Positions 1 through 64,000 of a stretch of DNA of 64,000 nucleotides are shown here, piece by piece. The translations under genes and the position numbers were made by a program. Numbering within the stretch: the stretch's first letter is position 1; the number at the start of each line of letters is the position of its first letter. The DNA comes from Phycisphaerales bacterium. GTDB taxonomy: Bacteria > Planctomycetota > Phycisphaerae > Phycisphaerales > SM1A02. The stretch spans positions 1 through 64,000 of the forward strand of contig JAKVBV010000001.1 in NCBI GenBank assembly GCA_022446965.1. The letters are read 5' to 3'. The notes beneath the pieces were generated by a model that worked only from the letters and a program-made list of their open reading frames with translations, was not told the DNA's origin and did not search any database.

Positions 1-96
1 CAAGGCAGAAGGCGCGGCGAGAGACGGAATCCGGTGTTTGTGTCATGCCATCCATGCTAATTGACCATTGCCGTGGGGATCGGCCGATAGGAGGCT
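1..96. other. Left edge, no gene recognised
   Basis: The first 96 bases hold short open frames that run in from outside the window and stop at about 60 to 64. None gives a recognisable C-terminus. A purine-rich ATAGGAGG at 87-94 serves the next gene. Confidence 0.4.
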
Positions 97-618
97 GTGG
101 ACAGCGAGCATCAGACATCGCATCGCGGCGGCGGGCTGCTTGATCCAGGCTGGTGCTTCGTGCTGGCCGGATTGGCCCTTGTCGCGGCAGCCGTGCTGAT
201 TCCGGCCTGGCGGGATGTGGTCACCCTTGAACACACGGTCGCCACCTTGGAATCCCGCATCGAGCGGGCCCAGGCACGGCAACGAACCGGCCGTGAGGTG
301 CTGGAAGCGCTGCGAGCTGAGGATCCGGTGACGTGGCAACGGCTCGTGGCCTGGCAATGGAATCTGGTGCCATTGGGCGATGAGGCGATCATCCGTGAGC
401 GACATGATGGTGGCCTCGCCGGATGGGTGGATGCACGCACGGGCGAGGCGGCGGAAGTGCCAGCAGCGGTGCCAACTTCGATGGCCGAGCAGTTTGTGGC
501 ACCGCGTCTTCGCCCATGGGCAGTTGGCGTCGGTGGGCTGTGCCTGCTGATCGGCATCGTGGCACTGCCATTGCCTGGCCGAGGCGTCCGCACTCGCGTG
601 GTGGCTGAAACGGGCTGA
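97..618 (+). CDS. Small two-TM protein with coiled coil (FtsL/FtsB-like layout)
   Basis: This 173-residue protein is not recognised by family. It starts at a GTG with AGGAGG only two bases upstream, so the start is a little uncertain. A first membrane segment spans about residues 20-37. A charged helix at about 45-75, rich in Glu, Arg and Gln, could form a coiled coil. A second membrane segment lies at about 142-160. The TM plus coiled-coil N-terminus resembles divisome or septum-initiator proteins in layout, but the second TM does not fit that family. It probably sits in the inner membrane. A REP-type palindrome begins five bases after its stop codon. Confidence 0.6.
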   Translation: MDSEHQTSHRGGGLLDPGWCFVLAGLALVAAAVLIPAWRDVVTLEHTVATLESRIERAQARQRTGREVLEALRAEDPVTWQRLVAWQWNLVPLGDEAIIRERHDGGLAGWVDARTGEAAEVPAAVPTSMAEQFVAPRLRPWAVGVGGLCLLIGIVALPLPGRGVRTRVVAETG

Positions 619-622
619 TCCG

Positions 623-670
623 CCTGGGGTCAGACCCCAAATCTCGCGCTTTCGCGATCGCGACGCCATC
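623..670 (+). repeat. REP-type palindromic repeat, one-ended copy
   Basis: The sequence opens with the palindrome TGGGGTCAGACCCCA and continues into a GCGCTTTCGC stretch. About 47 bases match, with three differences, the reverse complement of 3343-3389. The far end found in the second copy is missing here, so this is a remnant or a single REP. Repeats of this kind are known companions of RAYT (Y1-type) transposases in many bacteria; no such gene is in the window. Confidence 0.75.
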
Positions 671-827
671 GTTAAACAACTGCAGCGGCTGACAGCACTG
701 CATGTGATCGGTGCAGAGCAGGTGAATGATGCGGGATGGCAGCCCACTTCTGCAGGAACGGCCTGCGTGGTCGGTTGGTGCGGGGGCCCTGTCGCCGCTG
801 AGCACTCTGCCAGCGCTGGGCCGTCGG
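671..827. other. Convergent intergenic stretch after REP
   Basis: About 157 bases lie between the repeat and the lexA stop codon. No hairpin with a T-run and no convincing gene was seen. Confidence 0.4.
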
Positions 828-1463
828 TCAGCCGTCGTATCGACGCATCACGCCGACCACGATGCCCTGTACTTGGACGTCGTCCACGATGATCGGCTCG
901 AAGTTAGGATTGGCTGGCTGCAGACGAATGCGGCCATCCTTCTCGCGGAACAGTGTCTTCAGTGTGGTCTCGCCATCAGGCAGGAGGGCAACAACACGCT
1001 GGCCGTCTCGGGCCGTGCTGGCCTGCCGCACGATGACGTAGTCGCCGTCGAGAATGCCCTCGTCCTGCATCGAAGCGCCTTCCACCTGCAACGCGAAGGT
1101 GGTGTCGGCCGCGCCTACCCGGGGGCCGAAGACAGCTTCGAGATCGAGCGTTTCATTCTGCTCGCATTTCTCAATGGGATAGCCCGCCGCAATGCGGCCG
1201 ACCAGGGGAAATCTTGTCGTGGCTTGCTCGTCAGGGAGCGGGGCGTCTTCAGCAATCGCTAAAGAGCGAGCCTTGTTCGCATCGCGAACCAGAACGCCCT
1301 TCTTGACCAGCGCGCCCACGTGTTCGAACACGGTGACCTTGCTGACGCCGAGGCTGTCGGCGAGTTCCTGCAGCGTCGGCGAATAGCCATGTGCGATTCG
1401 ATAGTCCCGAATTCGCGTGGCGATGTCCAGTTGCCGGGGCGTGAGATTTGTCGTTGGATTCAC
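828..1463 (-). CDS. lexA: LexA repressor (SOS response)
   Basis: LexA is the transcriptional repressor of the SOS regulon; RecA filaments trigger its self-cleavage. The 211-residue protein has an N-terminal winged-helix domain (PRQLDIATRIRDYR, then SPTLQELADSLGVSKVTVFEH) and a C-terminal S24 peptidase domain. The Ala-Gly cleavage pair is in GRIAAGYP, the catalytic Ser in VEGASMQD and the catalytic Lys in GETTLKTLF. I chose the GTG start at 1463 because GAGGAA lies eight bases upstream and the family homology begins here. A longer in-frame start at 1541 would add 26 residues without homology and has no Shine-Dalgarno sequence. A 16-base palindrome lies just upstream and may be its operator. 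Confidence 0.93.
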   Translation of the reverse strand: MNPTTNLTPRQLDIATRIRDYRIAHGYSPTLQELADSLGVSKVTVFEHVGALVKKGVLVRDANKARSLAIAEDAPLPDEQATTRFPLVGRIAAGYPIEKCEQNETLDLEAVFGPRVGAADTTFALQVEGASMQDEGILDGDYVIVRQASTARDGQRVVALLPDGETTLKTLFREKDGRIRLQPANPNFEPIIVDDVQVQGIVVGVMRRYDG

Positions 1464-1484
1464 TGTGCTGTTCCTCGTGTCGAT

Positions 1485-1500
1485 CGACCAGCGTTGGTCG
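1485..1500. promoter_or_regulatory. Candidate lexA operator palindrome
   Basis: CGACCAGCGTTGGTCG is a perfect CGACCA-N4-TGGTCG inverted repeat 22-37 bases upstream of the chosen lexA start codon. LexA normally represses its own gene, so this is a plausible autoregulatory box. I do not know the LexA motif of this lineage. Confidence 0.4.
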
Positions 1501-1984
1501 GGTACGACGTTGAATTGAGCGAGCGTGGGCTCTTGCGACATCGAGCTGCACGGCCGTGGGGGTGCAGGCGGCTAGGCCGGCGATCTGACGCAGGTGCCGT
1601 GTGCGTGCGGCGCGATCGCTGGCGGTCGGCATGGTGCGGCGGATCAGTCGATCGCCGCGGGGAATGACCTGGACAACGAAGTCGCCACCGGGCCCCAACT
1701 GCAGCAGCGGGCCATTGGATGGGCCGCCGCTGCAGGGGAGCGTCGTTGCGAGCGGTGACAGGTCGTGCCGGCACTCGCGTCCTTCCCGGTTCGGTCGTGA
1801 TGCCACCATGGCGATCGGTGTAGCGGGGCCAGTGTGCCGCAGGAGCACGCGGCACAGTGGCTGGAGCAGCATCCTCCAGATGGAGGGGGCTGATCCATGG
1901 GTGTCTACAAGATCTTGTGGGTGTCGCATGTGAATCGTTGGCATCTCGTCCGGTCCTGTCGTTGTCCTTGCGTTTTCTTTCGAC
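1501..1984. other. Region between lexA and the aminotransferase, no confident gene
   Basis: No product is recognised here. On the minus strand a frame with start codons at 1937 and 1919 reads through with codons rich in G/C at third positions. It does not stop until 1249, deep inside lexA, so it would need a 215-base same-strand overlap. It may be a decayed or frameshifted gene, or chance. Confidence 0.35.
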
Positions 1985-1990
1985 AGGCTA

Positions 1991-2050
1991 GTTCGGTAAA
2001 CATTAGGGTAACACCAACCGAACGGCAAGTTTTTTCGGTTGATGTTCGGT
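1991..2050. promoter_or_regulatory. AT-rich intergenic region with repeated TTCGGT motif
   Basis: The motif GTTCGGT occurs at 1991-1997 and 2044-2050, its complement ACCGAAC at 2017-2023, and TTCGGTT at 2034-2040. These sit in a stretch clearly richer in A/T than its surroundings, upstream of the aminotransferase and divergent from lexA. Four copies in 60 bases look like operator sites for a dimeric regulator. The regulator is unknown. Confidence 0.4.
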
Positions 2051-2055
2051 ATTGC

Positions 2056-3285
2056 ATGCTGGAGGGCGTTTCAGGATGCTCTTCGCCCATGGCTGCACCT
2101 TCGATTCCTTCTCCGCTTCCGTGTTTGGGCCGCCACCGCGCCTGGCAGTTGGATCCGTCCTGGGCCTTTCTGAATCACGGCAGCTTTGGGGCCAGACCAG
2201 TGGCGGTGTCGCGGGTGCAAGACTCGCATCGGCGGGCGTTCGAGCGGCATCCCATTCGCGTACTGGACGACGAGCTGATGCAACCCATGATGGAGTCCAC
2301 CCTCGAGGCCGTGGCAGGCTTTCTTGGTGTGGATCCAGCGGGATTGGTGTTCGTGCCGAACGTGACCGATGCTATCGCAGCGGTGCTGGGCTCAATGTCA
2401 TTCAAACGCGGCGACGAAATCCTGAGCACGACCCACGCCTACGGCGCGGTGCAACGAGCCATGGAGGCCACTGCGAAGATGCATGGTGCCAAGGCGGTGT
2501 TTGCGTCCGTGCCGTGTCCTGTGCAGTCGATGGAAGAGGTGGAAGCGTGCGTGCTTGATGCAGTGACGCCACGCACACGCCTGGCCATCATTGACCAGAT
2601 CACGTCGCCAACGGCACTTCGCTTTGATGTCGACCGACTGACACGTTTGCTCAAACGACGTGGAGTGGATGTGCTTGTGGATGGTGCCCATGCTGCAGGC
2701 ATGCTGCATCGTCCAGTGACCACGTCAGCGCACTGGTGGACCAGCAATCTGCACAAATGGGGCCTATCGCCGGTGGGTTGCGGGGTGCTGTACACACATC
2801 CATCGCGGCGCGGCATCACTCGGCCAACGGCGATCAGCCACATGCACTTCAAGGGGTACCAGCAGGCCTTCGGCTGGCAAGGCACCCGTGATGTCACGCC
2901 GTGGTACACGGCGCCATGTGCCATCGACTGGGTCAAGGCACGTGAGGGCTGGGCGGCCCTGCGACGGTACAACACGCAGTTGTCTCGCTGGACTGCCCGC
3001 ACACTCTGTGATGCGTGGGGCGGTTCCGTGGCCGGCCCGGCCTCGATGCGTAAGGGTGTGTCGATGGTCACGGTTGAACTGCCTAGGGCTGCTGCACGCT
3101 GGCGGGTGCCTAATCGGCTGCGCGATGCCCTAGCGGATCGCTTCAAGGTGGAAGTGCCCATCTGGAATGACGGGCCACGCTGGTGGTTGCGGGTGTCGTG
3201 CCAGGCCTATGTCCGACCGAAGCACGTGCATCGGTTGGTCGACGCGGTCGATGCACTCCTCTTAGGGGTCATACCCCAACGGTGA
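2056..3285 (+). CDS. Class V aminotransferase (isopenicillin N epimerase-like)
   Basis: This is a PLP-dependent fold-type I enzyme, 409 residues from this start. The N-terminal FLNHGSFGA and the central region with DGAHAAGM (Asp and His contacting PLP) followed by SNLHKWG, which holds the Schiff-base lysine, place it in the isopenicillin N epimerase/cysteine desulfurase-like group. The substrate cannot be told. The start is uncertain: 2056 and 2089 are both in frame without a clear Shine-Dalgarno sequence. An upstream ATG at 1897 has GGAGGGGG well placed, but would add 53 residues without homology encoded by an AT-rich, promoter-like stretch. The last codons and the stop are supplied by a palindromic repeat that begins at 3262. 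Confidence 0.8.
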   Translation: MLEGVSGCSSPMAAPSIPSPLPCLGRHRAWQLDPSWAFLNHGSFGARPVAVSRVQDSHRRAFERHPIRVLDDELMQPMMESTLEAVAGFLGVDPAGLVFVPNVTDAIAAVLGSMSFKRGDEILSTTHAYGAVQRAMEATAKMHGAKAVFASVPCPVQSMEEVEACVLDAVTPRTRLAIIDQITSPTALRFDVDRLTRLLKRRGVDVLVDGAHAAGMLHRPVTTSAHWWTSNLHKWGLSPVGCGVLYTHPSRRGITRPTAISHMHFKGYQQAFGWQGTRDVTPWYTAPCAIDWVKAREGWAALRRYNTQLSRWTARTLCDAWGGSVAGPASMRKGVSMVTVELPRAAARWRVPNRLRDALADRFKVEVPIWNDGPRWWLRVSCQAYVRPKHVHRLVDAVDALLLGVIPQR

Positions 3286-3389
3286 GATTCGGCAAAAGCA
3301 CGATCGTGCAAGAAGCGGTGAAGTTGCGCGCAATAGGCCGCCGAAGGCGTCGAGATCGCGAAAGCGCGAGATTTGGGCTCTGACCCCAA
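3262..3389. repeat. REPIN/MITE-like element with inverted palindromic ends
   Basis: The 128-base element runs from TTAGGGGTCATACCCCAA to TTGGGCTCTGACCCCAA. The right end, reverse complemented, closely matches the left end, so the two REP-like palindromes face each other as in REPINs. The right half matches the repeat at 623-670. The left end overlaps the aminotransferase gene and encodes its last residues and stop codon. It is non-coding otherwise. Confidence 0.7.
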
Positions 3390-3392
3390 GGG

Positions 3393-4136
3393 TTAGGGCA
3401 CGCGGACGATCAGCAGATCAGTGCCCGACAACTGCCGCCGGGCTGCGGCGGCGGCCGTGCGGGAATCGAACGCACCCAAATGTACCAGCCACAAATCGCC
3501 CGACGCCCGCTCGCTGTGGTGGACCCGCGGCGCACCGAGGCCGGCACGCGTTGCACGGCTGTTCAACGACCGCCGCTGCGCATCGGCGCTCGATCGACTT
3601 GTGAACGCGCCTGCTTGCAATGTCCAGGCGCCGGTGGACGGCACGGCATCGGAGCCATTCAATCGGTGGGCCCATGCCGCTGCAGCCTGCTCGTCACCGG
3701 TGGCCTTGAGCGTCGACACGGCCGCGGTTGCGGTGTCATGTTGCTCATCCGGGCTCAGTCCGGGCCAAGCCCGCTGCCAGTGGGCGACGGCGCCATCCAC
3801 ATTGCCAGCTCGACGATCGAGTTCGCCAAGCATCGCCTCGGCCCGAGCGCTCACATGCGGGTCGCTGGACAACGTCGCCTCCGACAACCATCGCCCCGCC
3901 GCAGCCTCCTGGCCAGTCTGGCGAAGCGCCGACATGCCAGCGACATACGCCGCCTGCGCCTTGGCATTGCCCGACGATTGTCCGGCCACGGTGGACGCCA
4001 TGGCTTGCGAGGTGGCGTACAGGCCACGGTCGTACCGATTCATGGCGTCTGCGAGGCCGGCACGTTTGGGGCCACACCCCGCGAGCAGAAGCATCGTCGT
4101 CAAGGCAGAAAGGACGCATGGCATGGAGGTGGGCAT
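3393..4136 (-). CDS. SPOR-domain lipoprotein
   Basis: This 247-residue envelope protein has a short signal peptide with a lipobox (MLLLAGCG), so it is probably lipidated at about residue 21. The middle (about 30-165) is Ala-rich and helical with a TPR-like character. The C-terminus (about 172-247) is a SPOR domain, starting WTLQAGAFTSRSSADA and ending near LWLVHLGAFDS. SPOR domains bind denuded peptidoglycan glycan strands at division sites. Start codons at 4136 and 4124 are both possible. It is divergent from the acyl-CoA ligase and its stop lies just after the repeat element. Confidence 0.82.
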   Translation of the reverse strand: MPTSMPCVLSALTTMLLLAGCGPKRAGLADAMNRYDRGLYATSQAMASTVAGQSSGNAKAQAAYVAGMSALRQTGQEAAAGRWLSEATLSSDPHVSARAEAMLGELDRRAGNVDGAVAHWQRAWPGLSPDEQHDTATAAVSTLKATGDEQAAAAWAHRLNGSDAVPSTGAWTLQAGAFTSRSSADAQRRSLNSRATRAGLGAPRVHHSERASGDLWLVHLGAFDSRTAAAAARRQLSGTDLLIVRVP

Positions 4137-4170
4137 GTGGCCTGCCACGATACACTTGGAGCACCTGCTC

Positions 4171-5658
4171 ATGCGACTTGTGGACACCATCATGCGCGCC
4201 TGGCTCCACCATCCGTTTCGCACGGTGATGGTCGATGATCAGCAGACGTGGAAGGGCATCAAGGCCTGGGCGGCCGCTCGTCATATCGCCAAGGTGATCG
4301 AGAAGACCTCCGGGCAGCCGCGCATCGGCGTCATGCTGCCCACCTCCGGGGCCACGGTGGCCAGTTTCGCCGCCACCTGGTTGCTCGGCCGCACCGTAGT
4401 GCCGCTGAACTACCTCTTTGCCCGCGAAGAGCTCGAGTACGTCATCCGCCACGCCGAACTCGACGCCGTCGTCACCGCCACGCCGATGCTCAAGCACTTC
4501 GGCGAGCTCCCCGAAGGCGTGACGCCGATCAAATTGGATGAGCAGCGATTTGGCCCCATTCCGCCCATGTTCAAGCCGCTCAAGCGGCGGGACGACCATG
4601 TCGCGGTGATTCTGTACACCTCGGGCACGTCGGGCAAGCCAAAGGGCGTGATGCTCACGTGTGCCAACATTATGGCCAACGTCGAGCAGGTGCGCAACTG
4701 GATCGACTTCACGCCCAAGGACTGCTTCGTGAGCGCCTTGCCGCAGTTTCACAGCTTCGGATTCACGGCCATGTCGGTGTTGCCGGCGATCGTGGGATGC
4801 AAGGCGGTCTACACCGCACGATTCAACGCGAAGAAGATCATCAACCTTATCAAGGACCACCAGGCCACCACCTTTCTGGCGATCCCGTCGATGTACGCGG
4901 CGCTACTGCACGCCAAGTCGGCCACGCCCGAACACTTCGCCTCGCTGCGATTCATGGCCAGCGGCGGTGAGCCGTTGCCCGATGCGGTGTACGAGGGCTA
5001 CAAGGAACGCTTCGGTATTCGCCTGTGTGAGGGCTTCGGCATGACCGAGACGTCGCCCGCCACCCATATGTGCCGCCCGCACGAAGAACGTCGCGGCACC
5101 GTGGGCAAGCCCATCGATGGCGTCGAACAACGCATCATCAATGAGTCGGGCAATGCGGTGGGGCCCAACGTCGACGGCGAGCTGCAACTGCGTGGCCCCA
5201 ACATCATGGCCGGCTATTTCAAGGATCCCGAAGCCACGGCGGCCGCGATCGTGGATGGTGGCTGGATGCGCACCGGCGACATGGCCCGCGCCGACGAAGA
5301 AGGCTTCACCTCGATCACCGGTCGCATCAAGGAGATGCTCATCATCGGTGGTGAGAATGTCTTCCCGCGAGAAATCGAAGAGGTGCTCATTCGGCACGAG
5401 GATGTCGCGCTCGCAGCGGTGATCGGCATGCAAGATCCATCCCGCGGCGAAGTGGCTCTGGCCTTTGTGGAGCCCATTCCTGGTACGTCACCCGATCCGC
5501 AGGAATTGCGCACATTCTGTCGCGATGCGCTCGCTGGATACAAGGTGCCCCGCGAGATTCGCGTCATCGAGGAACTACCCAAGGGCGCCACTGGCAAGGT
5601 GCAACGGCGTGCCCTGACCGCCGACACCGGGCTTGCCGAGTCGACGACCGACATATGA
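4171..5658 (+). CDS. AMP-forming acyl-CoA ligase
   Basis: This 495-residue ANL-superfamily enzyme activates a carboxylic acid (probably a fatty acid) with ATP to an acyl-AMP and transfers it to CoA. The P-loop-like motif YTSGTSGKPKG begins near residue 147, and GFGMTETSP follows near 290. The hinge and C-terminal lid are seen in TGDMARADEEGFTSITGR, with the catalytic lysine in PKGATGKVQRR. The N-terminal region resembles the ligase part of Aas/FadD-like proteins. The ATG at 4171 has GGAG nine bases upstream; the frame is open further upstream but without homology. It precedes mqnD by 31 bases, probably in one transcript. Confidence 0.9.
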   Translation: MRLVDTIMRAWLHHPFRTVMVDDQQTWKGIKAWAAARHIAKVIEKTSGQPRIGVMLPTSGATVASFAATWLLGRTVVPLNYLFAREELEYVIRHAELDAVVTATPMLKHFGELPEGVTPIKLDEQRFGPIPPMFKPLKRRDDHVAVILYTSGTSGKPKGVMLTCANIMANVEQVRNWIDFTPKDCFVSALPQFHSFGFTAMSVLPAIVGCKAVYTARFNAKKIINLIKDHQATTFLAIPSMYAALLHAKSATPEHFASLRFMASGGEPLPDAVYEGYKERFGIRLCEGFGMTETSPATHMCRPHEERRGTVGKPIDGVEQRIINESGNAVGPNVDGELQLRGPNIMAGYFKDPEATAAAIVDGGWMRTGDMARADEEGFTSITGRIKEMLIIGGENVFPREIEEVLIRHEDVALAAVIGMQDPSRGEVALAFVEPIPGTSPDPQELRTFCRDALAGYKVPREIRVIEELPKGATGKVQRRALTADTGLAESTTDI

Positions 5659-5689
5659 ACCGCTGCTGCCGCGCACGAGTGATGTCATC

Positions 5690-6622
5690 ATGACCAACCC
5701 GCTGCATCTCACACTCGGGCACAGCCCCGACCCGGACGACGCCTTCATGTGGTGGCCACTGGTGGGCATCGATGGCACCGGGCCGGCCATCGATACCGGC
5801 CGGTTCACATTCGATCTGGTTACCGACGACATCGAAACCCTCAACGCTCGTGCGCTGCGTGGCAATCTGGACATCACTGCCATCAGCATTGCGCACTACC
5901 CAGCCGTGCACGATGCGTACGTCCTCACGGCGTGCGGCGCCAGCGTGGGTGATGGTTACGGGCCCAAGCTCGTCACTGCACATCCGACCACTGTTGACAA
6001 CCTGCGCGAAGCACGTCCAGTGATTGCCGTGCCGGGCGAACACACCACGGCGCTGGCCACCACCAAGCTGCTGCTCGGGGCCGATCTGCAGTGGGAGGCC
6101 ATCGATTTTGAAACCATCCCTGATGCGGTTCGCGAGGGCCGCTTTGACGCAGGCGTCGTGATTCATGAAGGCCAACTGACCTTCGCCGACAGCGGGTTGC
6201 ATCTGGTGGAAGATCTTGGCGCATGGTGGCAGCGAGAACACGGGTTGCCGCTGCCACTGGGCGGCAATGCCGCCAAGCGCGACATCGACCAACGCGGCGG
6301 TGCGGGCACGCTGGCGTTGCTGGCGCTGGTGCTGCGACGCAGCGTGGAACACGCCATGGCCAATCGCGAGACGTCATTGGCATGGGCGCAGCAGTTTGGT
6401 CGCGGCATCGATCTGGCCACCGCCGACACGTTCGTCGAGATGTACGTGAACCGGTGGACGCTGGACTTTGGTCCCCAGGGCCGAGCCGCGTTGCGTGGCT
6501 TTCTTGACGCCGTGCATGCCAGCGGAGGGCCCGATCCTGGGTCGATCGACATCGTCGCCCCAGCTGACATTCTCGGGCAGGCAGGCGATACGCTGGACAG
6601 CGTCCCCGGAGCATCTGCATGA
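5690..6622 (+). CDS. mqnD: MqnD, 1,4-dihydroxy-6-naphthoate synthase
   Basis: This enzyme of the futalosine route to menaquinone converts cyclic dehypoxanthine futalosine to 1,4-dihydroxy-6-naphthoate. The 310-residue protein has the periplasmic-binding-protein-like fold of the MqnA/MqnD family: LTLGHSPDPDDAFMWWPL at the N-terminus, an ITAISIAHYP segment and a VIHEGQLTF segment. The DPDDAFM start and the GQLTF motif favour MqnD over MqnA. Its presence implies menaquinone-based respiration, in keeping with the sdhCAB genes further on. The stop overlaps the start of the next gene (ATGA). Confidence 0.88.
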   Translation: MTNPLHLTLGHSPDPDDAFMWWPLVGIDGTGPAIDTGRFTFDLVTDDIETLNARALRGNLDITAISIAHYPAVHDAYVLTACGASVGDGYGPKLVTAHPTTVDNLREARPVIAVPGEHTTALATTKLLLGADLQWEAIDFETIPDAVREGRFDAGVVIHEGQLTFADSGLHLVEDLGAWWQREHGLPLPLGGNAAKRDIDQRGGAGTLALLALVLRRSVEHAMANRETSLAWAQQFGRGIDLATADTFVEMYVNRWTLDFGPQGRAALRGFLDAVHASGGPDPGSIDIVAPADILGQAGDTLDSVPGASA

Positions 6623-7098
6623 GTCAACTGCCACCACAAACAGCCCACGGATCGAGTTTCTCCGTGCCCATGGTGCGGCAGTTCAGCATCTTTCTTGAGA
6701 ACCGAGTCGGTCGGTTGGTCGACGTGCTTCGCGATTTCGACGAGGCCGATGACGTGGGCGTGCATGGGCTGGCCGTGTTGGAAGCATCCGACTTCGCAGT
6801 GGTGCGGTTCATTCCCGACAACGCCGATGCCACGCGCATTCTGCTGCGAGATCGTGGCACCGCGTTCGCTGAGATCCAACTGATCGTGTGTGAGTTGGCG
6901 CCCGACCGCGGACTGTCGAAGCTCTGCCAGTTTCTACTGGGCGCTGAACTGAACATTCAGTTCATGTACCCCTTGATGGGGGACAACGAGGACTTCGGTC
7001 CTCGCATGGCCATCTGCTGCGATGACAACGTCTTCGCCGGGCAGATCCTGCTTCGCAAGGGATTCCGCCTGATGGGCGCCGAAGACCTCCGCGGCTAG
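6619..7098 (+). CDS. ACT-domain protein
   Basis: This 159-residue protein probably contains two ACT-like units (about 18-90 and 92-158). The first begins VRQFSIFLENRVGRLVDVL, a typical first strand and helix of amino-acid-binding regulatory domains. There is no catalytic domain. Such proteins are often labelled acetolactate synthase small-subunit-like, but a role in branched-chain amino acid synthesis is not shown by the neighbours. It overlaps mqnD by four bases. Its stop codon overlaps the stop of the convergent gene on the other strand. Confidence 0.75.
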   Translation: MSQLPPQTAHGSSFSVPMVRQFSIFLENRVGRLVDVLRDFDEADDVGVHGLAVLEASDFAVVRFIPDNADATRILLRDRGTAFAEIQLIVCELAPDRGLSKLCQFLLGAELNIQFMYPLMGDNEDFGPRMAICCDDNVFAGQILLRKGFRLMGAEDLRG

Positions 7099-8561
7099 TA
7101 CGCGGGCAGTGGGATCGAGTCCCCGTCTTGCGTCAGCACCATCGGTGGGGGAAGCGTCGCCCCTGGGCGGCGAACATGCACCCGCTCAAGCACCTGATCA
7201 GGTGTATTCATCCGAATGATCTCGAGGCCTTCGATCACTCGCCCGAAGTTGGTGCGTGCGCCATCCAGGTGCGGGGTGGGAAAGTGCGACACCGTGAACA
7301 TCGACCTAGCGGAATCGGGATGCGCGGGGTCGCGAATGATGCTCAGCGCTCCAGAACCGTGGGGACGTTGTTGTGGCCGTTCGAATTCGCCCGGCAGTGT
7401 CCAGGTGTGTAGGCCGGGCGTATCTGGAGGCAGGCCGAACATGGTGCGAAAGCCCTTGTCCACCTGCACGAGGGGGGTGTCGTCAAAATCACCTCGTGCG
7501 GCCCGCGTGAGAAACACCGACACGGTGTTCGGCGCCGCGTCGGCGAAGAGCTCGCACACGACACGTTGGCCACTGATCGTCAGTTCGATGATCGGATTGA
7601 CGCGTGATTCGGCATCGGCCGCCCTGCGAGCGAGTTCATGAGGCCAGGTCTCGGCCAGTCGGCGCCGCAGTGGAAGAAGAAAGCGGAGGCGGCGATGCAG
7701 CGATGGGTCGGTTGTGGCCAGCGCTTCCATGTCGATCGCTTCGAGTTGGGCCAAGGCCTCGGCGAAGTCGTGATTCGCGTAGCACGTGTCGGAGTAGAGA
7801 TAGCGCCGTTCGGGCGTTGCGCGTTGATGCGGAGGAATCAACTCCATGGCTGCCCGGGCCTGGGCGAATTCGTTGGCGGCGCGGTGGCTACGAGCCTTGG
7901 TGGCGAGCACGCCATCATCGGTGGGGGCCACTGCGTACAGTCGCGCGATCATGCCTTGCGCCCGCGGCACAGCGGAGCGAAGCATGGTCTGCGCCAATGC
8001 CGTGGCGGCGGCTCGTGTGTCCGGTTGGGCGATCCATGCATCAAAGCGACGATCGATACCCTCTGGATCCACCTGTGACAAGGCGGTCACGAGATTGAGA
8101 TGCAGGATCAGATTGTCTGGATGAGCGGCAATGAAGCGATCGAGCAATGCAATGCCACGATCGGGATCGCGATTGAGCCAGGCGGTGGCCCATGCCACCC
8201 TGGCACCGATGTTGTCTGGATCCACCTGCACAGCGGCGCCGAACGCCTGGTCGGCCTTCCCCATGTCGCCTGCATCGACAGCCAGTCGGCCCAGCGATGC
8301 CCATGCGGGCCCGTGTTCGGGGCACTGCCGAATGAACCGCTCATGGGCCGCGATGATCTCGTTGCGTGCATCGATCAGCACCGGATCGTCGGCCTGCAGA
8401 TCACGGACTGCGCCTCGAGCCTGCACGGTGAGCTGACGCAGTTCGCGCCACTGCTCGTCGCAGGCGGTGTCCTGCGCTGTGGCCATGCCACCAAGGCCAA
8501 TGGCAGCACTGATGAGGGCTGCTCGAATCACGCGTTGGATCGCACTGGATAGGCGCTCCAT
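7095..8561 (-). CDS. Exported TPR protein with degenerate cyclophilin domain
   Basis: This 488-residue protein has an N-terminal signal peptide (hydrophobic to about residue 30, ending MATAQ), so it is likely periplasmic. Residues about 35-310 are helical with TPR-like repeats (for example PDNIGARVAWATAWLNRDPD). Residues about 320-480 resemble cyclophilin: NPIIELTISGQRVVCELF, then HLDGARTNFGRVIEGLEI. The catalytic Arg and Gln region (FHRVIPGFMCQGG in human CypA) is replaced by LVQVDKGFRTMFG, so isomerase activity is doubtful. The start lies 34 bases inside the upstream gene, suggesting translational coupling. Confidence 0.75.
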   Translation of the reverse strand: MERLSSAIQRVIRAALISAAIGLGGMATAQDTACDEQWRELRQLTVQARGAVRDLQADDPVLIDARNEIIAAHERFIRQCPEHGPAWASLGRLAVDAGDMGKADQAFGAAVQVDPDNIGARVAWATAWLNRDPDRGIALLDRFIAAHPDNLILHLNLVTALSQVDPEGIDRRFDAWIAQPDTRAAATALAQTMLRSAVPRAQGMIARLYAVAPTDDGVLATKARSHRAANEFAQARAAMELIPPHQRATPERRYLYSDTCYANHDFAEALAQLEAIDMEALATTDPSLHRRLRFLLPLRRRLAETWPHELARRAADAESRVNPIIELTISGQRVVCELFADAAPNTVSVFLTRAARGDFDDTPLVQVDKGFRTMFGLPPDTPGLHTWTLPGEFERPQQRPHGSGALSIIRDPAHPDSARSMFTVSHFPTPHLDGARTNFGRVIEGLEIIRMNTPDQVLERVHVRRPGATLPPPMVLTQDGDSIPLPAY

Positions 8562-9355
8562 GTCTTCTGTGTTTCCCACACCCGCACCTGATGCAGTTCG
8601 CCGCCTGCTGCTGCAAGCTCCGGGGCCAACAGATCGTGGCAGACGATCGTGATGTGCTCCACGGTGGGCGTCCGGTCTTTGAACTCGGGGCAGTCGAGAT
8701 TGAGGTACTTGTGATCAAATCGCTCGACGATGGTCGACTCGACAATCGCATCGAGTTGGTGGCGATCAAATGCGCCGTCGATCGGCGTGGCGACATCGAC
8801 TTCGACGTGATAGTTGTGGCCATGCCCGTTTATCCAGCAGCATTTGCCGAAGATCGCCGTGTTCTCTTCGTCGCTCAACTCGGGGATGAACAGCCGGTGC
8901 GACGCGGCGAACTGATACTTATTAGAGATGAGTACGGTGTCCATGGTGGTGCTGTCCATCATGATTGAAAGCCGAGGGTTCAATCGCCAGCGGATTGTGG
9001 CGATGTTCGGATCATTCGCATCCAGGGTGTCGAGGAAGGTGCGTAGCGCGCTGCCCGGTGGAGTTGAGTTGCTCAACGCTTGCGCAGCCAACGGTGCAAA
9101 GCGTGTTCGGATCAACCGATCAAGCGTGCGGATGTCCGCGGCCATTCCGGTGTGATCATCGAGTGGACCAACCACTTCAAGATCCACTTCGAAATAGGCG
9201 CCCACGCCTGCAGCGACCGGGCTCGCCGACCAGGTGTTGGGGCTGTCTGTTGCTTGGCCCGTTGGGGTGACTTCAAAGCGGATGGTCCGAAAAAGGGCGC
9301 AAGTCTCCTGTGCAGAAGGAGATGTGGCGACAGTTTCTGGTGGTGGTGAAGGCAT
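8528..9355 (-). CDS. Tandem-domain 6-pyruvoyltetrahydropterin synthase / QueD-like protein
   Basis: This 275-residue protein carries two T-fold (PTPS) units. The C-terminal unit is complete: metal-binding histidines in AASHRL and GHGHNYHVEV, the catalytic Cys region KCCWIN, DHKYLN, PTVEHI and the Glu in RVWETQ. These fit a 6-carboxytetrahydropterin or 6-pyruvoyltetrahydropterin synthase, as in queuosine or pterin synthesis. The N-terminal unit aligns in pattern (YFEVDLEVVGPLDDHTGMAA followed by a helix) but lacks the metal histidines, so it is probably structural. I chose the ATG at 9355, which has GGGGGCGG upstream. Other in-frame starts lie at 9373 and 9400. Confidence 0.78.
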   Translation of the reverse strand: MPSPPPETVATSPSAQETCALFRTIRFEVTPTGQATDSPNTWSASPVAAGVGAYFEVDLEVVGPLDDHTGMAADIRTLDRLIRTRFAPLAAQALSNSTPPGSALRTFLDTLDANDPNIATIRWRLNPRLSIMMDSTTMDTVLISNKYQFAASHRLFIPELSDEENTAIFGKCCWINGHGHNYHVEVDVATPIDGAFDRHQLDAIVESTIVERFDHKYLNLDCPEFKDRTPTVEHITIVCHDLLAPELAAAGGELHQVRVWETQKTWSAYPVRSNA

Positions 9356-9502
9356 GGCTGTGTCCGCCCCCATTGTCGGTGTTTTTGGCGGTGGCTGCAT
9401 TGACAGCACCCTTGGGAGGGGTACCATTCAGGCGTTGCCTGCGGCAACATTCCTATTACCCCCGGAAGGGCTCGGCAGTGAGCTTCGCTCCTGCCGGGCC
9501 TA

Positions 9503-9553
9503 TTTTTTTGGCCGGTCTGTTTTTTTGCCAGGCCTGTTTTTTGGGCAGTGTCA
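9503..9553 (+). repeat. Three 17-base units, each opening with a T6-T7 tract
   Basis: T-tracts begin at 9503, 9520 and 9537, exactly 17 bases apart. The first two units are TTTTTTTGGCCGGTCTG and TTTTTTTGCCAGGCCTG; the third is degenerate. Stem-forming GGCC/GCC segments sit between the tracts. Confidence 0.7.
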
Positions 9554-9615
9554 TCCGGCCTGTGTGTGCAGGGGTCAGTTTCGCACCGGGCCGGCACCAT
9601 TGGCTGTTGATCTGG

Positions 9616-9621
9616 CATACT
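9616..9621 (+). promoter_or_regulatory. -10-like CATACT before the lipoprotein gene
   Basis: CATACT ends six bases before the ATG at 9628. There is no Shine-Dalgarno sequence. This fits a leaderless transcript. Confidence 0.45.
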
Positions 9622-9627
9622 CGCGCC

Positions 9628-10296
9628 ATGTGGTGTGTACGCCTGTGTCTGATAGTCAGTGTGGCCCTTGCAGGGTGCTCGTCCATGGGGCGCGTGTCGA
9701 TCCCGGACGGTGCCGCACTGCATGTCGATCGCGATGCAGGTTTCGTGGCTGTCCGTGGGTGGGTTTCGATCGATGAAGGATGGCTCGAACAGGTGGCGTG
9801 CTTGACTGGCACGCGGGACCACGAGGTGCTCGTTGCCACACGTGTGCGACCCTCCGACGTGCACGCCGCGTTATTGATGCTCGGAGCCAACTCGGGGCAA
9901 CCAGGTCGCTGGCATCGGAGTGATGGTGTGTTGGTGTTGGAGCCACCGACCGGAGACGTCATCGATGTCTTCGTGCAGGTGGGCAACACCGCTCCGGTCG
10001 ACGTGCGGCAATGGATCAAGGCCGATGACGATCGTGCGATTCCCACGACACCGTTTCGTTTCGGTGGATCAGCGTTACAGACGCGTCGCGATGTGGAGTA
10101 CTACGAAGCCGACCGGTCAGGTTCGCTCGTGGGTCTGGTGACCTTCGGTGATGAGACGATCGGGTGGGAAGATGTCTGGTCGGATCAACAGGCCGTGCAC
10201 GCGCCGCCCTGGATGGCGAAGACCGAGGTGATGCCCGAACCGGGCACCGAAGTCGTGCTCATTCTGCGCCCTGTATGGACGTCGCCGGCCCGCTGA
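9628..10296 (+). CDS. YdjY-domain lipoprotein
   Basis: This 222-residue protein starts with a signal peptide and lipobox (VALAGCSS, Cys about residue 16). The body resembles the YdjY family of unknown function: a GWVSIDEGWLEQVACLTG segment, the HEVLVATRVRPSDVHAALL stretch and a second half ending in MPEPGTEVVLILRP. The function is unknown; lipidation suggests an envelope location. The 3' end overlaps the convergent ruvC gene by 38 bases. Confidence 0.78.
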   Translation: MWCVRLCLIVSVALAGCSSMGRVSIPDGAALHVDRDAGFVAVRGWVSIDEGWLEQVACLTGTRDHEVLVATRVRPSDVHAALLMLGANSGQPGRWHRSDGVLVLEPPTGDVIDVFVQVGNTAPVDVRQWIKADDDRAIPTTPFRFGGSALQTRRDVEYYEADRSGSLVGLVTFGDETIGWEDVWSDQQAVHAPPWMAKTEVMPEPGTEVVLILRPVWTSPAR

Positions 10297-10762
10297 GGCG
10301 ACGCAAGCCACACAAGGCGAGCGCCAGCGCGTCGGCCGCATCGGCAGGTTGAGGGACTTCTGCTAGGCCCAGCTGACTCGCCACGGCATGCTGCATCTGC
10401 ACCTTGTCAGCCCGACCGGAACCAGCCACGGCTTTCTTGACTTCGGCTGGGGCCAGTTCATGCGCCTCAAGGCCAGCGTTCGCAATCGCCAGCAGGATTA
10501 CGCCACGGGCATGTCCCATGAGCATGGCCGTTTGCCCGCGCAGTCGATGCGCGAAGACCGACTCGACCACCACGTGATCCGGCCGCAATTCGGCGATGAG
10601 TTCGCACAGTGGTGCATGCAAGGCGGCCAGCCGTGTTTCCATCGGCTTGCCTTGAGGGACACGAATCACGCCCGCTTCAATGCAGGCTTCGCCGCCTGGG
10701 CCCGCCTCCACACAGCCATAGCCGGTCAGTCGCAGGCCGGGATCGATGCCGAGCACTCGCAT
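10259..10762 (-). CDS. ruvC: RuvC, Holliday junction resolvase
   Basis: RuvC cuts Holliday junctions in recombinational repair, working with RuvAB. The 167-residue length is typical. The acidic catalytic residues are visible: Asp7 in MRVLGIDPGLRLTGYG, the Glu in VVVESVFAHR, and the C-terminal Asp pair in ADAADALALAL. The ATG at 10762 starts exactly at the family's N-terminus, so the longer open frame upstream was not used. It follows the ABC ATPase gene by seven bases, probably in one transcript. ruvA and ruvB are not in the window. Confidence 0.92.
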   Translation of the reverse strand: MRVLGIDPGLRLTGYGCVEAGPGGEACIEAGVIRVPQGKPMETRLAALHAPLCELIAELRPDHVVVESVFAHRLRGQTAMLMGHARGVILLAIANAGLEAHELAPAEVKKAVAGSGRADKVQMQHAVASQLGLAEVPQPADAADALALALCGLRRLSGPATSIQGAE

Positions 10763-10769
10763 GGCGACA

Positions 10770-11483
10770 TCATAGATGCGCCGTGCCGGGGTCATCCGAT
10801 TCGACATCTCCATCGCGCAGGCGCACGACGCGGCGGCCATGGCGGGCCATGTCGTCATCGTGTGTGACCATCACGATCGTTCGGCCTTCGGCGTTGAGAT
10901 CGTCGAGCAGAGCCATGATCGTATCGCTGGTGCCCGAGTCGAGGTTGCCCGTGGGTTCGTCGGCCAGCAGGATGGCCGGGTCGCCGACCAGTGCCCGCGC
11001 GATGGCCACGCGTTGTTGCTGGCCGCCGGACAGTTGACCCGGGCGGTGGTTGCCACGGTCGGTGAGGCCGACACGTTCGAGCATCGCTTCGGCACGCTCA
11101 TGACGCTGCGTGCGATGGACGCCCCGGTAGAATAGTGGCACTTCAATGTTCTCGACGACGGTCAATTCCGGGATCAGATTGAAGGACTGGAAGACAAAGC
11201 CAATCTCTCTGCCGCGCACCACGCTGAGGGCATCGTCTCCCAATTGGGCGACATCCTGATCGCGAAGGAAGTACCGGCCGTTGGTGGGGCGGTCGAGGCA
11301 TCCGAGAATGTTCATCAGCGTGCTCTTGCCTGAGCCACTCTGTCCCATGATGCAGACGTACTCACCGGCATCAATCTCCAGATCGATGGCGTTGACGGCA
11401 CGCACCATGACACTGCCGTCACTGCGGAGGTAGTCGCGGCGGATCGCCTGCAGCTTGATGATTGGGGGCTCGGAGTCGGGCAT
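10770..11483 (-). CDS. LolD/MacB-type ABC transporter ATPase
   Basis: This 237-residue stand-alone ATPase has Walker A GQSGSGKST, Q-loop FVFQSFNLIPELTVVENI, signature LSGGQQQRVAIARAL, Walker B ILLADEPTGNLDS and a THDDDMARHGRRVVRLRDG H-loop. The GNLDS Walker B extension and the PELTVVENI segment are typical of the MacB/LolD/FtsE group, which powers lipoprotein release, efflux or envelope remodelling. No permease gene is next to it. Start 11483 or 11492; the divergent trpE promoter region is immediately upstream. Confidence 0.88.
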   Translation of the reverse strand: MPDSEPPIIKLQAIRRDYLRSDGSVMVRAVNAIDLEIDAGEYVCIMGQSGSGKSTLMNILGCLDRPTNGRYFLRDQDVAQLGDDALSVVRGREIGFVFQSFNLIPELTVVENIEVPLFYRGVHRTQRHERAEAMLERVGLTDRGNHRPGQLSGGQQQRVAIARALVGDPAILLADEPTGNLDSGTSDTIMALLDDLNAEGRTIVMVTHDDDMARHGRRVVRLRDGDVESDDPGTAHL

Positions 11484-11500
11484 GTCGTGCATCGTAGATC

Positions 11501-11506
11501 TACACT
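11501..11506 (+). promoter_or_regulatory. -10-like TACACT before trpE
   Basis: TACACT ends seven bases before the trpE ATG at 11514. It overlaps the palindrome TAGATCTA, so it may also serve the divergent ATPase gene. No Shine-Dalgarno sequence and no leader peptide were seen. Confidence 0.45.
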
Positions 11507-11513
11507 GCCGCTC

Positions 11514-13043
11514 ATGTCCGATCCGTTCGATCTTGTTCCCCTAAGTCGGCGGCTCTTCGCTGACAATCTCACGCCTGTCCTGGCCTATCGGCGGCTGGTG
11601 TCCGGTCATGATCGACTGGCAGCGAGCTTTCTGCTTGAGTCGGTGGATGTGGGCGGCACGGTTGGCCGGTACAGCATCATCGGCACGGCCCCGAGCCACA
11701 CGGTGACGGTGTGGGGGCATCAGATCGTGCATCGTGATGCCCAGGGCGTGGAGACCACAGCCACAGCAGACGATCCTTTGCAGGCCGTGCGTGACGTGCT
11801 CGCCGGGGTGCGTGTCGCTCCAGATCCGGGGCCGTACTTTTGCGGTGGCTGGTGTGGATGGGTGGGCTACGACGCAGTGCGGTGGTTGGAGCCCGAGGCG
11901 GTGTCGTTCGCTGCGGCGCCGGTGGATGATCGAGGCATTCCAGATCTGCACATGGGCCTGCATCTGGACGTGGTCGTGTTTGACCATGTCGACAAGACAC
12001 TGCACGCCGTGTGTTGGGCGGATCACCGCCGATTCGAAACAACCCAAGCGGCGCATGCTGATGCCCAGGCGCGACTGGACGCAATCGTGCAGCGTGTGGA
12101 ATCGGATGCCATCGTGCTTCCACCAGGGCGGCTTGAACTTGACTTGGCAGCCGGGTCGTCGGCCGGTGAGAGCACCATGTCACGACGTGAGTTCGAAGCC
12201 GCGGTGGAGCGGTGCAAGGATTGGATTCGCGATGGCGACGTGTTTCAGGTTGTGCCATCGCAGCGCTTCGAACGACAGTCGAGTGTCGATCCCTTCGCCG
12301 TGTATCGCGCGTTGCGCATCGTCAATCCCAGTCCATACATGATCTACATGCAGGGGCCCGAAGCAATGCTGGTGGCATCGAGCCCGGAGATTCTCTGCCG
12401 CGTGGTGGATGGCACGGTGTCGAGCCGGCCGCTGGCGGGCACACGGCGTCGTGACGCTGATGTGGCTGCGGACGTGGCGTTGGAAGACGACCTACGTGGG
12501 GATGCCAAGGAATGTGCCGAACACGCCATGCTGGTAGACCTGGCACGAAACGACATCAGCACGGTGTGTGAACAAGGCTCTGTGCAGGTCACACGCCTCA
12601 TGGACGTCGAACGCTACCGCCATGTGATGCATCTCTCGTCCACCGTGGAAGGGCAGTTGCGTGCGGACGTCGATTGCTGGGAAGCGCTGCGGCGCAGTCT
12701 GCCGGTGGGCACAGTGAGCGGGGCGCCCAAGATTCGTGCTATGCAGATCATCGATGAGCTCGAGCCAACGCGGCGGGGTCCATATGGCGGCGGCATCGGC
12801 TGCGTGTCGATGCATGGCGACATGGACGTTGCAATCGCGCTGCGCACGATCGTGGTGCCCGCGGCATCACAAGGGCCGCCGTGGGCCTATCACCTGCAGG
12901 CAGGCGCCGGGGTCGTGCTCGATTCGGTGCCGGCGCGGGAGTTTGAAGAGACCGTGTCCAAGGCGGCATCGCTCGCTCGGGCGATCGATGTAGCAGAAGC
13001 TGCGTTTGATGATTCGCCTGGTCAGGGCATGCTGCGCCAGTGA
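11514..13043 (+). CDS. trpE: Anthranilate synthase component I
   Basis: TrpE makes anthranilate from chorismate, the first step of tryptophan synthesis, with ammonia from TrpG. The 509-residue protein has the tryptophan feedback-binding LLES motif (SFLLESVDVGG), which favours TrpE over PabB. The chorismate-binding domain shows GDVFQVVPSQRF, SPEILCR, RPLAGTRRR and GAPKIRAMQIIDELEP. The Glu in LRGDAKECAEHAMLVDLARN is also present. No trpG lies beside it, so the genes are dispersed. Its 3' end overlaps the convergent epimerase-like gene by 22 bases. Confidence 0.93.
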   Translation: MSDPFDLVPLSRRLFADNLTPVLAYRRLVSGHDRLAASFLLESVDVGGTVGRYSIIGTAPSHTVTVWGHQIVHRDAQGVETTATADDPLQAVRDVLAGVRVAPDPGPYFCGGWCGWVGYDAVRWLEPEAVSFAAAPVDDRGIPDLHMGLHLDVVVFDHVDKTLHAVCWADHRRFETTQAAHADAQARLDAIVQRVESDAIVLPPGRLELDLAAGSSAGESTMSRREFEAAVERCKDWIRDGDVFQVVPSQRFERQSSVDPFAVYRALRIVNPSPYMIYMQGPEAMLVASSPEILCRVVDGTVSSRPLAGTRRRDADVAADVALEDDLRGDAKECAEHAMLVDLARNDISTVCEQGSVQVTRLMDVERYRHVMHLSSTVEGQLRADVDCWEALRRSLPVGTVSGAPKIRAMQIIDELEPTRRGPYGGGIGCVSMHGDMDVAIALRTIVVPAASQGPPWAYHLQAGAGVVLDSVPAREFEETVSKAASLARAIDVAEAAFDDSPGQGMLRQ

Positions 13044-13927
13044 TCCACCAGATTCGCGAGGTGCTCGCGAATCCCATCATGTCCTCGGTCGAGTGACACG
13101 CCCAGATCGCTGGCGAGGTCGTCGACGACGAATTGGTTCTTGGGTGCATCCGGGGAGACGTGCTCCACCGTCATTTCCATGTCCATGACATCCACAGCCA
13201 TGGCTTCCCAGTCGGACCATCGCGCGTAGCAGTCGGCGAGGTGGTACAGCCGGCCGTCCCTGCGGCGGTGATCGACTGCAGCTGCGATGGCCGCGGCCAC
13301 GTCATTCACGTGCACGAACTTGCCGCCGCCTGCGCGTCCCCAAGACCGGCCTTCGGACAAGCGCTGCACGAGTGGCCAGCCGATGCTGCGTGTGGGTGTG
13401 GGATCGATGCCGTACACGGCCGCCGGGCGAAGGGCCACGAAGCCCATGTCGTATCGCGTGTGCATCGCCCACAGATGTGCTTCAAGTGCAGCCTTGAGTG
13501 CGCCGTACAGATTGCCCGGTCGCGCCGGGTGGACATGGTCGATGCGGCTGTTGAAGGCCTCGAGCATGTGGTGGTGCACTGCAACGGACGAGACGAACAC
13601 GATGGGGCAGCCCTTGCGGGCGGCGGCGTCAAAGAGGTCGATCGCAGCGCAGAGGTTATTGCGCAGGTGGGCCGACATGTCACCGGCCTTGAGTACCTTC
13701 CAATCGACGGCGTTGTGCACCAGGACATCTGCGCCCTCGAGCAGTGTTGCTTGGGCCTGGGCGTCTTCCATGGCGCCTTCGATCACGGTCGCCCCGTCTT
13801 CGACGGCCGACGCTCGACCAGGCCGAGCGATCGCTCTTACGACATGACCTGCCTGTTGCAGGGCCAAGGTGGTGCGCCGGCCGATGAAGCCCGTGGCGCC
13901 GGTCAATGCGACTGTCTGGCCTGTCAT
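13022..13927 (-). CDS. NAD-dependent epimerase/dehydratase (extended SDR)
   Basis: This 301-residue extended short-chain dehydrogenase/reductase has the Rossmann motif GATGFIG at residues 10-16, the catalytic Ser region VFVSSVAVHH and the YxxxK motif in LYGALKAALE. These enzymes act on nucleotide sugars, sterols or related alcohols. The substrate is not evident from the sequence or neighbours. It is divergent from the AsmA-like gene. Confidence 0.85.
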   Translation of the reverse strand: MTGQTVALTGATGFIGRRTTLALQQAGHVVRAIARPGRASAVEDGATVIEGAMEDAQAQATLLEGADVLVHNAVDWKVLKAGDMSAHLRNNLCAAIDLFDAAARKGCPIVFVSSVAVHHHMLEAFNSRIDHVHPARPGNLYGALKAALEAHLWAMHTRYDMGFVALRPAAVYGIDPTPTRSIGWPLVQRLSEGRSWGRAGGGKFVHVNDVAAAIAAAVDHRRRDGRLYHLADCYARWSDWEAMAVDVMDMEMTVEHVSPDAPKNQFVVDDLASDLGVSLDRGHDGIREHLANLVDHWRSMP

Positions 13928-13933
13928 GGCGGC

Positions 13934-13939
13934 ATGCTA
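13934..13939 (-). promoter_or_regulatory. -10-like TAGCAT before the SDR gene
   Basis: On the minus strand TAGCAT ends six bases before the ATG at 13927, with no Shine-Dalgarno sequence. Confidence 0.45.
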
Positions 13940-13954
13940 CCGGCGGTTGAGCCA

Positions 13955-13960
13955 TACAAT
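13955..13960 (+). promoter_or_regulatory. -10-like TACAAT before the AsmA-like gene
   Basis: TACAAT lies 13 bases before the ATG at 13974 and four bases before an in-frame GTG at 13965. Confidence 0.35.
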
Positions 13961-13973
13961 CACTGTGACGGCC

Positions 13974-16900
13974 ATGACTCTGATCAGATCAGTGACGACT
14001 CGACTCCGACGGATACCACGTCGCACGGTGCTGGCATGGTGCGGCGGGGGCGTTGTCGGTGTGATGCTTGCTGCGGCTGCACTCGTGTGGTTGTGGCCGG
14101 CCCTCTTCAAGGGCGTCATCGAAGAACAGGTTGCCAACGTGATCGGTGGCGACGTGTCCATCGGCGGCATGCATTGGGATGGTGGTGATCTCGTACTCGA
14201 AGACGTATCTGTCACCGTGCCGGACATCTCTGGTCCCGCTGCCGAAGCGCTGGACGTGCATCGCATGCGACTGGACATGTCGCTGTGGGACATCACGACA
14301 CCTGAGACAATGGTTCGATCGGTGCACGTGGAGTCGGCACGCTTGTTGATCGCCGGTGCGCAGGATCCATCGCAGGGGCCGCTGAACGTGTCCCTGCTCG
14401 GTCGCCGCTCCGGCGGAGGGGGGCAGCATGCCGGGGGTGACAGATCGCCAACGGACTCGGCGCCTGCGCAGGGCAACAACCAGACGCCACCCGTAATGCC
14501 GCCCGATGTGACCGTGGATGCTGTGGACGTGATCGTCGGCACGTGGGCCGGTGACACGTTCGTGCAGACAGGGCAGGCGCAGTTCAGTGCTGCGCTCCAA
14601 GGCACCGCCGATGGCCTGCTTGTGGGTGATCTTACCGAGCTGGGAGTGGCTGACGGACTGGTGCTGTCGGCCAGTGGCTCGCTGACCCGTGGTTCGGGTG
14701 CGATCCATGCAGAACACCTGCAGCTGAACGAGCGGACCGAAGGCCTCATTCCATTACCTGGGATCAGGCAAACGGTGGACGCGCTGCATCTGAGTGGGGC
14801 GGTGCCCTTCTTCAGTTTCGAGTTCGATGGCGAACAGCCGGTGTCGGCGGAACTCGTGTTGGATGATCTTTCGCTCAAACTGGATGACCAGTTGCTGGGC
14901 TTGCATTCTGGACGCAGTTTCTGGCGCACCTTTCGTGCGGGACAACGCGTGCCCTCCGAAGGTGCCCCGGTCATGCAGGTGAATGGTGGTCGGGTGATGT
15001 TTGACGGCGACACGCTGCGCATCGTCGGATTGGAAGGTGTGCTGCACGGGCCGCAGGCGATCGATGTGTCCGTGCCGTGGCAGGTGGACCTCGCTGTTGA
15101 TGACGTGGTGTCGCTGGCGCAGGTCAAGTCGGATGTCGATGGATTCCTTGCCGCCGCACCATTCCACCTTCGGCTCGCCGCCGACGATGTCGTGCTGAAG
15201 CACGGCCAGACGGCCGTGTTGCCGAGGATCGTGGCCCGCATCATGGAGATGTTCGGCGTTCAAGCCGGTCGAACAAGCATCGAGTTGACAGCCTCCCGAT
15301 CAACGCCGGATGAGCAGGCGGAAGTGTCCGGCATCGTGCGAATCACCGAAGCCGAAGGGGCATACGAGCGGTTTCCGTATCCGCTTCATGATCTGACAGC
15401 ATCGATCGAGTTTGATCTTGATCGGGTGCGGGTGCACGATCTTCACGCCTCGGGCCGCGGGGCGAGCACGATTCACATTCAAGGTGAAGTCGATCCCAAT
15501 CGAGGAGACGACATCGCCCTGTCATTGCGAGCGGCTGACATACCGGTGGATGCGATTCTTCTTGAGGCCATGCCGGACGTTGCAGCACACGCAATGGCGG
15601 ATGTGTTGCCGGCTCATGCCGATGTGCCGGCACCAATTGCCGCGAGTGCATTCTCTCCCGAGGCGGAACACGCCGATCGCGTTGATCTTGATCTGTGGAT
15701 CGCTCGAGCGGATGGCGGCCCGGTGGATATCAGCGGTCAGATCGAATTCGATCGCCTGATGCTCGAGTGGACGCCGTTTCCCTACGCCATCGTGCTTGAG
15801 GCAGGATGGTTCGATTGGAAGGGTGGGCACATTGCATTGCACCACGAGGACGGAGAAGGCACACCGTTTCACACGCCCGATGGCGCCCAAGGCATGTTGC
15901 ACATCGGCATCGATCTGCCGCCCATCGCAGTGCGGACTGATAACCACCATGTCGTCGCCGATGTACGCATCGACTTGGACGAACAGCCGCTGACACCGGC
16001 GCTCGTCGATGCGGTGCACGTCTTGACCTCCGAAGGTGGAGCGGTGCTTCGCAGCACGGCGCTGCGTGGTCTTGTGGACATGCAGGCGCATGTCCACATT
16101 GATGGCAGCGAGCCACGAGCAAATCGTCGCCGGTATGCGGTCGATCTCCGCCTGGACCGCGGCGAAGCTCAAGTCGGCGGCGTCGACATCGGCGGCAATG
16201 TCACCCTAGCCGACCTCTTCGATCACGACATCGTGGGCGTTCATGGTGGAGTGCTGGTCACGCAGGACGAGATCACACTCGATGGGCTCACACTGACGCA
16301 TGAGGGCAGAACGCTCGTGCTCGATGGGCACCAGCCTGGCCATGGAGAGACACGTGTTCAGGGTGAGGCACTCGCGGTGGGGCAATGGATGTCGGAGCTG
16401 CTTCCCGAGGTACGCCGCACTGAAGCAGCGCATCTGCTGCATCTCTGGCGTCCTGCAGGCATGTTCGATATCGATGGCGTGTTGGATGCCAATGGCGACA
16501 TGCGGGGTGTGGTGTCGTCGATCGACGTTGCGTTGACAGGCCTGTATCCCCAGGTGACCGTGCGGCAAGACGGTGGCACGCTCATGTTGGTGCCTGGCGG
16601 GGTGTCGTGTGACGAGCTCTCACTGGCGTTGCGCATGCTCGACGCGCCCGTGGGCGATGTTCGTCTCCAAGGCGAAGCCAGTCCCGGTGCAGTCGCGTTC
16701 GATGTCACGGCGACGGCGATCGACATGCAATCGCCATTGATGGGTGATCTCATCGTGGTGCTGGGGGGACAAGAGGCGCAGGCGTTGTGGTCGAGCTTTC
16801 AACCTGGTGGTGTGCTGGACCTCGACGCTTCGGTGACCCCAGGTGGGTGGCAGGTTGACGCACGTCCCCTTGAACTGGCATTGACGCGCGACGGCCACCG

Positions 16901-18017
16901 ATTCAGCGGTCGAGTGGAGTCTGGATCATTGCAGTTGTCTGATCGGGGCATTGATCTGCTCGATCTCTTGTTGGTCACGCCACAGGGAACACAGGGCAGC
17001 ATGGACGCCCGATATCGATGGCGTGGAGGCACGCTTGACGGTCGTTTCGCGATCGATGGCGCCTTGGGAGGGCCATTGCTTGGGGCGCTCGGTGGTACCG
17101 CCTGGCAGCAGGCGATGCACGCGCTGGCCTATCGCGATGGCACATCGGGTCGATTGACGGGAGGTCGCATGCACATTGCCGATCTCGGCGGGTCGCCAAC
17201 GGGCACGCTGCATGCGGCGGTCTCAGTGGAGGGCGCCTCGATGGCTCCGGGCGTAGACATCGAACACATGTCCGCTCGCGCCGATCTTGCCGTGGAACTG
17301 CAGGGCGACTCTCCGGCCGTGGTGCGCATGGAGATCGCAGACATGGCTGGCGACGTCGGGCCAGTGCACGTCGAGGGCGTGCAGGGCGTCATCGAGCGTA
17401 CTGCAGAGGGCACGATTGACCTGCGAGATCTGGCAGGCAGCGGGGGGGGCGGGCGACTGTCTGTGGAAGGTGCCATCGCTCCGGATACGTCGTGGTTCAT
17501 GCATGTCCATCTGGCAGGGGGGCGACTGGAATCGTTGGCTGGTGCCAAGGCGGCACAGGCCACCGGCCGGGTGGCAACGTCCTTGCATCTGGCCGGAGAC
17601 GGCTCGCCGGGGCATCGCCGTGGCACGGGCGTGTTCAGGATTGTCGATGGCCAACTCGGGCCGCTGCCTGCGATCGTCGCGCTGCAGCAACTGTTGCATC
17701 TCTCCTCGCCGGTGGTGGGTGAGATCGACTTCGTGTCGATCAACTACAGCGTGCACGATGACGAGATCGACCTCGAGGACATTCGCATGGAGGCGACGAG
17801 CGGTGATGTCGCCGCCTTCAGCCTGAATGGGACGGGCACCATGCACTGGCCTGACATGAATGTGGACATTCGTTTGAAACCTCGGGGCAGTTGGCCGATT
17901 CTCAGTGACGTGATCGGGCTGCTGCAGGATCAGCTGTACGCCATCGAGGTGAAGGGCGACCTCGTTGATCCCGACATCACTCTGGCGCCACTGCCCGGCC
18001 TGACCGCCTCGAAGTAG
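13974..18017 (+). CDS. Giant AsmA/TamB-like envelope protein
   Basis: This 1347-residue protein has one N-terminal membrane segment (about residues 19-43, after an Arg-rich start) and a very long exported part rich in beta-strand patterns. The N-terminal exported part reads as AsmA-like (ANVIGGDVSIGGMHWDGGDL, then VLEDVSVTVPDI), and the C-terminus (about 1200-1347) has the AsmA-like C-terminal pattern with SFSLNGTGTMHW-type segments. Such proteins are thought to form hydrophobic grooves that bridge the inner and outer membranes for phospholipid transport; here that is inferred. An in-frame GTG at 13965 is an alternative start. It is followed closely by a LOG gene, a lipoprotein gene and pssA, which also concerns phospholipids. 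Confidence 0.8.
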   Translation: MTLIRSVTTRLRRIPRRTVLAWCGGGVVGVMLAAAALVWLWPALFKGVIEEQVANVIGGDVSIGGMHWDGGDLVLEDVSVTVPDISGPAAEALDVHRMRLDMSLWDITTPETMVRSVHVESARLLIAGAQDPSQGPLNVSLLGRRSGGGGQHAGGDRSPTDSAPAQGNNQTPPVMPPDVTVDAVDVIVGTWAGDTFVQTGQAQFSAALQGTADGLLVGDLTELGVADGLVLSASGSLTRGSGAIHAEHLQLNERTEGLIPLPGIRQTVDALHLSGAVPFFSFEFDGEQPVSAELVLDDLSLKLDDQLLGLHSGRSFWRTFRAGQRVPSEGAPVMQVNGGRVMFDGDTLRIVGLEGVLHGPQAIDVSVPWQVDLAVDDVVSLAQVKSDVDGFLAAAPFHLRLAADDVVLKHGQTAVLPRIVARIMEMFGVQAGRTSIELTASRSTPDEQAEVSGIVRITEAEGAYERFPYPLHDLTASIEFDLDRVRVHDLHASGRGASTIHIQGEVDPNRGDDIALSLRAADIPVDAILLEAMPDVAAHAMADVLPAHADVPAPIAASAFSPEAEHADRVDLDLWIARADGGPVDISGQIEFDRLMLEWTPFPYAIVLEAGWFDWKGGHIALHHEDGEGTPFHTPDGAQGMLHIGIDLPPIAVRTDNHHVVADVRIDLDEQPLTPALVDAVHVLTSEGGAVLRSTALRGLVDMQAHVHIDGSEPRANRRRYAVDLRLDRGEAQVGGVDIGGNVTLADLFDHDIVGVHGGVLVTQDEITLDGLTLTHEGRTLVLDGHQPGHGETRVQGEALAVGQWMSELLPEVRRTEAAHLLHLWRPAGMFDIDGVLDANGDMRGVVSSIDVALTGLYPQVTVRQDGGTLMLVPGGVSCDELSLALRMLDAPVGDVRLQGEASPGAVAFDVTATAIDMQSPLMGDLIVVLGGQEAQALWSSFQPGGVLDLDASVTPGGWQVDARPLELALTRDGHRFSGRVESGSLQLSDRGIDLLDLLLVTPQGTQGSMDARYRWRGGTLDGRFAIDGALGGPLLGALGGTAWQQAMHALAYRDGTSGRLTGGRMHIADLGGSPTGTLHAAVSVEGASMAPGVDIEHMSARADLAVELQGDSPAVVRMEIADMAGDVGPVHVEGVQGVIERTAEGTIDLRDLAGSGGGGRLSVEGAIAPDTSWFMHVHLAGGRLESLAGAKAAQATGRVATSLHLAGDGSPGHRRGTGVFRIVDGQLGPLPAIVALQQLLHLSSPVVGEIDFVSINYSVHDDEIDLEDIRMEATSGDVAAFSLNGTGTMHWPDMNVDIRLKPRGSWPILSDVIGLLQDQLYAIEVKGDLVDPDITLAPLPGLTASK

Positions 18018-18020
18018 ACT
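18015..18020 (+). promoter_or_regulatory. -10-like TAGACT before the LOG gene
   Basis: TAGACT starts at the TAG stop codon of the AsmA-like gene and ends nine bases before the ATG at 18030. It suggests an internal promoter within the run of genes. Confidence 0.4.
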
Positions 18021-18029
18021 CTCTCAACC

Positions 18030-19085
18030 ATGCACGCCAACGAGCATCGACGCCCGCCTCGCACCGAAGGGATGCCTGCTTCACTGCGGCGCCGAGCTGA
18101 GGCCTTCATCGAAGACCTGCTGCCCGATGTGGACGAGCAGACGCGCCGGCATGTGGAAGATCTCGTACGCAGTGCAGTGCGACTGGCGCTGGACGGCAGC
18201 GACGAAGGCCAGATGCGATTGGTCACGCGAGCCGTTCGTGAGATGCGGCACGCATGGCTGGTGTTCAACGAATGGCGAGGCGTGCGGAAGGTGGCGATCT
18301 ATGGGTCTGCTCGCACGCCCGAAGATCATGCCGACTACATCGCCGCCCGCACGTTCTCGAGGCTCATGGCGGAAGCCGATTGGATGAGCATCACCGGCGC
18401 CGGCGATGGGATCATGAAGGCCGGCCACGAAGGCCCCACGCGAGCGCGTGCCTTCGGGTTGCGCATTCGTCTGCCGTTTGAGACCACCGCCAATGCAGTG
18501 ATCGAGGGTGATCCCAAACTCATTTCCTTCCGGTACTTCTTTACGCGCAAGTTGATGTTCATGGCGCACGCCGATGCCGTGGCCGTGTGCCCGGGCGGAT
18601 TCGGCACGCAGGACGAACTCTTCGAGTGCTTGACGCTCATCCAGACCGGCAAGAGCGGCATCGTGCCGGTGGTGCTGCTGGAAGGCGAGGGTGGTCACTA
18701 CTGGGATGACTGGATGCAGTGGGTGCGGCAGCATCTCGGTGACAACGGCTGGATTTCGGAAGAGGATCTGTCTCTGCTTTGTGTCGTGCGAACGCCCGCT
18801 GAAGGTGTGGCGCACGTGCGACACTTCTACAGCCGATATCACAGCGCCCGCTATGTGGGCCCGCGTTACGTGCTTCGATTGCAACGACCGCTGACGGAAT
18901 CTCAGGTGGCCCAGGCCAACGAGCAGTTCGGCGATCTTGTGGACGAGGGCGACATGCGGTTGAGTGGTCCGCTTGATGGGGAAACTGATCATCTGGAGCT
19001 CATGCGTCTGGGATTCGTGCACACAAAGCGAGACTGGGGACGCATGCGGCAGTTGATCGACTGGTTGAACGACCTTCCAGGCTGA
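18030..19085 (+). CDS. LOG family protein (nucleotide monophosphate phosphoribohydrolase-like)
   Basis: This 351-residue Rossmann-fold protein has the LOG/YgdH signature CPGGFGTQDELFE near residue 190 and YGSARTPED near residue 92. The family cleaves nucleoside 5'-monophosphates to base and ribose 5-phosphate; members have been mis-called lysine decarboxylases. An N-terminal helical part (1-85) and a C-terminal extension (about 275-351) make it longer than the minimal LOG protein, closer to the larger bacterial forms. Whether it releases cytokinin-type bases or salvages purines or pyrimidines cannot be told. Its stop overlaps the next start by one base. Confidence 0.85.
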   Translation: MHANEHRRPPRTEGMPASLRRRAEAFIEDLLPDVDEQTRRHVEDLVRSAVRLALDGSDEGQMRLVTRAVREMRHAWLVFNEWRGVRKVAIYGSARTPEDHADYIAARTFSRLMAEADWMSITGAGDGIMKAGHEGPTRARAFGLRIRLPFETTANAVIEGDPKLISFRYFFTRKLMFMAHADAVAVCPGGFGTQDELFECLTLIQTGKSGIVPVVLLEGEGGHYWDDWMQWVRQHLGDNGWISEEDLSLLCVVRTPAEGVAHVRHFYSRYHSARYVGPRYVLRLQRPLTESQVAQANEQFGDLVDEGDMRLSGPLDGETDHLELMRLGFVHTKRDWGRMRQLIDWLNDLPG

Positions 19086-19720
19086 TGCGTCTCACGTGCG
19101 CCATGTCGATGGGGGTCATGCTGGTGCTGGCCGGATGTGTGCAGACATCGCCTGCGTCATCCAGTTCCGGAGTCATCATGGCCCGGGCGGCCACGCCGAT
19201 CACTCCGCAGATCTACGGTGCCGGTGTGGAGGCCATCACGGTGCATGTGGAGGCGTCACTGGCCGAAGTCCACGAAGCCCTGCAGACGATTGGCGGACAA
19301 CGTGACACCACGGTCGACGAGCAGCGCACCGGTATTGAGGTGCTGGCGCTGGACGATGCGGCCCTCGAGCCTTTGCTGAGGTCGCTGCATCCGGTGGATG
19401 TGCCGTCCGTCACGTGGATGGGATTCCCGGTGCGGTGGGTTCCGGTGCATCACTGGCCTGAGGGCACCATGCATGTGCGGGCATGGCCGCTGAGTCTCGA
19501 GGCATCCGAGGCCGCAGCGGTCGAACTGCACTGTCCACCAGTGCGGCGAGAGCGGCTCGTGATGCCCGGAACAGTCCTCGTGGTGGTGTCAGCGGGGTTG
19601 AGATGGCCGCTGCCGGCCGATGGGAGGCCTGCAGATACGCCCCTTGCCGGCAGCTTGAGCTCGCCGCATGTGCAGTTGATCGTGTTCAGGCCGCGATTCG
19701 GACACGCAGCGGCGCGGTAG
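19085..19720 (+). CDS. Lipoprotein of unknown function
   Basis: This 211-residue protein starts with a signal peptide and lipobox (LVLAGCVQ, Cys about residue 18). The rest has no family I recognise: a segment VEAITVHVEASLAEVHEALQ at about 50-69 looks like one alpha/beta unit, and the C-terminal third is Pro-rich. It overlaps the LOG gene by one base. Its TAG stop forms the start of the -10-like hexamer for pssA. Confidence 0.65.
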   Translation: MRLTCAMSMGVMLVLAGCVQTSPASSSSGVIMARAATPITPQIYGAGVEAITVHVEASLAEVHEALQTIGGQRDTTVDEQRTGIEVLALDDAALEPLLRSLHPVDVPSVTWMGFPVRWVPVHHWPEGTMHVRAWPLSLEASEAAAVELHCPPVRRERLVMPGTVLVVVSAGLRWPLPADGRPADTPLAGSLSSPHVQLIVFRPRFGHAAAR

Positions 19721-19723
19721 AAT
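19718..19723 (+). promoter_or_regulatory. -10-like TAGAAT before pssA
   Basis: TAGAAT ends nine bases before the ATG at 19733 and includes the preceding gene's stop codon. No Shine-Dalgarno sequence is present. Confidence 0.45.
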
Positions 19724-19732
19724 GCCTCGTCC

Positions 19733-20677
19733 ATGCGCCTGAGCGACGAGCCATCCTTGGAACAGCCCGAATCGACGCCTCGCCGTCGAAGTCGCCGGCT
19801 GCGCTTGCGTCGGCTTGGGCCCACCGGTGTATGGCCAACGATGTTCACGTTGGGCAATCTTGTGGCAGGCTTTGCGGCCATTCACTTCGCGACTCGGCCC
19901 ATGGCCCACGCGGCGGATGCGATGGGCACTGGCACCTGGGGGCCATGGGAGTGGAGCAATCTCACGGTGGCCTCGGCACTCATTCTGCTGGGTGTGATCT
20001 TTGACAGCGTCGATGGATCCGTTGCTCGGCTCACCGACAGTGTCACCGAAATGGGTGGGCAGCTTGATTCGCTGGCCGACCTGGTCACCTTCGGACTTGC
20101 GCCGGCCTTCATCACGCTGCATCTGCTGAGCCAGTACGTGGGCGTGCCGGATTCGATAAGCGTCGTTCATCCCGCCGCGTCCAATCTGCTGGGCCGGTTG
20201 AGCTGGACCATCGCTGCAATCTTCGTGTGCTGCGCCGCCTTGCGCCTTGCTCGATACAACGTGGAGACGGCCAGTGGTCGTCTGGGTAGTCCGTATTTCT
20301 TCCGCGGGCTGCCCGCGCCGGGCGCCGCCGGCGCTGTGATTGGCATCGTCGTGTTACATGAGCACATGGTGGCCCTTGCCGAAGGTGGAACCACTGGATT
20401 CGCCTACACGACCGCAGGTGTACTGGCATTCGCCTTGCCGGTGATCGTGTTGGTGGCGGCGGCGATGATGGTGTCCACGTTGCCCTATCCCCATCTGGCC
20501 AATCGCTATCTGCGTGTGCGGCGACCATTCGCGTATTTGGTGCGGGCTGCGATCGTGCTGTGTTTTGCGGTGTTGTGGTTGCAGGAAACAATCGCCGCCG
20601 TCTTTCTGCTGTATCTCTGCAGCGGACCATTCAACCGTGCCCGTGGCCAACGCTACGAGCCGGCCGAGGAAGCTTGA
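19733..20677 (+). CDS. pssA: CDP-diacylglycerol-serine O-phosphatidyltransferase
   Basis: This membrane enzyme makes phosphatidylserine, the precursor of phosphatidylethanolamine, from CDP-diacylglycerol and serine. The 314-residue protein has the CDP-alcohol phosphatidyltransferase motif (DG-x2-AR-x8-G-x3-D-x3-D) visible in DSVDGSVARLTDSVTEMGGQ followed by LDSLAD. It is preceded by an Arg-rich N-terminus with PTMFTLGNLVAGFAA as first TM. About six to eight hydrophobic segments follow. No psd gene is in the window. gltX follows after five bases. Confidence 0.9.
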   Translation: MRLSDEPSLEQPESTPRRRSRRLRLRRLGPTGVWPTMFTLGNLVAGFAAIHFATRPMAHAADAMGTGTWGPWEWSNLTVASALILLGVIFDSVDGSVARLTDSVTEMGGQLDSLADLVTFGLAPAFITLHLLSQYVGVPDSISVVHPAASNLLGRLSWTIAAIFVCCAALRLARYNVETASGRLGSPYFFRGLPAPGAAGAVIGIVVLHEHMVALAEGGTTGFAYTTAGVLAFALPVIVLVAAAMMVSTLPYPHLANRYLRVRRPFAYLVRAAIVLCFAVLWLQETIAAVFLLYLCSGPFNRARGQRYEPAEEA

Positions 20678-20682
20678 CAGGC

Positions 20683-22347
20683 ATGTTGCGTACTCGATTT
20701 GCTCCCAGTCCCACCGGTGATCTCCATGTGGGTGGCGCACGTTCGGCATTGTTCTGTTGGGCCTTGGCACGAGGTGCCGGGGCCGATGGCCGAATGCTCC
20801 TGCGGATTGAAGACACCGATCAGAAGCGGTCGTCGGCCGCAGCCGGCCTCGGGTTCCTGGAAGACCTTGCCTGGCTGGGCATCGACTGGGACGAAGGCCC
20901 CGAGTCGGGCTCCAGTGGTGGGGGCGAGACCGGGCCATATTTTCAGTCTGAACGACTGGACTTGTACGCCACGTGCATGCAGTCGCTGACCGACGCGGGC
21001 CACGCCTACCTGGCATTTGAGACACCGGAAGAACTCACCGCTGCTCGCGCCGCGGCCCGTGCGGCCAAGGTGCCATACAAGTACGACCGCGCCGCGCTGG
21101 ATTTGGACCCGGCAACAGTGCAGGCTTGGCTGGATGAGGGGCGGCCGCATGTGATCCGGTTCAAGGTGCCTGATGATGCTCCTGTCGTGGTGCACGATGC
21201 TGTGCTGGGCGAAGTGACAGTGGAACCGGGCGAGCTGGAAGACTTCGTCATTCGCAAGGCTGATGGCTGGCCCACGTATCATTTTGCCGTCGTGGTGGAC
21301 GACCACGCGATGGGAGTGACGCACGTTGTCCGTGGCCAGGAGCACCTGGCGAACACGCCTAAGCACGTGCTGTTGCAGGAAGCCTTGGGCTACGAGCGGC
21401 CTGTGTATGCCCACGTCTCATTGATCTTCAATCCTGATGGTTCGAAGATGTCCAAGCGAGACAAGGACAAGGCGCTTCGCAGTGCCGTACGCGAGCGTTC
21501 AATTGAATCGCCGCCGGCGGTGTGCGGCATCGACGACGGCCAATGGGCCACGTGGCTTGGTGACAAGGCGGTGCAGCTACCTGCCGAATCGGCTGCCGCC
21601 CTGGCCAACGCACTGCAGGTGGAATTGCCCGAGATCAATGTGGCAGACTTCCGTGAGGGTGGGTACCTGCCGGAAGTGGTGCTGAACTATCTCGCCCTGT
21701 TGGGGTGGTCGCCGGGCAACGACATCGAGCAGTTCGACACGGCGTTCTTCATCGAGCACTTCGGGCTGGATCGCATCGTCAAGAGCCCGGCCAAATTCGA
21801 CCGAGCCAAGCTCAAGGCCTTCAACCTCGACGCCATTCAGGCCATGTCCCCTGGAACTTGGCTCGAACGACTGCGTGCGTTTGCGCAAGTGCATGAACCT
21901 ACATTTCTCGATGCAATGACGCCGGAGCAGTTTGCCGTGTTTGCCGAGGCCAATCGTGAGCGTTCCAAGACGCTCCGCGATCCGTTCGATTCCGGGCGGT
22001 TCTTCGTGCTGCCCGACCACGCCATCACCTGGGCGGACAGCAAGCCGGTGCGCAAGGCGTTGTGCAAGGGCGAACCCAGCGGGTATGACCTGCTTGCGGC
22101 AGTGATCGAGCCCTTGCGTGCAGTTGAGACCTGGTCCACCGGCTCGATCGAGTCCTGCGTGGAGGCCTTTGCACAGGCGAACTGCGACGGCAATCTGGGC
22201 AAGATCGCGCAGCCACTGCGGGTGGCTGTCAGTGGTGGCCCGGTCAGCCCGCCGATCTTCGACACGCTCGACATTCTCGGTTCGGATGCGGTGCTCGCCC
22301 GGATCGAACGATGTCTGGCCAATCCCATCGCTTCAGCACCCACGTGA
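20683..22347 (+). CDS. gltX: Glutamyl-tRNA synthetase with an unusual insert
   Basis: GltX charges tRNA-Glu with glutamate; in bacteria lacking GlnRS it may also charge tRNA-Gln. The 554-residue class I synthetase begins RTRFAPSPTGDLHVGG (HIGH-type motif HVGG), with IEDTDQKRS, VVRGQEHLANTPKHVLL and the KMSKRDK loop. Usual length is about 470-500 residues. The excess is largely a segment of about 55 residues between KMSKRDK and the conserved EGGYLPEVVLNYLALLGWSP. The ATG at 20683 begins at the family's N-terminus. Confidence 0.93.
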   Translation: MLRTRFAPSPTGDLHVGGARSALFCWALARGAGADGRMLLRIEDTDQKRSSAAAGLGFLEDLAWLGIDWDEGPESGSSGGGETGPYFQSERLDLYATCMQSLTDAGHAYLAFETPEELTAARAAARAAKVPYKYDRAALDLDPATVQAWLDEGRPHVIRFKVPDDAPVVVHDAVLGEVTVEPGELEDFVIRKADGWPTYHFAVVVDDHAMGVTHVVRGQEHLANTPKHVLLQEALGYERPVYAHVSLIFNPDGSKMSKRDKDKALRSAVRERSIESPPAVCGIDDGQWATWLGDKAVQLPAESAAALANALQVELPEINVADFREGGYLPEVVLNYLALLGWSPGNDIEQFDTAFFIEHFGLDRIVKSPAKFDRAKLKAFNLDAIQAMSPGTWLERLRAFAQVHEPTFLDAMTPEQFAVFAEANRERSKTLRDPFDSGRFFVLPDHAITWADSKPVRKALCKGEPSGYDLLAAVIEPLRAVETWSTGSIESCVEAFAQANCDGNLGKIAQPLRVAVSGGPVSPPIFDTLDILGSDAVLARIERCLANPIASAPT

Positions 22348-22354
22348 GCCTGAC

Positions 22355-23281
22355 ATGACTGCACTGGACACACTGCTCGACGGCCTCATCGACTACGCCG
22401 GCCTGTATCCGCCTGCTTCGCTCGACATGCAGCCCATGGTGGACACCTATGCCGCCGCGGTCCAGGACGACACCGGCTGGATGGTGGGGCGAGTGATCGT
22501 GCCCGTCGACCGACTGTCTGAGTTTGAAGATGCCGCAGCAGATCACCTGCCACGACATGACGACGACGATCCCTGGTGCATCAGCGCATTGGTGCGTCAC
22601 GCGCATCTTGAAGCGGATCTTGCGGCGATCGAGGCCTTCAACGGACGCCATGCCACACCCGAGGAGGGGCTGGCAGTGATCGACGCGGTCGAGATTCGGG
22701 CAAGCACGCCCGACGAGATCGAAGCTGTTGCGGCGGTGCTGCCCGAGTCGCTCTTCGCCTTCATCGAGATCCCGGTCGGCACCGATCCTCGTGGGTTGTT
22801 GGCCCAGCTGGCCGGCGAAGAGATGGCCGCCAAGATCCGTACCGGCGGTATCGAGCCGCATCTCTATCCTGCGATCAATGATGTGGCGTCGTTCATCGTG
22901 CATGCAACAGCTGCCGGCGTCCCCTTCAAGGCCACAGCCGGATTGCACCATCCGCTGCCCAACGACAACCCGGTGGTGGGGGCGCGGCAGTTGGGCTTCC
23001 TGAATGTGTTCTGCGCCGCGGCTGTGGCGAAGACGCACGGCCTCGACGCCGCGGCAATCGTGGACGTGCTGCAGTTGGATGATCCCGAAGCCATCACGTT
23101 TGACGGCAGCACGGCCACCATTGGCGACCATACGGTGTCGGCCGCCCAGATTGAAGAGTCACGCTTGACCTGTGGAACCACGTTCGGGTCCTGCAGCATC
23201 GACGAGCCCGTAGAAGACCTGTATGCCTTGGGCCTGTTGGACAGACCGTCCGATGCGCCCATGGAGGAGATCGACGCTTGA
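22355..23281 (+). CDS. Conserved-looking protein of unknown function, coupled to fahA
   Basis: I do not recognise this 308-residue protein. It reads as a soluble cytoplasmic alpha/beta enzyme, with segments such as LIDYAGLYPPASLDM, GRVIVPVDRL and FKATAGLHHPLPNDNP followed by GFLNVFCAA. His, Asp and Lys clusters in the GLHHPLP region could be catalytic; a TIM-barrel fold is possible. It starts seven bases after gltX, and its stop overlaps the fahA start (TGATG). Tight coupling to fahA suggests a role in aromatic amino acid breakdown or in handling fumarylacetoacetate-type products, but this is inference. Confidence 0.7.
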   Translation: MTALDTLLDGLIDYAGLYPPASLDMQPMVDTYAAAVQDDTGWMVGRVIVPVDRLSEFEDAAADHLPRHDDDDPWCISALVRHAHLEADLAAIEAFNGRHATPEEGLAVIDAVEIRASTPDEIEAVAAVLPESLFAFIEIPVGTDPRGLLAQLAGEEMAAKIRTGGIEPHLYPAINDVASFIVHATAAGVPFKATAGLHHPLPNDNPVVGARQLGFLNVFCAAAVAKTHGLDAAAIVDVLQLDDPEAITFDGSTATIGDHTVSAAQIEESRLTCGTTFGSCSIDEPVEDLYALGLLDRPSDAPMEEIDA

Positions 23282-24576
23282 TGTCCACAGCCCTTGAAGC
23301 CACACTCGATCCATCACTGCGAAGTTGGGTCGATGCAGCGAACCACGACGACTGCGATTTTCCCATCCAGAATCTTCCGTGGGGCGTGTTTCGTACCGAC
23401 GGTTCGGCGGAGGCGACGATTGGCGTGGCGATCGGCGACGCTGTCCTCGATGTCCGAGCTGCGGTGGAGACGCAGGCCTTGCACGTTGACGGCGATCTGG
23501 CATGCGCACTGTGTGCGACCACGCTGAATCCACTCATGGCCAAGGGGCCGGACCAGTGGCGTGCTGCTCGCATCGCGATCAGTGCACTGTTGGCCGAGTC
23601 GGCGCCAGCCCGCCATGAACTGCTCCACGCCATGAACGATGTGGCCATGTGCCTGCCCATGGACATCGGCGACTACACCGACTTCTATGCGGCGCGTCAT
23701 CACGCCACGAACGTGGGCCGCATGTTCCGGCCCGATGGCGATCCGCTCATGCCCAATTACCTGCACCTGCCGGTGGGCTACCACGGTCGGGCGAGCAGCG
23801 TGGTGGTGTCGGGCACCGGCATCGTTCGGCCTCATGGGCAACTCAAGCCTGATGACGGCCCGCCTGTGTTCGACGTGTGCAGATTGCTGGACTATGAACT
23901 CGAGTTCGGCGCCGTCATCGGCACGGGCAATGCACTTGGCGACCGTGTGCCCATGGCCGATGCGATGTCGCGCATCTTCGGTCTGGTCATTCTCAATGAC
24001 TGGTCCGCTCGCGACGTGCAGAAGTGGGAGTACCAGCCACTGGGTCCGTTCAATGCCAAGAACTTCGCCTCGTCGATTTCGCCTTGGGTGGTGACCATCG
24101 ATGCGCTGACGCCATTCCGAACTGCAGGACCGGCCAGAGACGCTGATGATCCCGCGGTGCTCGAGTACCTGCACCCGGTGACGGATGACGTGCTCGATGT
24201 GCGGTGCGCCGTGCATCTGGCCTCAGCGCAGATGCGTGCCGAGGGTACGCCGGCCATGGAAGTGTCTCGCGGCACGCTGGCGGACCTCACGTGGACGTTC
24301 AGCCAGATGCTCGCCCACCACACTAGTACCGGCTGCCCAATGCGACCTGGTGATCTGATCGGCTCCGGAACCGTGTCCGGCCTGACGCCCGAGTCGCGTG
24401 GGTGTCTCTTGGAACGCACCTGGCGTGGCACGGAGCCGCTGGATCTCCCAGACGGCACGCAACGTCGATTCCTGTTGGACGGTGATGAACTCACCATCAC
24501 GGCGTGGTGTGAGGGGGACGGTCATCGACGGATCGGCCTTGGGCAGTGCGTCGGCGTGATTGAGCCGGCTCGATAA
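23281..24576 (+). CDS. fahA: Fumarylacetoacetase
   Basis: Fumarylacetoacetase hydrolyses fumarylacetoacetate to fumarate and acetoacetate, the last step of tyrosine and homogentisate breakdown. The 431-residue protein has the eukaryote-like FAH pattern: DFYAARHHATNVGRMFRP (catalytic His), YLHLPVGYHGRASSVV, LDYELEFGAVIG (metal-binding Glu), ILNDWSARDVQKWEYQPLG and GSGTVSG. hmgA and hppD, encoding two earlier steps, lie within 4 kb on the opposite strand. A strong hairpin follows at 24635. Confidence 0.93.
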   Translation: MSTALEATLDPSLRSWVDAANHDDCDFPIQNLPWGVFRTDGSAEATIGVAIGDAVLDVRAAVETQALHVDGDLACALCATTLNPLMAKGPDQWRAARIAISALLAESAPARHELLHAMNDVAMCLPMDIGDYTDFYAARHHATNVGRMFRPDGDPLMPNYLHLPVGYHGRASSVVVSGTGIVRPHGQLKPDDGPPVFDVCRLLDYELEFGAVIGTGNALGDRVPMADAMSRIFGLVILNDWSARDVQKWEYQPLGPFNAKNFASSISPWVVTIDALTPFRTAGPARDADDPAVLEYLHPVTDDVLDVRCAVHLASAQMRAEGTPAMEVSRGTLADLTWTFSQMLAHHTSTGCPMRPGDLIGSGTVSGLTPESRGCLLERTWRGTEPLDLPDGTQRRFLLDGDELTITAWCEGDGHRRIGLGQCVGVIEPAR

Positions 24577-24634
24577 GTCCAGGCAAGACCTCGGTCCTGG
24601 CACCGTCAATGACGGGCAGAGATTCAAACGACGC

Positions 24635-24661
24635 AAGGGCGTGTCGGCACGACACGCCCTT
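24635..24661. terminator. Bidirectional hairpin between fahA and hmgA
   Basis: AAGGGCGTGTCG and its exact complement CGACACGCCCTT form a 12-base-pair stem around a GCA loop. There is an AAGG/CCTT end but no long T-run. It lies between two convergent genes, so it probably ends both transcripts. Confidence 0.7.
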
Positions 24662-24712
24662 GTCTCGAATCCGTCAGTCGATGTCATCGGCATCGTCGCG
24701 CACTGACACACC

Positions 24713-25948
24713 TCAATCCCAGGTGTCGGCCGAGTCAGACGCCTGCTGTTCGCCGGGTGGCGTGGGCTTCCAATCCGCCCACGATTGTGGGTAGTCCGGA
24801 TCATCACAGTCGATCGCGTCGGTGGTGGGATGCAGTGGACGGAAGGTGTCGCACATCACGGCGAGTTCATCAGTCCAGGTGGCCCCAATGCTCTTCTCCA
24901 CCGTGCCCGGGTGGGGCCCGTGGGGAATGCCCTGCGGGTGCAGTGACACCGACGCCACGCCAATGCCCTTACGCGCCTTGTAGTTGCCTTCCACGTAGTA
25001 CAGCACTTCGTCGGAGTCGAGATTGCTGTGGTTGTAGGGCACCACGATCGCTTCGGGGTGGAAGTCGAGCACACGGGGGCAGAAGGAACAGATGACGAAG
25101 TTGTGACCTTCAAACGTCTGATGCGTGGGCGGTGGCATGTGATGCTTGCCCACGATGGGTGAGAAGTCGTCGATGTTGAAGCAGTAAGGGTAGTAGCACC
25201 CATCCCAGCCCACCACGTCGAGCGGGTGATAGGTGTACGTGTAGCTGTGCACGCTGTCGCGGGCCTTGATGCGCACTTCAAACTCACCAGCTTCGTCGAA
25301 CGTCAGCGGCAGTTGAGGCAGACGCAGATCCCGCTCGCAGTAGGGCGCATGTTCGAGGAACTGTGCCGTCTTCTTCGAGAGATACCGTGGTGGCGGGAGA
25401 ATGTGGCTGGTATTGCACGTTTCAAAGCAGATGAAGCGATTGGGTGGTGCGTCGGCCGGGGCGTCATCGAACACCATTCGGTAGATCGTGCCCTTGGGGA
25501 TGATGATGTAATCCTTGGGGCCAAATGTGAGCGTGCCAAAGGTGGTGTACAGCGTGCCTGAGCCAAAGTGCACGAAGAGGCATTCGTCGCCCTGGCCGTT
25601 CTTGTAGTGGTAGTCCATGCCCTCGGCGGGCACGCAGATGCTCATTTCGACATCGGTATTACCCAGCAGCACCACACGTCCGGTGACAGGATCGCCGGCA
25701 GGAGCGCGATCGAGGGTCTTGAGATGCCGCATGCGCATCACGTCGGTTTCGACGTACTGGGCTTTGGTGGAGTACAGCTTGGTCCAGCCGGCCACCTGGG
25801 TGGGCGGGTGGATGTGGTAGATCGTGCTGGTGGGGCCGACAAAGCCCTCAGTGCCGAACACCTCTTCGCTGTACAGCGCCCCGTCGGGACGTCGAAACTG
25901 AATGTGTCGCTTGGGGGGCAGCTCACCGAGTGTCGTGTAATACGCCAT
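24713..25948 (-). CDS. hmgA: Homogentisate 1,2-dioxygenase
   Basis: This Fe(II) dioxygenase opens the ring of homogentisate to maleylacetoacetate. The 411-residue length is close to the family's (about 380-445). Cupin-type motifs are visible: ECLFVHFGSGTLYTTFGTL, KDYIIIPKGTIYRMVF, and the C-terminal iron-binding part with HNFVICSFCPRVLDFHPEA, YNHSNLDSDEVLYYVEG and SLHPQGIPHGPHPG. It belongs with fahA and hppD in the tyrosine pathway. The maleylacetoacetate isomerase gene was not seen in the window. A -10-like hexamer lies seven bases upstream. Confidence 0.93.
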   Translation of the reverse strand: MAYYTTLGELPPKRHIQFRRPDGALYSEEVFGTEGFVGPTSTIYHIHPPTQVAGWTKLYSTKAQYVETDVMRMRHLKTLDRAPAGDPVTGRVVLLGNTDVEMSICVPAEGMDYHYKNGQGDECLFVHFGSGTLYTTFGTLTFGPKDYIIIPKGTIYRMVFDDAPADAPPNRFICFETCNTSHILPPPRYLSKKTAQFLEHAPYCERDLRLPQLPLTFDEAGEFEVRIKARDSVHSYTYTYHPLDVVGWDGCYYPYCFNIDDFSPIVGKHHMPPPTHQTFEGHNFVICSFCPRVLDFHPEAIVVPYNHSNLDSDEVLYYVEGNYKARKGIGVASVSLHPQGIPHGPHPGTVEKSIGATWTDELAVMCDTFRPLHPTTDAIDCDDPDYPQSWADWKPTPPGEQQASDSADTWD

Positions 25949-25955
25949 GGTGAGG

Positions 25956-25961
25956 ATTGTA
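25956..25961 (-). promoter_or_regulatory. -10-like TACAAT before hmgA
   Basis: On the minus strand TACAAT ends seven bases before the hmgA ATG at 25948. The divergent space between the two start codons is only about 42 bases. Confidence 0.5.
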
Positions 25962-25964
25962 CGG

Positions 25965-25985
25965 AAAAGGTGTCAGGCACCATTT
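25965..25985. repeat. Palindromic GGTGTCAGGCACC element
   Basis: AAAAGGTGTCAGGCACCATTT has GGTG/CACC arms and flanking A/T. It resembles repetitive palindromes found around genes in many bacteria, but is unlike the GGGGTCAGACCCC family elsewhere in the window. It fills the space between hmgA and the divergent epimerase gene, where it could act as an operator. Confidence 0.45.
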
Positions 25986-25990
25986 ACCGT

Positions 25991-27151
25991 ATGGACATGC
26001 ACCTAGCTGCCGTCACCACATCCCGTGCCGATTGGGGCCATCTTGAACCGGTCCTTCGTGCCCTCAAGGCCCATCCCATCACTGTGGATCTGATCGTGGC
26101 GGGCGCCCATCTCGACGAGCGGTTCGGCCATACGGTCGACGCCATCAAGGCCGCCGGGTATCCCGTCGCCGCGCATGTGCCCTTCGTGCAGGCTGACGAC
26201 ACTGACGTGGCCATGGGCGAAGCCATCGGCGAAGCGACCATCGGGTTCTCGCGTGTGCTGGGCGAGCGTCGTCCGGACATGGTGCTGCTGATCGCTGATC
26301 GCCACGAAATGCTCGCTCCAGCGGCGGCTGCACTGGCGTTGCGTATTCCCATCGCGCACATCGAGGGCGGAGAGATAAGCGAAGGCGCCATCGACCAGCA
26401 GGTGCGTGATGCCCTCACCAAGATGGCGCACCTGCATCTGGTGCCCACCCAAGATGCCGCCGATCGAGTGATTGCCATGGGGGAGGCGCCGTGGCGTGTG
26501 CATGTGGCCGGGGCGCCCTCTCTGGATCACCTGCGTTTGGATGCACTGCCATCTGCGGCAGACGTGGCCAGTGCGGTGGGCCTGCCACTGCACCCGTCGC
26601 CTGTAGTGGTGGCCTTTCATCCCACCACGATGCATCGAGACACGACCGACGAGGCCGATGTGTTCTTCGAGGCCATTGCACAGGTCGAGGCGCCGCTGGT
26701 GTTCTGCTTCCCCAATGCCGATGCGGGCTACAGCCGGATCATTGAACTGGCGCAGGGTGTCTGCGACCGGCGACACGATGCGGTGCTTCGGGTGAACCTC
26801 GACCACCTCATGTACTGGGCCCTGCTGCGCGAGGCGGCGGTGCTCGCGGGTAACAGTTCCAGTGGCATCATGGAAGCGGCCTCGGTCGATCTGCCTGTGG
26901 TGAACGGGGGGAGGCGCCAGCAGGGGCGTACGCGAGCAGACAACGTGATCGACGTGGGCGCGTCTCCCGAAAATGTGTCATCCATCGTCGACGCAGTGCA
27001 TGCGGCGATCGACGGCGGGGCGGTTGATGTGGTCAATCCCTACGGAGACGGCACGGCAGGGGCGCGGATTGCCCAAGCTGTGGTGCATGCACTGGGCCAC
27101 GATTGCGATGCACTGCTGATCAAGCGCTGTGGGGTGTCGGTGTGCCCGTGA
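25991..27151 (+). CDS. UDP-N-acetylglucosamine 2-epimerase, hydrolysing type (NeuC-like)
   Basis: This 386-residue GT-B-fold enzyme family converts UDP-GlcNAc (or a relative) to ManNAc-type sugars and UDP, for sialic or legionaminic acid-like glycans. Motifs include DRHEMLAPAAAALALRIPIA with HIEGGEISEGAID, and the C-terminal AVLAGNSSSGIMEAASVDLP and RQQGRTRADNVIDV. The SSSGIMEA and RQxGR motifs fit the NeuC/NnaA branch. It sits alone between hmgA and hppD and shares no obvious pathway with them. Start 25991 or 25997 (ATGCACCTAG); no Shine-Dalgarno sequence. It ends 12 bases before the convergent hppD stop. Confidence 0.85.
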   Translation: MDMHLAAVTTSRADWGHLEPVLRALKAHPITVDLIVAGAHLDERFGHTVDAIKAAGYPVAAHVPFVQADDTDVAMGEAIGEATIGFSRVLGERRPDMVLLIADRHEMLAPAAAALALRIPIAHIEGGEISEGAIDQQVRDALTKMAHLHLVPTQDAADRVIAMGEAPWRVHVAGAPSLDHLRLDALPSAADVASAVGLPLHPSPVVVAFHPTTMHRDTTDEADVFFEAIAQVEAPLVFCFPNADAGYSRIIELAQGVCDRRHDAVLRVNLDHLMYWALLREAAVLAGNSSSGIMEAASVDLPVVNGGRRQQGRTRADNVIDVGASPENVSSIVDAVHAAIDGGAVDVVNPYGDGTAGARIAQAVVHALGHDCDALLIKRCGVSVCP

Positions 27152-27163
27152 TCTACAAGGGCG

Positions 27164-28357
27164 TCACAGATTCCCGCGACGATCCTGCTCGAGTTCGAGG
27201 GCTTCGAATAGGGCCTTGAAATTGCCCTTGCCGAAGCTCTGTGAGCCACGGCGACAGATGATCTCGAAGAACAACGTCGGGCGATCCTGCAGCGGCATCG
27301 TGAAGAGTTGCAGCAGATAGCCCTCGTCGTCGGCGTCCACGAGAATGCCCAGTTCCTTGATGCGATCGTAGTCTTCCTTGATCGCTTCTTGGCCATGCTC
27401 CGTGAGGGTCTTCTCCACGCGGTTCCACACGGTCTCGTAGTACTCACCGGGAATGCGAAGGAAATCCACGCCGCGGCGGCGAAGTTCAGCCACCGACGAC
27501 AACGCATCGTTGGACCGCAGGGCCAAGTGCTGCACGCCGGGCATCATGTCGTGCCATTCGAGGTATTCCTGAATCTGGCTCTTCTTGAGGCCATCGGCAG
27601 GCTCGTTGATGGGCATCTTGATGAGGTTGTTGCCTGAGGCCATCACCTTGGACATCAAGGCCGAATGCTCGGTGCTGATGTCGGCATCGTCGAAGTGCTT
27701 GAACATGGCGAAGCCAAGCACATCTTCGTACCACTGCACCCACTCGTTCATGCGACCTTCTTCGACATTGCCCACGCAGTGGTCGACGAACATCAGGCCA
27801 CACGGGTTGGCGTCGTTGTAGTCGTTCAGCGCGAGGCCGTCGATGGCGCGGTAGCCCGGTTCGAACATGCTGCCTTGCTTCACGCGATCGATCGCATAGG
27901 CGCCCGTGCGAGAGACGAAGGAATGCACGCTGCGACCGTATGCCTGAATACCGGCCGTGGTCACGCTGCCGTGTTCGTCGGAAATCGTGATGGGCTCGTA
28001 GGCGCTCTCGCCGCCGTTGGCCATGGCCTGCTTCCAGGCGGTCTCGGCATCGGCCACTGTGAAGGCGATGTCCTTCACGCCGTCGCCGAAGCGCTTGATT
28101 TCCTCGGCGGCTGGGTCGTCTTTGGTGAGCGGCGTTTCCAGAATGAACCGGATGTTGCCCTGGGTGAGCAGGTAGCGGGCGCGATCTCGTGATCCACTGG
28201 TGAGGTCGGCCACCTGGTGAATGCGAAAGCCGAACGTCATGGCATAGAAGAACGCCGCCTGCTTGGCATTGCCCACGAAGAATCGAACATGATCGACGTC
28301 GATCAGGTCGAGGGGGTCGGTGGAGGTGTTGGCGGCGGGCATGTTCAGCGTGCTCAT
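27164..28357 (-). CDS. hppD: 4-hydroxyphenylpyruvate dioxygenase
   Basis: HppD converts 4-hydroxyphenylpyruvate to homogentisate, the substrate of HmgA. The 397-residue protein consists of two vicinal-oxygen-chelate domains (about 18-165 and 190-390). The iron ligands are expected in MFVDHCVGN (His), PGVQHLALRSND (His) and LFFEIICRRG (Glu), the last followed by GFGKGNF-like GSQSFGKGNFKALFEALE. GAGGAA lies eight bases before the ATG at 28357. The frame is open further upstream without homology. Confidence 0.93.
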   Translation of the reverse strand: MSTLNMPAANTSTDPLDLIDVDHVRFFVGNAKQAAFFYAMTFGFRIHQVADLTSGSRDRARYLLTQGNIRFILETPLTKDDPAAEEIKRFGDGVKDIAFTVADAETAWKQAMANGGESAYEPITISDEHGSVTTAGIQAYGRSVHSFVSRTGAYAIDRVKQGSMFEPGYRAIDGLALNDYNDANPCGLMFVDHCVGNVEEGRMNEWVQWYEDVLGFAMFKHFDDADISTEHSALMSKVMASGNNLIKMPINEPADGLKKSQIQEYLEWHDMMPGVQHLALRSNDALSSVAELRRRGVDFLRIPGEYYETVWNRVEKTLTEHGQEAIKEDYDRIKELGILVDADDEGYLLQLFTMPLQDRPTLFFEIICRRGSQSFGKGNFKALFEALELEQDRRGNL

Positions 28358-28424
28358 GAGTCGATTCCTCGCCCCGGCGTCTACGACGGGGCAATGCCGC
28401 ATTGTACTGGCGATGTGAAGGGCG

Positions 28425-28943
28425 TCAGTACTGCAGCACTGAATGGACCGGCGTGGGCTCGAGGCTCTGTCGACCTCCAAGGGCTTCCAGCTCGATCAGC
28501 ACGCTGTATCCGGCCACGGTGCCGCCAGCGGACTGCACCAGGTCGCGGCTGGCCTGCAACGTGCCGCCAGTAGCGATGAGGTCGTCCACGATGAGCACGG
28601 ACTGGCCCTGCGCCACCGCATCGGTGTGCATCTCCAGGATGTCCGAGCCATATTCCAAGTCATAGGTGGCTTGGATCGAGGCGCAGGGTAGTTTGCCGGG
28701 CTTGCGAATGGGCACGAAGCCACGGTTCAGGGCGCGGGCAAGCGCCGTGCCGAAGATGAAGCCCCTGCTCTCGGTGCCCACGATCATGTCCGGCGGTGCG
28801 GTTCGCCAGGGATTGGCCATCAGCTCCACCGCCAAGGCCAAGCCGGCGGCATCGCCCAGCAGGGGTGTGATGTCGCGAAACGTGATGCCAGGCTGGGGAA
28901 AGTCCGGAACATCCCGGACAAGGGCCCTGAGTTGGTCAAGCAT
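28425..28943 (-). CDS. apt: Adenine phosphoribosyltransferase
   Basis: Apt salvages adenine to AMP using PRPP. The 172-residue protein shows the N-terminal PDFPQPGITFRDITPLL typical of Apt and the PRPP-binding loop VLIVDDLIATGGTLQA. The ATG at 28943 has a strong AGGAGG seven bases upstream, so the longer frame is not used. The gene is divergent from the GroES-like gene. Confidence 0.93.
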   Translation of the reverse strand: MLDQLRALVRDVPDFPQPGITFRDITPLLGDAAGLALAVELMANPWRTAPPDMIVGTESRGFIFGTALARALNRGFVPIRKPGKLPCASIQATYDLEYGSDILEMHTDAVAQGQSVLIVDDLIATGGTLQASRDLVQSAGGTVAGYSVLIELEALGGRQSLEPTPVHSVLQY

Positions 28944-28986
28944 GTCTGTCTCCTCCTGGCACGTGGGCATCGGCATGCTGCCAGAC

Positions 28987-28992
28987 TAGAAT
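28987..28992 (+). promoter_or_regulatory. -10-like TAGAAT before the GroES-like gene
   Basis: TAGAAT ends eight bases before the ATG at 29001. No Shine-Dalgarno sequence is present. Confidence 0.45.
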
Positions 28993-29000
28993 GGACGACC

Positions 29001-29321
29001 ATGTCCGACAAGGTCTCCAAAACAAAGGCGATTGAAATCGTCGAACCAGTGGGCAAGCGGCTCCTCATTCGCAAGGACGAGGACCGCAAGATCACCAAGG
29101 TGGGCATCCATCTTCCGGACAAGATGGAGATTCCCACGATCACCGGTCGAGTGGTGGCCACATCCACGCAGGTGGACGGCGATCCGGACTGGCCCGTGAG
29201 CCAGTACGACCGCGTGCTCTTCAATCCGAAACACGCCGTCCCGGTGGACTTCGAAGGCGATAATCGTCTCTTCGTCGTGCCCATCGAAGATGTCGTGGCG
29301 GTCTTTCGCCGCGAGGGCTGA
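29001..29321 (+). CDS. GroES-like (Cpn10-fold) protein
   Basis: This 106-residue protein has the Cpn10 pattern: VEPVGKRLLIRKDE at the N-terminus, GIHLPDK, TGRVVATS, YDRVLFNP and a final LFVVPIEDVVAVFR. It differs from ordinary GroES: the region corresponding to the mobile loop is short (RKITKVGIHLP), and an extra WPVSQYD segment precedes the second half. It is not next to a groEL gene. It may be a second, specialised co-chaperonin; that is inference. aroA begins three bases after it. Confidence 0.72.
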   Translation: MSDKVSKTKAIEIVEPVGKRLLIRKDEDRKITKVGIHLPDKMEIPTITGRVVATSTQVDGDPDWPVSQYDRVLFNPKHAVPVDFEGDNRLFVVPIEDVVAVFRREG

Positions 29322-29324
29322 GCC

Positions 29325-30626
29325 ATGCCAGCAGGCAGCGTGATGATCGAGCGGTCGGCCGCTGCGTTGGATGTGAGCCTGGTTGTGCCCGGTTCAAAGA
29401 GCCTCACCTGCCGCCATCTCGTGCTTGGCGCGATCGCTGATGGCACCACCACACTGTCGGGCGCGTTACGGAGTGCCGACACCGACGCGTTGGCCGCGGC
29501 CATCGATGGTCTTGGTGTTGACGTGCAGGTGCGCGGTACCGACATCACATTGGGCGGCTCACTGGGGAGCGCGACCCCCCGACACGATCAGGTGCAGTTG
29601 GGCCTCGGTGGTGCCCCCGCCCGCTTCACCATGGCCATGGCCAGCGTGCTCGACGCCACGACGACGATTGACGGCGACCAGCCCCTGCGCAATAGACCAC
29701 TGGGCACTGGGCCGCTCAGCGCACTTGGTGTCCATCTGCACCATCATGATCGCGACGATCATCTGCCTGTGCAGGTGCGTGGTGGGGCATGGGGGCAGCA
29801 TCACGTCACCGTTGGCGCCACGGTCACCAGCCAGATGGTGTCGGCGATCATGCTTGTGGCACCGCTCGCCGGTGGTGTGCAGATCAACTTCGAAGCACCA
29901 TTGACCAGTGCTGCCTATGTCGTCCTCACGGTCGCCGCACTGCGAGCACGTGGTGTGGCTGTAGACGTGCACCATTGCGGCGATGCGATCAAGTCGATCA
30001 CGGTCAACGCTGGCACGCCATCAGGGGCGGCCGTGGCTATTGCTGCCGATGCCAGCTCGGCCGTGGCTGCGGCATGCTGTGTGCTCGCCACACCGGGCAC
30101 ATCAGCCCTGTTGCATGGCGTGCACGTGGTAGATGCCCAGCCTGATGCCGCAGCGTTGTCGCTGTTGCAGCAAGCCGGAGTGGACATGCATCAGATGGAT
30201 CAGGGTCTGCGTATCGCAAGTCCCGAGCACCTGTCCATGCCCGACATGGTGGATGCCACGGGCATGCCCGATGCGGTCCCCAGCCTGGCGGTGCTCGCCG
30301 CGTGCCGAGCATCCGGCGAGGTGCGGTTCACCGGGCTGCACACCTTGCCTGCCAAGGAGTGTGATCGCATCGAAGCGACCGCAGACCTGCTTCGGGCCGC
30401 TGGGGGCAGCGTGGAAACCACTGCGGACACGCTCACCACGTCGCCGCTCCCCGTGGGCGACACGCCACTGGAGGCCCGTACCCACCACGATCACCGCATG
30501 GCGTTCGCGGCGGCGGTACTCGGGTTGTGGCGAGGGGGCGTGCAAATCGACGATCCTGATGTCGTGGCAAAGTCGTGGCCCACATTTTGGACCGATCTGG
30601 CCCCGCTGGGCGGGTGGACTGCATGA
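29325..30626 (+). CDS. aroA: EPSP synthase (3-phosphoshikimate 1-carboxyvinyltransferase)
   Basis: AroA joins shikimate 3-phosphate and phosphoenolpyruvate, the sixth step of the shikimate pathway. The 433-residue protein keeps the active-site set: PGSKSLTCRHL (Lys and Arg), NRPLGTGPLSALG (Arg), DASSAVAAACC, the Asp in PDAVPSLAVLAA, AKECDRIEATADLL, HHDHRMAF and the Lys in VAKSWPTFW. The usual GNAGTAMRPL loop is GLGGAPARFTMA here. An upstream promoter-like TAGAAT for the GroES-like gene probably serves it too. The stop overlaps the next start (ATGA). Confidence 0.88.
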   Translation: MPAGSVMIERSAAALDVSLVVPGSKSLTCRHLVLGAIADGTTTLSGALRSADTDALAAAIDGLGVDVQVRGTDITLGGSLGSATPRHDQVQLGLGGAPARFTMAMASVLDATTTIDGDQPLRNRPLGTGPLSALGVHLHHHDRDDHLPVQVRGGAWGQHHVTVGATVTSQMVSAIMLVAPLAGGVQINFEAPLTSAAYVVLTVAALRARGVAVDVHHCGDAIKSITVNAGTPSGAAVAIAADASSAVAAACCVLATPGTSALLHGVHVVDAQPDAAALSLLQQAGVDMHQMDQGLRIASPEHLSMPDMVDATGMPDAVPSLAVLAACRASGEVRFTGLHTLPAKECDRIEATADLLRAAGGSVETTADTLTTSPLPVGDTPLEARTHHDHRMAFAAAVLGLWRGGVQIDDPDVVAKSWPTFWTDLAPLGGWTA

Positions 30627-32437
30627 AGGCCTTCCGCATACAGGTAAAGCGGATGTTGCGTCGTCGCACGCTGTTCATCGCCGCCATGGTGATGGCGTTC
30701 ATCTCCGCGGCGGGCCTGGGTGCCGGATTGCTGGGCCTCGGGCCACTGCTCGAGCAGATTCTGAATCCGGAAAGTGGCACCTCGCTGCAACAGATGGCGA
30801 CGGACTACAACGCCGATGCTCCGGTGGTTGCGATCCCAGACGGCATCGTCTCCTGGCTGCCGACCACGCCAGTCAAGGGCGTCATCGTGCTGATCTCGGG
30901 GCTGTGGCTACTCACCGTGCTGGGCGCCGCCGCGAACTTCTTGCATCAGTTCATGGCGCAAACGTTGGTCACGCTCACCGTGGCCGACATTCGACGCGAT
31001 GTCGCCGATCGGGCGTTGCATCTGCCGCTGACAACGATCACAACGCGTGGTGCGTCGGAGTTCGTTGCCCGGCTCGTGCGAGATGCCATTGCCGTGGAAG
31101 CCGGTTTGTTGGCGCTGGTGGGCAAGGGCATTGCCCATCTCACCAAGGGCGCCGCGGCGCTAGCGGCCGCAATCGTGTTCGACCCGCGCGTGGTGATCAT
31201 CGTGCTGATTGTCGGCCCTGTGTTGGCACTCGTGTTGCGTAAGCTCGCCAAGCGTGTCCACCGTGGCACCAAGGGGTCGCTCGAGGCCCAGCAGGAAATG
31301 CTCAGTCGGTCCACTGAAGTGCTGCAGGGCATTCGCGGTATTCGAACCGCCAGCGCCGAAGACGATGCCATGCGCCGGATCGAAGCCGCCAATCAATCGG
31401 TCATTCGCCATGAGCTTCGCATTCGCACGGCCAAGGCCTTGTCGTCGCCATTGCTGGAAACGCTCGCCATTCTCGTGATGGGCGTGCTTGCGGTGCTGGC
31501 GGCCCGAGAGATCATCGACGGATTCCTGTCGTTTGAGCGATTCATTTTGGCGCTCGGTTCGCTGGCGGTCGCAGCGGCGAGCATGCGACCACTCGCCGGG
31601 TTGATCAATGCCATCGCCTCGGCGGAGGCGCCTGCATCGCGGTTGCAGGACACGCTCTCAGCGGCGCCCGAGGCGCAGGGGGACGGCGAACTGGCTCGCC
31701 ATGCGTCGTCCATTGCATTTGAGACCGTGCAGTACACCTATCCCGGTGCCGACTCGCCGGCCGTCCAGGTTGAGGATCTCCGCATTGGGTTCGGTGAGCA
31801 CGTGGCCTTCGTGGGCGCCAATGGGTCGGGCAAGACCAGCATGCTCAGCCTGGTGCCTCGGCTGCTCGTGCCCGAGCACGGCACGGTCAGTATCGACGGG
31901 ACGGACATCGCCACCGTGACGCTGCCAAGCCTGCGCCAACAGATCGCCGTCGTGACACAAGAACCACTGGTTCTGCGGGGCACGATCGAAGAGAACATCA
32001 CGCTGGGATACGAGGCGGATGCTGCAGCCATCGAGGCCGCGGCCGAGGCGGGCCGAGCCATGGAGTTCATCACGGCATTGCCCGAGGGCATGCAAACGCA
32101 GGTCGCCGAAGGCGGCGCTTCGCTCTCGGGTGGACAACGACAACGACTGTCCATTGCTCGTGCCATGTTGCGTGATCCGTCGATCCTCATTCTCGATGAA
32201 GCCACGAGTCAGGTGGACTCCGCATCCGAGTCGCTGATCGCTGAGGCGATCAAGTCGATCAAGGATCGAACGGTGCTGGTGATCGCGCATCGTCTGGCGA
32301 CGGTCGTCGATTGCGATCGGATCGTGGTGCTCGATGGTGGCGCCGTGGTGGACCAAGGCACGCACGCCGAACTGCTGAATCGATGTTCGCTGTACGAATC
32401 ACTCGTTCGGACGCAATTGGTGCAGGTGGAGGCGTGA
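30623..32437 (+). CDS. ABC exporter half-transporter (fused membrane and ATPase domains)
   Basis: This 604-residue type I exporter has an N-terminal membrane domain (about 1-350, roughly six segments, the first at 18-40) and a C-terminal ATPase with Walker A GANGSGKTS, signature LSGGQRQRLS, Walker B ILILDEATSQ and IAHRLAT. It works as a homodimer or with another half. Substrates of such proteins (lipids, peptides, drugs) cannot be assigned. It overlaps aroA by four bases and the next permease gene by four bases (GTGA). Confidence 0.87.
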   Translation: MKAFRIQVKRMLRRRTLFIAAMVMAFISAAGLGAGLLGLGPLLEQILNPESGTSLQQMATDYNADAPVVAIPDGIVSWLPTTPVKGVIVLISGLWLLTVLGAAANFLHQFMAQTLVTLTVADIRRDVADRALHLPLTTITTRGASEFVARLVRDAIAVEAGLLALVGKGIAHLTKGAAALAAAIVFDPRVVIIVLIVGPVLALVLRKLAKRVHRGTKGSLEAQQEMLSRSTEVLQGIRGIRTASAEDDAMRRIEAANQSVIRHELRIRTAKALSSPLLETLAILVMGVLAVLAAREIIDGFLSFERFILALGSLAVAAASMRPLAGLINAIASAEAPASRLQDTLSAAPEAQGDGELARHASSIAFETVQYTYPGADSPAVQVEDLRIGFGEHVAFVGANGSGKTSMLSLVPRLLVPEHGTVSIDGTDIATVTLPSLRQQIAVVTQEPLVLRGTIEENITLGYEADAAAIEAAAEAGRAMEFITALPEGMQTQVAEGGASLSGGQRQRLSIARAMLRDPSILILDEATSQVDSASESLIAEAIKSIKDRTVLVIAHRLATVVDCDRIVVLDGGAVVDQGTHAELLNRCSLYESLVRTQLVQVEA

Positions 32438-33441
32438 CCGGAGCGTCGCGTGGGCTGGCATGCCTGATCGCAGCGGCGGTGGGGGCCTGCCTGTTGCGCC
32501 TCTGCGTTGATCATGATCCGCTTACCGGCGAGCTGTCGCTGGCATGGCCACACGATGCCTGGCGTGCGTTTCGGATCGACGCGGCGATTGCGGGCTGTGC
32601 GTTGGGCGGCGCGCTGGCCTTGTCGGGCACGCTGCTGCAGGCGGCGTTGCGCAATGTGCTCGCTGCCCCGTCCATTCTTGGCGTCGCTTCGGGCGCGGGG
32701 CTGGGTGTGATGATCGTGTTGTACGTGGCGCATCTGACCGGGGTGCAGGCGTCGTGGGCGGCATGGACATCAGGAGCCGGCCTGGGGGCGTTTGGCACGC
32801 TGGGAGTCGTGCTCGTGCTTGGCCGCGGCGCCCGTGGCCTGCCCGATCCAGTCACCACGGTGCTGGCGGGCGTCATCGTGGCCACGATGGCTTCGGCCGG
32901 CATGGTCTTGCTGCAATCCCTCGTGCCCGAAGGGCTGCGAGGACAGTTCATGGCATGGGCGATGGGCAATGTCCCGGAACTGCCGTCACAGCCCTTGCTG
33001 TGGAGCACCATCGGCCTGCTTGGTTTCGGCCTGTGTTGGGCCTCATGGCGGCATGCGCATCTTGATGCGCTCTTGCTGGCCGAAGACACCGCACGGTCGA
33101 TCGGCGCGGCACCAGCCAGACTGCGCCTGCAGTGCCTTGTCATCGCCGGTGTGCTGACCGGGTGTTGTGTCTCGATCGCTGGCCCGTTGGCCTTCGTTGG
33201 TCTGGTGGCACCCCATGCGGCGCGGCGACTGTGTGGCCACACACATCGCCTGTTGGTGCCGGCATCGATGGCTGCTGGTGTGGCGTTGGTGGTGGGGGCC
33301 GACGCGCTGCGTCAGGCTGTGGATCTTGGCGCCGGCCGGGTCCCTGTGGGTGTGCTGACCACGGTGCTCGGTGGCCCGGCCTTTCTCGTGCTGCTTCGTC
33401 GCACCATGCGCAGCGGGAGGGTGTCACATGCTGCGGTATGA
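32434..33441 (+). CDS. FecCD/BtuC-type ABC permease
   Basis: This 335-residue polytopic protein belongs to the permease family for iron-siderophores, haem and vitamin B12. The coupling region PLAFVGLVAPHAARRLCGH and LSGTLLQAALRNVLAAPSILG are typical. About eight to ten hydrophobic segments are visible. The GTG start with GGTGGAGG just upstream overlaps the preceding stop by four bases. No substrate-binding protein and no TonB-dependent receptor gene lies nearby, and no cobalamin riboswitch is possible because the genes overlap. Confidence 0.86.
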   Translation: MTGASRGLACLIAAAVGACLLRLCVDHDPLTGELSLAWPHDAWRAFRIDAAIAGCALGGALALSGTLLQAALRNVLAAPSILGVASGAGLGVMIVLYVAHLTGVQASWAAWTSGAGLGAFGTLGVVLVLGRGARGLPDPVTTVLAGVIVATMASAGMVLLQSLVPEGLRGQFMAWAMGNVPELPSQPLLWSTIGLLGFGLCWASWRHAHLDALLLAEDTARSIGAAPARLRLQCLVIAGVLTGCCVSIAGPLAFVGLVAPHAARRLCGHTHRLLVPASMAAGVALVVGADALRQAVDLGAGRVPVGVLTTVLGGPAFLVLLRRTMRSGRVSHAAV

Positions 33442-34153
33442 CGGCCTCGAAGTGACATTGGGACCGTGCACGCTTGGTCCGTGGGACCTGACCGTGGAGC
33501 GTGGTGGCATCACGGCGCTCATCGGGCCCAATGCCTCAGGCAAGACCACACTCCTGCGGGCGATTGCGGGCGTGCTTGCTGCGAGTGGACATGCCACCTG
33601 TGACGGGCAGCCGCTGACTGCCGCACGTTGCGCGTACGTGCCTCAGCGTGTGCGTAGCGACGTGCCGCTGACCGTGCGTCGCGTGATCGAATTGGGCCGG
33701 CTCACGCTGACTGCCGATGTCGATCGTATCGACACGGCCATGGCGCAATTCGGGCTGGCCGATTTGGCAATGCGTCCGGTGTGTGATCTTTCGGTGGGAC
33801 AGCGACAGCGTGTGCATCTGGCCCGCGCCATGGCGCAGGTGGATGAAGACGGCATGCTGTTGCTCGATGAACCCACCGCGCCGTTGGATCCAGACTGGAC
33901 AGCCCGCACGTGGGCCGCGTTGGGTGCGTTCGCCGCTGGCGGCGGCATGGTGTTGTCCTCGGTGCACGATCTGGCCGCCGCATCTGTGGCTGCAACGTGG
34001 GTGTGGGTACTGCACCGAGACGGTCGCCTCGAGCATGGCCCTCGGGTCCAGATGCTCAATGCCGAGCGATTGGAAGCCCTCTACGGCGTGCCGTACTGCG
34101 ATGGGCACCCGCCGATGCCCGCGTGGATGACGCACGAGCCGTCCACGGCGTAG
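33428..34153 (+). CDS. FecE/BtuD-type ABC ATPase
   Basis: This 241-residue ATPase pairs with the preceding permease, overlapping it by 14 bases. It has Walker A GPNASGKTT, Q-loop region YVPQRV, Walker B MLLLDEPTAPLD and an HDL H-loop. The signature is LSVGQRQRVHLARAM, with Val in place of the second position of LSGGQ, which is unusual. The pair would import an iron complex or cobalamin; the missing binding protein leaves the substrate open. Confidence 0.86.
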   Translation: MLRYDGLEVTLGPCTLGPWDLTVERGGITALIGPNASGKTTLLRAIAGVLAASGHATCDGQPLTAARCAYVPQRVRSDVPLTVRRVIELGRLTLTADVDRIDTAMAQFGLADLAMRPVCDLSVGQRQRVHLARAMAQVDEDGMLLLDEPTAPLDPDWTARTWAALGAFAAGGGMVLSSVHDLAAASVAATWVWVLHRDGRLEHGPRVQMLNAERLEALYGVPYCDGHPPMPAWMTHEPSTA

Positions 34154-34156
34154 ACT
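34151..34156 (+). promoter_or_regulatory. -10-like TAGACT before the 164-residue protein gene
   Basis: TAGACT begins at the TAG stop of the ATPase gene and ends seven bases before the ATG at 34164. No Shine-Dalgarno sequence is present. Confidence 0.45.
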
Positions 34157-34163
34157 CTGACCA

Positions 34164-34658
34164 ATGGACTTTGGCGATCTCATCTACGTCTTGATTCTGG
34201 TGTCAGCCGGACTTGGCCCGTTGCTCAAGGGGCTCAAGGGCAAGGCTGCAGCTGGGCAAGGCAAGAAGACGATGGCGCCCACGGGGCCGGGGCGGTCTTC
34301 GATCCGCCCGAGACCCGCGGCCAAGCCGGTCGCGCGGCAGCAACAACCACCCCAGGCGGCGACGCCGGCACAAACCGGTACGACGGTCCGCTCGCGACCG
34401 ATCCAACCGGCCAAGGCGGCCAAGACACCGCCGCCGCCAGGTGCCGCGCCACAGGCCACCGCGTCTGCGAGTGAACCGGCCCCTGATCAGGCGACTAGCC
34501 AGGGCGACACACACGGTGATCGCCTCGCTGCATTCGCGCACACCCACCACAGTGGCCCAAGCGAGCGTCGAGTGTGGACCACACTGCAGCAGGCAGTGGT
34601 GCTGCAAGCCATGCTGGACAAGCCTCGAGGCCTCAAGCCGCACGATTCGATCGGGTGA
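34164..34658 (+). CDS. One-TM protein with Pro/Ala/Gln-rich middle
   Basis: This 164-residue protein has an N-terminal hydrophobic segment (LIYVLILVSAGLGPLLKGL), a low-complexity middle (about 28-125) rich in Pro, Ala, Gln and Arg, and a short C-terminal helix (LQQAVVLQAMLDKPRGLKP). That closing segment resembles a short motif I associate with similar planctomycete membrane proteins. The function is unknown. The disordered region may tether the C-terminal peptide to the membrane. Confidence 0.6.
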   Translation: MDFGDLIYVLILVSAGLGPLLKGLKGKAAAGQGKKTMAPTGPGRSSIRPRPAAKPVARQQQPPQAATPAQTGTTVRSRPIQPAKAAKTPPPPGAAPQATASASEPAPDQATSQGDTHGDRLAAFAHTHHSGPSERRVWTTLQQAVVLQAMLDKPRGLKPHDSIG

Positions 34659-34758
34659 CAGCGCTGGCCGGGCCGGATCTCGGCAGAAGCCGGCATGTTG
34701 GGGTATTTTGGCCGAAGAAGAGCACAGATACGGCCATGTTGGCGCATCTCAGGATCGC

Positions 34759-34764
34759 TATACT
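34759..34764 (+). promoter_or_regulatory. -10-like TATACT before the M24 peptidase gene
   Basis: TATACT ends eight bases before the ATG at 34773. No Shine-Dalgarno sequence is present. Confidence 0.5.
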
Positions 34765-34772
34765 TCGCCCCC

Positions 34773-35939
34773 ATGTCGCTGATCGCCGACGCCCAACTTG
34801 ATCCGGCCGCCGTTGCGGCGTGCACCCAACGCCTGACACAGGCCCGAGCCGCCATGGCTGCCGCTGGCGTGCAGGCCATGTTGCTCACCCAGGCCGCCGA
34901 CGTGATCTGGGTCACCGACACGCACGGACACGACTGTCAGGTGCTGCTATTGCCGGATCAGGCGGTGATTCTGTCGGATCGACGCTACGAGGAGTATCTC
35001 GCAGCATGGGGCCGCAGCGAACTGTGGACGATCGACCTGGCACCTCGCACCGAACAGATGCAGATGGTGAAGGATCGGCTCGCTGCAGCGGGCATCGATC
35101 GGCTGGGGATCCAGAAGGAACACTGCACGCTGGCGACGCACGACGCGCTCAAGGCCGCCGTTGACCCCGTCACTGTGGTGCCCGTCAATGCACTGCTCAT
35201 CACAGATCGCCAATGCAAGGACGACCGTGAAGTGGCCGCCTGTTGTGCGGCCATCGGTGTGCAACATGCGGCGCTCGATGCCACCCTCGACGCGTTCGAA
35301 CACGCCGTGCTCGCCGGCGAGCAATGGACGGAAGCCCGCTTCGCGGCCAAGCTGATCGAGCAGATGCGAGCTCGCGGCGCCCAATCAGAGGCCTTCGAGC
35401 CTATCATTGGGTCGCGCGCCAACAGCAGCGTGATCCACCATGTCCCCGGCGACACCGTCATCACACCGGGCGTGCTGCTGGTGGACTGGGGTGCCAAGGT
35501 CGACAACCGCTGCAGCGATCTCACGCGCACGCTCTTCCTCGGCGACACCGACGACACGCTCACCGGGCTTTTTGCCGTGGTGGCCAAGGCTCATCAGGCC
35601 GCCATCGAGGCGTGCCAGCCTGGGGCGCCCGTCAAGGCGCCAGATGCAGCGGCGCGGGCTGTGATCGAGGCTGCCGGATATGGCGATGAGTTTCCTCATG
35701 GCGTGGGGCATGGGCTCGGCCTCGATGTCCACGAGACACCGTTCATGGGCCGCAAGGCTGAGTCGGGCGAACTCAAACCCGGCATGATCGTGACCATCGA
35801 ACCTGGCATCTACCTACCAGGTCAAGGTGGCGTTCGAATTGAAGACGACATCCTGATCACGGATACAGGGCATCGCGTGTTGAGCGCGGATGTGCCACGT
35901 GATCTCCACTGGTCCGCCCGGCCCTGGCCGGGATCGTGA
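34773..35939 (+). CDS. Xaa-Pro aminopeptidase-like M24 peptidase
   Basis: This 388-residue dinuclear metallopeptidase probably removes N-terminal residues ahead of proline. The N-terminal creatinase-like domain (about 1-150) precedes the pita-bread domain. Metal ligands are visible: LVDWGAKVDNRCSDLTRT (two Asp), the His in FPHGVGHGLGLDVHE, the Glu in TIEPGIYLPG and the Glu in GGVRIEDDIL. The product is likely cytoplasmic. It leads to accB and accC and may share their transcript; accB has its own Shine-Dalgarno sequence. Confidence 0.9.
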   Translation: MSLIADAQLDPAAVAACTQRLTQARAAMAAAGVQAMLLTQAADVIWVTDTHGHDCQVLLLPDQAVILSDRRYEEYLAAWGRSELWTIDLAPRTEQMQMVKDRLAAAGIDRLGIQKEHCTLATHDALKAAVDPVTVVPVNALLITDRQCKDDREVAACCAAIGVQHAALDATLDAFEHAVLAGEQWTEARFAAKLIEQMRARGAQSEAFEPIIGSRANSSVIHHVPGDTVITPGVLLVDWGAKVDNRCSDLTRTLFLGDTDDTLTGLFAVVAKAHQAAIEACQPGAPVKAPDAAARAVIEAAGYGDEFPHGVGHGLGLDVHETPFMGRKAESGELKPGMIVTIEPGIYLPGQGGVRIEDDILITDTGHRVLSADVPRDLHWSARPWPGS

Positions 35940-35967
35940 CGACCCCTTCTGGAGTGGTGAGCCACCA

Positions 35968-36453
35968 ATGATTGATACACGCAAACTCAAGGAACTGGTC
36001 AAGCTGATGGTCTCCAACGACCTGATCGAGCTGGACCTTCGTGATCCGGACGAGCAAGTCACCCTACGTCGGCCCAGCCCGAACCAGAGCGTTCCGATGA
36101 TGACCGCGGCGCCCGCGCCAGTCGCGCCGGCGCCTGTGGCTGCTGCGCCTGCGCCGGCCGCTCCGCCAGCTGAAGCACCGGCCGCACCTGCAACGACGGA
36201 CAGCGACGCGGGCTTGGTGGCCATTCCCAGTCCGATGGTCGGCACGTTCTATTCGGCGGCATCGCCTGATGCTGATGCGTTCGTTTCGGTGGGCACGAGC
36301 GTGTCCAAGGACACGGTGGTCTGCATGGTCGAAGCCATGAAGATCTTCAACGAGATCAAGGCCGACTGCAGCGGCACCATCGAACGTGTGTGCGTTGAAA
36401 ACGGCGACGCCGTCGAGTTCGGTCAGGACCTGTTCATGGTCCGTCCTGCCTGA
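35968..36453 (+). CDS. accB: Biotin carboxyl carrier protein of acetyl-CoA carboxylase
   Basis: AccB carries the biotin that accepts CO2 from AccC and gives it to acetyl-CoA. The 161-residue protein has an N-terminal helix region (LKELVKLMVSNDLIELDLRD), a flexible Pro/Ala linker (about 45-80) and the biotinyl domain with the biotin lysine in VEAMKIFNEI. GGAG lies upstream of the ATG at 35968. accC follows after 13 bases. accA and accD are not in the window. Confidence 0.94.
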   Translation: MIDTRKLKELVKLMVSNDLIELDLRDPDEQVTLRRPSPNQSVPMMTAAPAPVAPAPVAAAPAPAAPPAEAPAAPATTDSDAGLVAIPSPMVGTFYSAASPDADAFVSVGTSVSKDTVVCMVEAMKIFNEIKADCSGTIERVCVENGDAVEFGQDLFMVRPA

Positions 36454-36466
36454 GGCCAGACAACTC

Positions 36467-37822
36467 ATGTTCAATCGAATTCTCGTCGCCAATCGCGGCG
36501 AAATAGCTCTGCGAATCATGCGTGCCGCCCGTGAACTGGGCGTCGAAACAGTGTGCGTCTACTCCGAAGCCGACCGCAATGGTCCGTGGTTGGAGTTGGC
36601 CGACGAAGCCGTCTGCATCGGCCCTGGTCCTTCCGCGGAGTCGTATCTGCGCTTCGACCGGATCATTGCTGCAGCCGAAACAACCCAAGCCGACGCGATC
36701 CATCCCGGCTATGGCTTCCTCGCTGAGAACGCGCAGTTCAACGAAGTGTGTCGTGACTGCAACATCCGGTTCATCGGTCCCAGTCCAGAGGCGATGGCCA
36801 CGTTGGGCGACAAGATTGCCTGCAAGAACCTTGCCCGCGAAACCGGCACGCCGGTCTTTCCCGGATCAGACGGCGCGATCGAGGAGCCGGACGAAGCGGC
36901 CAAGATCGCCCAGGAGATCGGCTACCCCGTCATCGTGAAGGCGGCGGCGGGCGGTGGCGGTCGCGGCATGCGGATCGCCGAAGACGAAGCCCAGCTTCGG
37001 GCTGGTATCGAATCAGCCACGCAAGAAGCCGTGGCGGCATTCGGCAACGGCGCCGTGTACGTGGAGAAGTTCCTCGCACGGGCACGTCACGTGGAAGTGC
37101 AGTGTCTCGGCGATGACCACGGCAATGCCGTGCACCTGTACAACCGAGACTGCACCAGCCAACGTCGGCATCAGAAACTGGTCGAAGAAGGCCCGGCGCC
37201 CCAAGTGGATGACGCCGTGCGTGACCGCGTGTGCGAATCGGCGGCCGAGCTGATCCGCGCTGCGGGCTATTCCGGTGCCGCCACGTGCGAGTTCCTGATG
37301 GACGAAGACCAGCAATTCTACATGCTCGAGGTGAATACCCGTGTGCAGGTGGAACATCCTGTGACCGAGCTGATCACGGGTGTGGACATCGTGAAGGAAT
37401 CCATCCGAGTGGCCGCGGGCGAAGTGCTGTCAATCCGCCAGGAAGACGTCGGTATCAACGGCCACGCGATCGAGTTTCGTGTGAATGCGGAAGATCCCGA
37501 TCGCAACTTCATGCCGCAGGCGGGCACGATGGACACGTTCGTCACCCCTGGCGGCTTCGGTGTGCGGGTCGATACGCACGTCAGGCCGGGCTACCGCATT
37601 CCGCCGAACTACGACTCGATGATCGCTAAGCTCATCGTGCACGGTCGAACTCGGGACGAAGCCATCGCACGAGCGCGATCGGCATTGCGAGAGTTTCAAG
37701 CAGGCCCCGGGGCGACCACGCTGTCATTGCACCGGCGCATCATCGAAACACCGCAGTTCCAGAATGTCGACATGGACATTCACTGGGTGGAACGATGGCT
37801 TGAAGCCGAACAGCAGGATTGA
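36467..37822 (+). CDS. accC: Biotin carboxylase subunit of acetyl-CoA carboxylase
   Basis: AccC carboxylates biotin on AccB using ATP and bicarbonate. The 451-residue protein has the family's full set: FNRILVANRGEIALRIMRAA at the N-terminus, HPGYGFLAENAQF, the ATP-grasp loop KAAAGGGGRGMR, RDCTSQRRHQK, EVNTRVQVEHPVTE and the C-terminal RIPPNYDSMIAKLIVHG. It ends seven bases before the convergent CvpA-like gene's stop. Confidence 0.95.
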   Translation: MFNRILVANRGEIALRIMRAARELGVETVCVYSEADRNGPWLELADEAVCIGPGPSAESYLRFDRIIAAAETTQADAIHPGYGFLAENAQFNEVCRDCNIRFIGPSPEAMATLGDKIACKNLARETGTPVFPGSDGAIEEPDEAAKIAQEIGYPVIVKAAAGGGGRGMRIAEDEAQLRAGIESATQEAVAAFGNGAVYVEKFLARARHVEVQCLGDDHGNAVHLYNRDCTSQRRHQKLVEEGPAPQVDDAVRDRVCESAAELIRAAGYSGAATCEFLMDEDQQFYMLEVNTRVQVEHPVTELITGVDIVKESIRVAAGEVLSIRQEDVGINGHAIEFRVNAEDPDRNFMPQAGTMDTFVTPGGFGVRVDTHVRPGYRIPPNYDSMIAKLIVHGRTRDEAIARARSALREFQAGPGATTLSLHRRIIETPQFQNVDMDIHWVERWLEAEQQD

Positions 37823-37829
37823 CCACGGG

Positions 37830-39494
37830 TCAACGCAGGTAGCGTTCGCCAGCCACACCACTGATCGTGCCCAGCAGATCTTCGCCCAGTCGCACTTCGG
37901 CGACCTGCGTGCCCACGGGCACTTCGAAGATCAAGTAGAAGCGGTCGTCGCTGCCACTTCGAGGACGATGGGGGAGATCCTGCAGCGTCGTGAGATCGCC
38001 GTCTCGAACCATCATCAACAGACGGTTGGGTTGCACCAACTCGTAACCGATGGGGTTCCAGTGGTTGTTGTTGACGTCGAGCAGCTGGATGGGTGACTGC
38101 ATGGGCACACGCAGTTTGCGGGCGGCCGTGAAGATGTCGGTCACCGTGCCCGGGTGGCAGGCCACGCGGACAATCGCAGCGCCTTCGTCGACGTGGTAGC
38201 CCTTAATGGCCAGCTTGCCACGGGGATTCTCACCAGGCTTGTTGGGCTTGAAGTCGGCGTCAATCTGCACGAGGCGGCGAGACTCTTCGTCAAAGATGCC
38301 ACCGTGCTGGTCAACCTTCTCCGTGGAGGGCTTGATCTTGCGGTCGAAACGAGCAGCTTGTGCGCCACTGGACACGTGGGCGGAGATATCGCCGCCGAAC
38401 AGGATGTCTTCGGCAGCGCCCTGTACGCCACCTGCGGAGGCGAGCAGTGCGTCGATGTCCGTGGCCTCTGTCACGCCGCCCAAGGGGAAGCGTGTGCTGC
38501 GGATCTGGATGAACTCAGGATTGAAGTTCGACGGCACGGCGAAGACCAATCGGAGATCGGCTTCGTTGTGCCCCTTTGGATTTGTCGCGAATCGATCATC
38601 AGCATCAAACACTCGGAATACGAGTGGGGCTGGGGGCTTGCCTTGTGGTTCTCCCCAGGCTGATGGGTGATAGGTTTGCACGGACTTGCCATTCATGCCG
38701 ATCAGCCGCACCTGGCTGCTGGAGAGCACCAAGCCCCCCTTGAAATCGAAGGACTTCTTGCCCACCTTCAGCGTGACCAGCAGGAAGTCGCCACGGTCCT
38801 GGGCCTCCACACGTTGTGAGCTGCCCACGGTCACGTGCTCAGGATTGATGACGGTGGCGCCCATTCGGCCGTTCTCTTCTCGCACCGTGTCTCGCACGAG
38901 CGACGCAAGGCGGTCGAGATCGGGGTTGGCCAGGGCCAGCGGCCTATCACCGCCGCCGGGCCGCAGCGTGCTCACGCTGGCCATCTCGTAGAAGTCCATG
39001 GTGAGCGTGTCGACGGGGAACCACAGCCCGCTGGCAGGCTTGGCCACCATACCTGCAGCGACCGGTCCGGTGCTGGAGCGGCCCCAGCCTGTGTACCCGA
39101 AGGCATCCCACGGTTGGTGAATGAAGCCCACGCCCACCACCAGCATGCCGATGGTGATGACGCCGGAGCAGGCACCGAAGGCACCGCCGACGACGGCGTC
39201 CATGCCTTCCTGCAAGAAGGCGCCCTCCGGGGCGATCTTGTCCAGCGCAGCTCGGGTGATCAGCAGCGTGATGATGAAGGTCAACAGCAGCGTGAGCCCG
39301 GGCATGAGGCCGCCGAACGACCCTTCGACGAACATCAGATTGAAGAAGAACGGTTCCCACACGGCGATCGCCACTGCACCGGCGACGATCACGCACACCA
39401 GATGCATCAGGCTGCTGAATGCGCCCTCGTTGGACCACCAGTAGGCGATGAGTGCGACGAGGCCGATCACCAGGATGTTGAAGATGAAGATCAT
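37830..39494 (-). CDS. CvpA-like membrane protein with long C-terminal domain
   Basis: This 554-residue protein begins with four or so hydrophobic segments (about 3-17, 27-50, 63-80, 105-125) in a CvpA-like arrangement, including LQEGMDAVVGGAFGACSGV. The remaining 400 residues are soluble and beta-rich, with segments such as DRGDFLLVTLKVGKKSFDF and DLRLVFAVPSNFNPEFIQIR, and are probably periplasmic. CvpA relatives are inner-membrane proteins linked to envelope functions such as colicin V export. The start overlaps the next gene's stop by four bases, so it is coupled to the GspE-like gene. Confidence 0.68.
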   Translation of the reverse strand: MIFIFNILVIGLVALIAYWWSNEGAFSSLMHLVCVIVAGAVAIAVWEPFFFNLMFVEGSFGGLMPGLTLLLTFIITLLITRAALDKIAPEGAFLQEGMDAVVGGAFGACSGVITIGMLVVGVGFIHQPWDAFGYTGWGRSSTGPVAAGMVAKPASGLWFPVDTLTMDFYEMASVSTLRPGGGDRPLALANPDLDRLASLVRDTVREENGRMGATVINPEHVTVGSSQRVEAQDRGDFLLVTLKVGKKSFDFKGGLVLSSSQVRLIGMNGKSVQTYHPSAWGEPQGKPPAPLVFRVFDADDRFATNPKGHNEADLRLVFAVPSNFNPEFIQIRSTRFPLGGVTEATDIDALLASAGGVQGAAEDILFGGDISAHVSSGAQAARFDRKIKPSTEKVDQHGGIFDEESRRLVQIDADFKPNKPGENPRGKLAIKGYHVDEGAAIVRVACHPGTVTDIFTAARKLRVPMQSPIQLLDVNNNHWNPIGYELVQPNRLLMMVRDGDLTTLQDLPHRPRSGSDDRFYLIFEVPVGTQVAEVRLGEDLLGTISGVAGERYLR

Positions 39495-41160
39495 GAGGCG
39501 GATCCCTGTCCAGCGGTGGGTGCCTTGGGTTTGGCCTTGGCCTTGCTGCCACTGCTCAGCACGCGCTGTACTTCTTCCAATGACGTGATGCCCTCGGCGA
39601 CACGGCGAAGCCCGGCTTCTTGCAGTGAACGCATGCGTTCGCGGCGGGCCTGTGCCATGGCGCCCTTGAGGTCGTCACCGGCGAGCAGGCGGCGGATATC
39701 CGTGGTCACCGGCATGACTTCGAAGATGCCGGTGACACCGGTGAAGCCCGTGGCGTTGCACGTGGGACAGTCTTGCATGCGGTTCTTGAACTCAACCTGG
39801 CCACTGGCCCGGTAGATTACGGCGCCTTCGGACAGCCCCAGTCGCTTTGGATCGGCCGGTTGGACGGCCTGGCGGCAGTCATGGCACAACACCCGTACGA
39901 GCCGTTGGGCGACCACGGCTTGCAGTCCCTTGGCGGCGAGATTGACATCGCCCACCGACTGCACCCAGGTGCGAATCGCGCTCATGGCCGAATCGGCATA
40001 GAGCAGCAACACTTGCAACGTGCTGTCCTGTCCGGCGCGAGCGGCGACGGTGGCCGTCTGTGGATCGGCCAGCTGGGCCACGATCACATCGGGATCGCGA
40101 CGCAACATGGACTGCAATTGAATGGCGTGCTCGGGGGCGGCGTCGCCCTCTTCGATCGTGACCTGATCAACGCCTTCGAGGCGGCCTTCGATCTGCTGCT
40201 CAAGCGTCTTGATCATGCTCAAGTACGCATCGTGCATGCCCGCGATGGCGTAGCCCGTGGTGGTGATGCCATGCGCGCTGGGCGATGCAACAAGCACGAT
40301 GCCGCTGCGCTTCTCTTCGGGCACGAGTTTCTCGAGGACGGCGAGTTGGTCGGGGAGCAGGCCCACGGCGTCGGCCTTCATCACCGGTGTCTTGCCGCGG
40401 TCGATGTCGATGCGGCCGCGGATGCCCTGGCTCGACCCCGACAGGGTGAGGTCAAGGGTGTGCCGGCCCAACTCGTCGCTGTTGACTTCGATGCGAGCGG
40501 CCTGTCGCTTGCGTGCTTCGGCTTGATCGAGGCCAGCGATCTCCTTGAGCAGATTGATCGCACGCATGCCGTCTTCGCCGGCGATGGGCTCCTGCTTGGA
40601 TCGCACCGTGTGCACCATGCTGGTGCTGGCCAGTCCACCTGAGGTGAGCGCCAAATCGACACGCGTGCCGCCCTTTTCCAGCGTGGGCAGGATGAGCGAC
40701 TCCAGATGCAGCCAGCTCACCAACAGGGGATCTTCCTTGTCAGGCACGGGCACGGCGCCGTTGGGGCCTTCAAAGGCGAGCGTGGCGTTGGCCGCAGCAC
40801 GCTTGGCCTGCTTGCGGGCGGCCTTGGTCTTGGCATCGGCACCAAACTTGAGGTGGTACCGCATCGATTCGTCGACCGAGGCGTTGCGCTTCTTCCAGTA
40901 GATCAGGATCGGCGCCAGCAGCACCACGAGACCGGACGGAAACGCGATGTAGAAGTTCACCACGGTGAGCATGGTGATGAGACCGGCGAACCCGCCGAGG
41001 ATCCAGGCCATTGCCCAGCCGTAATGGCCTTGACGGGTGCGCATCGCGTCGCCGAAGAGTCGGCTGCCCACGAGCCAGCCCCATGCAGCGAAGGCGCCCC
41101 AGATGAGGATCGGCTTCCAGGGGCTCAGCAGGAATGTGGCGTCGGCAAGGAGGACGGTTG

Positions 41161-41164
<4 letters not shown>
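39491..41164 (-). CDS. Membrane-anchored GspE/PilB-like protein with lost ATPase motifs
   Basis: This 557-residue protein starts with three hydrophobic segments (about 14-36, 50-72, 76-91). The rest aligns in order with GspE/PilB ATPases, but every catalytic motif is degenerate: Walker A reads ASPSAHGITTTG at 293-304 with no Lys; Walker B reads DVIVAQLADP at 359-368 with no GE; the His box reads STLQVLLLYADS near 381. The Zn-binding cysteines (CHDC at 427-430, CPTC at 466-469) and the closing GITSLEEVQRVL are kept. It is probably a scaffold working with the intact PilT-like ATPase upstream. It overlaps both neighbouring genes by four bases. Confidence 0.8.
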
Positions 41165-43900
<2,736 letters not shown>

Positions 43901-43933
43901 TCACGGCGGCAACCTCGTCTTTCCTCTGATGCG

Positions 43934-43939
43934 TATACT
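43934..43939 (+). promoter_or_regulatory. -10-like TATACT before the GTPase gene
   Basis: TATACT lies 12 bases before the ATG at 43952 and directly precedes an in-frame TTG at 43940. No Shine-Dalgarno sequence is present. It likely starts the rightward arm of the 44-57 kb locus. Confidence 0.45.
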
Positions 43940-43951
43940 TTGGTGTGCGTC

Positions 43952-44857
43952 ATGAGTGAAGAATTCAATCTGCAACTCGATGATGATGAAGAGGAGTGTC
44001 CGCCAGCCGGTGCTGCTAGAGGTTGGCGTGAGGGGCTTCCTCCGCGGCCAGGCGGCATCGATCCGCCGGGAACGAACACTGCTGAATTGTCCGCCTTCGC
44101 AGACGAAGTGACGCGTACAAGAGACCGCATCGTCATTCTGGGCCGACGTGGGGCAGGCAAGACCGTCTTCCTTGCGAGGCTCTATCAAGAGCTGTGGCGA
44201 CGCACTGAAGGATTGCAGGCTCGGGCGCTCGATGGCAATGCGCATCAGCGGTTCATGGAGTGCATCGAGGCCATGGGCAACGGCCGCTGGCCCGAAGCAA
44301 CACTGGCCCAACGCTGGGCGGATCTGGAGCTACGCTACGGATCGCGTATCTGGACGCTTCGCGTGCTCGACTATCCCGGCGAGGTCTTCCGCCGTGCATT
44401 CGTGGAAGGCGCCGAGGACGACGCGGCTGACATGCTTCGCAGCCATGTCGATGCCGCCGCGGCGGTGTTGGTGTTGATCGACCCGGTGGCCGCGCGGAGC
44501 GGTTCGCTCGAGGCGTCGGTTGATGCTGAATTCGGTATGTCCGCAGCTTTGCGCCGAGTGCATGAACGGGCCGGCGACCACGCTGTGCCTGTGGCCGTGG
44601 TGCTCACGAAATGCGATGTCGCGTTGCCGCACATCAATGAAGCGGGCGGGGCCCGGCAGTATCTGGAATCGCATCTGCCCGGACTTGTTCGTGACGGCGG
44701 TGTGTTCAGAGTGTTCGCGTCGTCGGCTGTACGAGCGCAGGCCGATGCTCTGGGCACACTCCGACCCGTGCCTGAGAAGGATGCGCTGGGCATTGTGCAG
44801 CCATTGCAATGGTGTCTCAAATGCCTGGCTCGTGAGTCCGGGGGTGAAGCCTTGTGA
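43952..44857 (+). CDS. P-loop GTPase, first gene of the rightward arm
   Basis: This 301-residue protein has an acidic, Pro-rich N-terminus (1-45), then a P-loop NTPase domain: Walker A GRRGAGKT at 64-71, DYPG at 140-143 as the G3 motif, and TKCD at 219-222 as the G4 motif that selects guanine. It has no membrane segment. The layout resembles TRAFAC-class GTPases of the DO-GTPase group, reported in conflict- or signalling-type gene clusters of complex bacteria; that assignment is from memory and unverified. The stop overlaps the next start (GTGA), so it is translationally coupled to the next gene. Confidence 0.78.
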   Translation: MSEEFNLQLDDDEEECPPAGAARGWREGLPPRPGGIDPPGTNTAELSAFADEVTRTRDRIVILGRRGAGKTVFLARLYQELWRRTEGLQARALDGNAHQRFMECIEAMGNGRWPEATLAQRWADLELRYGSRIWTLRVLDYPGEVFRRAFVEGAEDDAADMLRSHVDAAAAVLVLIDPVAARSGSLEASVDAEFGMSAALRRVHERAGDHAVPVAVVLTKCDVALPHINEAGGARQYLESHLPGLVRDGGVFRVFASSAVRAQADALGTLRPVPEKDALGIVQPLQWCLKCLARESGGEAL

Positions 44858-46863
44858 GCTCTGTCACCCGCTGTGCCGTGCACCGATTCGGGTCACGCGA
44901 CGGGTATCGCGTGCTTGCAGTATCGCCACTCCTCAGTGACGCCGAACAATCGGCGCTGGATCCAATGACCACCGGCGTGGCGGAGGTGGGGCCGGGCGCC
45001 GATGCGGTGGGCGCCCAACAGGCCATGCTCGTGCGCACCTTGCCCGGCGGTCGCATTGCCGTAACGCGATGGTTCGCAGGTCAACAGGATGATGCCGGGC
45101 GGCCGACGCTGGAATTGCGCACGCTGGTGTTCTCACCTCAAGATTGGAAAGACGGTGCTCGTCTACTGCCACGGCAGCTGTTGGGCGAGCATCCGGCCTG
45201 GTCGGATGACGCATTCAAGTCTGGTGGGACGGTGGTTCTGGGCATTCCTGAATCGGCACCACCGCTTACCGATCGCTCGGTGTTCGAGCTCGCCGATCTG
45301 ATGCGGCCCGAGTCACTGCCGGTGCGGTTGATCGACGGCCCAGGCATGCGCAGTGCGCTTCTGGGCCTTGTGGAACGCATGCGTGACGACGAAGCCGTGC
45401 ACCTGCAATGGGGCATCGGCCTGTCAGTGGTGGCCCGCAATCTCGATGTGATGACACTCACAAAGGGTGGCGTGGTGGGCACCTTGGCGCACGACTGGCA
45501 CCGGGCGGATCTTCGCGATGCCATGGGCGGCATGGTGCCGTCACTCACGTCGCCGCCGGTGGTCGAACTGGTTGAATCACAAGCGGCCCCGGCCCGGCCG
45601 AAGATCGACATCACCGAACCGGTCCTCCGGACCGTGCCCAGAACACGCCAACGCAGCATGGCGCCCGTCATCGCGGCTGTGGCCGCAGTGATCGTGATTG
45701 GCGGCGCGCTGTACCTGTCGATCCCGGGTGATCCTGAACCTCAGGCACCCGTGTCTCCGGCCCCCGGGGCACCCGTGGCGGTCACCACGCTGCCAAGCAC
45801 CGACGAAGATGACGCTGACAATCCGTGGACACCGCCGGCACAAGACACACCGTCCACGCCGACACTCGGTGGCCAAGGCGCAGCTCGGCCTGTGGTCACG
45901 CCACCGCCGGCACTGGGTGATGCCGCGACGGACGGCACGCTCAGCGAAACGGCTGATGACGCACCTGCACAGGACACGCCGACTGCACCCATGGAGCTCG
46001 AACCGGATGCGGGTGAGACGCCCGATGCAGCGCCGGACACGGACGATGCACCCGATGAAACTCAACCCGCCGATGATCCACCTGCGGCGGAGCCAGAGAC
46101 GCCCACGCCTGCCGATGAGACATCCGGGGATGGAACCGGCGAGGTGCCAGAGGGGCAAGACGAGGATTCAGCGGTGTCCGATCCGCCACCATCCATCACA
46201 CCACCTGGTGACGCGGACGATGCCCCCGAAGACGTTGATGCCCGCGGTGCCCTGATGCGCATGCGGGCGTTGGCTGGCACGTTGCGCACACTGCGCCTGC
46301 GTGACGTCTTCAACACGCTCAGCGATACAACCGACGGCTGGAAAGCCGTGGCCCCGCTGACCGAAGCGCAAGCGCGCGCTCGGGACGCATTCTGCGACGC
46401 CTTCGAGGCGCGTGAAGCACTCCGAGCGATCGAAGCACACTGGCTGGCGCCCGCGTTTCTCGCGGTGGACTGGTCACGTCCGGCGACTGAGAACTGGATC
46501 ATGGATCAATCGGACGCGGTTCGAGACGGCGCCGATGTGTTTCAAGTTGCTGATGGTGTGCGTGATCGGATCGATCAACTCAACGCCTTGGTCGAGGCCA
46601 CAGCATTGGCCGTGGAGATAGAAGAGAACCTCGCCCGAGATCGCCAGGTCGAGCGGTATCCCAATTCGAGGGTGGTGCGGTGGCTGGACGAACACGCGCG
46701 ACAGTGCCTTCCGGAGGGATATGAAGCCATGGCGCGAGGAAAGTGGTCCATTTCACAACAAGAAATGGCACAATTGGAGCGAGTCACTGAGACGCTGGAC
46801 CAGGCCCGTTTCCGTCTGCGTACCTATCTCAAGGAGATCGATCCACATGGCAAGATTCCCTGA
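44854..46863 (+). CDS. One-TM protein with possible GTPase-adaptor N-terminal domain
   Basis: This 669-residue protein starts at a GTG overlapping the GTPase stop. Residues 1-240 form a cytoplasmic domain whose pattern (HRFGSRDGYRVLAVSPLLS; then GGRIAVTRWF, LELRTLVFSPQDW) recalls the N-terminal domain of GTPase-associated GAP1 proteins; this is a tentative reading. A basic stretch (RTRQRS) and a TM segment at 269-290 follow, so the C-terminus is outside. Residues about 290-465 are disordered, rich in Pro, Thr, Asp and Glu. The final 200 residues are helical. It overlaps the vWA gene by 17 bases. Confidence 0.68.
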   Translation: MSSVTRCAVHRFGSRDGYRVLAVSPLLSDAEQSALDPMTTGVAEVGPGADAVGAQQAMLVRTLPGGRIAVTRWFAGQQDDAGRPTLELRTLVFSPQDWKDGARLLPRQLLGEHPAWSDDAFKSGGTVVLGIPESAPPLTDRSVFELADLMRPESLPVRLIDGPGMRSALLGLVERMRDDEAVHLQWGIGLSVVARNLDVMTLTKGGVVGTLAHDWHRADLRDAMGGMVPSLTSPPVVELVESQAAPARPKIDITEPVLRTVPRTRQRSMAPVIAAVAAVIVIGGALYLSIPGDPEPQAPVSPAPGAPVAVTTLPSTDEDDADNPWTPPAQDTPSTPTLGGQGAARPVVTPPPALGDAATDGTLSETADDAPAQDTPTAPMELEPDAGETPDAAPDTDDAPDETQPADDPPAAEPETPTPADETSGDGTGEVPEGQDEDSAVSDPPPSITPPGDADDAPEDVDARGALMRMRALAGTLRTLRLRDVFNTLSDTTDGWKAVAPLTEAQARARDAFCDAFEAREALRAIEAHWLAPAFLAVDWSRPATENWIMDQSDAVRDGADVFQVADGVRDRIDQLNALVEATALAVEIEENLARDRQVERYPNSRVVRWLDEHARQCLPEGYEAMARGKWSISQQEMAQLERVTETLDQARFRLRTYLKEIDPHGKIP

Positions 46864-48940
46864 TGATCGGATTGTCGCTGCGGTCTTGACCGCGAGCGTG
46901 CTCGCATTGGGCGCCTGTTCCTCGCCGCAGGCCACACCAGACGCACCCGATGAGGCTCCCGAGCGGCTCACCGGCACGGTGGACAGCACCCGCCTGCAGC
47001 CGCTGGAGGTCAAGCCCACCACGACAGAGGCGCCGCGCACCGTGTTCACGCCGCAAACGCCATCCCATCGCAGCCCGGTCGGTGGACAGGGCTCGTCCAG
47101 CGGGCAAGGTTCTAGTTCCGCGTCTGGCACGCAGCAGAGCGCCGCGGCCGACACCGCTTCAGGTGCGGATGACGGCAGCATGGACCGCGGGACGCATTCG
47201 GGCGTGTCCTTCACTGACAATCCCCACGGTCAGGGCAACCCGGCCAATGACAAGGCAGGCGGGGCGAGTGAGGCGGCGTCGCCTGCCTCCAGCGATCAGT
47301 CCACACAGAACAGGCCGTCGGCCTCGCAAACGTCGCAAGGCCAGGACACGGCCCAGTCACTTGAGGGCAGTGTGTCCAGTGAGGACGGGGCCGACGAAGG
47401 GCAGGCGCAGAACAACTCCATCGCTCGAGGCACCGTGGGCGGGCAGGAGGCGCCCCCGACTCTCGACCCGGCAGACGATGCCCAATCCGATCCGGCGGCG
47501 GCGTTGCCGGAAGTGGCCGATCCACTTGAGTGGCGGCAGCGTCCTGCCGGAGGCACGTTCATTCCGACACCGATCACGCCGGACGATGCCCCGAGCAGCT
47601 TCCTTGGCGCCGGTGGGGGCACCGGCCACGGCGCCGGAGTCGATGGGGGGACCGGGCAAGAGGGGCACGGCGCCGCCGTCGCCGACAGCACGACACGTGG
47701 CACCAGCGAAGCGGAAGATGATGAATCTGAAGATGCTGGCGATGACGAAGAAGACGCCAAGGACGCCCTCGTGCAGGCGGAGCATTCCGATGAGGGTACG
47801 CCTGAAGAAGAGTCCGTCGCCACCAACGCGACGCAGTCCGAGTCGTTCGCGGGGCTGGCGTTCCCGCAACGAGAAGCCGCTGAGGAACCTCGTCGGCGTC
47901 CGCCCACACTGCTGTCACCGCCAACATCACAGGCCCAGCCCGAACCCGTCGATGCCATGGTGGCCATGTTGCAAGGAACATGGCAAGAAGTAGATGGCAC
48001 AGCTGATGCCGCGGCCGATTTTGCCCCCGGTGGGGCAGGAACCCGAATCATCGGTATCGATCCGGGCCGGCGCCGCATGGTGTGTGTGAGCGCCTGGGGA
48101 TCGCCGCCATCGTTGGTGCTGGCCGGTGAAGTGGAAGCGGGATTCCGCGCCTCAGGCGTGGTGTCCATTCGAGTTCGCGATGATTTGGAAGGTGGCCGCT
48201 ATCCCAATCTGCCGTCGCGATTGCCGGCGGGTCTGGGTGTGTATGCACGGCCCGACGCCGAAGCGATGGAAGTGCGATGGTCGCTCAAGGACGGTGTGCT
48301 CACACTGGGCGACCGTACATACGAACCGTGTGATCCACAGGCACTCGATGCGCTGGTGGCTGACAAGGGCGCGACCGTGGCGGCCCATGATCAGGACACA
48401 CAACTGACCTATGTCGACGACACCGATGGAAGCACCGTGTCGAGTGTCGACTTCTTCGGCCTCAAGGCCACCGGACGGTGGTTCTGTTACATCGTTGACA
48501 CGTCAGGGTCGATGGGCACCGACGGCAAGATCGATCGCTTGAAGGAAGAGCTCGCCCGTTCACTAGCCGCATTGCCACGTGATGCCATGTTCTACGTGTT
48601 CTTCTTCGACAGCAGGACCAAGACCCTGCAGGATCGATGGATGAAGGCCTCCAGCGCTGGCGGTGTGATCTCCCGACTTGATGACATTCAGGCCAAGGGT
48701 GGCACCAATCCCAAGGATGCCATCCGCATCGCGTTGTCTGAATTGGATCCCCGTCCAGACGCGATCTTCTTCATGACAGACGGCCAGATTCCATCAGATG
48801 CCTACGAGATGCTGAATCAACTGAACTCCAGCTCGCCGCGATCACGTGTACACACGATTGCATTCGGCACCGATGCGAGGTCGATCATCATGGAGAACAT
48901 TGCTCGGGCGCACGGTGGCCAATTCAAGGCCGTGCCCTGA
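46847..48940 (+). CDS. Lipoprotein with C-terminal von Willebrand factor A domain
   Basis: This 697-residue protein has a signal peptide with lipobox LGAC (Cys24). Residues about 25-410 are low-complexity (Ser, Gly, Gln, Asp, Pro). A folded segment at about 410-530 precedes a vWA domain at about 542-697. The metal-ion-dependent adhesion site is complete: DTSGSMG, the Thr in GGTNPKD and the Asp in FMTDGQIP. vWA domains bind protein partners through a divalent metal. AGGAG lies ten bases before the ATG at 46847. The gene ends five bases before the convergent arm. Confidence 0.82.
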   Translation: MARFPDDRIVAAVLTASVLALGACSSPQATPDAPDEAPERLTGTVDSTRLQPLEVKPTTTEAPRTVFTPQTPSHRSPVGGQGSSSGQGSSSASGTQQSAAADTASGADDGSMDRGTHSGVSFTDNPHGQGNPANDKAGGASEAASPASSDQSTQNRPSASQTSQGQDTAQSLEGSVSSEDGADEGQAQNNSIARGTVGGQEAPPTLDPADDAQSDPAAALPEVADPLEWRQRPAGGTFIPTPITPDDAPSSFLGAGGGTGHGAGVDGGTGQEGHGAAVADSTTRGTSEAEDDESEDAGDDEEDAKDALVQAEHSDEGTPEEESVATNATQSESFAGLAFPQREAAEEPRRRPPTLLSPPTSQAQPEPVDAMVAMLQGTWQEVDGTADAAADFAPGGAGTRIIGIDPGRRRMVCVSAWGSPPSLVLAGEVEAGFRASGVVSIRVRDDLEGGRYPNLPSRLPAGLGVYARPDAEAMEVRWSLKDGVLTLGDRTYEPCDPQALDALVADKGATVAAHDQDTQLTYVDDTDGSTVSSVDFFGLKATGRWFCYIVDTSGSMGTDGKIDRLKEELARSLAALPRDAMFYVFFFDSRTKTLQDRWMKASSAGGVISRLDDIQAKGGTNPKDAIRIALSELDPRPDAIFFMTDGQIPSDAYEMLNQLNSSSPRSRVHTIAFGTDARSIIMENIARAHGGQFKAVP

Positions 48941-48945
48941 TCGGC

Positions 48946-49827
48946 TCACTGGGCCGAGGCGGTGCCGCTGCGAATTCGATCGTGGAAGATCAGCCCAGAC
49001 TCGAGCGTGAGCGGGGCGAGGTCGTAGGGAACACGTTGGTTGAGCACCGCACTCCGTACAGGTGCCCATGTATCGAACGAGTCTTCCGTCACCTTGATCG
49101 ATGCAACATGCGTGCGGTGGTCGAGCACACGCAGTGCGGCATCGACCAATGAGGGCGCCTGCGGTGTGGTGAGATCGATCCCGCCGTCCGGGAGCAAGGG
49201 GATCCATCGCTCCAGATCTTGTCCACCGGCTCGGAAGCACGGCTCGTGTTCGACGATCCGGACATTGTCAACATCGACAGCGAGCGAGTTGAATGTGAGC
49301 CAGAATCGACATCGCTCACCCTGTGGGTGTCGCAACGCCGACCAACCATGCCAGTCGTTGATGACGTAGAGGCGGTCGCCTGTCACCACCAGTTGTACCG
49401 GCACGCGACCGGCTACGGCGCGACGACGCGGCAGACGCATCTCCACCATGCGACGCGACTCTTCTTCCTTGATCGCACGCGACAACTCCGCGATGTGTTC
49501 CTGAAGATCGCCCTGTGATTCTGGGGCACCGTCGTCTGGTGGCGCCCACGCGTCCATGGCCGCGGTGAGATCGTCGAGATGTTGACGGGCCTGGGCGATC
49601 TTGGTATCGAGTTCGTCGATCTCGGTGATGGGCGCAACCGTGTCCGGGAGTTCGAGCGCTTCGGGCAGCGCGACCTCGGTGGGCACGTGCGTGGGCATCA
49701 CCGTTCGTGCACGCGACAACACCGCGGCGATCACCGCGACGAAGATCAGCAGACCGAAAATGTTGCAGATCGTGTCCAGCAACAGGTCGAGACTGTCAGG
49801 GGCGCCTGTACTGCGACGGCGACTCAT
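48946..49827 (-). CDS. One-TM ExbD/MotB-like partner protein A
   Basis: This 293-residue protein has a short cytoplasmic start and one TM segment (about 12-38) reading LDLLLDTICNIFGLLIFVAV. Asp14 and Asp18 lie at the membrane entry, where ExbD, TolR and MotB carry their proton-carrying Asp. A coiled coil follows (about 70-125), then a soluble domain (about 140-293). It lacks a recognisable OmpA-type peptidoglycan domain. It is the last gene of the leftward operon, overlapping its upstream gene by four bases. Confidence 0.7.
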   Translation of the reverse strand: MSRRRSTGAPDSLDLLLDTICNIFGLLIFVAVIAAVLSRARTVMPTHVPTEVALPEALELPDTVAPITEIDELDTKIAQARQHLDDLTAAMDAWAPPDDGAPESQGDLQEHIAELSRAIKEEESRRMVEMRLPRRRAVAGRVPVQLVVTGDRLYVINDWHGWSALRHPQGERCRFWLTFNSLAVDVDNVRIVEHEPCFRAGGQDLERWIPLLPDGGIDLTTPQAPSLVDAALRVLDHRTHVASIKVTEDSFDTWAPVRSAVLNQRVPYDLAPLTLESGLIFHDRIRSGTASAQ

Positions 49828-50588
49828 GGCGCTGCACCCTGTTCGGGCATCGCCATCAGGCCACTGGTAGACCAGTCTTCAGCGATGAGGTCGATTCCGT
49901 GTCCGATGCCATCGGCGGACCACTGCGGCAGCAGTGCGCGGATGTACCGCCATGTACCCACGCCCGAGGGGCGAATCACGAACACCAGCACACGCCGATC
50001 CCGGTCAGGCAGGTCGTCCACCCAGTCGGCGACAGTGCGGGCCAGTGCGGCTGGGTCGCCGTTGTGCAGGGCGAAGGCAGCCTCGTCATCTCCGCCGCCA
50101 CCGAGGACGGCGCGGCCTCCGCCCAATTCAATGACCAGTGGGATGCGATCAGAGTCTTCTCGATCCAGCAGATAGGTGACACGCTTCCGGGTCCGCAATT
50201 CATCGAGTTCGCCGGCAAGGCTCACGGCGCGACGTTCCATTGCGTCCTGCACGCTGCGTTCGGTGTCGAGCAATGTCTCGGTGTGCGAACGTTGTGCGGT
50301 GCGTTGCATTTCATCCAGCAGCCGCTGCACCTCGTCGATCTGGTCTTCGAGGGAGAGCAGCTCCAACTGCATTTGGGCTGGATCTTCGATCGACTCTGGC
50401 GCGGGGGCCGCGGACGTGTCGTGTACGTCCTGTTCGTAGGCGTCAGGAATGGCGATCATGCTCACGGCTTTGCGTCCCGCGAGCAGCAACAAGACCAGAA
50501 TGATCAGCAGTGTGATCCCGATCGTCGAGATCATCACGTCCTGAAAGGAGAAGAGGCTGATCGGAGTGCTGTGCCCGGATCGGCGCAT
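49824..50588 (-). CDS. One-TM ExbD/MotB-like partner protein B
   Basis: This 254-residue protein has one TM segment (about 13-37) reading SLFSFQDVMISTIGITLLII, with Asp17 at the membrane entry. A coiled coil follows (about 70-130), then a soluble domain (about 145-250). The SFQD-type TM differs from the LLLDTICN type of partner A, so the channel probably has two non-identical partners. It overlaps the channel gene by a single base and partner A by four. Confidence 0.7.
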   Translation of the reverse strand: MRRSGHSTPISLFSFQDVMISTIGITLLIILVLLLLAGRKAVSMIAIPDAYEQDVHDTSAAPAPESIEDPAQMQLELLSLEDQIDEVQRLLDEMQRTAQRSHTETLLDTERSVQDAMERRAVSLAGELDELRTRKRVTYLLDREDSDRIPLVIELGGGRAVLGGGGDDEAAFALHNGDPAALARTVADWVDDLPDRDRRVLVFVIRPSGVGTWRYIRALLPQWSADGIGHGIDLIAEDWSTSGLMAMPEQGAAP

Positions 50589-51457
50589 CAGCGATCCTCC
50601 GTACGCACCCGTGCCGTCACGTGTCGTGTGCAGTACAGCCGCACATCATCGAGCAGTCGTTCATCAGCGCGACGCACTGCCCGCAGGAACAACGACAACA
50701 CCAGTGCGGCAACCAAGCCTTCGCCGGTGGTGATGAAGGCGGTGTCCAGGCCGCCAAGGACGTCGGTCAGTCGTCCCGCTAGGGCGTCGATGTCCTTGTT
50801 GTCTTCCTGGCTGAGCACGCCGCCGAACTGTCCGATGGCTTCGGTCAGACCGATGATCGTGCCGAGGAAGCCCAGCACCGGAACGGCCCAGATGAACCCG
50901 TTGGTGAGGGTGTAGCCGCTGTCCATCGAGGCCTCGTCGCCGTCAGCTGACGCGGCGAGCACCTCGCCGATGTCGCCCGGTCGGCCAAGATTACGCACAC
51001 TCTTGAGGGCTGTCAGCACGCGATCAAGCAGCATGAACTTCGAGGGATCGTCGACCGACGACTCGATGGCGCCGATCACGCGGTCGACCGTGGCCGTGGA
51101 CAAGGCGAACCCAGGGTCTTCGGGCATGAAGCGCAGTCGAAGCGCTGTGCGTTGGGCGGCGATCTTGAGCATCTTGAGCAGCAAGATGGCCGTGGTCCAA
51201 CACGACAAGGCGGCGATGGGAATTGGAATGCCGCCAAAGCCGGTGAGGTATTCCCATGCCACGGCGCCGCCGTTGGTCGTGCGAAGCAACCAAGCCAGGC
51301 CATAGAGCAGGCACATCAGGGCGACGCCCAACAGGCACGACGCGGTGGCCGATGGGGTGGTGTAGCGTCCTGCAGGGAGCCCGATCCGGGCTTCGGGGTC
51401 GCATGCGGCGTAGGACAGCACTGGTGTGGTGCTCTGATCCCAGGCGGTGTCGTTCAT
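50588..51457 (-). CDS. MotA/TolQ/ExbB-family proton channel protein
   Basis: This 289-residue protein has hydrophobic segments at about 37-58, 75-97, 180-205 and 225-255. The last two are the family core: VPVLGFLGTIIGLTEAIGQF and DTAFITTGEGLVAALVLSLF. In TolQ/ExbB, this core surrounds the Asp of a TolR/ExbD-type partner and passes protons. The ATG at 51457 has GAGGAT eight bases upstream. It overlaps both neighbours, so channel, partners and the 963-aa protein are translated together. Confidence 0.85.
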   Translation of the reverse strand: MNDTAWDQSTTPVLSYAACDPEARIGLPAGRYTTPSATASCLLGVALMCLLYGLAWLLRTTNGGAVAWEYLTGFGGIPIPIAALSCWTTAILLLKMLKIAAQRTALRLRFMPEDPGFALSTATVDRVIGAIESSVDDPSKFMLLDRVLTALKSVRNLGRPGDIGEVLAASADGDEASMDSGYTLTNGFIWAVPVLGFLGTIIGLTEAIGQFGGVLSQEDNKDIDALAGRLTDVLGGLDTAFITTGEGLVAALVLSLFLRAVRRADERLLDDVRLYCTRHVTARVRTEDR

Positions 51458-54345
51458 GAATCGGATCCTCGAGTGAAGATGAGGGTCGGGACGGCGGGCA
51501 AGTCGGCCGGCGGCAAGGGCCGACCATTCGCGTCGGTGTTCAGACGATTGAAGGTGCACACGCCGCCGGGGCCCACGCGGAGGATGGCGGGGTCGTCGGG
51601 CATGGTGCCGATGATGTCCCAGCCCTGTGCGGTGTACAACAGCACAGCGGCGGGGGCCGCTGGTGCAGCTGCAGCCTTGACGGCCTGTGCGGGCGCCAAC
51701 AGTGTTTCATTGAGTGCAGCAGGTGAGGGCGCGTCAGCCAGCATGCGATTGGATCCACGCAGCAGTTCACGACGAGCTGTGCGGCTGCCGTTCCAGCTGG
51801 CCTTCAGCCAGTCCGACTGCAGCGGCGAATTCCCACGTGAGGCCGTAGTGATCCACGTGTCCAAGGCCGTGCCGGCTGCCGCGTCGCCCAGCGAGGCGTG
51901 CATCGCCTTGAGCACGACAAAGCGAATTTGTGCGTTGGCCAGGGCATCGGGGTCGTCAAGCGATTCGAGCTTGTTCAGTGTGTCGAGGAGCACCACAGCC
52001 GTGGGTTGTCCGGCGTCGAGCGCATCAATCGCTTCTTCGAGCAACATGGATTCTGCAACAACGGTCAATGATCCCGAGGGTGTAACACCTTCGGGCCACT
52101 CCACCGGCGTGGTCGCCAACTCGGACAATGGCAGATCGAGGTCGTCAATGCTGGTGAGCGCGTTCTTGAGTTCCTGATCGGGCAGGTTGTTGCTGCGGCG
52201 ATACAGCACACCGCTGGTACTCAGCGGCAGCTTGTACAGGTCGAGGAGATACGCCCCGTTGAGCGTGTGCAATGCTAGGTCGCGACTGTCAGGTGCGCCT
52301 GCTGCGGTGAGCAGGGTGGTGGCGATGTTGGCATATGGCGTCTTGTCTTCGGTGGCTAGTTCAAGGTGCTCGCGCAATCGGTCGCCGGCGGTCTCGATGA
52401 GTTCTGGATCAGGTGTCGTATCACCGTCGCCCATGAGCCCGGCGAGGATAAGCACGGGTACGACGTGTTCACGCCATTGCTGTACGGCCCGACTCGCGGC
52501 GGCGTCGCGTCGTCCGTCGTGCCAATCCTTCATCGGCAACAGGCCAGACAGCATGCCGGCGTGTTCCTCCACGAGTTGGTCCCAGACCGCAGCCCAGAGA
52601 TCCTCTCCAGCGGGCACGAACTGCAACTGCTGCAACAGGTCGCTGGCCGTGTGGATGCCGTCGATCGTGCCCTTGGCTTCATCGTGCATCCGCTGGATAT
52701 TGGTGCGATGTTGCTGGATCAGCGAACGAACGTCGGATTGCACCGCGACGGGCTCGGCGGCGATGGCATTGAGTTCCGCCAAGCCGTTGGCCATAATCTG
52801 CAGTCGCTCTTCCCAGGCACCGATATCACGCAGGCCGGGCTTGGGCAGTAGCACCAGCTCATTCAGTGCTTCGAACCGCGGCTGCAGCGCACGTCGTTGT
52901 TCTTGTTCCCACGCCTGTCGGCGTGCACGCAATGCCTCGGTCGGCGCATCGAGATCCAATGCGGCGCCGTTGGGCACCGTGGTCCGAGCTTCGCGAAGTG
53001 CTTCTTCAACCACGAGGAACATGGACTCTGAATCTGGTCCTTGCAGGGCTTCGGTTGCTCGAACCGCATGGCCGCGGGCCGTGGCGTACCGTTCGTTCCA
53101 ATCTTCTCGATGCCGGTCGATCTTGGCCTTAAGCACTTCGCTTGATGTGGCGTCGATGTGGCTCTGGTCGATCGCATCCTGCAAGGTGCGCATGGCTGCG
53201 GCGGGATCATCACCGTCGAGTTGTTCGTTCACGGCCTGCTCGATGTTGGCGGCCACCAGGCGTTGGTGGCGGGCTCGATCGCCCACCAGGATGCCGACGA
53301 TGATCACCACGGCGACGCAGGCGATCGCACCCATGGCGATCCCCCAACGGCGTCTCTTGGCAGCACGATGTTCCGCGAGCCGATGCGTGAACCGGGCAAG
53401 TACGCGCTGAGGAATGGCGATCGACTTGCGCTGCAGGGCGGCCACCTTGCGGTCGAGGTCATTGATCGACCGTTCTTCGTCGAGGGCCCGCTCGAGGTCG
53501 TCCACGAGGGCCTTGTCCTGTTGCACCTTGGCGTCGCGCATGGACAGTTGGTCGAGCCATGCGAGTGGTCCGGTGGCGATGGGCACGACGTCTGCAGGCA
53601 CTGGGCCGGCATCACAGAGGGTTCGCCACTGCTCGAGCAGTGTGCATGCCCGCGCATGATCCATGGCGGCCCAGGCGTCGTGCAGGTGCATCGCTGTTTG
53701 GCGCATGTACGTGGCGTGCGCTTCGCTGTCGGCCGATCGAAGGATGTGTTGCAATTGCTGCACGGCCTTGGCGCCAGCGCCATCGGTGGCCATGCCCATA
53801 TCGATCAGTTCGCGCTCCATGTCGCGCATCGCGTCCACGTCGGCGGATTCGATCACTGACTGCAGTCGACGATCCATCGAATCAGCGGCAGCATCGATCA
53901 GCGGCACGGCCATCTGCACCCATCGCGTGACTCGCGGCTGGGCTCGTTTCAACCTGGTGATCGCTCTGAGGCGGGCCTGTAGCGCGTCGCGCCGGACACA
54001 CGCAGCCATCCAACTGGTGACTTCGTCCTCGGCGCGACTGGCCTCGACCGGGGCGAGCACCAGCGGTTCCAGTTGGGCTCGTGTGGGCAGGTTGGAGACG
54101 GCGTGCACAGCGGCGGTGAAGTTGTCGTCCGCCAGGAGGTCAACCACGCACTTGGCCAGATTGCCACAGTCCTCGGCATAGGCGGCCGCTTCGTGGATAC
54201 AGCCACGGTCCGCCCAGTCGAGTGCTCGACGGCAGTGCATGGCGAGCGTCTCGACGGCGGTGGTGGCGTGCGCGAGGGTGTCGCTGTCGGTGCTGCCCGC
54301 CGCGATCGTGCGGCGGAGATCCGCGATGGTGGCGGCGATGGTCAT
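51454..54345 (-). CDS. 963-residue single-pass protein with long helical domains
   Basis: I do not recognise this protein. Residues 1-330 are helical and cytoplasmic by the positive-inside rule (KRRRW just before the TM). One TM segment spans about 334-354. Residues 355-963 would be periplasmic: mostly helical with coiled-coil stretches (about 360-560) and an Ala/Asp-rich C-terminal part. A large tethered helical protein next to a proton channel could be its scaffold or the lever it moves. It overlaps the neighbours on both sides by four bases. Confidence 0.62.
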   Translation of the reverse strand: MTIAATIADLRRTIAAGSTDSDTLAHATTAVETLAMHCRRALDWADRGCIHEAAAYAEDCGNLAKCVVDLLADDNFTAAVHAVSNLPTRAQLEPLVLAPVEASRAEDEVTSWMAACVRRDALQARLRAITRLKRAQPRVTRWVQMAVPLIDAAADSMDRRLQSVIESADVDAMRDMERELIDMGMATDGAGAKAVQQLQHILRSADSEAHATYMRQTAMHLHDAWAAMDHARACTLLEQWRTLCDAGPVPADVVPIATGPLAWLDQLSMRDAKVQQDKALVDDLERALDEERSINDLDRKVAALQRKSIAIPQRVLARFTHRLAEHRAAKRRRWGIAMGAIACVAVVIIVGILVGDRARHQRLVAANIEQAVNEQLDGDDPAAAMRTLQDAIDQSHIDATSSEVLKAKIDRHREDWNERYATARGHAVRATEALQGPDSESMFLVVEEALREARTTVPNGAALDLDAPTEALRARRQAWEQEQRRALQPRFEALNELVLLPKPGLRDIGAWEERLQIMANGLAELNAIAAEPVAVQSDVRSLIQQHRTNIQRMHDEAKGTIDGIHTASDLLQQLQFVPAGEDLWAAVWDQLVEEHAGMLSGLLPMKDWHDGRRDAAASRAVQQWREHVVPVLILAGLMGDGDTTPDPELIETAGDRLREHLELATEDKTPYANIATTLLTAAGAPDSRDLALHTLNGAYLLDLYKLPLSTSGVLYRRSNNLPDQELKNALTSIDDLDLPLSELATTPVEWPEGVTPSGSLTVVAESMLLEEAIDALDAGQPTAVVLLDTLNKLESLDDPDALANAQIRFVVLKAMHASLGDAAAGTALDTWITTASRGNSPLQSDWLKASWNGSRTARRELLRGSNRMLADAPSPAALNETLLAPAQAVKAAAAPAAPAAVLLYTAQGWDIIGTMPDDPAILRVGPGGVCTFNRLNTDANGRPLPPADLPAVPTLIFTRGSDS

Positions 54346-55211
54346 AGGGCGGGGGTCCCCGACTGCAGGGCAAGCACGATCGTGATGACAGCGCCGATCA
54401 CCAGCAGCACCGCCAAGCCAGTGAGGGCCATCAGGCCCACCGGCGGTCCACCCGGAGTGAGCACCACATCGGGCGCGTGGGATGGTTCTTCGGCGGGAGC
54501 CGCTGGCGAGGTGGCGATGTCTTGGGTGGCATCTTGGGCGGGCGGCTGGGGATCAGCTGCAAGGTCAAGAATGCTGCGACCGCTGCTGCGCATCGCTTGG
54601 GCACAGGGCGTGCCATCGACGGCAATCACCACATCGGCGCCGGCATCCTGAGGAAAGCGTTCCAGCAACACCCATCGCTGCCATGCGATAGACCCGATTG
54701 CGGGTTCAATGGCACGCCACCAGTCCATGGCCGGATGTGCGGATGGAAAGATCACGCGCACGGCATCGCCTGCGCGTACACGAGCTGCGATGGTGTCGGT
54801 CCAGTCGCCGCCGCACATGTCCCACGAAACTTGTGGTGGCGCGGTGACGAGACACGCGGTGGTGTCGTCGCCCAAATCCGGTTGGCCGCCCACGGGCACG
54901 ATGCTGTCGTCGTGCATCATTTGCCCCGGCAGCACTCCGGCGGGAATCTGATCCACGATCAGGTGTCGTGTGCGACGCATGGTGCGACCGTCTGCCAGCG
55001 GCGGCAGGGCGACCACGCGAGTGAGCACGGTGTGCGTGGTGCCGGTGCAGTCCACTGTTCGAATGGACGATTCGTCGACGGCGCCCGTGGCGCCGGCGAA
55101 TTGCAGGCCGGACAAGGGCTCGAGTGTTTCCTTGAGGGCCGCAGGGGCATCGGCGTCGTCCCAGTGGAACCCGGCCTCGGTGTTCCATGCATGTGTGAGG
55201 ACGGTTGTCAT
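54342..55211 (-). CDS. Tail-anchored protein with possible GTPase-adaptor domain
   Basis: This 289-residue protein has a cytoplasmic domain (about 1-200), a Pro/Ala-rich linker and one C-terminal TM segment (about 263-284), so it is tail-anchored. The segment TVLTRVVALPPLADGRT followed by RRTRHLIVDQIPAGVLPGQ has the same general pattern as the adaptor-like domain of the 669-residue protein in the opposite arm. The relation is a tentative reading. It overlaps both neighbours by four bases. Confidence 0.6.
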   Translation of the reverse strand: MTTVLTHAWNTEAGFHWDDADAPAALKETLEPLSGLQFAGATGAVDESSIRTVDCTGTTHTVLTRVVALPPLADGRTMRRTRHLIVDQIPAGVLPGQMMHDDSIVPVGGQPDLGDDTTACLVTAPPQVSWDMCGGDWTDTIAARVRAGDAVRVIFPSAHPAMDWWRAIEPAIGSIAWQRWVLLERFPQDAGADVVIAVDGTPCAQAMRSSGRSILDLAADPQPPAQDATQDIATSPAAPAEEPSHAPDVVLTPGGPPVGLMALTGLAVLLVIGAVITIVLALQSGTPAL

Positions 55212-55681
55212 GACGTTGCCGTTCCTGCAACGAGGTGGTCCACGAAGGCATCGGGCGTGCCATCAGCCGTGGTGAGTAGGCAGATGAGCGAGGTGTCGTC
55301 ACGGCGACATGTGACCAATGCCACATCGCGACCGCCATCACCAGGGCCACCGACGAAGTCCACACGTTCGGTGGCCCAGCCTTGCCCCTTGGCGGCATTG
55401 CAGGCCTTGGTCAAGCCGCCGGGGCCCACGGCGATGGTGGGCACATCGAGGTGCTCACGAAAGGCCGGTGCAAATGCACTGCGGCAGTGGCCGCACGCTG
55501 GGGTCGAGCTGATGCTGCCATCGGGTGCGATCGCGTCGCCGTTGACATCAAATGCGACAGGTCGAAATCGCACAGCGGCGTCTGGGCCGAGCACGGGATC
55601 GCCGGTCAACGTCTCTGCGGCGACGAATCGAACGGTGGACATGTTCAGTGCGGCATCGCAGTACGGGCACGGCGCGAACAT
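55208..55681 (-). CDS. Small zinc-ribbon protein, first gene of the leftward arm
   Basis: This 157-residue protein has two cysteine pairs, CPYC near the N-terminus and CGHC at about residue 66, which would hold a zinc ion. The spacer between them (GPDAAVRFRPVAFDVNG) and the C-terminal half look like a compact alpha/beta domain. No membrane segment is visible. AGGAAAGG lies upstream of the ATG at 55681. An in-frame GTG at 55687 is an alternative start. The function is unknown; it opens the operon that encodes the channel. Confidence 0.62.
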   Translation of the reverse strand: MFAPCPYCDAALNMSTVRFVAAETLTGDPVLGPDAAVRFRPVAFDVNGDAIAPDGSISSTPACGHCRSAFAPAFREHLDVPTIAVGPGGLTKACNAAKGQGWATERVDFVGGPGDGGRDVALVTCRRDDTSLICLLTTADGTPDAFVDHLVAGTATS

Positions 55682-55747
55682 GGACACGACCCTTTCCTGG
55701 CGCCTGTGCGCCTCATCACCCTCGGTCGGCGAAATCGGGCTTCCAAC

Positions 55748-55820
55748 GTCCGCGGCAGGACTTGAACCTGCAACCTTCGGCTTCGGAGGCCGACGCTCTA
55801 TCCAATTGAGCTACGCGGAC
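55748..55820 (-). tRNA. tRNA-Arg (CCG)
   Basis: The minus strand folds into a cloverleaf with acceptor GTCCGCG/CGCGGAC, D-arm GCTC...GAGC, anticodon stem TCGGC/GCCGA with loop CTCCGAA (anticodon CCG) and T-arm GCAGG-TTCAAGT-CCTGC. CCA is not encoded. It lies between the leftward operon and the phosphatase gene. Confidence 0.95.
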
Positions 55821-55858
55821 CGATGCGGGGCGATTCTACGCCATCGGTCTCGCGTGGG

Positions 55859-55864
55859 TAGGAT
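55859..55864 (+). promoter_or_regulatory. -10-like TAGGAT before the phosphatase gene
   Basis: TAGGAT ends seven bases before the GTG at 55872. No strong Shine-Dalgarno sequence is present. Confidence 0.4.
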
Positions 55865-55871
55865 CTGAGGC

Positions 55872-57497
55872 GTGGGAACAGGTGCTTCAACTCCAACAGA
55901 CTCGGCGCTGCTTCGGCTGAGCGTGCTGCACGGACCAAGTCTGCCGCCGATGTCGGTGACTCGAGCCGGCGCCGTGCTCGGTCGAGGCTCGGGCTGTGAC
56001 ATCAGGTTGGCTGATCCGACGATCTCTCGGCGTCACGCATCGATCTCGCGGGAGGGCGAGGAGTGGCTGCTCACGGATCTCGGGGGCGCCAACGGCACCT
56101 GGCTGAATGACGTTCGCCTTGATGCCCAGATCACCACGCCCTTGAAAGAGGGCGACCGCATTCGACTGGGCCCGTGGCTGCTGTCGGTCGGCGCGTGGGC
56201 GACGACCACCATGGCCGTGGCCACGGCGGACGATCCGCTGGGGCAACAACGCATCAAGGCCGTGACATCATCCAGCGAACGCATGGCGATGCATCGTCTG
56301 CGTTTGCTCGTGGACTGCGCCGGCCGAATCAATCGGGCGGCCGACGACGCGGCCCTTGCCGAAGCACTGGCACAGGCCGCAGTAGAAGGCACGGGCTATG
56401 CACGCGCCGCGGTGCTTCGTCCAGGCATGGAAGGGCTCGACGTTGAACTGCTCGGTTGGCATGGCCCCGAAGACACGGGCGCCGGCGCGCAATTCAGTCG
56501 CTCGCTTGTGACTGCCGCGGCCGAGGGCCAGATGGTGTGCATGGAGGGGGACGCGGCGCCGGACTACGGACAGAGCATCGCTGATCTGGCCATCCACTCG
56601 GCGCTGTGTTGTCCGATCGAAGTGGACGACATCGTCGCAGCCTGCCTGTATCTCGATGCCCGCGGTGCCGAGGCGTCGGTTGCGCAGGATGCGAACAGCT
56701 TCTGCGAGGCACTGTCTCGCGTGGCCGGATTGGCACTGGCCAATCTCCGCCGCCGCGAAATGCAGCAACGACAAGAACGCATGGCCGAGGATCTTGGTGC
56801 TGCGCGCGAAGCCCAGCAGTACATGATTCCAGAGGGCGTACAGCAGACGGGCTGCCTTGAGCATGCAGTGATCTTTGAGCCTGGCCGCAGTGCCTCTGGC
56901 GACCTGTTCGACGTGATACAGGTGGACGACACCCGCACGGCGCTCTTTCTTGGCGATGTCAGCGGCAAGGGTGTCGGGGCAGCCATTCTCATGGCTGCGG
57001 CGCAAGCCTATCTCCGCGGGGCCATCACCCGGCATGACACACTGCAAGATGCCGTGGAAGATCTGAACCGCTACGTGGTGGATCGAACACCGACCAATCG
57101 GTTTCTCACGCTTTGGGTTGGCATCTTTCACACCGATGGTCGCGTTGAGTATGTCGACGCCGGTCACGGGTACTGGGCCCATGTGCAGGCAGATGATGTG
57201 GTCGTGGATGAAGAAGCCGAGTGTCCGCCAGTTGGATTCGACGCGCTCATCGACTATCCCGCCGAAACAGTGCGGCTTGCTGCGGGCGATCGCATCGTGC
57301 TGATGACTGATGGTGTTCCCGAACAGGCCGATGCCGCCGGTGAGCAGTTCGGGACCGAAGGGATTGCGGCCGTGCTTCATGCATCAAGCGGTGTGGACGA
57401 TGATGTGAAGGGGGTGCTTGCAGCTGTCCGTGCCCACGCAGGCGGGGTGCCGCCAGGTGACGATACGACCATCGCGAGCGTTTCACTGAAGGTGTGA
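55872..57497 (+). CDS. FHA-GAF-PP2C (SpoIIE-type) serine/threonine phosphatase
   Basis: This 541-residue cytoplasmic protein has an FHA domain (about 30-105; VLGRGSGCDIRLADPTISRR and NGTWLND) that binds phosphothreonine, a GAF-like sensor (about 135-300) and a SpoIIE/PP2C phosphatase (about 325-541). Phosphatase metal sites are kept: RSASGDLFDV, FLGDVSGKGVGAA, VDAGHGY, LMTDGVPEQ and GDDTT. It would detach phosphate from a partner such as an anti-sigma antagonist. Its place beside the 44-55 kb locus suggests it regulates that complex, but it has its own promoter-like element. Confidence 0.87.
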   Translation: MGTGASTPTDSALLRLSVLHGPSLPPMSVTRAGAVLGRGSGCDIRLADPTISRRHASISREGEEWLLTDLGGANGTWLNDVRLDAQITTPLKEGDRIRLGPWLLSVGAWATTTMAVATADDPLGQQRIKAVTSSSERMAMHRLRLLVDCAGRINRAADDAALAEALAQAAVEGTGYARAAVLRPGMEGLDVELLGWHGPEDTGAGAQFSRSLVTAAAEGQMVCMEGDAAPDYGQSIADLAIHSALCCPIEVDDIVAACLYLDARGAEASVAQDANSFCEALSRVAGLALANLRRREMQQRQERMAEDLGAAREAQQYMIPEGVQQTGCLEHAVIFEPGRSASGDLFDVIQVDDTRTALFLGDVSGKGVGAAILMAAAQAYLRGAITRHDTLQDAVEDLNRYVVDRTPTNRFLTLWVGIFHTDGRVEYVDAGHGYWAHVQADDVVVDEEAECPPVGFDALIDYPAETVRLAAGDRIVLMTDGVPEQADAAGEQFGTEGIAAVLHASSGVDDDVKGVLAAVRAHAGGVPPGDDTTIASVSLKV

Positions 57498-57506
57498 TTG
57501 CCCGGC

Positions 57507-58262
57507 TCAGGCGTCCTTCGCCTTGGGCTTGAAGATGCGGAACAACTTGGTGAGCGGATCGTAATACTCGTCCACCACACGCTCCTTGAGCGGGATGATC
57601 GCGTTGTCCGTGATGGTGATGTGTTCTGGGCACACCTTGGTGCAGCACTTGGTGATGTTGCAGTAGCCGATGCCGTCACGATGCCGAAGGTCGCTCAGGC
57701 GATCTTCCGTGTCGAGCGGGTGCATCTCGAGCGCCGCCGTGTTGACGAGGAACCGCGGGCCGATGAAGTCGTCGTGCTTGTGGTGGTCGCGTAGCACATG
57801 ACACACATCCTGGCACAGGAAGCACTCGATGCACTTGCGAAACTCCTGCGCACGTTCGACGTCGGCCTGATCCATGCGCCATGTGCCGTCCGCCTCATCG
57901 GGCGTGCGCGGCTTGAAGGGCTTGATCTTCTGCTTGACTTCGTAATTCCACGACACGTCGGCCACGAGATCCTTGGTGCCGGGAAAGGCCTGCATCGGTT
58001 CGATGGTGACGGGCTGATCCAGTGGCAGATCTTCAAGCCGTGTCATGCACATGAGTCGAGGCTTGCCGTTGATCTCGGCGCTGCAGGACCCGCACTTGCC
58101 CGCTTTGCAGTTCCAGCGGACGGCCAGATCGGATGCATGCTGCGCCTGAATCGCGTGCACGGCGTCGAGCACCACCATGCCGTCCTCGACATTGATGACA
58201 TATTCAACAAAGTCGCCTTCGCCATGTTCGCCCCGCCAGACTCTGAACGTGACCTGTTGCAT
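57507..58262 (-). CDS. sdhB: Succinate dehydrogenase iron-sulfur subunit
   Basis: SdhB passes electrons from SdhA flavin to quinone through three clusters. The 251-residue protein has the 2Fe-2S motif CKAGKCGSC plus a later Cys (LMCMTRL), the 4Fe-4S motif CIECFLCQDVC and the last cluster region CCTKVCPEHI. The start overlaps the sdhA stop by one base. Subunit order is sdhC-sdhA-sdhB. Confidence 0.94.
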   Translation of the reverse strand: MQQVTFRVWRGEHGEGDFVEYVINVEDGMVVLDAVHAIQAQHASDLAVRWNCKAGKCGSCSAEINGKPRLMCMTRLEDLPLDQPVTIEPMQAFPGTKDLVADVSWNYEVKQKIKPFKPRTPDEADGTWRMDQADVERAQEFRKCIECFLCQDVCHVLRDHHKHDDFIGPRFLVNTAALEMHPLDTEDRLSDLRHRDGIGYCNITKCCTKVCPEHITITDNAIIPLKERVVDEYYDPLTKLFRIFKPKAKDA

Positions 58263-60070
58263 CAGCCCATCTCCTCGATGATCTCCTGCAGGGCTTCCGT
58301 TCGCCCGACGACAGGTTCGTGGCGGGCCTCGATCGCGCCCGATGCACTGTGGCCGATGATGGTGTTCACCTTGCCCAACTCAGGATCCTTGTCCGGGTGG
58401 TCGATCCGTGTATGCGCGCCGCGACTCTCGGGCCGGCCCAGTGCGGCCAGCGCCACCGCTTCGGACACATCGAGCAGGTTGGCCAGGTCCAGCGCCGTAT
58501 GCCAGCCGGGGTTGTATTCGCGGTTGCCCGGTGCGCAGACAGTGTCGGCCCGCGTACGCAAGTCCTTGATCTTTTCGAGCGCCTCGGCCAGTTCGGCCTC
58601 TGCGCGGGCGATGCCCACCAGATCCTGCATGACGTCCTGCAGATCGTGCTGGATTTCGTATGGATTCTCGCCGTCGCGGCGCTCCATCGGTGCCAGCGCG
58701 ATGGCCTCGACATCCTGTGCCTGTGCCTCGTCCAGACTGGTATCGCCTTGGTCCGACGCGAACTTCGCCGCTGCAGCGCCAGCGATGCGGCCGAACACGA
58801 GCAGGTCGGAGAGCGAATTGCCTCCGAGACGATTGGCCCCGTGCAGACCGCCACCGCACTCGCCGCAGGCGAAAAGACCCGGCACGGAGGACATCTGCGT
58901 GTCGGCGTCGACTTTGACACCGCCCATCACGTAGTGCGTGGTGGGTCCCACCTCCATGGGCTCCTTGGTGATGTCGACACCAGCGAGTTCCTTGAACTGG
59001 TGGTACATGCTGGGCAGCTTCTTCTTGATGTGCGCTTCGCTGTCCTTCATGTTCTCGCGAATCCATGCGATGTTCAGGAAAGCGCCGCCGTGCGGTGAAC
59101 CACGGCCTTCCTTGACTTCCTTCACGATCTTGCGAGCCACGTGGTCACGGGTGAGGAGTTCAGGCGGACGCCGGGAATCCTTGTCACCGGTGACATACCG
59201 CCAGCCTTCCTCGGGGGTGTCGGCGCACTGGCCGGCGTAGAGCTCTGGGATGTCGTCGAACATGAATCGACGACCTTCGCTGTTGGTGAGAATGCCGCCT
59301 TCGCCGCGAACGCCTTCGGTCACCAGAATGCCGCGCACGCTGAGAGGCCAGACCATGCCTGTGGGGTGGAATTGGACGAACTCCATGTCGACCAGTTCGG
59401 CGCCGGCATGCAGCGCCAGCGCGTGGCCGTCGCCGGTGTACTCCCAACTGTTGCTGGTGATGCGGAAGGCGCGGCCGATGCCGCCGGTGGCCAGCACGAC
59501 CGCCTTGGCGTGCACCACGTGGAAGCGACCCTTTTCACGGTCGTAGGCGAAGGCGCCCGACACACGGTCGCCGTCCTTGAGCAGACGCACGACCGTGTTC
59601 TCCATGAGGAACTCGATGCCCTGATGGATGCCGTGGTCCTGGAGGGTGCGGATCATCTCCAACCCGGTGCGGTCGCCCACATGGGCCAGCCGCGGATACT
59701 TGTGGCCACCGAAGTTGCGTTGGAGGATTCGTCCGTCCTTGGTGCGGTCGAACAGGGCGCCCCACGCCTCGAGTTCGCGAACTCGATCGGGCGCTTCGCG
59801 CGCGTGCAGCTCGGCCATGCGCCAGTTGTTCAGGTAGTACCCGCCTCTCATGGTGTCGGAGAAGTGGACCCGCCAATTGTCGCGGTCGTCGACATGGCCC
59901 ATGGATGCCGCCATACCGCCTTCGGCCATGACAGTGTGGGCCTTGCCCAGCAGGGACTTGCTCAGCACGGTGACCGAGGCACCTTGCGCCGAAGCTTCGA
60001 CTGCGGCGCGAAGGCCGGCACCACCGGCGCCGATGACGAGCACATCGCACTCGTGTGTGGTCCAACCCAT
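58262..60070 (-). CDS. sdhA: Succinate dehydrogenase flavoprotein subunit
   Basis: SdhA oxidises succinate to fumarate with covalently bound FAD. The 602-residue protein has the FAD motif DVLVIGAGGAGLRAA, the flavin-attachment region SKSLLGKAHTVMAEGG with the His expected to bind FAD, the substrate region FVQFHPTGM, HYVMGGVKVD and ANRLGGNSLSD. ATG at 60070 lies one base after the sdhC stop; an in-frame TTG at 60091 is unlikely. Confidence 0.94.
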   Translation of the reverse strand: MGWTTHECDVLVIGAGGAGLRAAVEASAQGASVTVLSKSLLGKAHTVMAEGGMAASMGHVDDRDNWRVHFSDTMRGGYYLNNWRMAELHAREAPDRVRELEAWGALFDRTKDGRILQRNFGGHKYPRLAHVGDRTGLEMIRTLQDHGIHQGIEFLMENTVVRLLKDGDRVSGAFAYDREKGRFHVVHAKAVVLATGGIGRAFRITSNSWEYTGDGHALALHAGAELVDMEFVQFHPTGMVWPLSVRGILVTEGVRGEGGILTNSEGRRFMFDDIPELYAGQCADTPEEGWRYVTGDKDSRRPPELLTRDHVARKIVKEVKEGRGSPHGGAFLNIAWIRENMKDSEAHIKKKLPSMYHQFKELAGVDITKEPMEVGPTTHYVMGGVKVDADTQMSSVPGLFACGECGGGLHGANRLGGNSLSDLLVFGRIAGAAAAKFASDQGDTSLDEAQAQDVEAIALAPMERRDGENPYEIQHDLQDVMQDLVGIARAEAELAEALEKIKDLRTRADTVCAPGNREYNPGWHTALDLANLLDVSEAVALAALGRPESRGAHTRIDHPDKDPELGKVNTIIGHSASGAIEARHEPVVGRTEALQEIIEEMG

Positions 60071-60071
60071 G

Positions 60072-60893
60072 TCAGAAAATTCTCCAATCAACCCACGTGC
60101 CGTTGCAGCACATGCGTACGTAGAAGTCCGTGAAGCCCACCCAGAACAGACTCAGCCATGCCCAGACCATGTGCCGCTTGTTGAGGCAGGTGACGCACTC
60201 CCATGACTTCTTCTGGATGGGATGCTTTGAGAAGAGGTTCAATCGGCCACCGATGAGGTGCCGCAGTGAGTGGCAACCCAGCGTGTAGCCGCCCAAGAGC
60301 ACCACGTTCACGATGAGCACGAGCGAGCCCACACCCAGGCCGAACACTTCACGAGCCTGATCGCCGGTACCCTCGATGAACCAGAGGCCCTTCCATGCGT
60401 CCCACGCGAGGATCACGATGAAGACGAGGGCGAGATAGAGGAAGTAGCGGTGAATGTTCTGCAGGATCAAGGGCATCGAGGCTTCGCCGCGGTAGCACGA
60501 ACGAGGCTCGCCCACGGCGCAGGACACCGGATCCGCCCAGAATGCCTTGTAGTAGGCCCCTCGGTAGTAGTAGCAGGTGAATCGAAAGCCACCTGGTGCC
60601 CACAGAATGAACAAGGCCGGTGACACCCACAGGGGCATCCATGCAGGCATGGCGCCGAACATGGAGGGCTCGCCGGGTTGGCCGAACACCAGTGGCGAAT
60701 AGAAGGGCGACAGATAGTGCGCCCCTTGCGCGCCGTAGAAGTAGTTGACGCCCTGAAAGGCCGCCCACGTGGAATACACGATGAACGCGCCGAAGCCCAG
60801 AAAGACCAGCAGCGAAACCAGCCACCAGGTATCCGTGCGCGAGGTTTCACCGAAGCGGCGTTGTTGGGGAAGCGAGAGGTTGGATCGACTCAT
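60072..60893 (-). CDS. sdhC: Succinate dehydrogenase membrane anchor (cytochrome b-like)
   Basis: This 273-residue polytopic protein has about five hydrophobic segments, starting TWWLVSLLVFLGFGAFIVYS. Conserved-looking His residues (HRYFLYL, TLGCHSLRHL, KRHMVWAW) could bind haem or quinone. The size and single-anchor arrangement match the class of SDH found in Bacteroidetes-like bacteria. A longer start at 60938 (GTG) is in frame; the ATG at 60893 was chosen. It leads the sdhCAB operon. Confidence 0.85.
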   Translation of the reverse strand: MSRSNLSLPQQRRFGETSRTDTWWLVSLLVFLGFGAFIVYSTWAAFQGVNYFYGAQGAHYLSPFYSPLVFGQPGEPSMFGAMPAWMPLWVSPALFILWAPGGFRFTCYYYRGAYYKAFWADPVSCAVGEPRSCYRGEASMPLILQNIHRYFLYLALVFIVILAWDAWKGLWFIEGTGDQAREVFGLGVGSLVLIVNVVLLGGYTLGCHSLRHLIGGRLNLFSKHPIQKKSWECVTCLNKRHMVWAWLSLFWVGFTDFYVRMCCNGTWVDWRIF

Positions 60894-60967
60894 CCGAAAC
60901 TCCGGGGCATCGGGGCGTGTCTCTTGTGAATCACGCACTGACGCGGTTGATCCAGTTTAGCACCCCG

Positions 60968-61180
60968 TCAGAGGGCGTGTGAGCGCCACTGCGACTCCAA
61001 CTGGCCCCGGCGCACGGTGGGTTCCACCAGTGTCGCTCGGCGGTGCTGGGCATTCATGGCCGCGATGAATTTGATGCTGATGCCCGTGGGACTGGCATCT
61101 TGACACTCGGGGTGAACGGTGCACGCGTCAGAAGCGTCCAACCTGCATGACTGCTCTCCCGGGTCGATTCGACAGATCAT
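60968..61180 (-). CDS. Small 70-residue protein coupled to a lipoprotein gene
   Basis: The ATG at 61180 overlaps the stop of the lipoprotein gene by four bases. The 70 residues include Cys at 3, 12, 20 and 26 and a Lys/Arg-rich C-terminus (LVEPTVRRGQLESQWRSHAL). It is not recognised. Four Cys could bind a metal or form disulfides. The coupling to the lipoprotein favours a real gene. Confidence 0.5.
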   Translation of the reverse strand: MICRIDPGEQSCRLDASDACTVHPECQDASPTGISIKFIAAMNAQHRRATLVEPTVRRGQLESQWRSHAL

Positions 61181-61641
61181 CGTACCCGGGGCTGAACCGG
61201 CCTCGTCACCCGTGCTTCGAGCGGCCGTCCCTCCGGTGGCGGCGCGCTCGGTGGGCGGGGCCCTGCGGCTGTCCACAGTGCGCCTCGCGCCACACCGTGA
61301 GCGTCCATTTCGATGCGGATGGCCAAGGGTGCACAGCCCGGTGCTTCGATCCGCAGCGTGATCGGGCGATTGGAGGCCAGCGGCATGTGGGCGATGCCTT
61401 GCGCATCGGTCCGGCCGGCGCTCGCCGCAGGGTCTGGTGTCGGCCCGATGGTCTCGCCCGGGGCCATGCCGAGTGTCGGTTGTTGCGTGGGTAGAAAGAG
61501 CGTGCCAGCAAGCGCCCTGACCGTGGCACCCTCCACCGGCGCGCCGGTGGCGACACAACGCACGTGCACCTGCGTCTGGATAGGGTGCGATGCTGTGCAC
61601 CCGCCGAGTCCTGCCAGCACGATTGCGAGCCACCGCTTCAT
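61177..61641 (-). CDS. Small lipoprotein with carboxypeptidase-regulatory-like fold
   Basis: This 154-residue protein has a signal peptide with lipobox-like LAGLGGC (Cys15). The body has a beta-sandwich pattern: VHVRCVATGAPVEGATVRAL, TDAQGIAHMPL and LRIEAPGCAPLAIRIEM, as in CarboxypepD_reg-like domains. The C-terminus is Pro-rich. The stop overlaps the next gene's start by four bases. Confidence 0.68.
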   Translation of the reverse strand: MKRWLAIVLAGLGGCTASHPIQTQVHVRCVATGAPVEGATVRALAGTLFLPTQQPTLGMAPGETIGPTPDPAASAGRTDAQGIAHMPLASNRPITLRIEAPGCAPLAIRIEMDAHGVARGALWTAAGPRPPSAPPPEGRPLEARVTRPVQPRVR

Positions 61642-61647
61642 GCCGTC

Positions 61648-61653
61648 ATGCTA
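61648..61653 (-). promoter_or_regulatory. -10-like TAGCAT before the small lipoprotein gene
   Basis: On the minus strand TAGCAT ends six bases before the ATG at 61641, the same hexamer and spacing as at 13934. Confidence 0.45.
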
Positions 61654-61667
61654 GCTGTCCAAGCAAC

Positions 61668-61753
61668 GGTGGGGATGGGATTCGAACCCATGAAACCCCG
61701 AAGGGTTTACCGGTTTTCAAGACCGGCGCATTCAACCGCTCTGCCACCCCACC
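61668..61753 (-). tRNA. tRNA-Ser (UGA)
   Basis: The minus strand has acceptor GGTGGGG/CCCCACC, an anticodon stem GCCGG/CCGGT around CTTGAAA (anticodon TGA), a long variable arm (CCCTTCGGGG) and a T-arm with GGTTCGAATCCC. The 86-base length fits a class II tRNA-Ser. CCA is not encoded. Confidence 0.95.
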
Positions 61754-61780
61754 AGGGGAGTGAGCAGGATACCTTCCTGC

Positions 61781-62674
61781 TCACGCAGGGGCAGGCAAGC
61801 GGGCAGCACCGAGCACACCACTGCTGTCACCATGCACCGCCCGCAGGATCTCGGTGGTGCATTCGCCGCCAAAGACCAGCGGCGGGAGACGCGCTGGCAG
61901 CTGGGTGTAGATCTGTTCGATGGCGCTGAGGCCGCCACCCACCACGATGACATCGGGGTCGATCAGCGTGACCACCCCGGCCAGCGCACGGGCAAGTCGG
62001 TCGAGCCAGCATGTGAACACCACGTCGTCGCCTCTGGTTGCCGCGATTTCGGTGGCCTGCAGGGCGTCGGCATGGTGGACAAGCCACTGTGCTTCCAGGG
62101 CCGGGCCCGACAGCCAGTTCTCCAGGCAGCCGCGCTGACCGCAGTAACACGGCGGCCCCGGAATCTCGTCGGCATTGAGCCGCGGCAGGGCGGTGTGGCC
62201 AAACTCCCCTCCGGTGCGGTTGTGCCCTTCATGCAGCACGCCATCGATCACCAGCCCGCCGCCCACGCCGGTGCCCAGAATCACCGCGAACACACAGCGA
62301 TGCCCGGCTCCAGCACCATCGTGAGCCTCTGAAAGCGCCAGGCAATTGGCGTCATTGGCCAGTGCAACCGGGCGGCCGAGCGCCGTCTGCAGCATGGCGT
62401 GGAGCGGCTGCGCATTGAGCACCGTGGAGTTGGCATTGCGGTGCAGACCGGTTCTCGGTGACACGCTGCCTGGCCCGCCGATCCCCACGTGCGCTGCGGC
62501 ACAGCCCGCATCGAATTCGACCCTAGCGACGAGGTCGGCCAAGGCCTGCACGGTTGCGGCGCAGTCACCCTGCGGGGTGGCGCATCGCTCACGAGCGAGC
62601 ACGCGATCGTCGCCGTCGAGCACGACGGCCTCGATTTTGGTCCCACCGAGATCCACACCGGTTCGCACAGTCAT
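61781..62674 (-). CDS. ROK-family sugar kinase
   Basis: This 297-residue protein phosphorylates a hexose or amino sugar (glucose or N-acetylglucosamine are common). The ATP/Mg region is RTGVDLGGTKIEAVVLDG, and the zinc-binding motif of the family is complete in PCYCGQRGCLENWLSG after the His in EFGHTALP. The Asp in LANDANCLAL is the expected catalytic base. The start at 62674 was chosen for homology; the frame extends to 62719. Confidence 0.88.
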   Translation of the reverse strand: MTVRTGVDLGGTKIEAVVLDGDDRVLARERCATPQGDCAATVQALADLVARVEFDAGCAAAHVGIGGPGSVSPRTGLHRNANSTVLNAQPLHAMLQTALGRPVALANDANCLALSEAHDGAGAGHRCVFAVILGTGVGGGLVIDGVLHEGHNRTGGEFGHTALPRLNADEIPGPPCYCGQRGCLENWLSGPALEAQWLVHHADALQATEIAATRGDDVVFTCWLDRLARALAGVVTLIDPDVIVVGGGLSAIEQIYTQLPARLPPLVFGGECTTEILRAVHGDSSGVLGAARLPAPA

Positions 62675-62680
62675 GTGGAG

Positions 62681-62686
62681 ATGGTA
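62681..62686 (-). promoter_or_regulatory. -10-like TACCAT before the ROK gene
   Basis: On the minus strand TACCAT ends six bases before the ATG at 62674. The divergent ettA start codon is only 13 bases beyond it. Confidence 0.4.
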
Positions 62687-62699
62687 CGAATACGCATCC

Positions 62700-64000
62700 A
62701 TGAGTGACGACACGATCATTTATTCGATGTGGCAGGTCTCCAAGACCATCGAGAACCGCACCATCATCAAGGACATCTCCCTGTCCTACTTCTACGGCGC
62801 CAAGATCGGCGTGCTGGGCCTCAACGGCTCGGGCAAGAGCACGTTGCTCCGCATTCTCGCTGGCGTCGATACCGAGTTCGACGGCGAAACACAGGCCGCA
62901 CCGGGGTTCTCCATTGGGTATCTCGAGCAGGAGCCACTGCTGCGGGAAACACGCACCGTGCGGGCCGTGGTGGAAGAGGGCTTCGGTGAACTGGCCGAAC
63001 TGATGAAGCGATTCGACGCCATCAACGCGAAGTTTGCGGAGCCGATGGATGACGACGCCATGACGGCGCTGTTAAAAGAACAGGCGCAGGTGCAAGAGCA
63101 GCTCGACGCCGCCGACGCCTGGGATCTTGATCAGCGTGTGGACATGGCCATGGAGGCGTTGCGGTGTCCGGATGACGATCGGACCGTGGACACGCTGTCC
63201 GGTGGTGAGCGGCGCCGCGTGGCCTTGTGTCGTCTGTTGATTTCGGCGCCAGACATTCTGCTGCTGGACGAGCCCACCAACCACCTTGATGCGGAAACCG
63301 TGCATTGGCTGGAGCAACATCTGCAGCGGTACGCCGGCACCGTGATCGCCGTGACACACGATCGGTACTTCCTCGACAACGTGGCCGGTTGGATCCTCGA
63401 GCTTGATCGTGGAGAGGGCATTCCGTGGAAGGGGAACTACTCCTCGTGGCTGGAGCAGAAGGAGAAACGCCGCGGGCTGGAGGCCAGGCAGGAATCTCGT
63501 CGCGACAAGGCGATGGCCCGTGAATTGGAGTGGATCCGCAAGACACCACAGGGTCGTCAAGCAAAGAATCAGGCCCGCATCACGGCCTACGAGTCGCTGG
63601 TCGATCAGGATCGCAAGGCTGCCGAGGCCAAGGTTGAGATCTACGTGCCGCCGGGGCCGCGGCTTGGTGACGTCGTCATTCAAGCGGCGAACATGACCAA
63701 GCGGATGGGCGACGTGCTCCTGATGGATGACGTGTCCTTTTCCATTCCACCGGGTGCCATCGTGGGCGTGGTCGGGCCCAACGGTGCTGGCAAGACCACC
63801 TTCCTTCGAATGGTGCTGGGCGAACTTGCCCCGGACGACGGTGCGTTGCGAATTGGTGACAGCGTTGTCACCGCGTGTGCGGCTCAGGGTCGTGACGCGC
63901 TGCCTGACGCAGCCAGCGTGTGGGAGGCAATCTCCGAGAAGGATGACGACATCGACCTTGGCGGCGTGAAGGTCAATTCACGTGCATATTGCTCACGCTT
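62700..64000 (+). CDS. ettA: EttA-type ABC-F translation factor (partial at window edge)
   Basis: ABC-F proteins bind the ribosomal E site and tune early elongation. At least 433 residues are present before the window ends. The first ATPase has LGLNGSGKST, LSGGERRRVALCRL and LLLDEPTNHLD. The linker follows with MARELEWIRKTPQGRQAKNQ, the EttA-like P-site-tRNA-interaction region. The second ATPase begins VVGPNGAGKTTF. There is no membrane domain. The gene continues past 64000, so its C-terminus is not seen. Confidence 0.9.
   Translation, partial: MSDDTIIYSMWQVSKTIENRTIIKDISLSYFYGAKIGVLGLNGSGKSTLLRILAGVDTEFDGETQAAPGFSIGYLEQEPLLRETRTVRAVVEEGFGELAELMKRFDAINAKFAEPMDDDAMTALLKEQAQVQEQLDAADAWDLDQRVDMAMEALRCPDDDRTVDTLSGGERRRVALCRLLISAPDILLLDEPTNHLDAETVHWLEQHLQRYAGTVIAVTHDRYFLDNVAGWILELDRGEGIPWKGNYSSWLEQKEKRRGLEARQESRRDKAMARELEWIRKTPQGRQAKNQARITAYESLVDQDRKAAEAKVEIYVPPGPRLGDVVIQAANMTKRMGDVLLMDDVSFSIPPGAIVGVVGPNGAGKTTFLRMVLGELAPDDGALRIGDSVVTACAAQGRDALPDAASVWEAISEKDDDIDLGGVKVNSRAYCSR

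Follow-up and report, generated by a model that had tools for sequence, protein, structure and literature searches.

The window, the whole 64,000-nucleotide stretch of DNA analysed here, carries a locus that probably encodes a GTP-gated, ion-driven envelope machine of the TolQR/MotAB type, a reading in which proton drive and GTPase control are suggested by conserved residues and by co-inheritance. The host genome comprises 2.24 Mb in 112 contigs (97% complete), and the closest relatives that bear a name are MAGs of marine Phycisphaerales. The initial annotation had described nine genes in two convergent arms, five bases apart and nearly all overlapping within each arm. All of these open reading frames exist (Table 1), the stop codons of the two arms are separated by the spacer TCGGC (48941-48945), and overlap was found at every junction within the arms, by 1, 4 or 17 bases. 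Two starts were corrected: the m3 channel most likely begins at 51457 and the p3 vWA protein at 46847. Simple hydropathy indicated four transmembrane (TM) segments in m3, against a single one in each of m1, m2, m4, m5 and p2; when searched singly, m1, m2, m4, m5 and m6 each gave no clear Pfam match. The FHA-GAF-PP2C phosphatase reported beyond the tRNA gene was borne out by FHA, GAF and SpoIIE Pfam matches. It adjoins m6 in those window-clade loci that extend far enough, and is a clade-specific neighbour, possibly with a regulator role.

Table 1. Features of the locus by position in the window, as assigned from sequence comparison and structure models
Feature	Position	Strand	Evidence
p1, DO-GTPase2-family GTPase	43952-44857	+	PF19993 E 1.3e-11, above cut-off; P-loop GRRGAGKT, LDYPGE, TKCD
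p2, second GAP1, one TM	44854-46863	+	PF20013 E 0.003, below cut-off; family matches
p3, vWA-domain lipoprotein	46847-48940	+	VWA_3 E 1e-9; lipobox LGAC; MIDAS DTSGS
m1, one-TM motor B subunit	48946-49827	-	Asp18 at TM entry; coiled coil; periplasmic beta domain
m2, second one-TM motor B subunit	49824-50588	-	FxFQD, Asp17; profile homology to m1
m3, MotA/TolQ/ExbB-family channel, four TM	50588-51457	-	PF01618 (MotA_ExbB) E 1.2e-10
m4 (M4), 963 aa, one TM, helical	51454-54345	-	model pLDDT 88.7; co-inheritance
m5, shortened GAP1-N2 protein, C-terminal TM	54342-55211	-	profile match to long GAP1 of relatives
m6, zinc-ribbon remnant of ZnR-DO-GTPase2, 159 aa	55208-55687	-	four Cys kept
tRNA-Arg(CCG), between m6 and phosphatase gene; outside machine	55747-55820	-	
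FHA-GAF-SpoIIE (PP2C-type) phosphatase gene	55872-57497	+	FHA/GAF/SpoIIE Pfam matches

A channel profile was scanned against 84,980 species genomes and returned 400 relatives, of which the best 80 of 400 loci were read; these were picked by similarity to the MotA-like gene only, and contig edges were allowed for in the counts. The minus-arm order ZnR(-GTPase), GAP1, M4, MotA, B2, B1 was preserved in 97-98% of the cases that could be tested, which came from Planctomycetota, Verrucomicrobiota and Lentisphaerota: M4 lay upstream of MotA in 62/63 testable loci, GAP1 upstream in 43/44 and ZnR(-GTPase) upstream in 38/39, and two B subunits were found near the channel in 57/59. This order goes beyond chance because it is conserved in 80 independently found loci. 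The close channel type, defined as E 1e-88 or better (the next type begins at 1e-64), occurs in 19 of 392 planctomycete genomes; 17 of these 19 also have M4 (Fisher 7e-22) and 16 have GAP1-N2 (Fisher 3e-16), and channel and partner are less than 8 kb apart in all 14 genomes with both on one contig. M4 itself is present in 25 of the 392. Whether the genes co-occur in other planctomycetes is thus answered with yes for the minus arm, which, as judged from gene order and co-occurrence, is one co-inherited system with GTPase, GAP1, channel and two B partners.

The association is not absolute on the side of the GTPase core. Three genomes (G222, G352 and G387) have ZnR-GTPase, GAP1, M4 and GYF without the MotA triad alongside. 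The core can thus function where no motor adjoins it, which counts against a GTP-gated motor. In the triad-free system of G352, the GYF protein is fused to a T2SSE domain (type II/IV secretion ATPase; L129 8259-10430, E 1.5e-94), a fusion suggesting that another module can replace the motor. The idea that a long M4 always accompanies the motor was dropped, as G222, G095 and G200 have a long M4 without a neighbouring MotA; M4 is short in G352 and G387.

The channel tree, built from 80 rows, contained two deep clades, A and B. Clade A spans Planctomycetota, Verrucomicrobiota and Lentisphaerota and includes the cultured Botrimarina colliarenosi Pla108 (L096); its loci have a long GAP1, an intact ZnR-GTPase and no p1-p2, and in most of them a GYF multi-TM gene separates M4 from MotA. 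Clade B loci have a short GAP1 and a convergent vWA gene, nearly all of them without the GYF gene. Often p1-p2 are present too, lying either behind p3 in convergent orientation or on the strand of the ZnR-GTPase and upstream of it. On this distribution, the plus arm is a later addition in one of the two deep clades and stands outside the ancestral machine, and the window locus is a derived form, with a stub m6, a short GAP1 and a plus arm that contributes the vWA lipoprotein alongside a second, intact GTPase and a further GAP1. The proposal that the nine genes belong to one system was upheld; the minus arm is co-inherited across the 80 loci, and the channel tree places the plus arm later. One could instead regard the arms as separate systems that are neighbours by chance, given that clade A lacks the plus arm and that some relatives (G017, G029) have p1-p2-type pairs on a different contig. 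We consider this very improbable: p1-p2 adjoin the motor arm in both of the arrangements named above, and loss of the m6 GTPase tracks the presence of p1.

That loss is evident from the relatives of m6. Its homologues elsewhere measure about 450 aa (roughly 400-560 aa); behind an identical type of zinc ribbon they have a DO-GTPase2 domain in which P-loop, DNAGE and K-x-D are intact, while in the window and the closest loci the protein is reduced to the ribbon, keeping the four Cys only. By this comparison m6 is a ZnR-DO-GTPase that has lost its entire GTPase domain; the zinc ribbon originally noted in it is real, and the protein is, on the evidence of the full-length relatives, a GTPase remnant. 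The domain was lost at least twice, once among the loci of the window clade and once in L059/L062, which stand apart on the channel tree; a further apparent loss in L116 was rejected as a contig edge. Wherever a bare ZnR protein occurs on long enough sequence, p1 is there with its motifs intact, in every case. The P-loop GTPase recognized at the outset is p1, a DO-GTPase2 whose GRRGAGKT, LDYPGE and TKCD motifs are intact in p1 itself and in its relatives, and it is the only DO-GTPase2 match above cut-off across the host genome. Because bare m6 coincides with an intact p1 as sole genomic DO-GTPase2 above cut-off, GTPase function seems to have passed from the ancestral ZnR-GTPase to p1, as the pattern of presence and loss suggests.

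The two possible GTPase-adaptor proteins, p2 and m5, both proved to be GAP1-N2 relatives by Pfam matches of their families and, for m5, by profile. Compared with the long GAP1 proteins of relatives, m5 matched with probability 99.9 (E 1.5e-33, 240 columns), and 8/12 members of its close family match PF20013, as do the long GAP1 relatives down to E 1e-28. Since its homologues elsewhere are full GAP1-N2/GAP1-M proteins of up to about 1150 aa, m5 is by homology a shortened GAP1-N2 protein. The profile comparison of p2 with long GAP1 was by itself not significant (probability 0.9), and its link to GAP1 rests on Pfam matches of its relatives, 7/18 of which match PF20013 (best 8.7e-7); read through this family, p2 is a second GAP1, more divergent than m5. 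Its TM segment, at about residue 272-290, is conserved in relatives, with a Pro-rich C-terminal part beyond the membrane. Three members of the p2 family carry TSP3_bac repeats and one of the 18 an fn3 domain; Pfam found no fn3 (FNIII) domain in the window locus.

The motor triad agrees with the channel and the two one-TM partners first described. The m3 channel matches PF01618 and has four TM segments; its Thr residues T199 and T242/T243 (TM3/TM4; start Met left out of the count) do not vary across 12 channels, and it ends about 30 residues past TM4, with no C-terminal tail. The Asp at the membrane entry of each partner is invariant as well, D18 in m1 (n=66 sequences) and Asp17 within FxFQD in m2 (n=61 sequences). 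The corresponding B-subunit Asp of ZorAB and MotAB contacts Ser/Thr residues in the A ring (PMC11890865), and AglR-AglQ-AglS provides a precedent for one TolQ-type with two TolR-type subunits (PMC3169522). The two B subunits are homologous to each other by profile (probability 99.2, E 1.6e-19). A TM helix, a coiled coil and a beta-rich domain can be made out in the m1 model (pLDDT 84.7); the last of these, which is periplasmic, gave weak fold matches to TolR 5by4 (Z 5.9, 93 aligned, 3.9 A) and ExbD 8pek (Z 5.2, 86 aligned, 3.2 A), the top m1 structure matches outside the coiled coil. PF02472 (ExbD/TolR) was absent from m1 and m2 in Pfam searches, nor did it feature in the 25 commonest families across 127 aligned relatives; the missing Pfam match of m1 and m2 and the weakness of the fold match count against the proposed GTP-gated motor. 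Foldseek with the m1 model gave no match at E 0.001, a PDB sequence search with the channel profile gave nothing at E 0.01, and m1 and m2, when compared with PDB sequences, hit mainly coiled-coil proteins. The B subunits had no Pfam match to an OmpA-like peptidoglycan-binding domain, and OmpA-like folds were absent among the m1 structure matches listed. A distinct, commoner planctomycete MotA-B2-B1 triad was seen in L040-L044, from other families of the order, and with second-class channels. Its channel is longer and neither a GTPase nor M4 lies close by; the Asp is missing from its B2, which has FPFLSILACVIG in place of FSFQD, so only one B subunit there could carry protons.

The 963-aa one-TM helical protein was upheld by the m4 model, which comprises a cytoplasmic helical domain of about 330 aa, the TM segment, and on the periplasmic side a helical part of about 530 aa followed by a small C-terminal beta domain. 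By analogy, this layout resembles a TolA/TonB-type transducer with a large extra cytoplasmic domain. Foldseek with the m4 model gave no match at E 0.001, and the VIA structure rows for m4, scattered helical proteins, were uninformative; the absence of an explanatory fold match counts against the GTP-gated motor. The vWA lipoprotein p3 has the VWA_3 match, lipobox and MIDAS expected from its description; among its relatives, the MIDAS DxSxS is present in 39/39 and a lipobox in 17/39, many of the others being cut by contig ends.

Putting these parts in order, we propose that an envelope signal would be read by GAP1/p2, by the vWA lipoprotein or by the periplasmic arm of m4, and would alter the GTP state of p1. 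This state would be relayed to the channel by way of the GAP1 proteins and m4's cytoplasmic domain. There, an m3 ring around one m1 helix and one m2 helix would give ion flow, and the resulting movement would reach the cell wall or outer membrane through the periplasmic portions of m1, m2 and m4. In the window clade, the GTPase role in this scheme would have shifted from the ancestral ZnR-GTPase, now the stub m6, to p1.

The initial annotation knew of no described system with this set of genes, which holds for the full set and does not hold for the GTPase and GAP1 core, a family already described (PMC7159879). Kaur et al. (2020) reported DO-GTPases that bear zinc ribbons and GAP1-N2 proteins that have TMs at the C-terminus, with vWA, kinase and PP2C genes among the neighbours; the versions they described from planctomycetes include a GYF-TM or a GYF-trypsin gene (PMC7159879). 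Like these GAP1-N2-type systems, the locus family has a TRAFAC-type DO-GTPase2 with the Walker-B Glu (LDYPGE in p1), GAP1-N2/GAP1-M, a TM-anchored GAP1, the planctomycete GYF-TM gene, and vWA and PP2C neighbours. The zinc ribbon on the GTPase, usual though not universal in such systems, is part of one protein in the relatives and is split between m6 and p1 in the window. Beyond what the main text of Kaur et al. names, the family here has a MotA/ExbB/TolQ channel, B subunits and M4 as a conserved half of the operon. The terms 'MotA', 'ExbB', 'TolQ' and 'proton' are absent from the main text of Kaur et al. (PMC7159879), and our literature search found no paper linking a DO-GTPase with a MotA channel. 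Because that main text names no MotA, ExbB, TolQ or protons, the motor triad with M4 is an undescribed, motor-bearing variant of the DO-GTPase/GAP1 family. Since the clade A GYF multi-TM gene fits their GYF-TM gene, Kaur et al. probably saw some such loci and left the motor unnamed.

Three motor systems offer further comparison. The Agl-Glt gliding machine runs under the small, Ras-like GTPase MglA and has TonB-C domain transducers (GltG/GltJ). In Myxococcus, it combines one TolQ-type with two TolR-type subunits, an FHA-containing partner and one-TM transducers with periplasmic helical domains (PMC3169522, PMC5349195), all of which have counterparts here; it differs in GTPase family and operon, and neither TonB-C domains nor gliding genes are found here, so that the parts are alike and homology is not claimed. 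ZorAB of Zorya likewise pairs a MotA-family channel with an Asp-bearing one-TM partner, and its conflict role has been shown whereas that of the DO-GTPase/GAP1 locus is predicted (PMC11890865). In contrast to Zorya, m3 is without the long ZorA cytoplasmic tail, a GTPase switch is present, the B-subunit domain may be TolR/ExbD-like rather than OmpA/Pal-like, and PADLOC found no match to ZorC, ZorD or ZorE among the ten locus proteins. Tol-Pal shares a channel, a B subunit, an outer-membrane lipoprotein and a one-TM transducer with long periplasmic helices and a small C-terminal domain; unlike Tol-Pal, the locus has two unlike B subunits, a large m4 cytoplasmic domain, a vWA lipoprotein and the GTPase core, and Pfam found no Pal, OmpA, TolB or TonB/TonB-C domain in it.

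As to purpose, we place defence slightly ahead of envelope upkeep. In a defensive role, which we regard as possible though doubtful, the GTPase/GAP1 core would sense phage or another attacker and the motor would be the effector, like ZorAB in Zorya; it would either act on the invader when this is at the envelope or bring the infected cell to a halt. A role in biological conflict is predicted for GAP1-N2 GTPase systems (PMC7159879), and the patchy distribution (M4 in 25/392 genomes), the weak ZorA matches of m3 and the trypsin-like proteins upstream in one lineage are consistent with this. So is fast divergence, with m4, p2, m5 and m6 only 35-44% identical to a same-genus relative (m4 38%, p2 35%, m5 43%) compared with 80% for the channel, 84% for IMPDH and 90% for PilT. 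Against it, the flanks are mostly metabolic with few, largely kinase-like PADLOC matches, and 116 flanking proteins, tested for a defence island, gave a negative result; within the window clade the position next to PilT-IMPDH does not vary, no relatives of the locus were found among viral contigs or plasmids, and a ZorA-like tail, ZorC and ZorD are lacking. The trypsin-like proteins, large zinc-ribbon/TM proteins with a trypsin-like look, lie upstream of the ZnR-GTPase in L073, L074, L075, L081 and L100 and in L083, L085, L086 and L088, and are reminiscent of the planctomycete trypsin component of Kaur et al. (PMC7159879).

The same stable chromosomal site speaks for a constitutive envelope machine like Tol-Pal or Agl-Glt, in which m3-m2-m1 would exert force via m4 on the outer-membrane lipoprotein p3, serving integrity, division or surface movement under GTPase timing. 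Its membrane and periplasmic topology, the parallel with Tol, and the parallels with Agl-Glt in one TolQ-like and two TolR-like subunits, GTPase, ZnR, GYF, FHA and a helical one-TM protein whose C-terminal domain is small (PMC3169522, PMC5349195) point the same way. We nonetheless think this role rather unlikely, as only about 5-6% of sampled planctomycete genomes have the system, which argues against a general envelope need, m4 and the GAP1s diverge fast, and Pfam found none of the TonB-C, Pal or TolB domains. Several neighbouring genes were also observed. A gene recurs mostly downstream of the B subunits in L109, L113, L114, L118, L119, L122 and L126, its representative having, by eye, an FHA-like N-terminus, a TM segment and a C-terminal domain with 'DVDLHVTDPNGEEI'. 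In one freshwater lineage (L061, L064, L065, L068, L069, L087), DUF481-like outer-membrane barrel genes recur upstream on the opposite strand; this may reflect no more than synteny, or the barrel may be a partner in the outer membrane. Within the window, secretion/pilus ATPase genes (T2SSE, PilT-like) occupy 39491-42297, divergent from IMPDH, and the order PilT-IMPDH-p1 is conserved in the window clade.

Tentatively, and somewhat short of even confidence, we suggest that the locus represents a new class of envelope machine, in which a double-GTPase/GAP1 switch gates an ion-driven 5:2-type motor with an axle of two different B subunits and a dedicated trans-envelope arm, M4, so that a predicted-immunity switch would have recruited a rotary motor as its output. 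DO-GTPase and GAP1 proteins are predicted immune switches, and a co-inherited motor would give one branch of them a concrete output. If true, a GTPase-gated branch with a heteromeric B pair would join the MotAB, TolQR and ExbBD motors.
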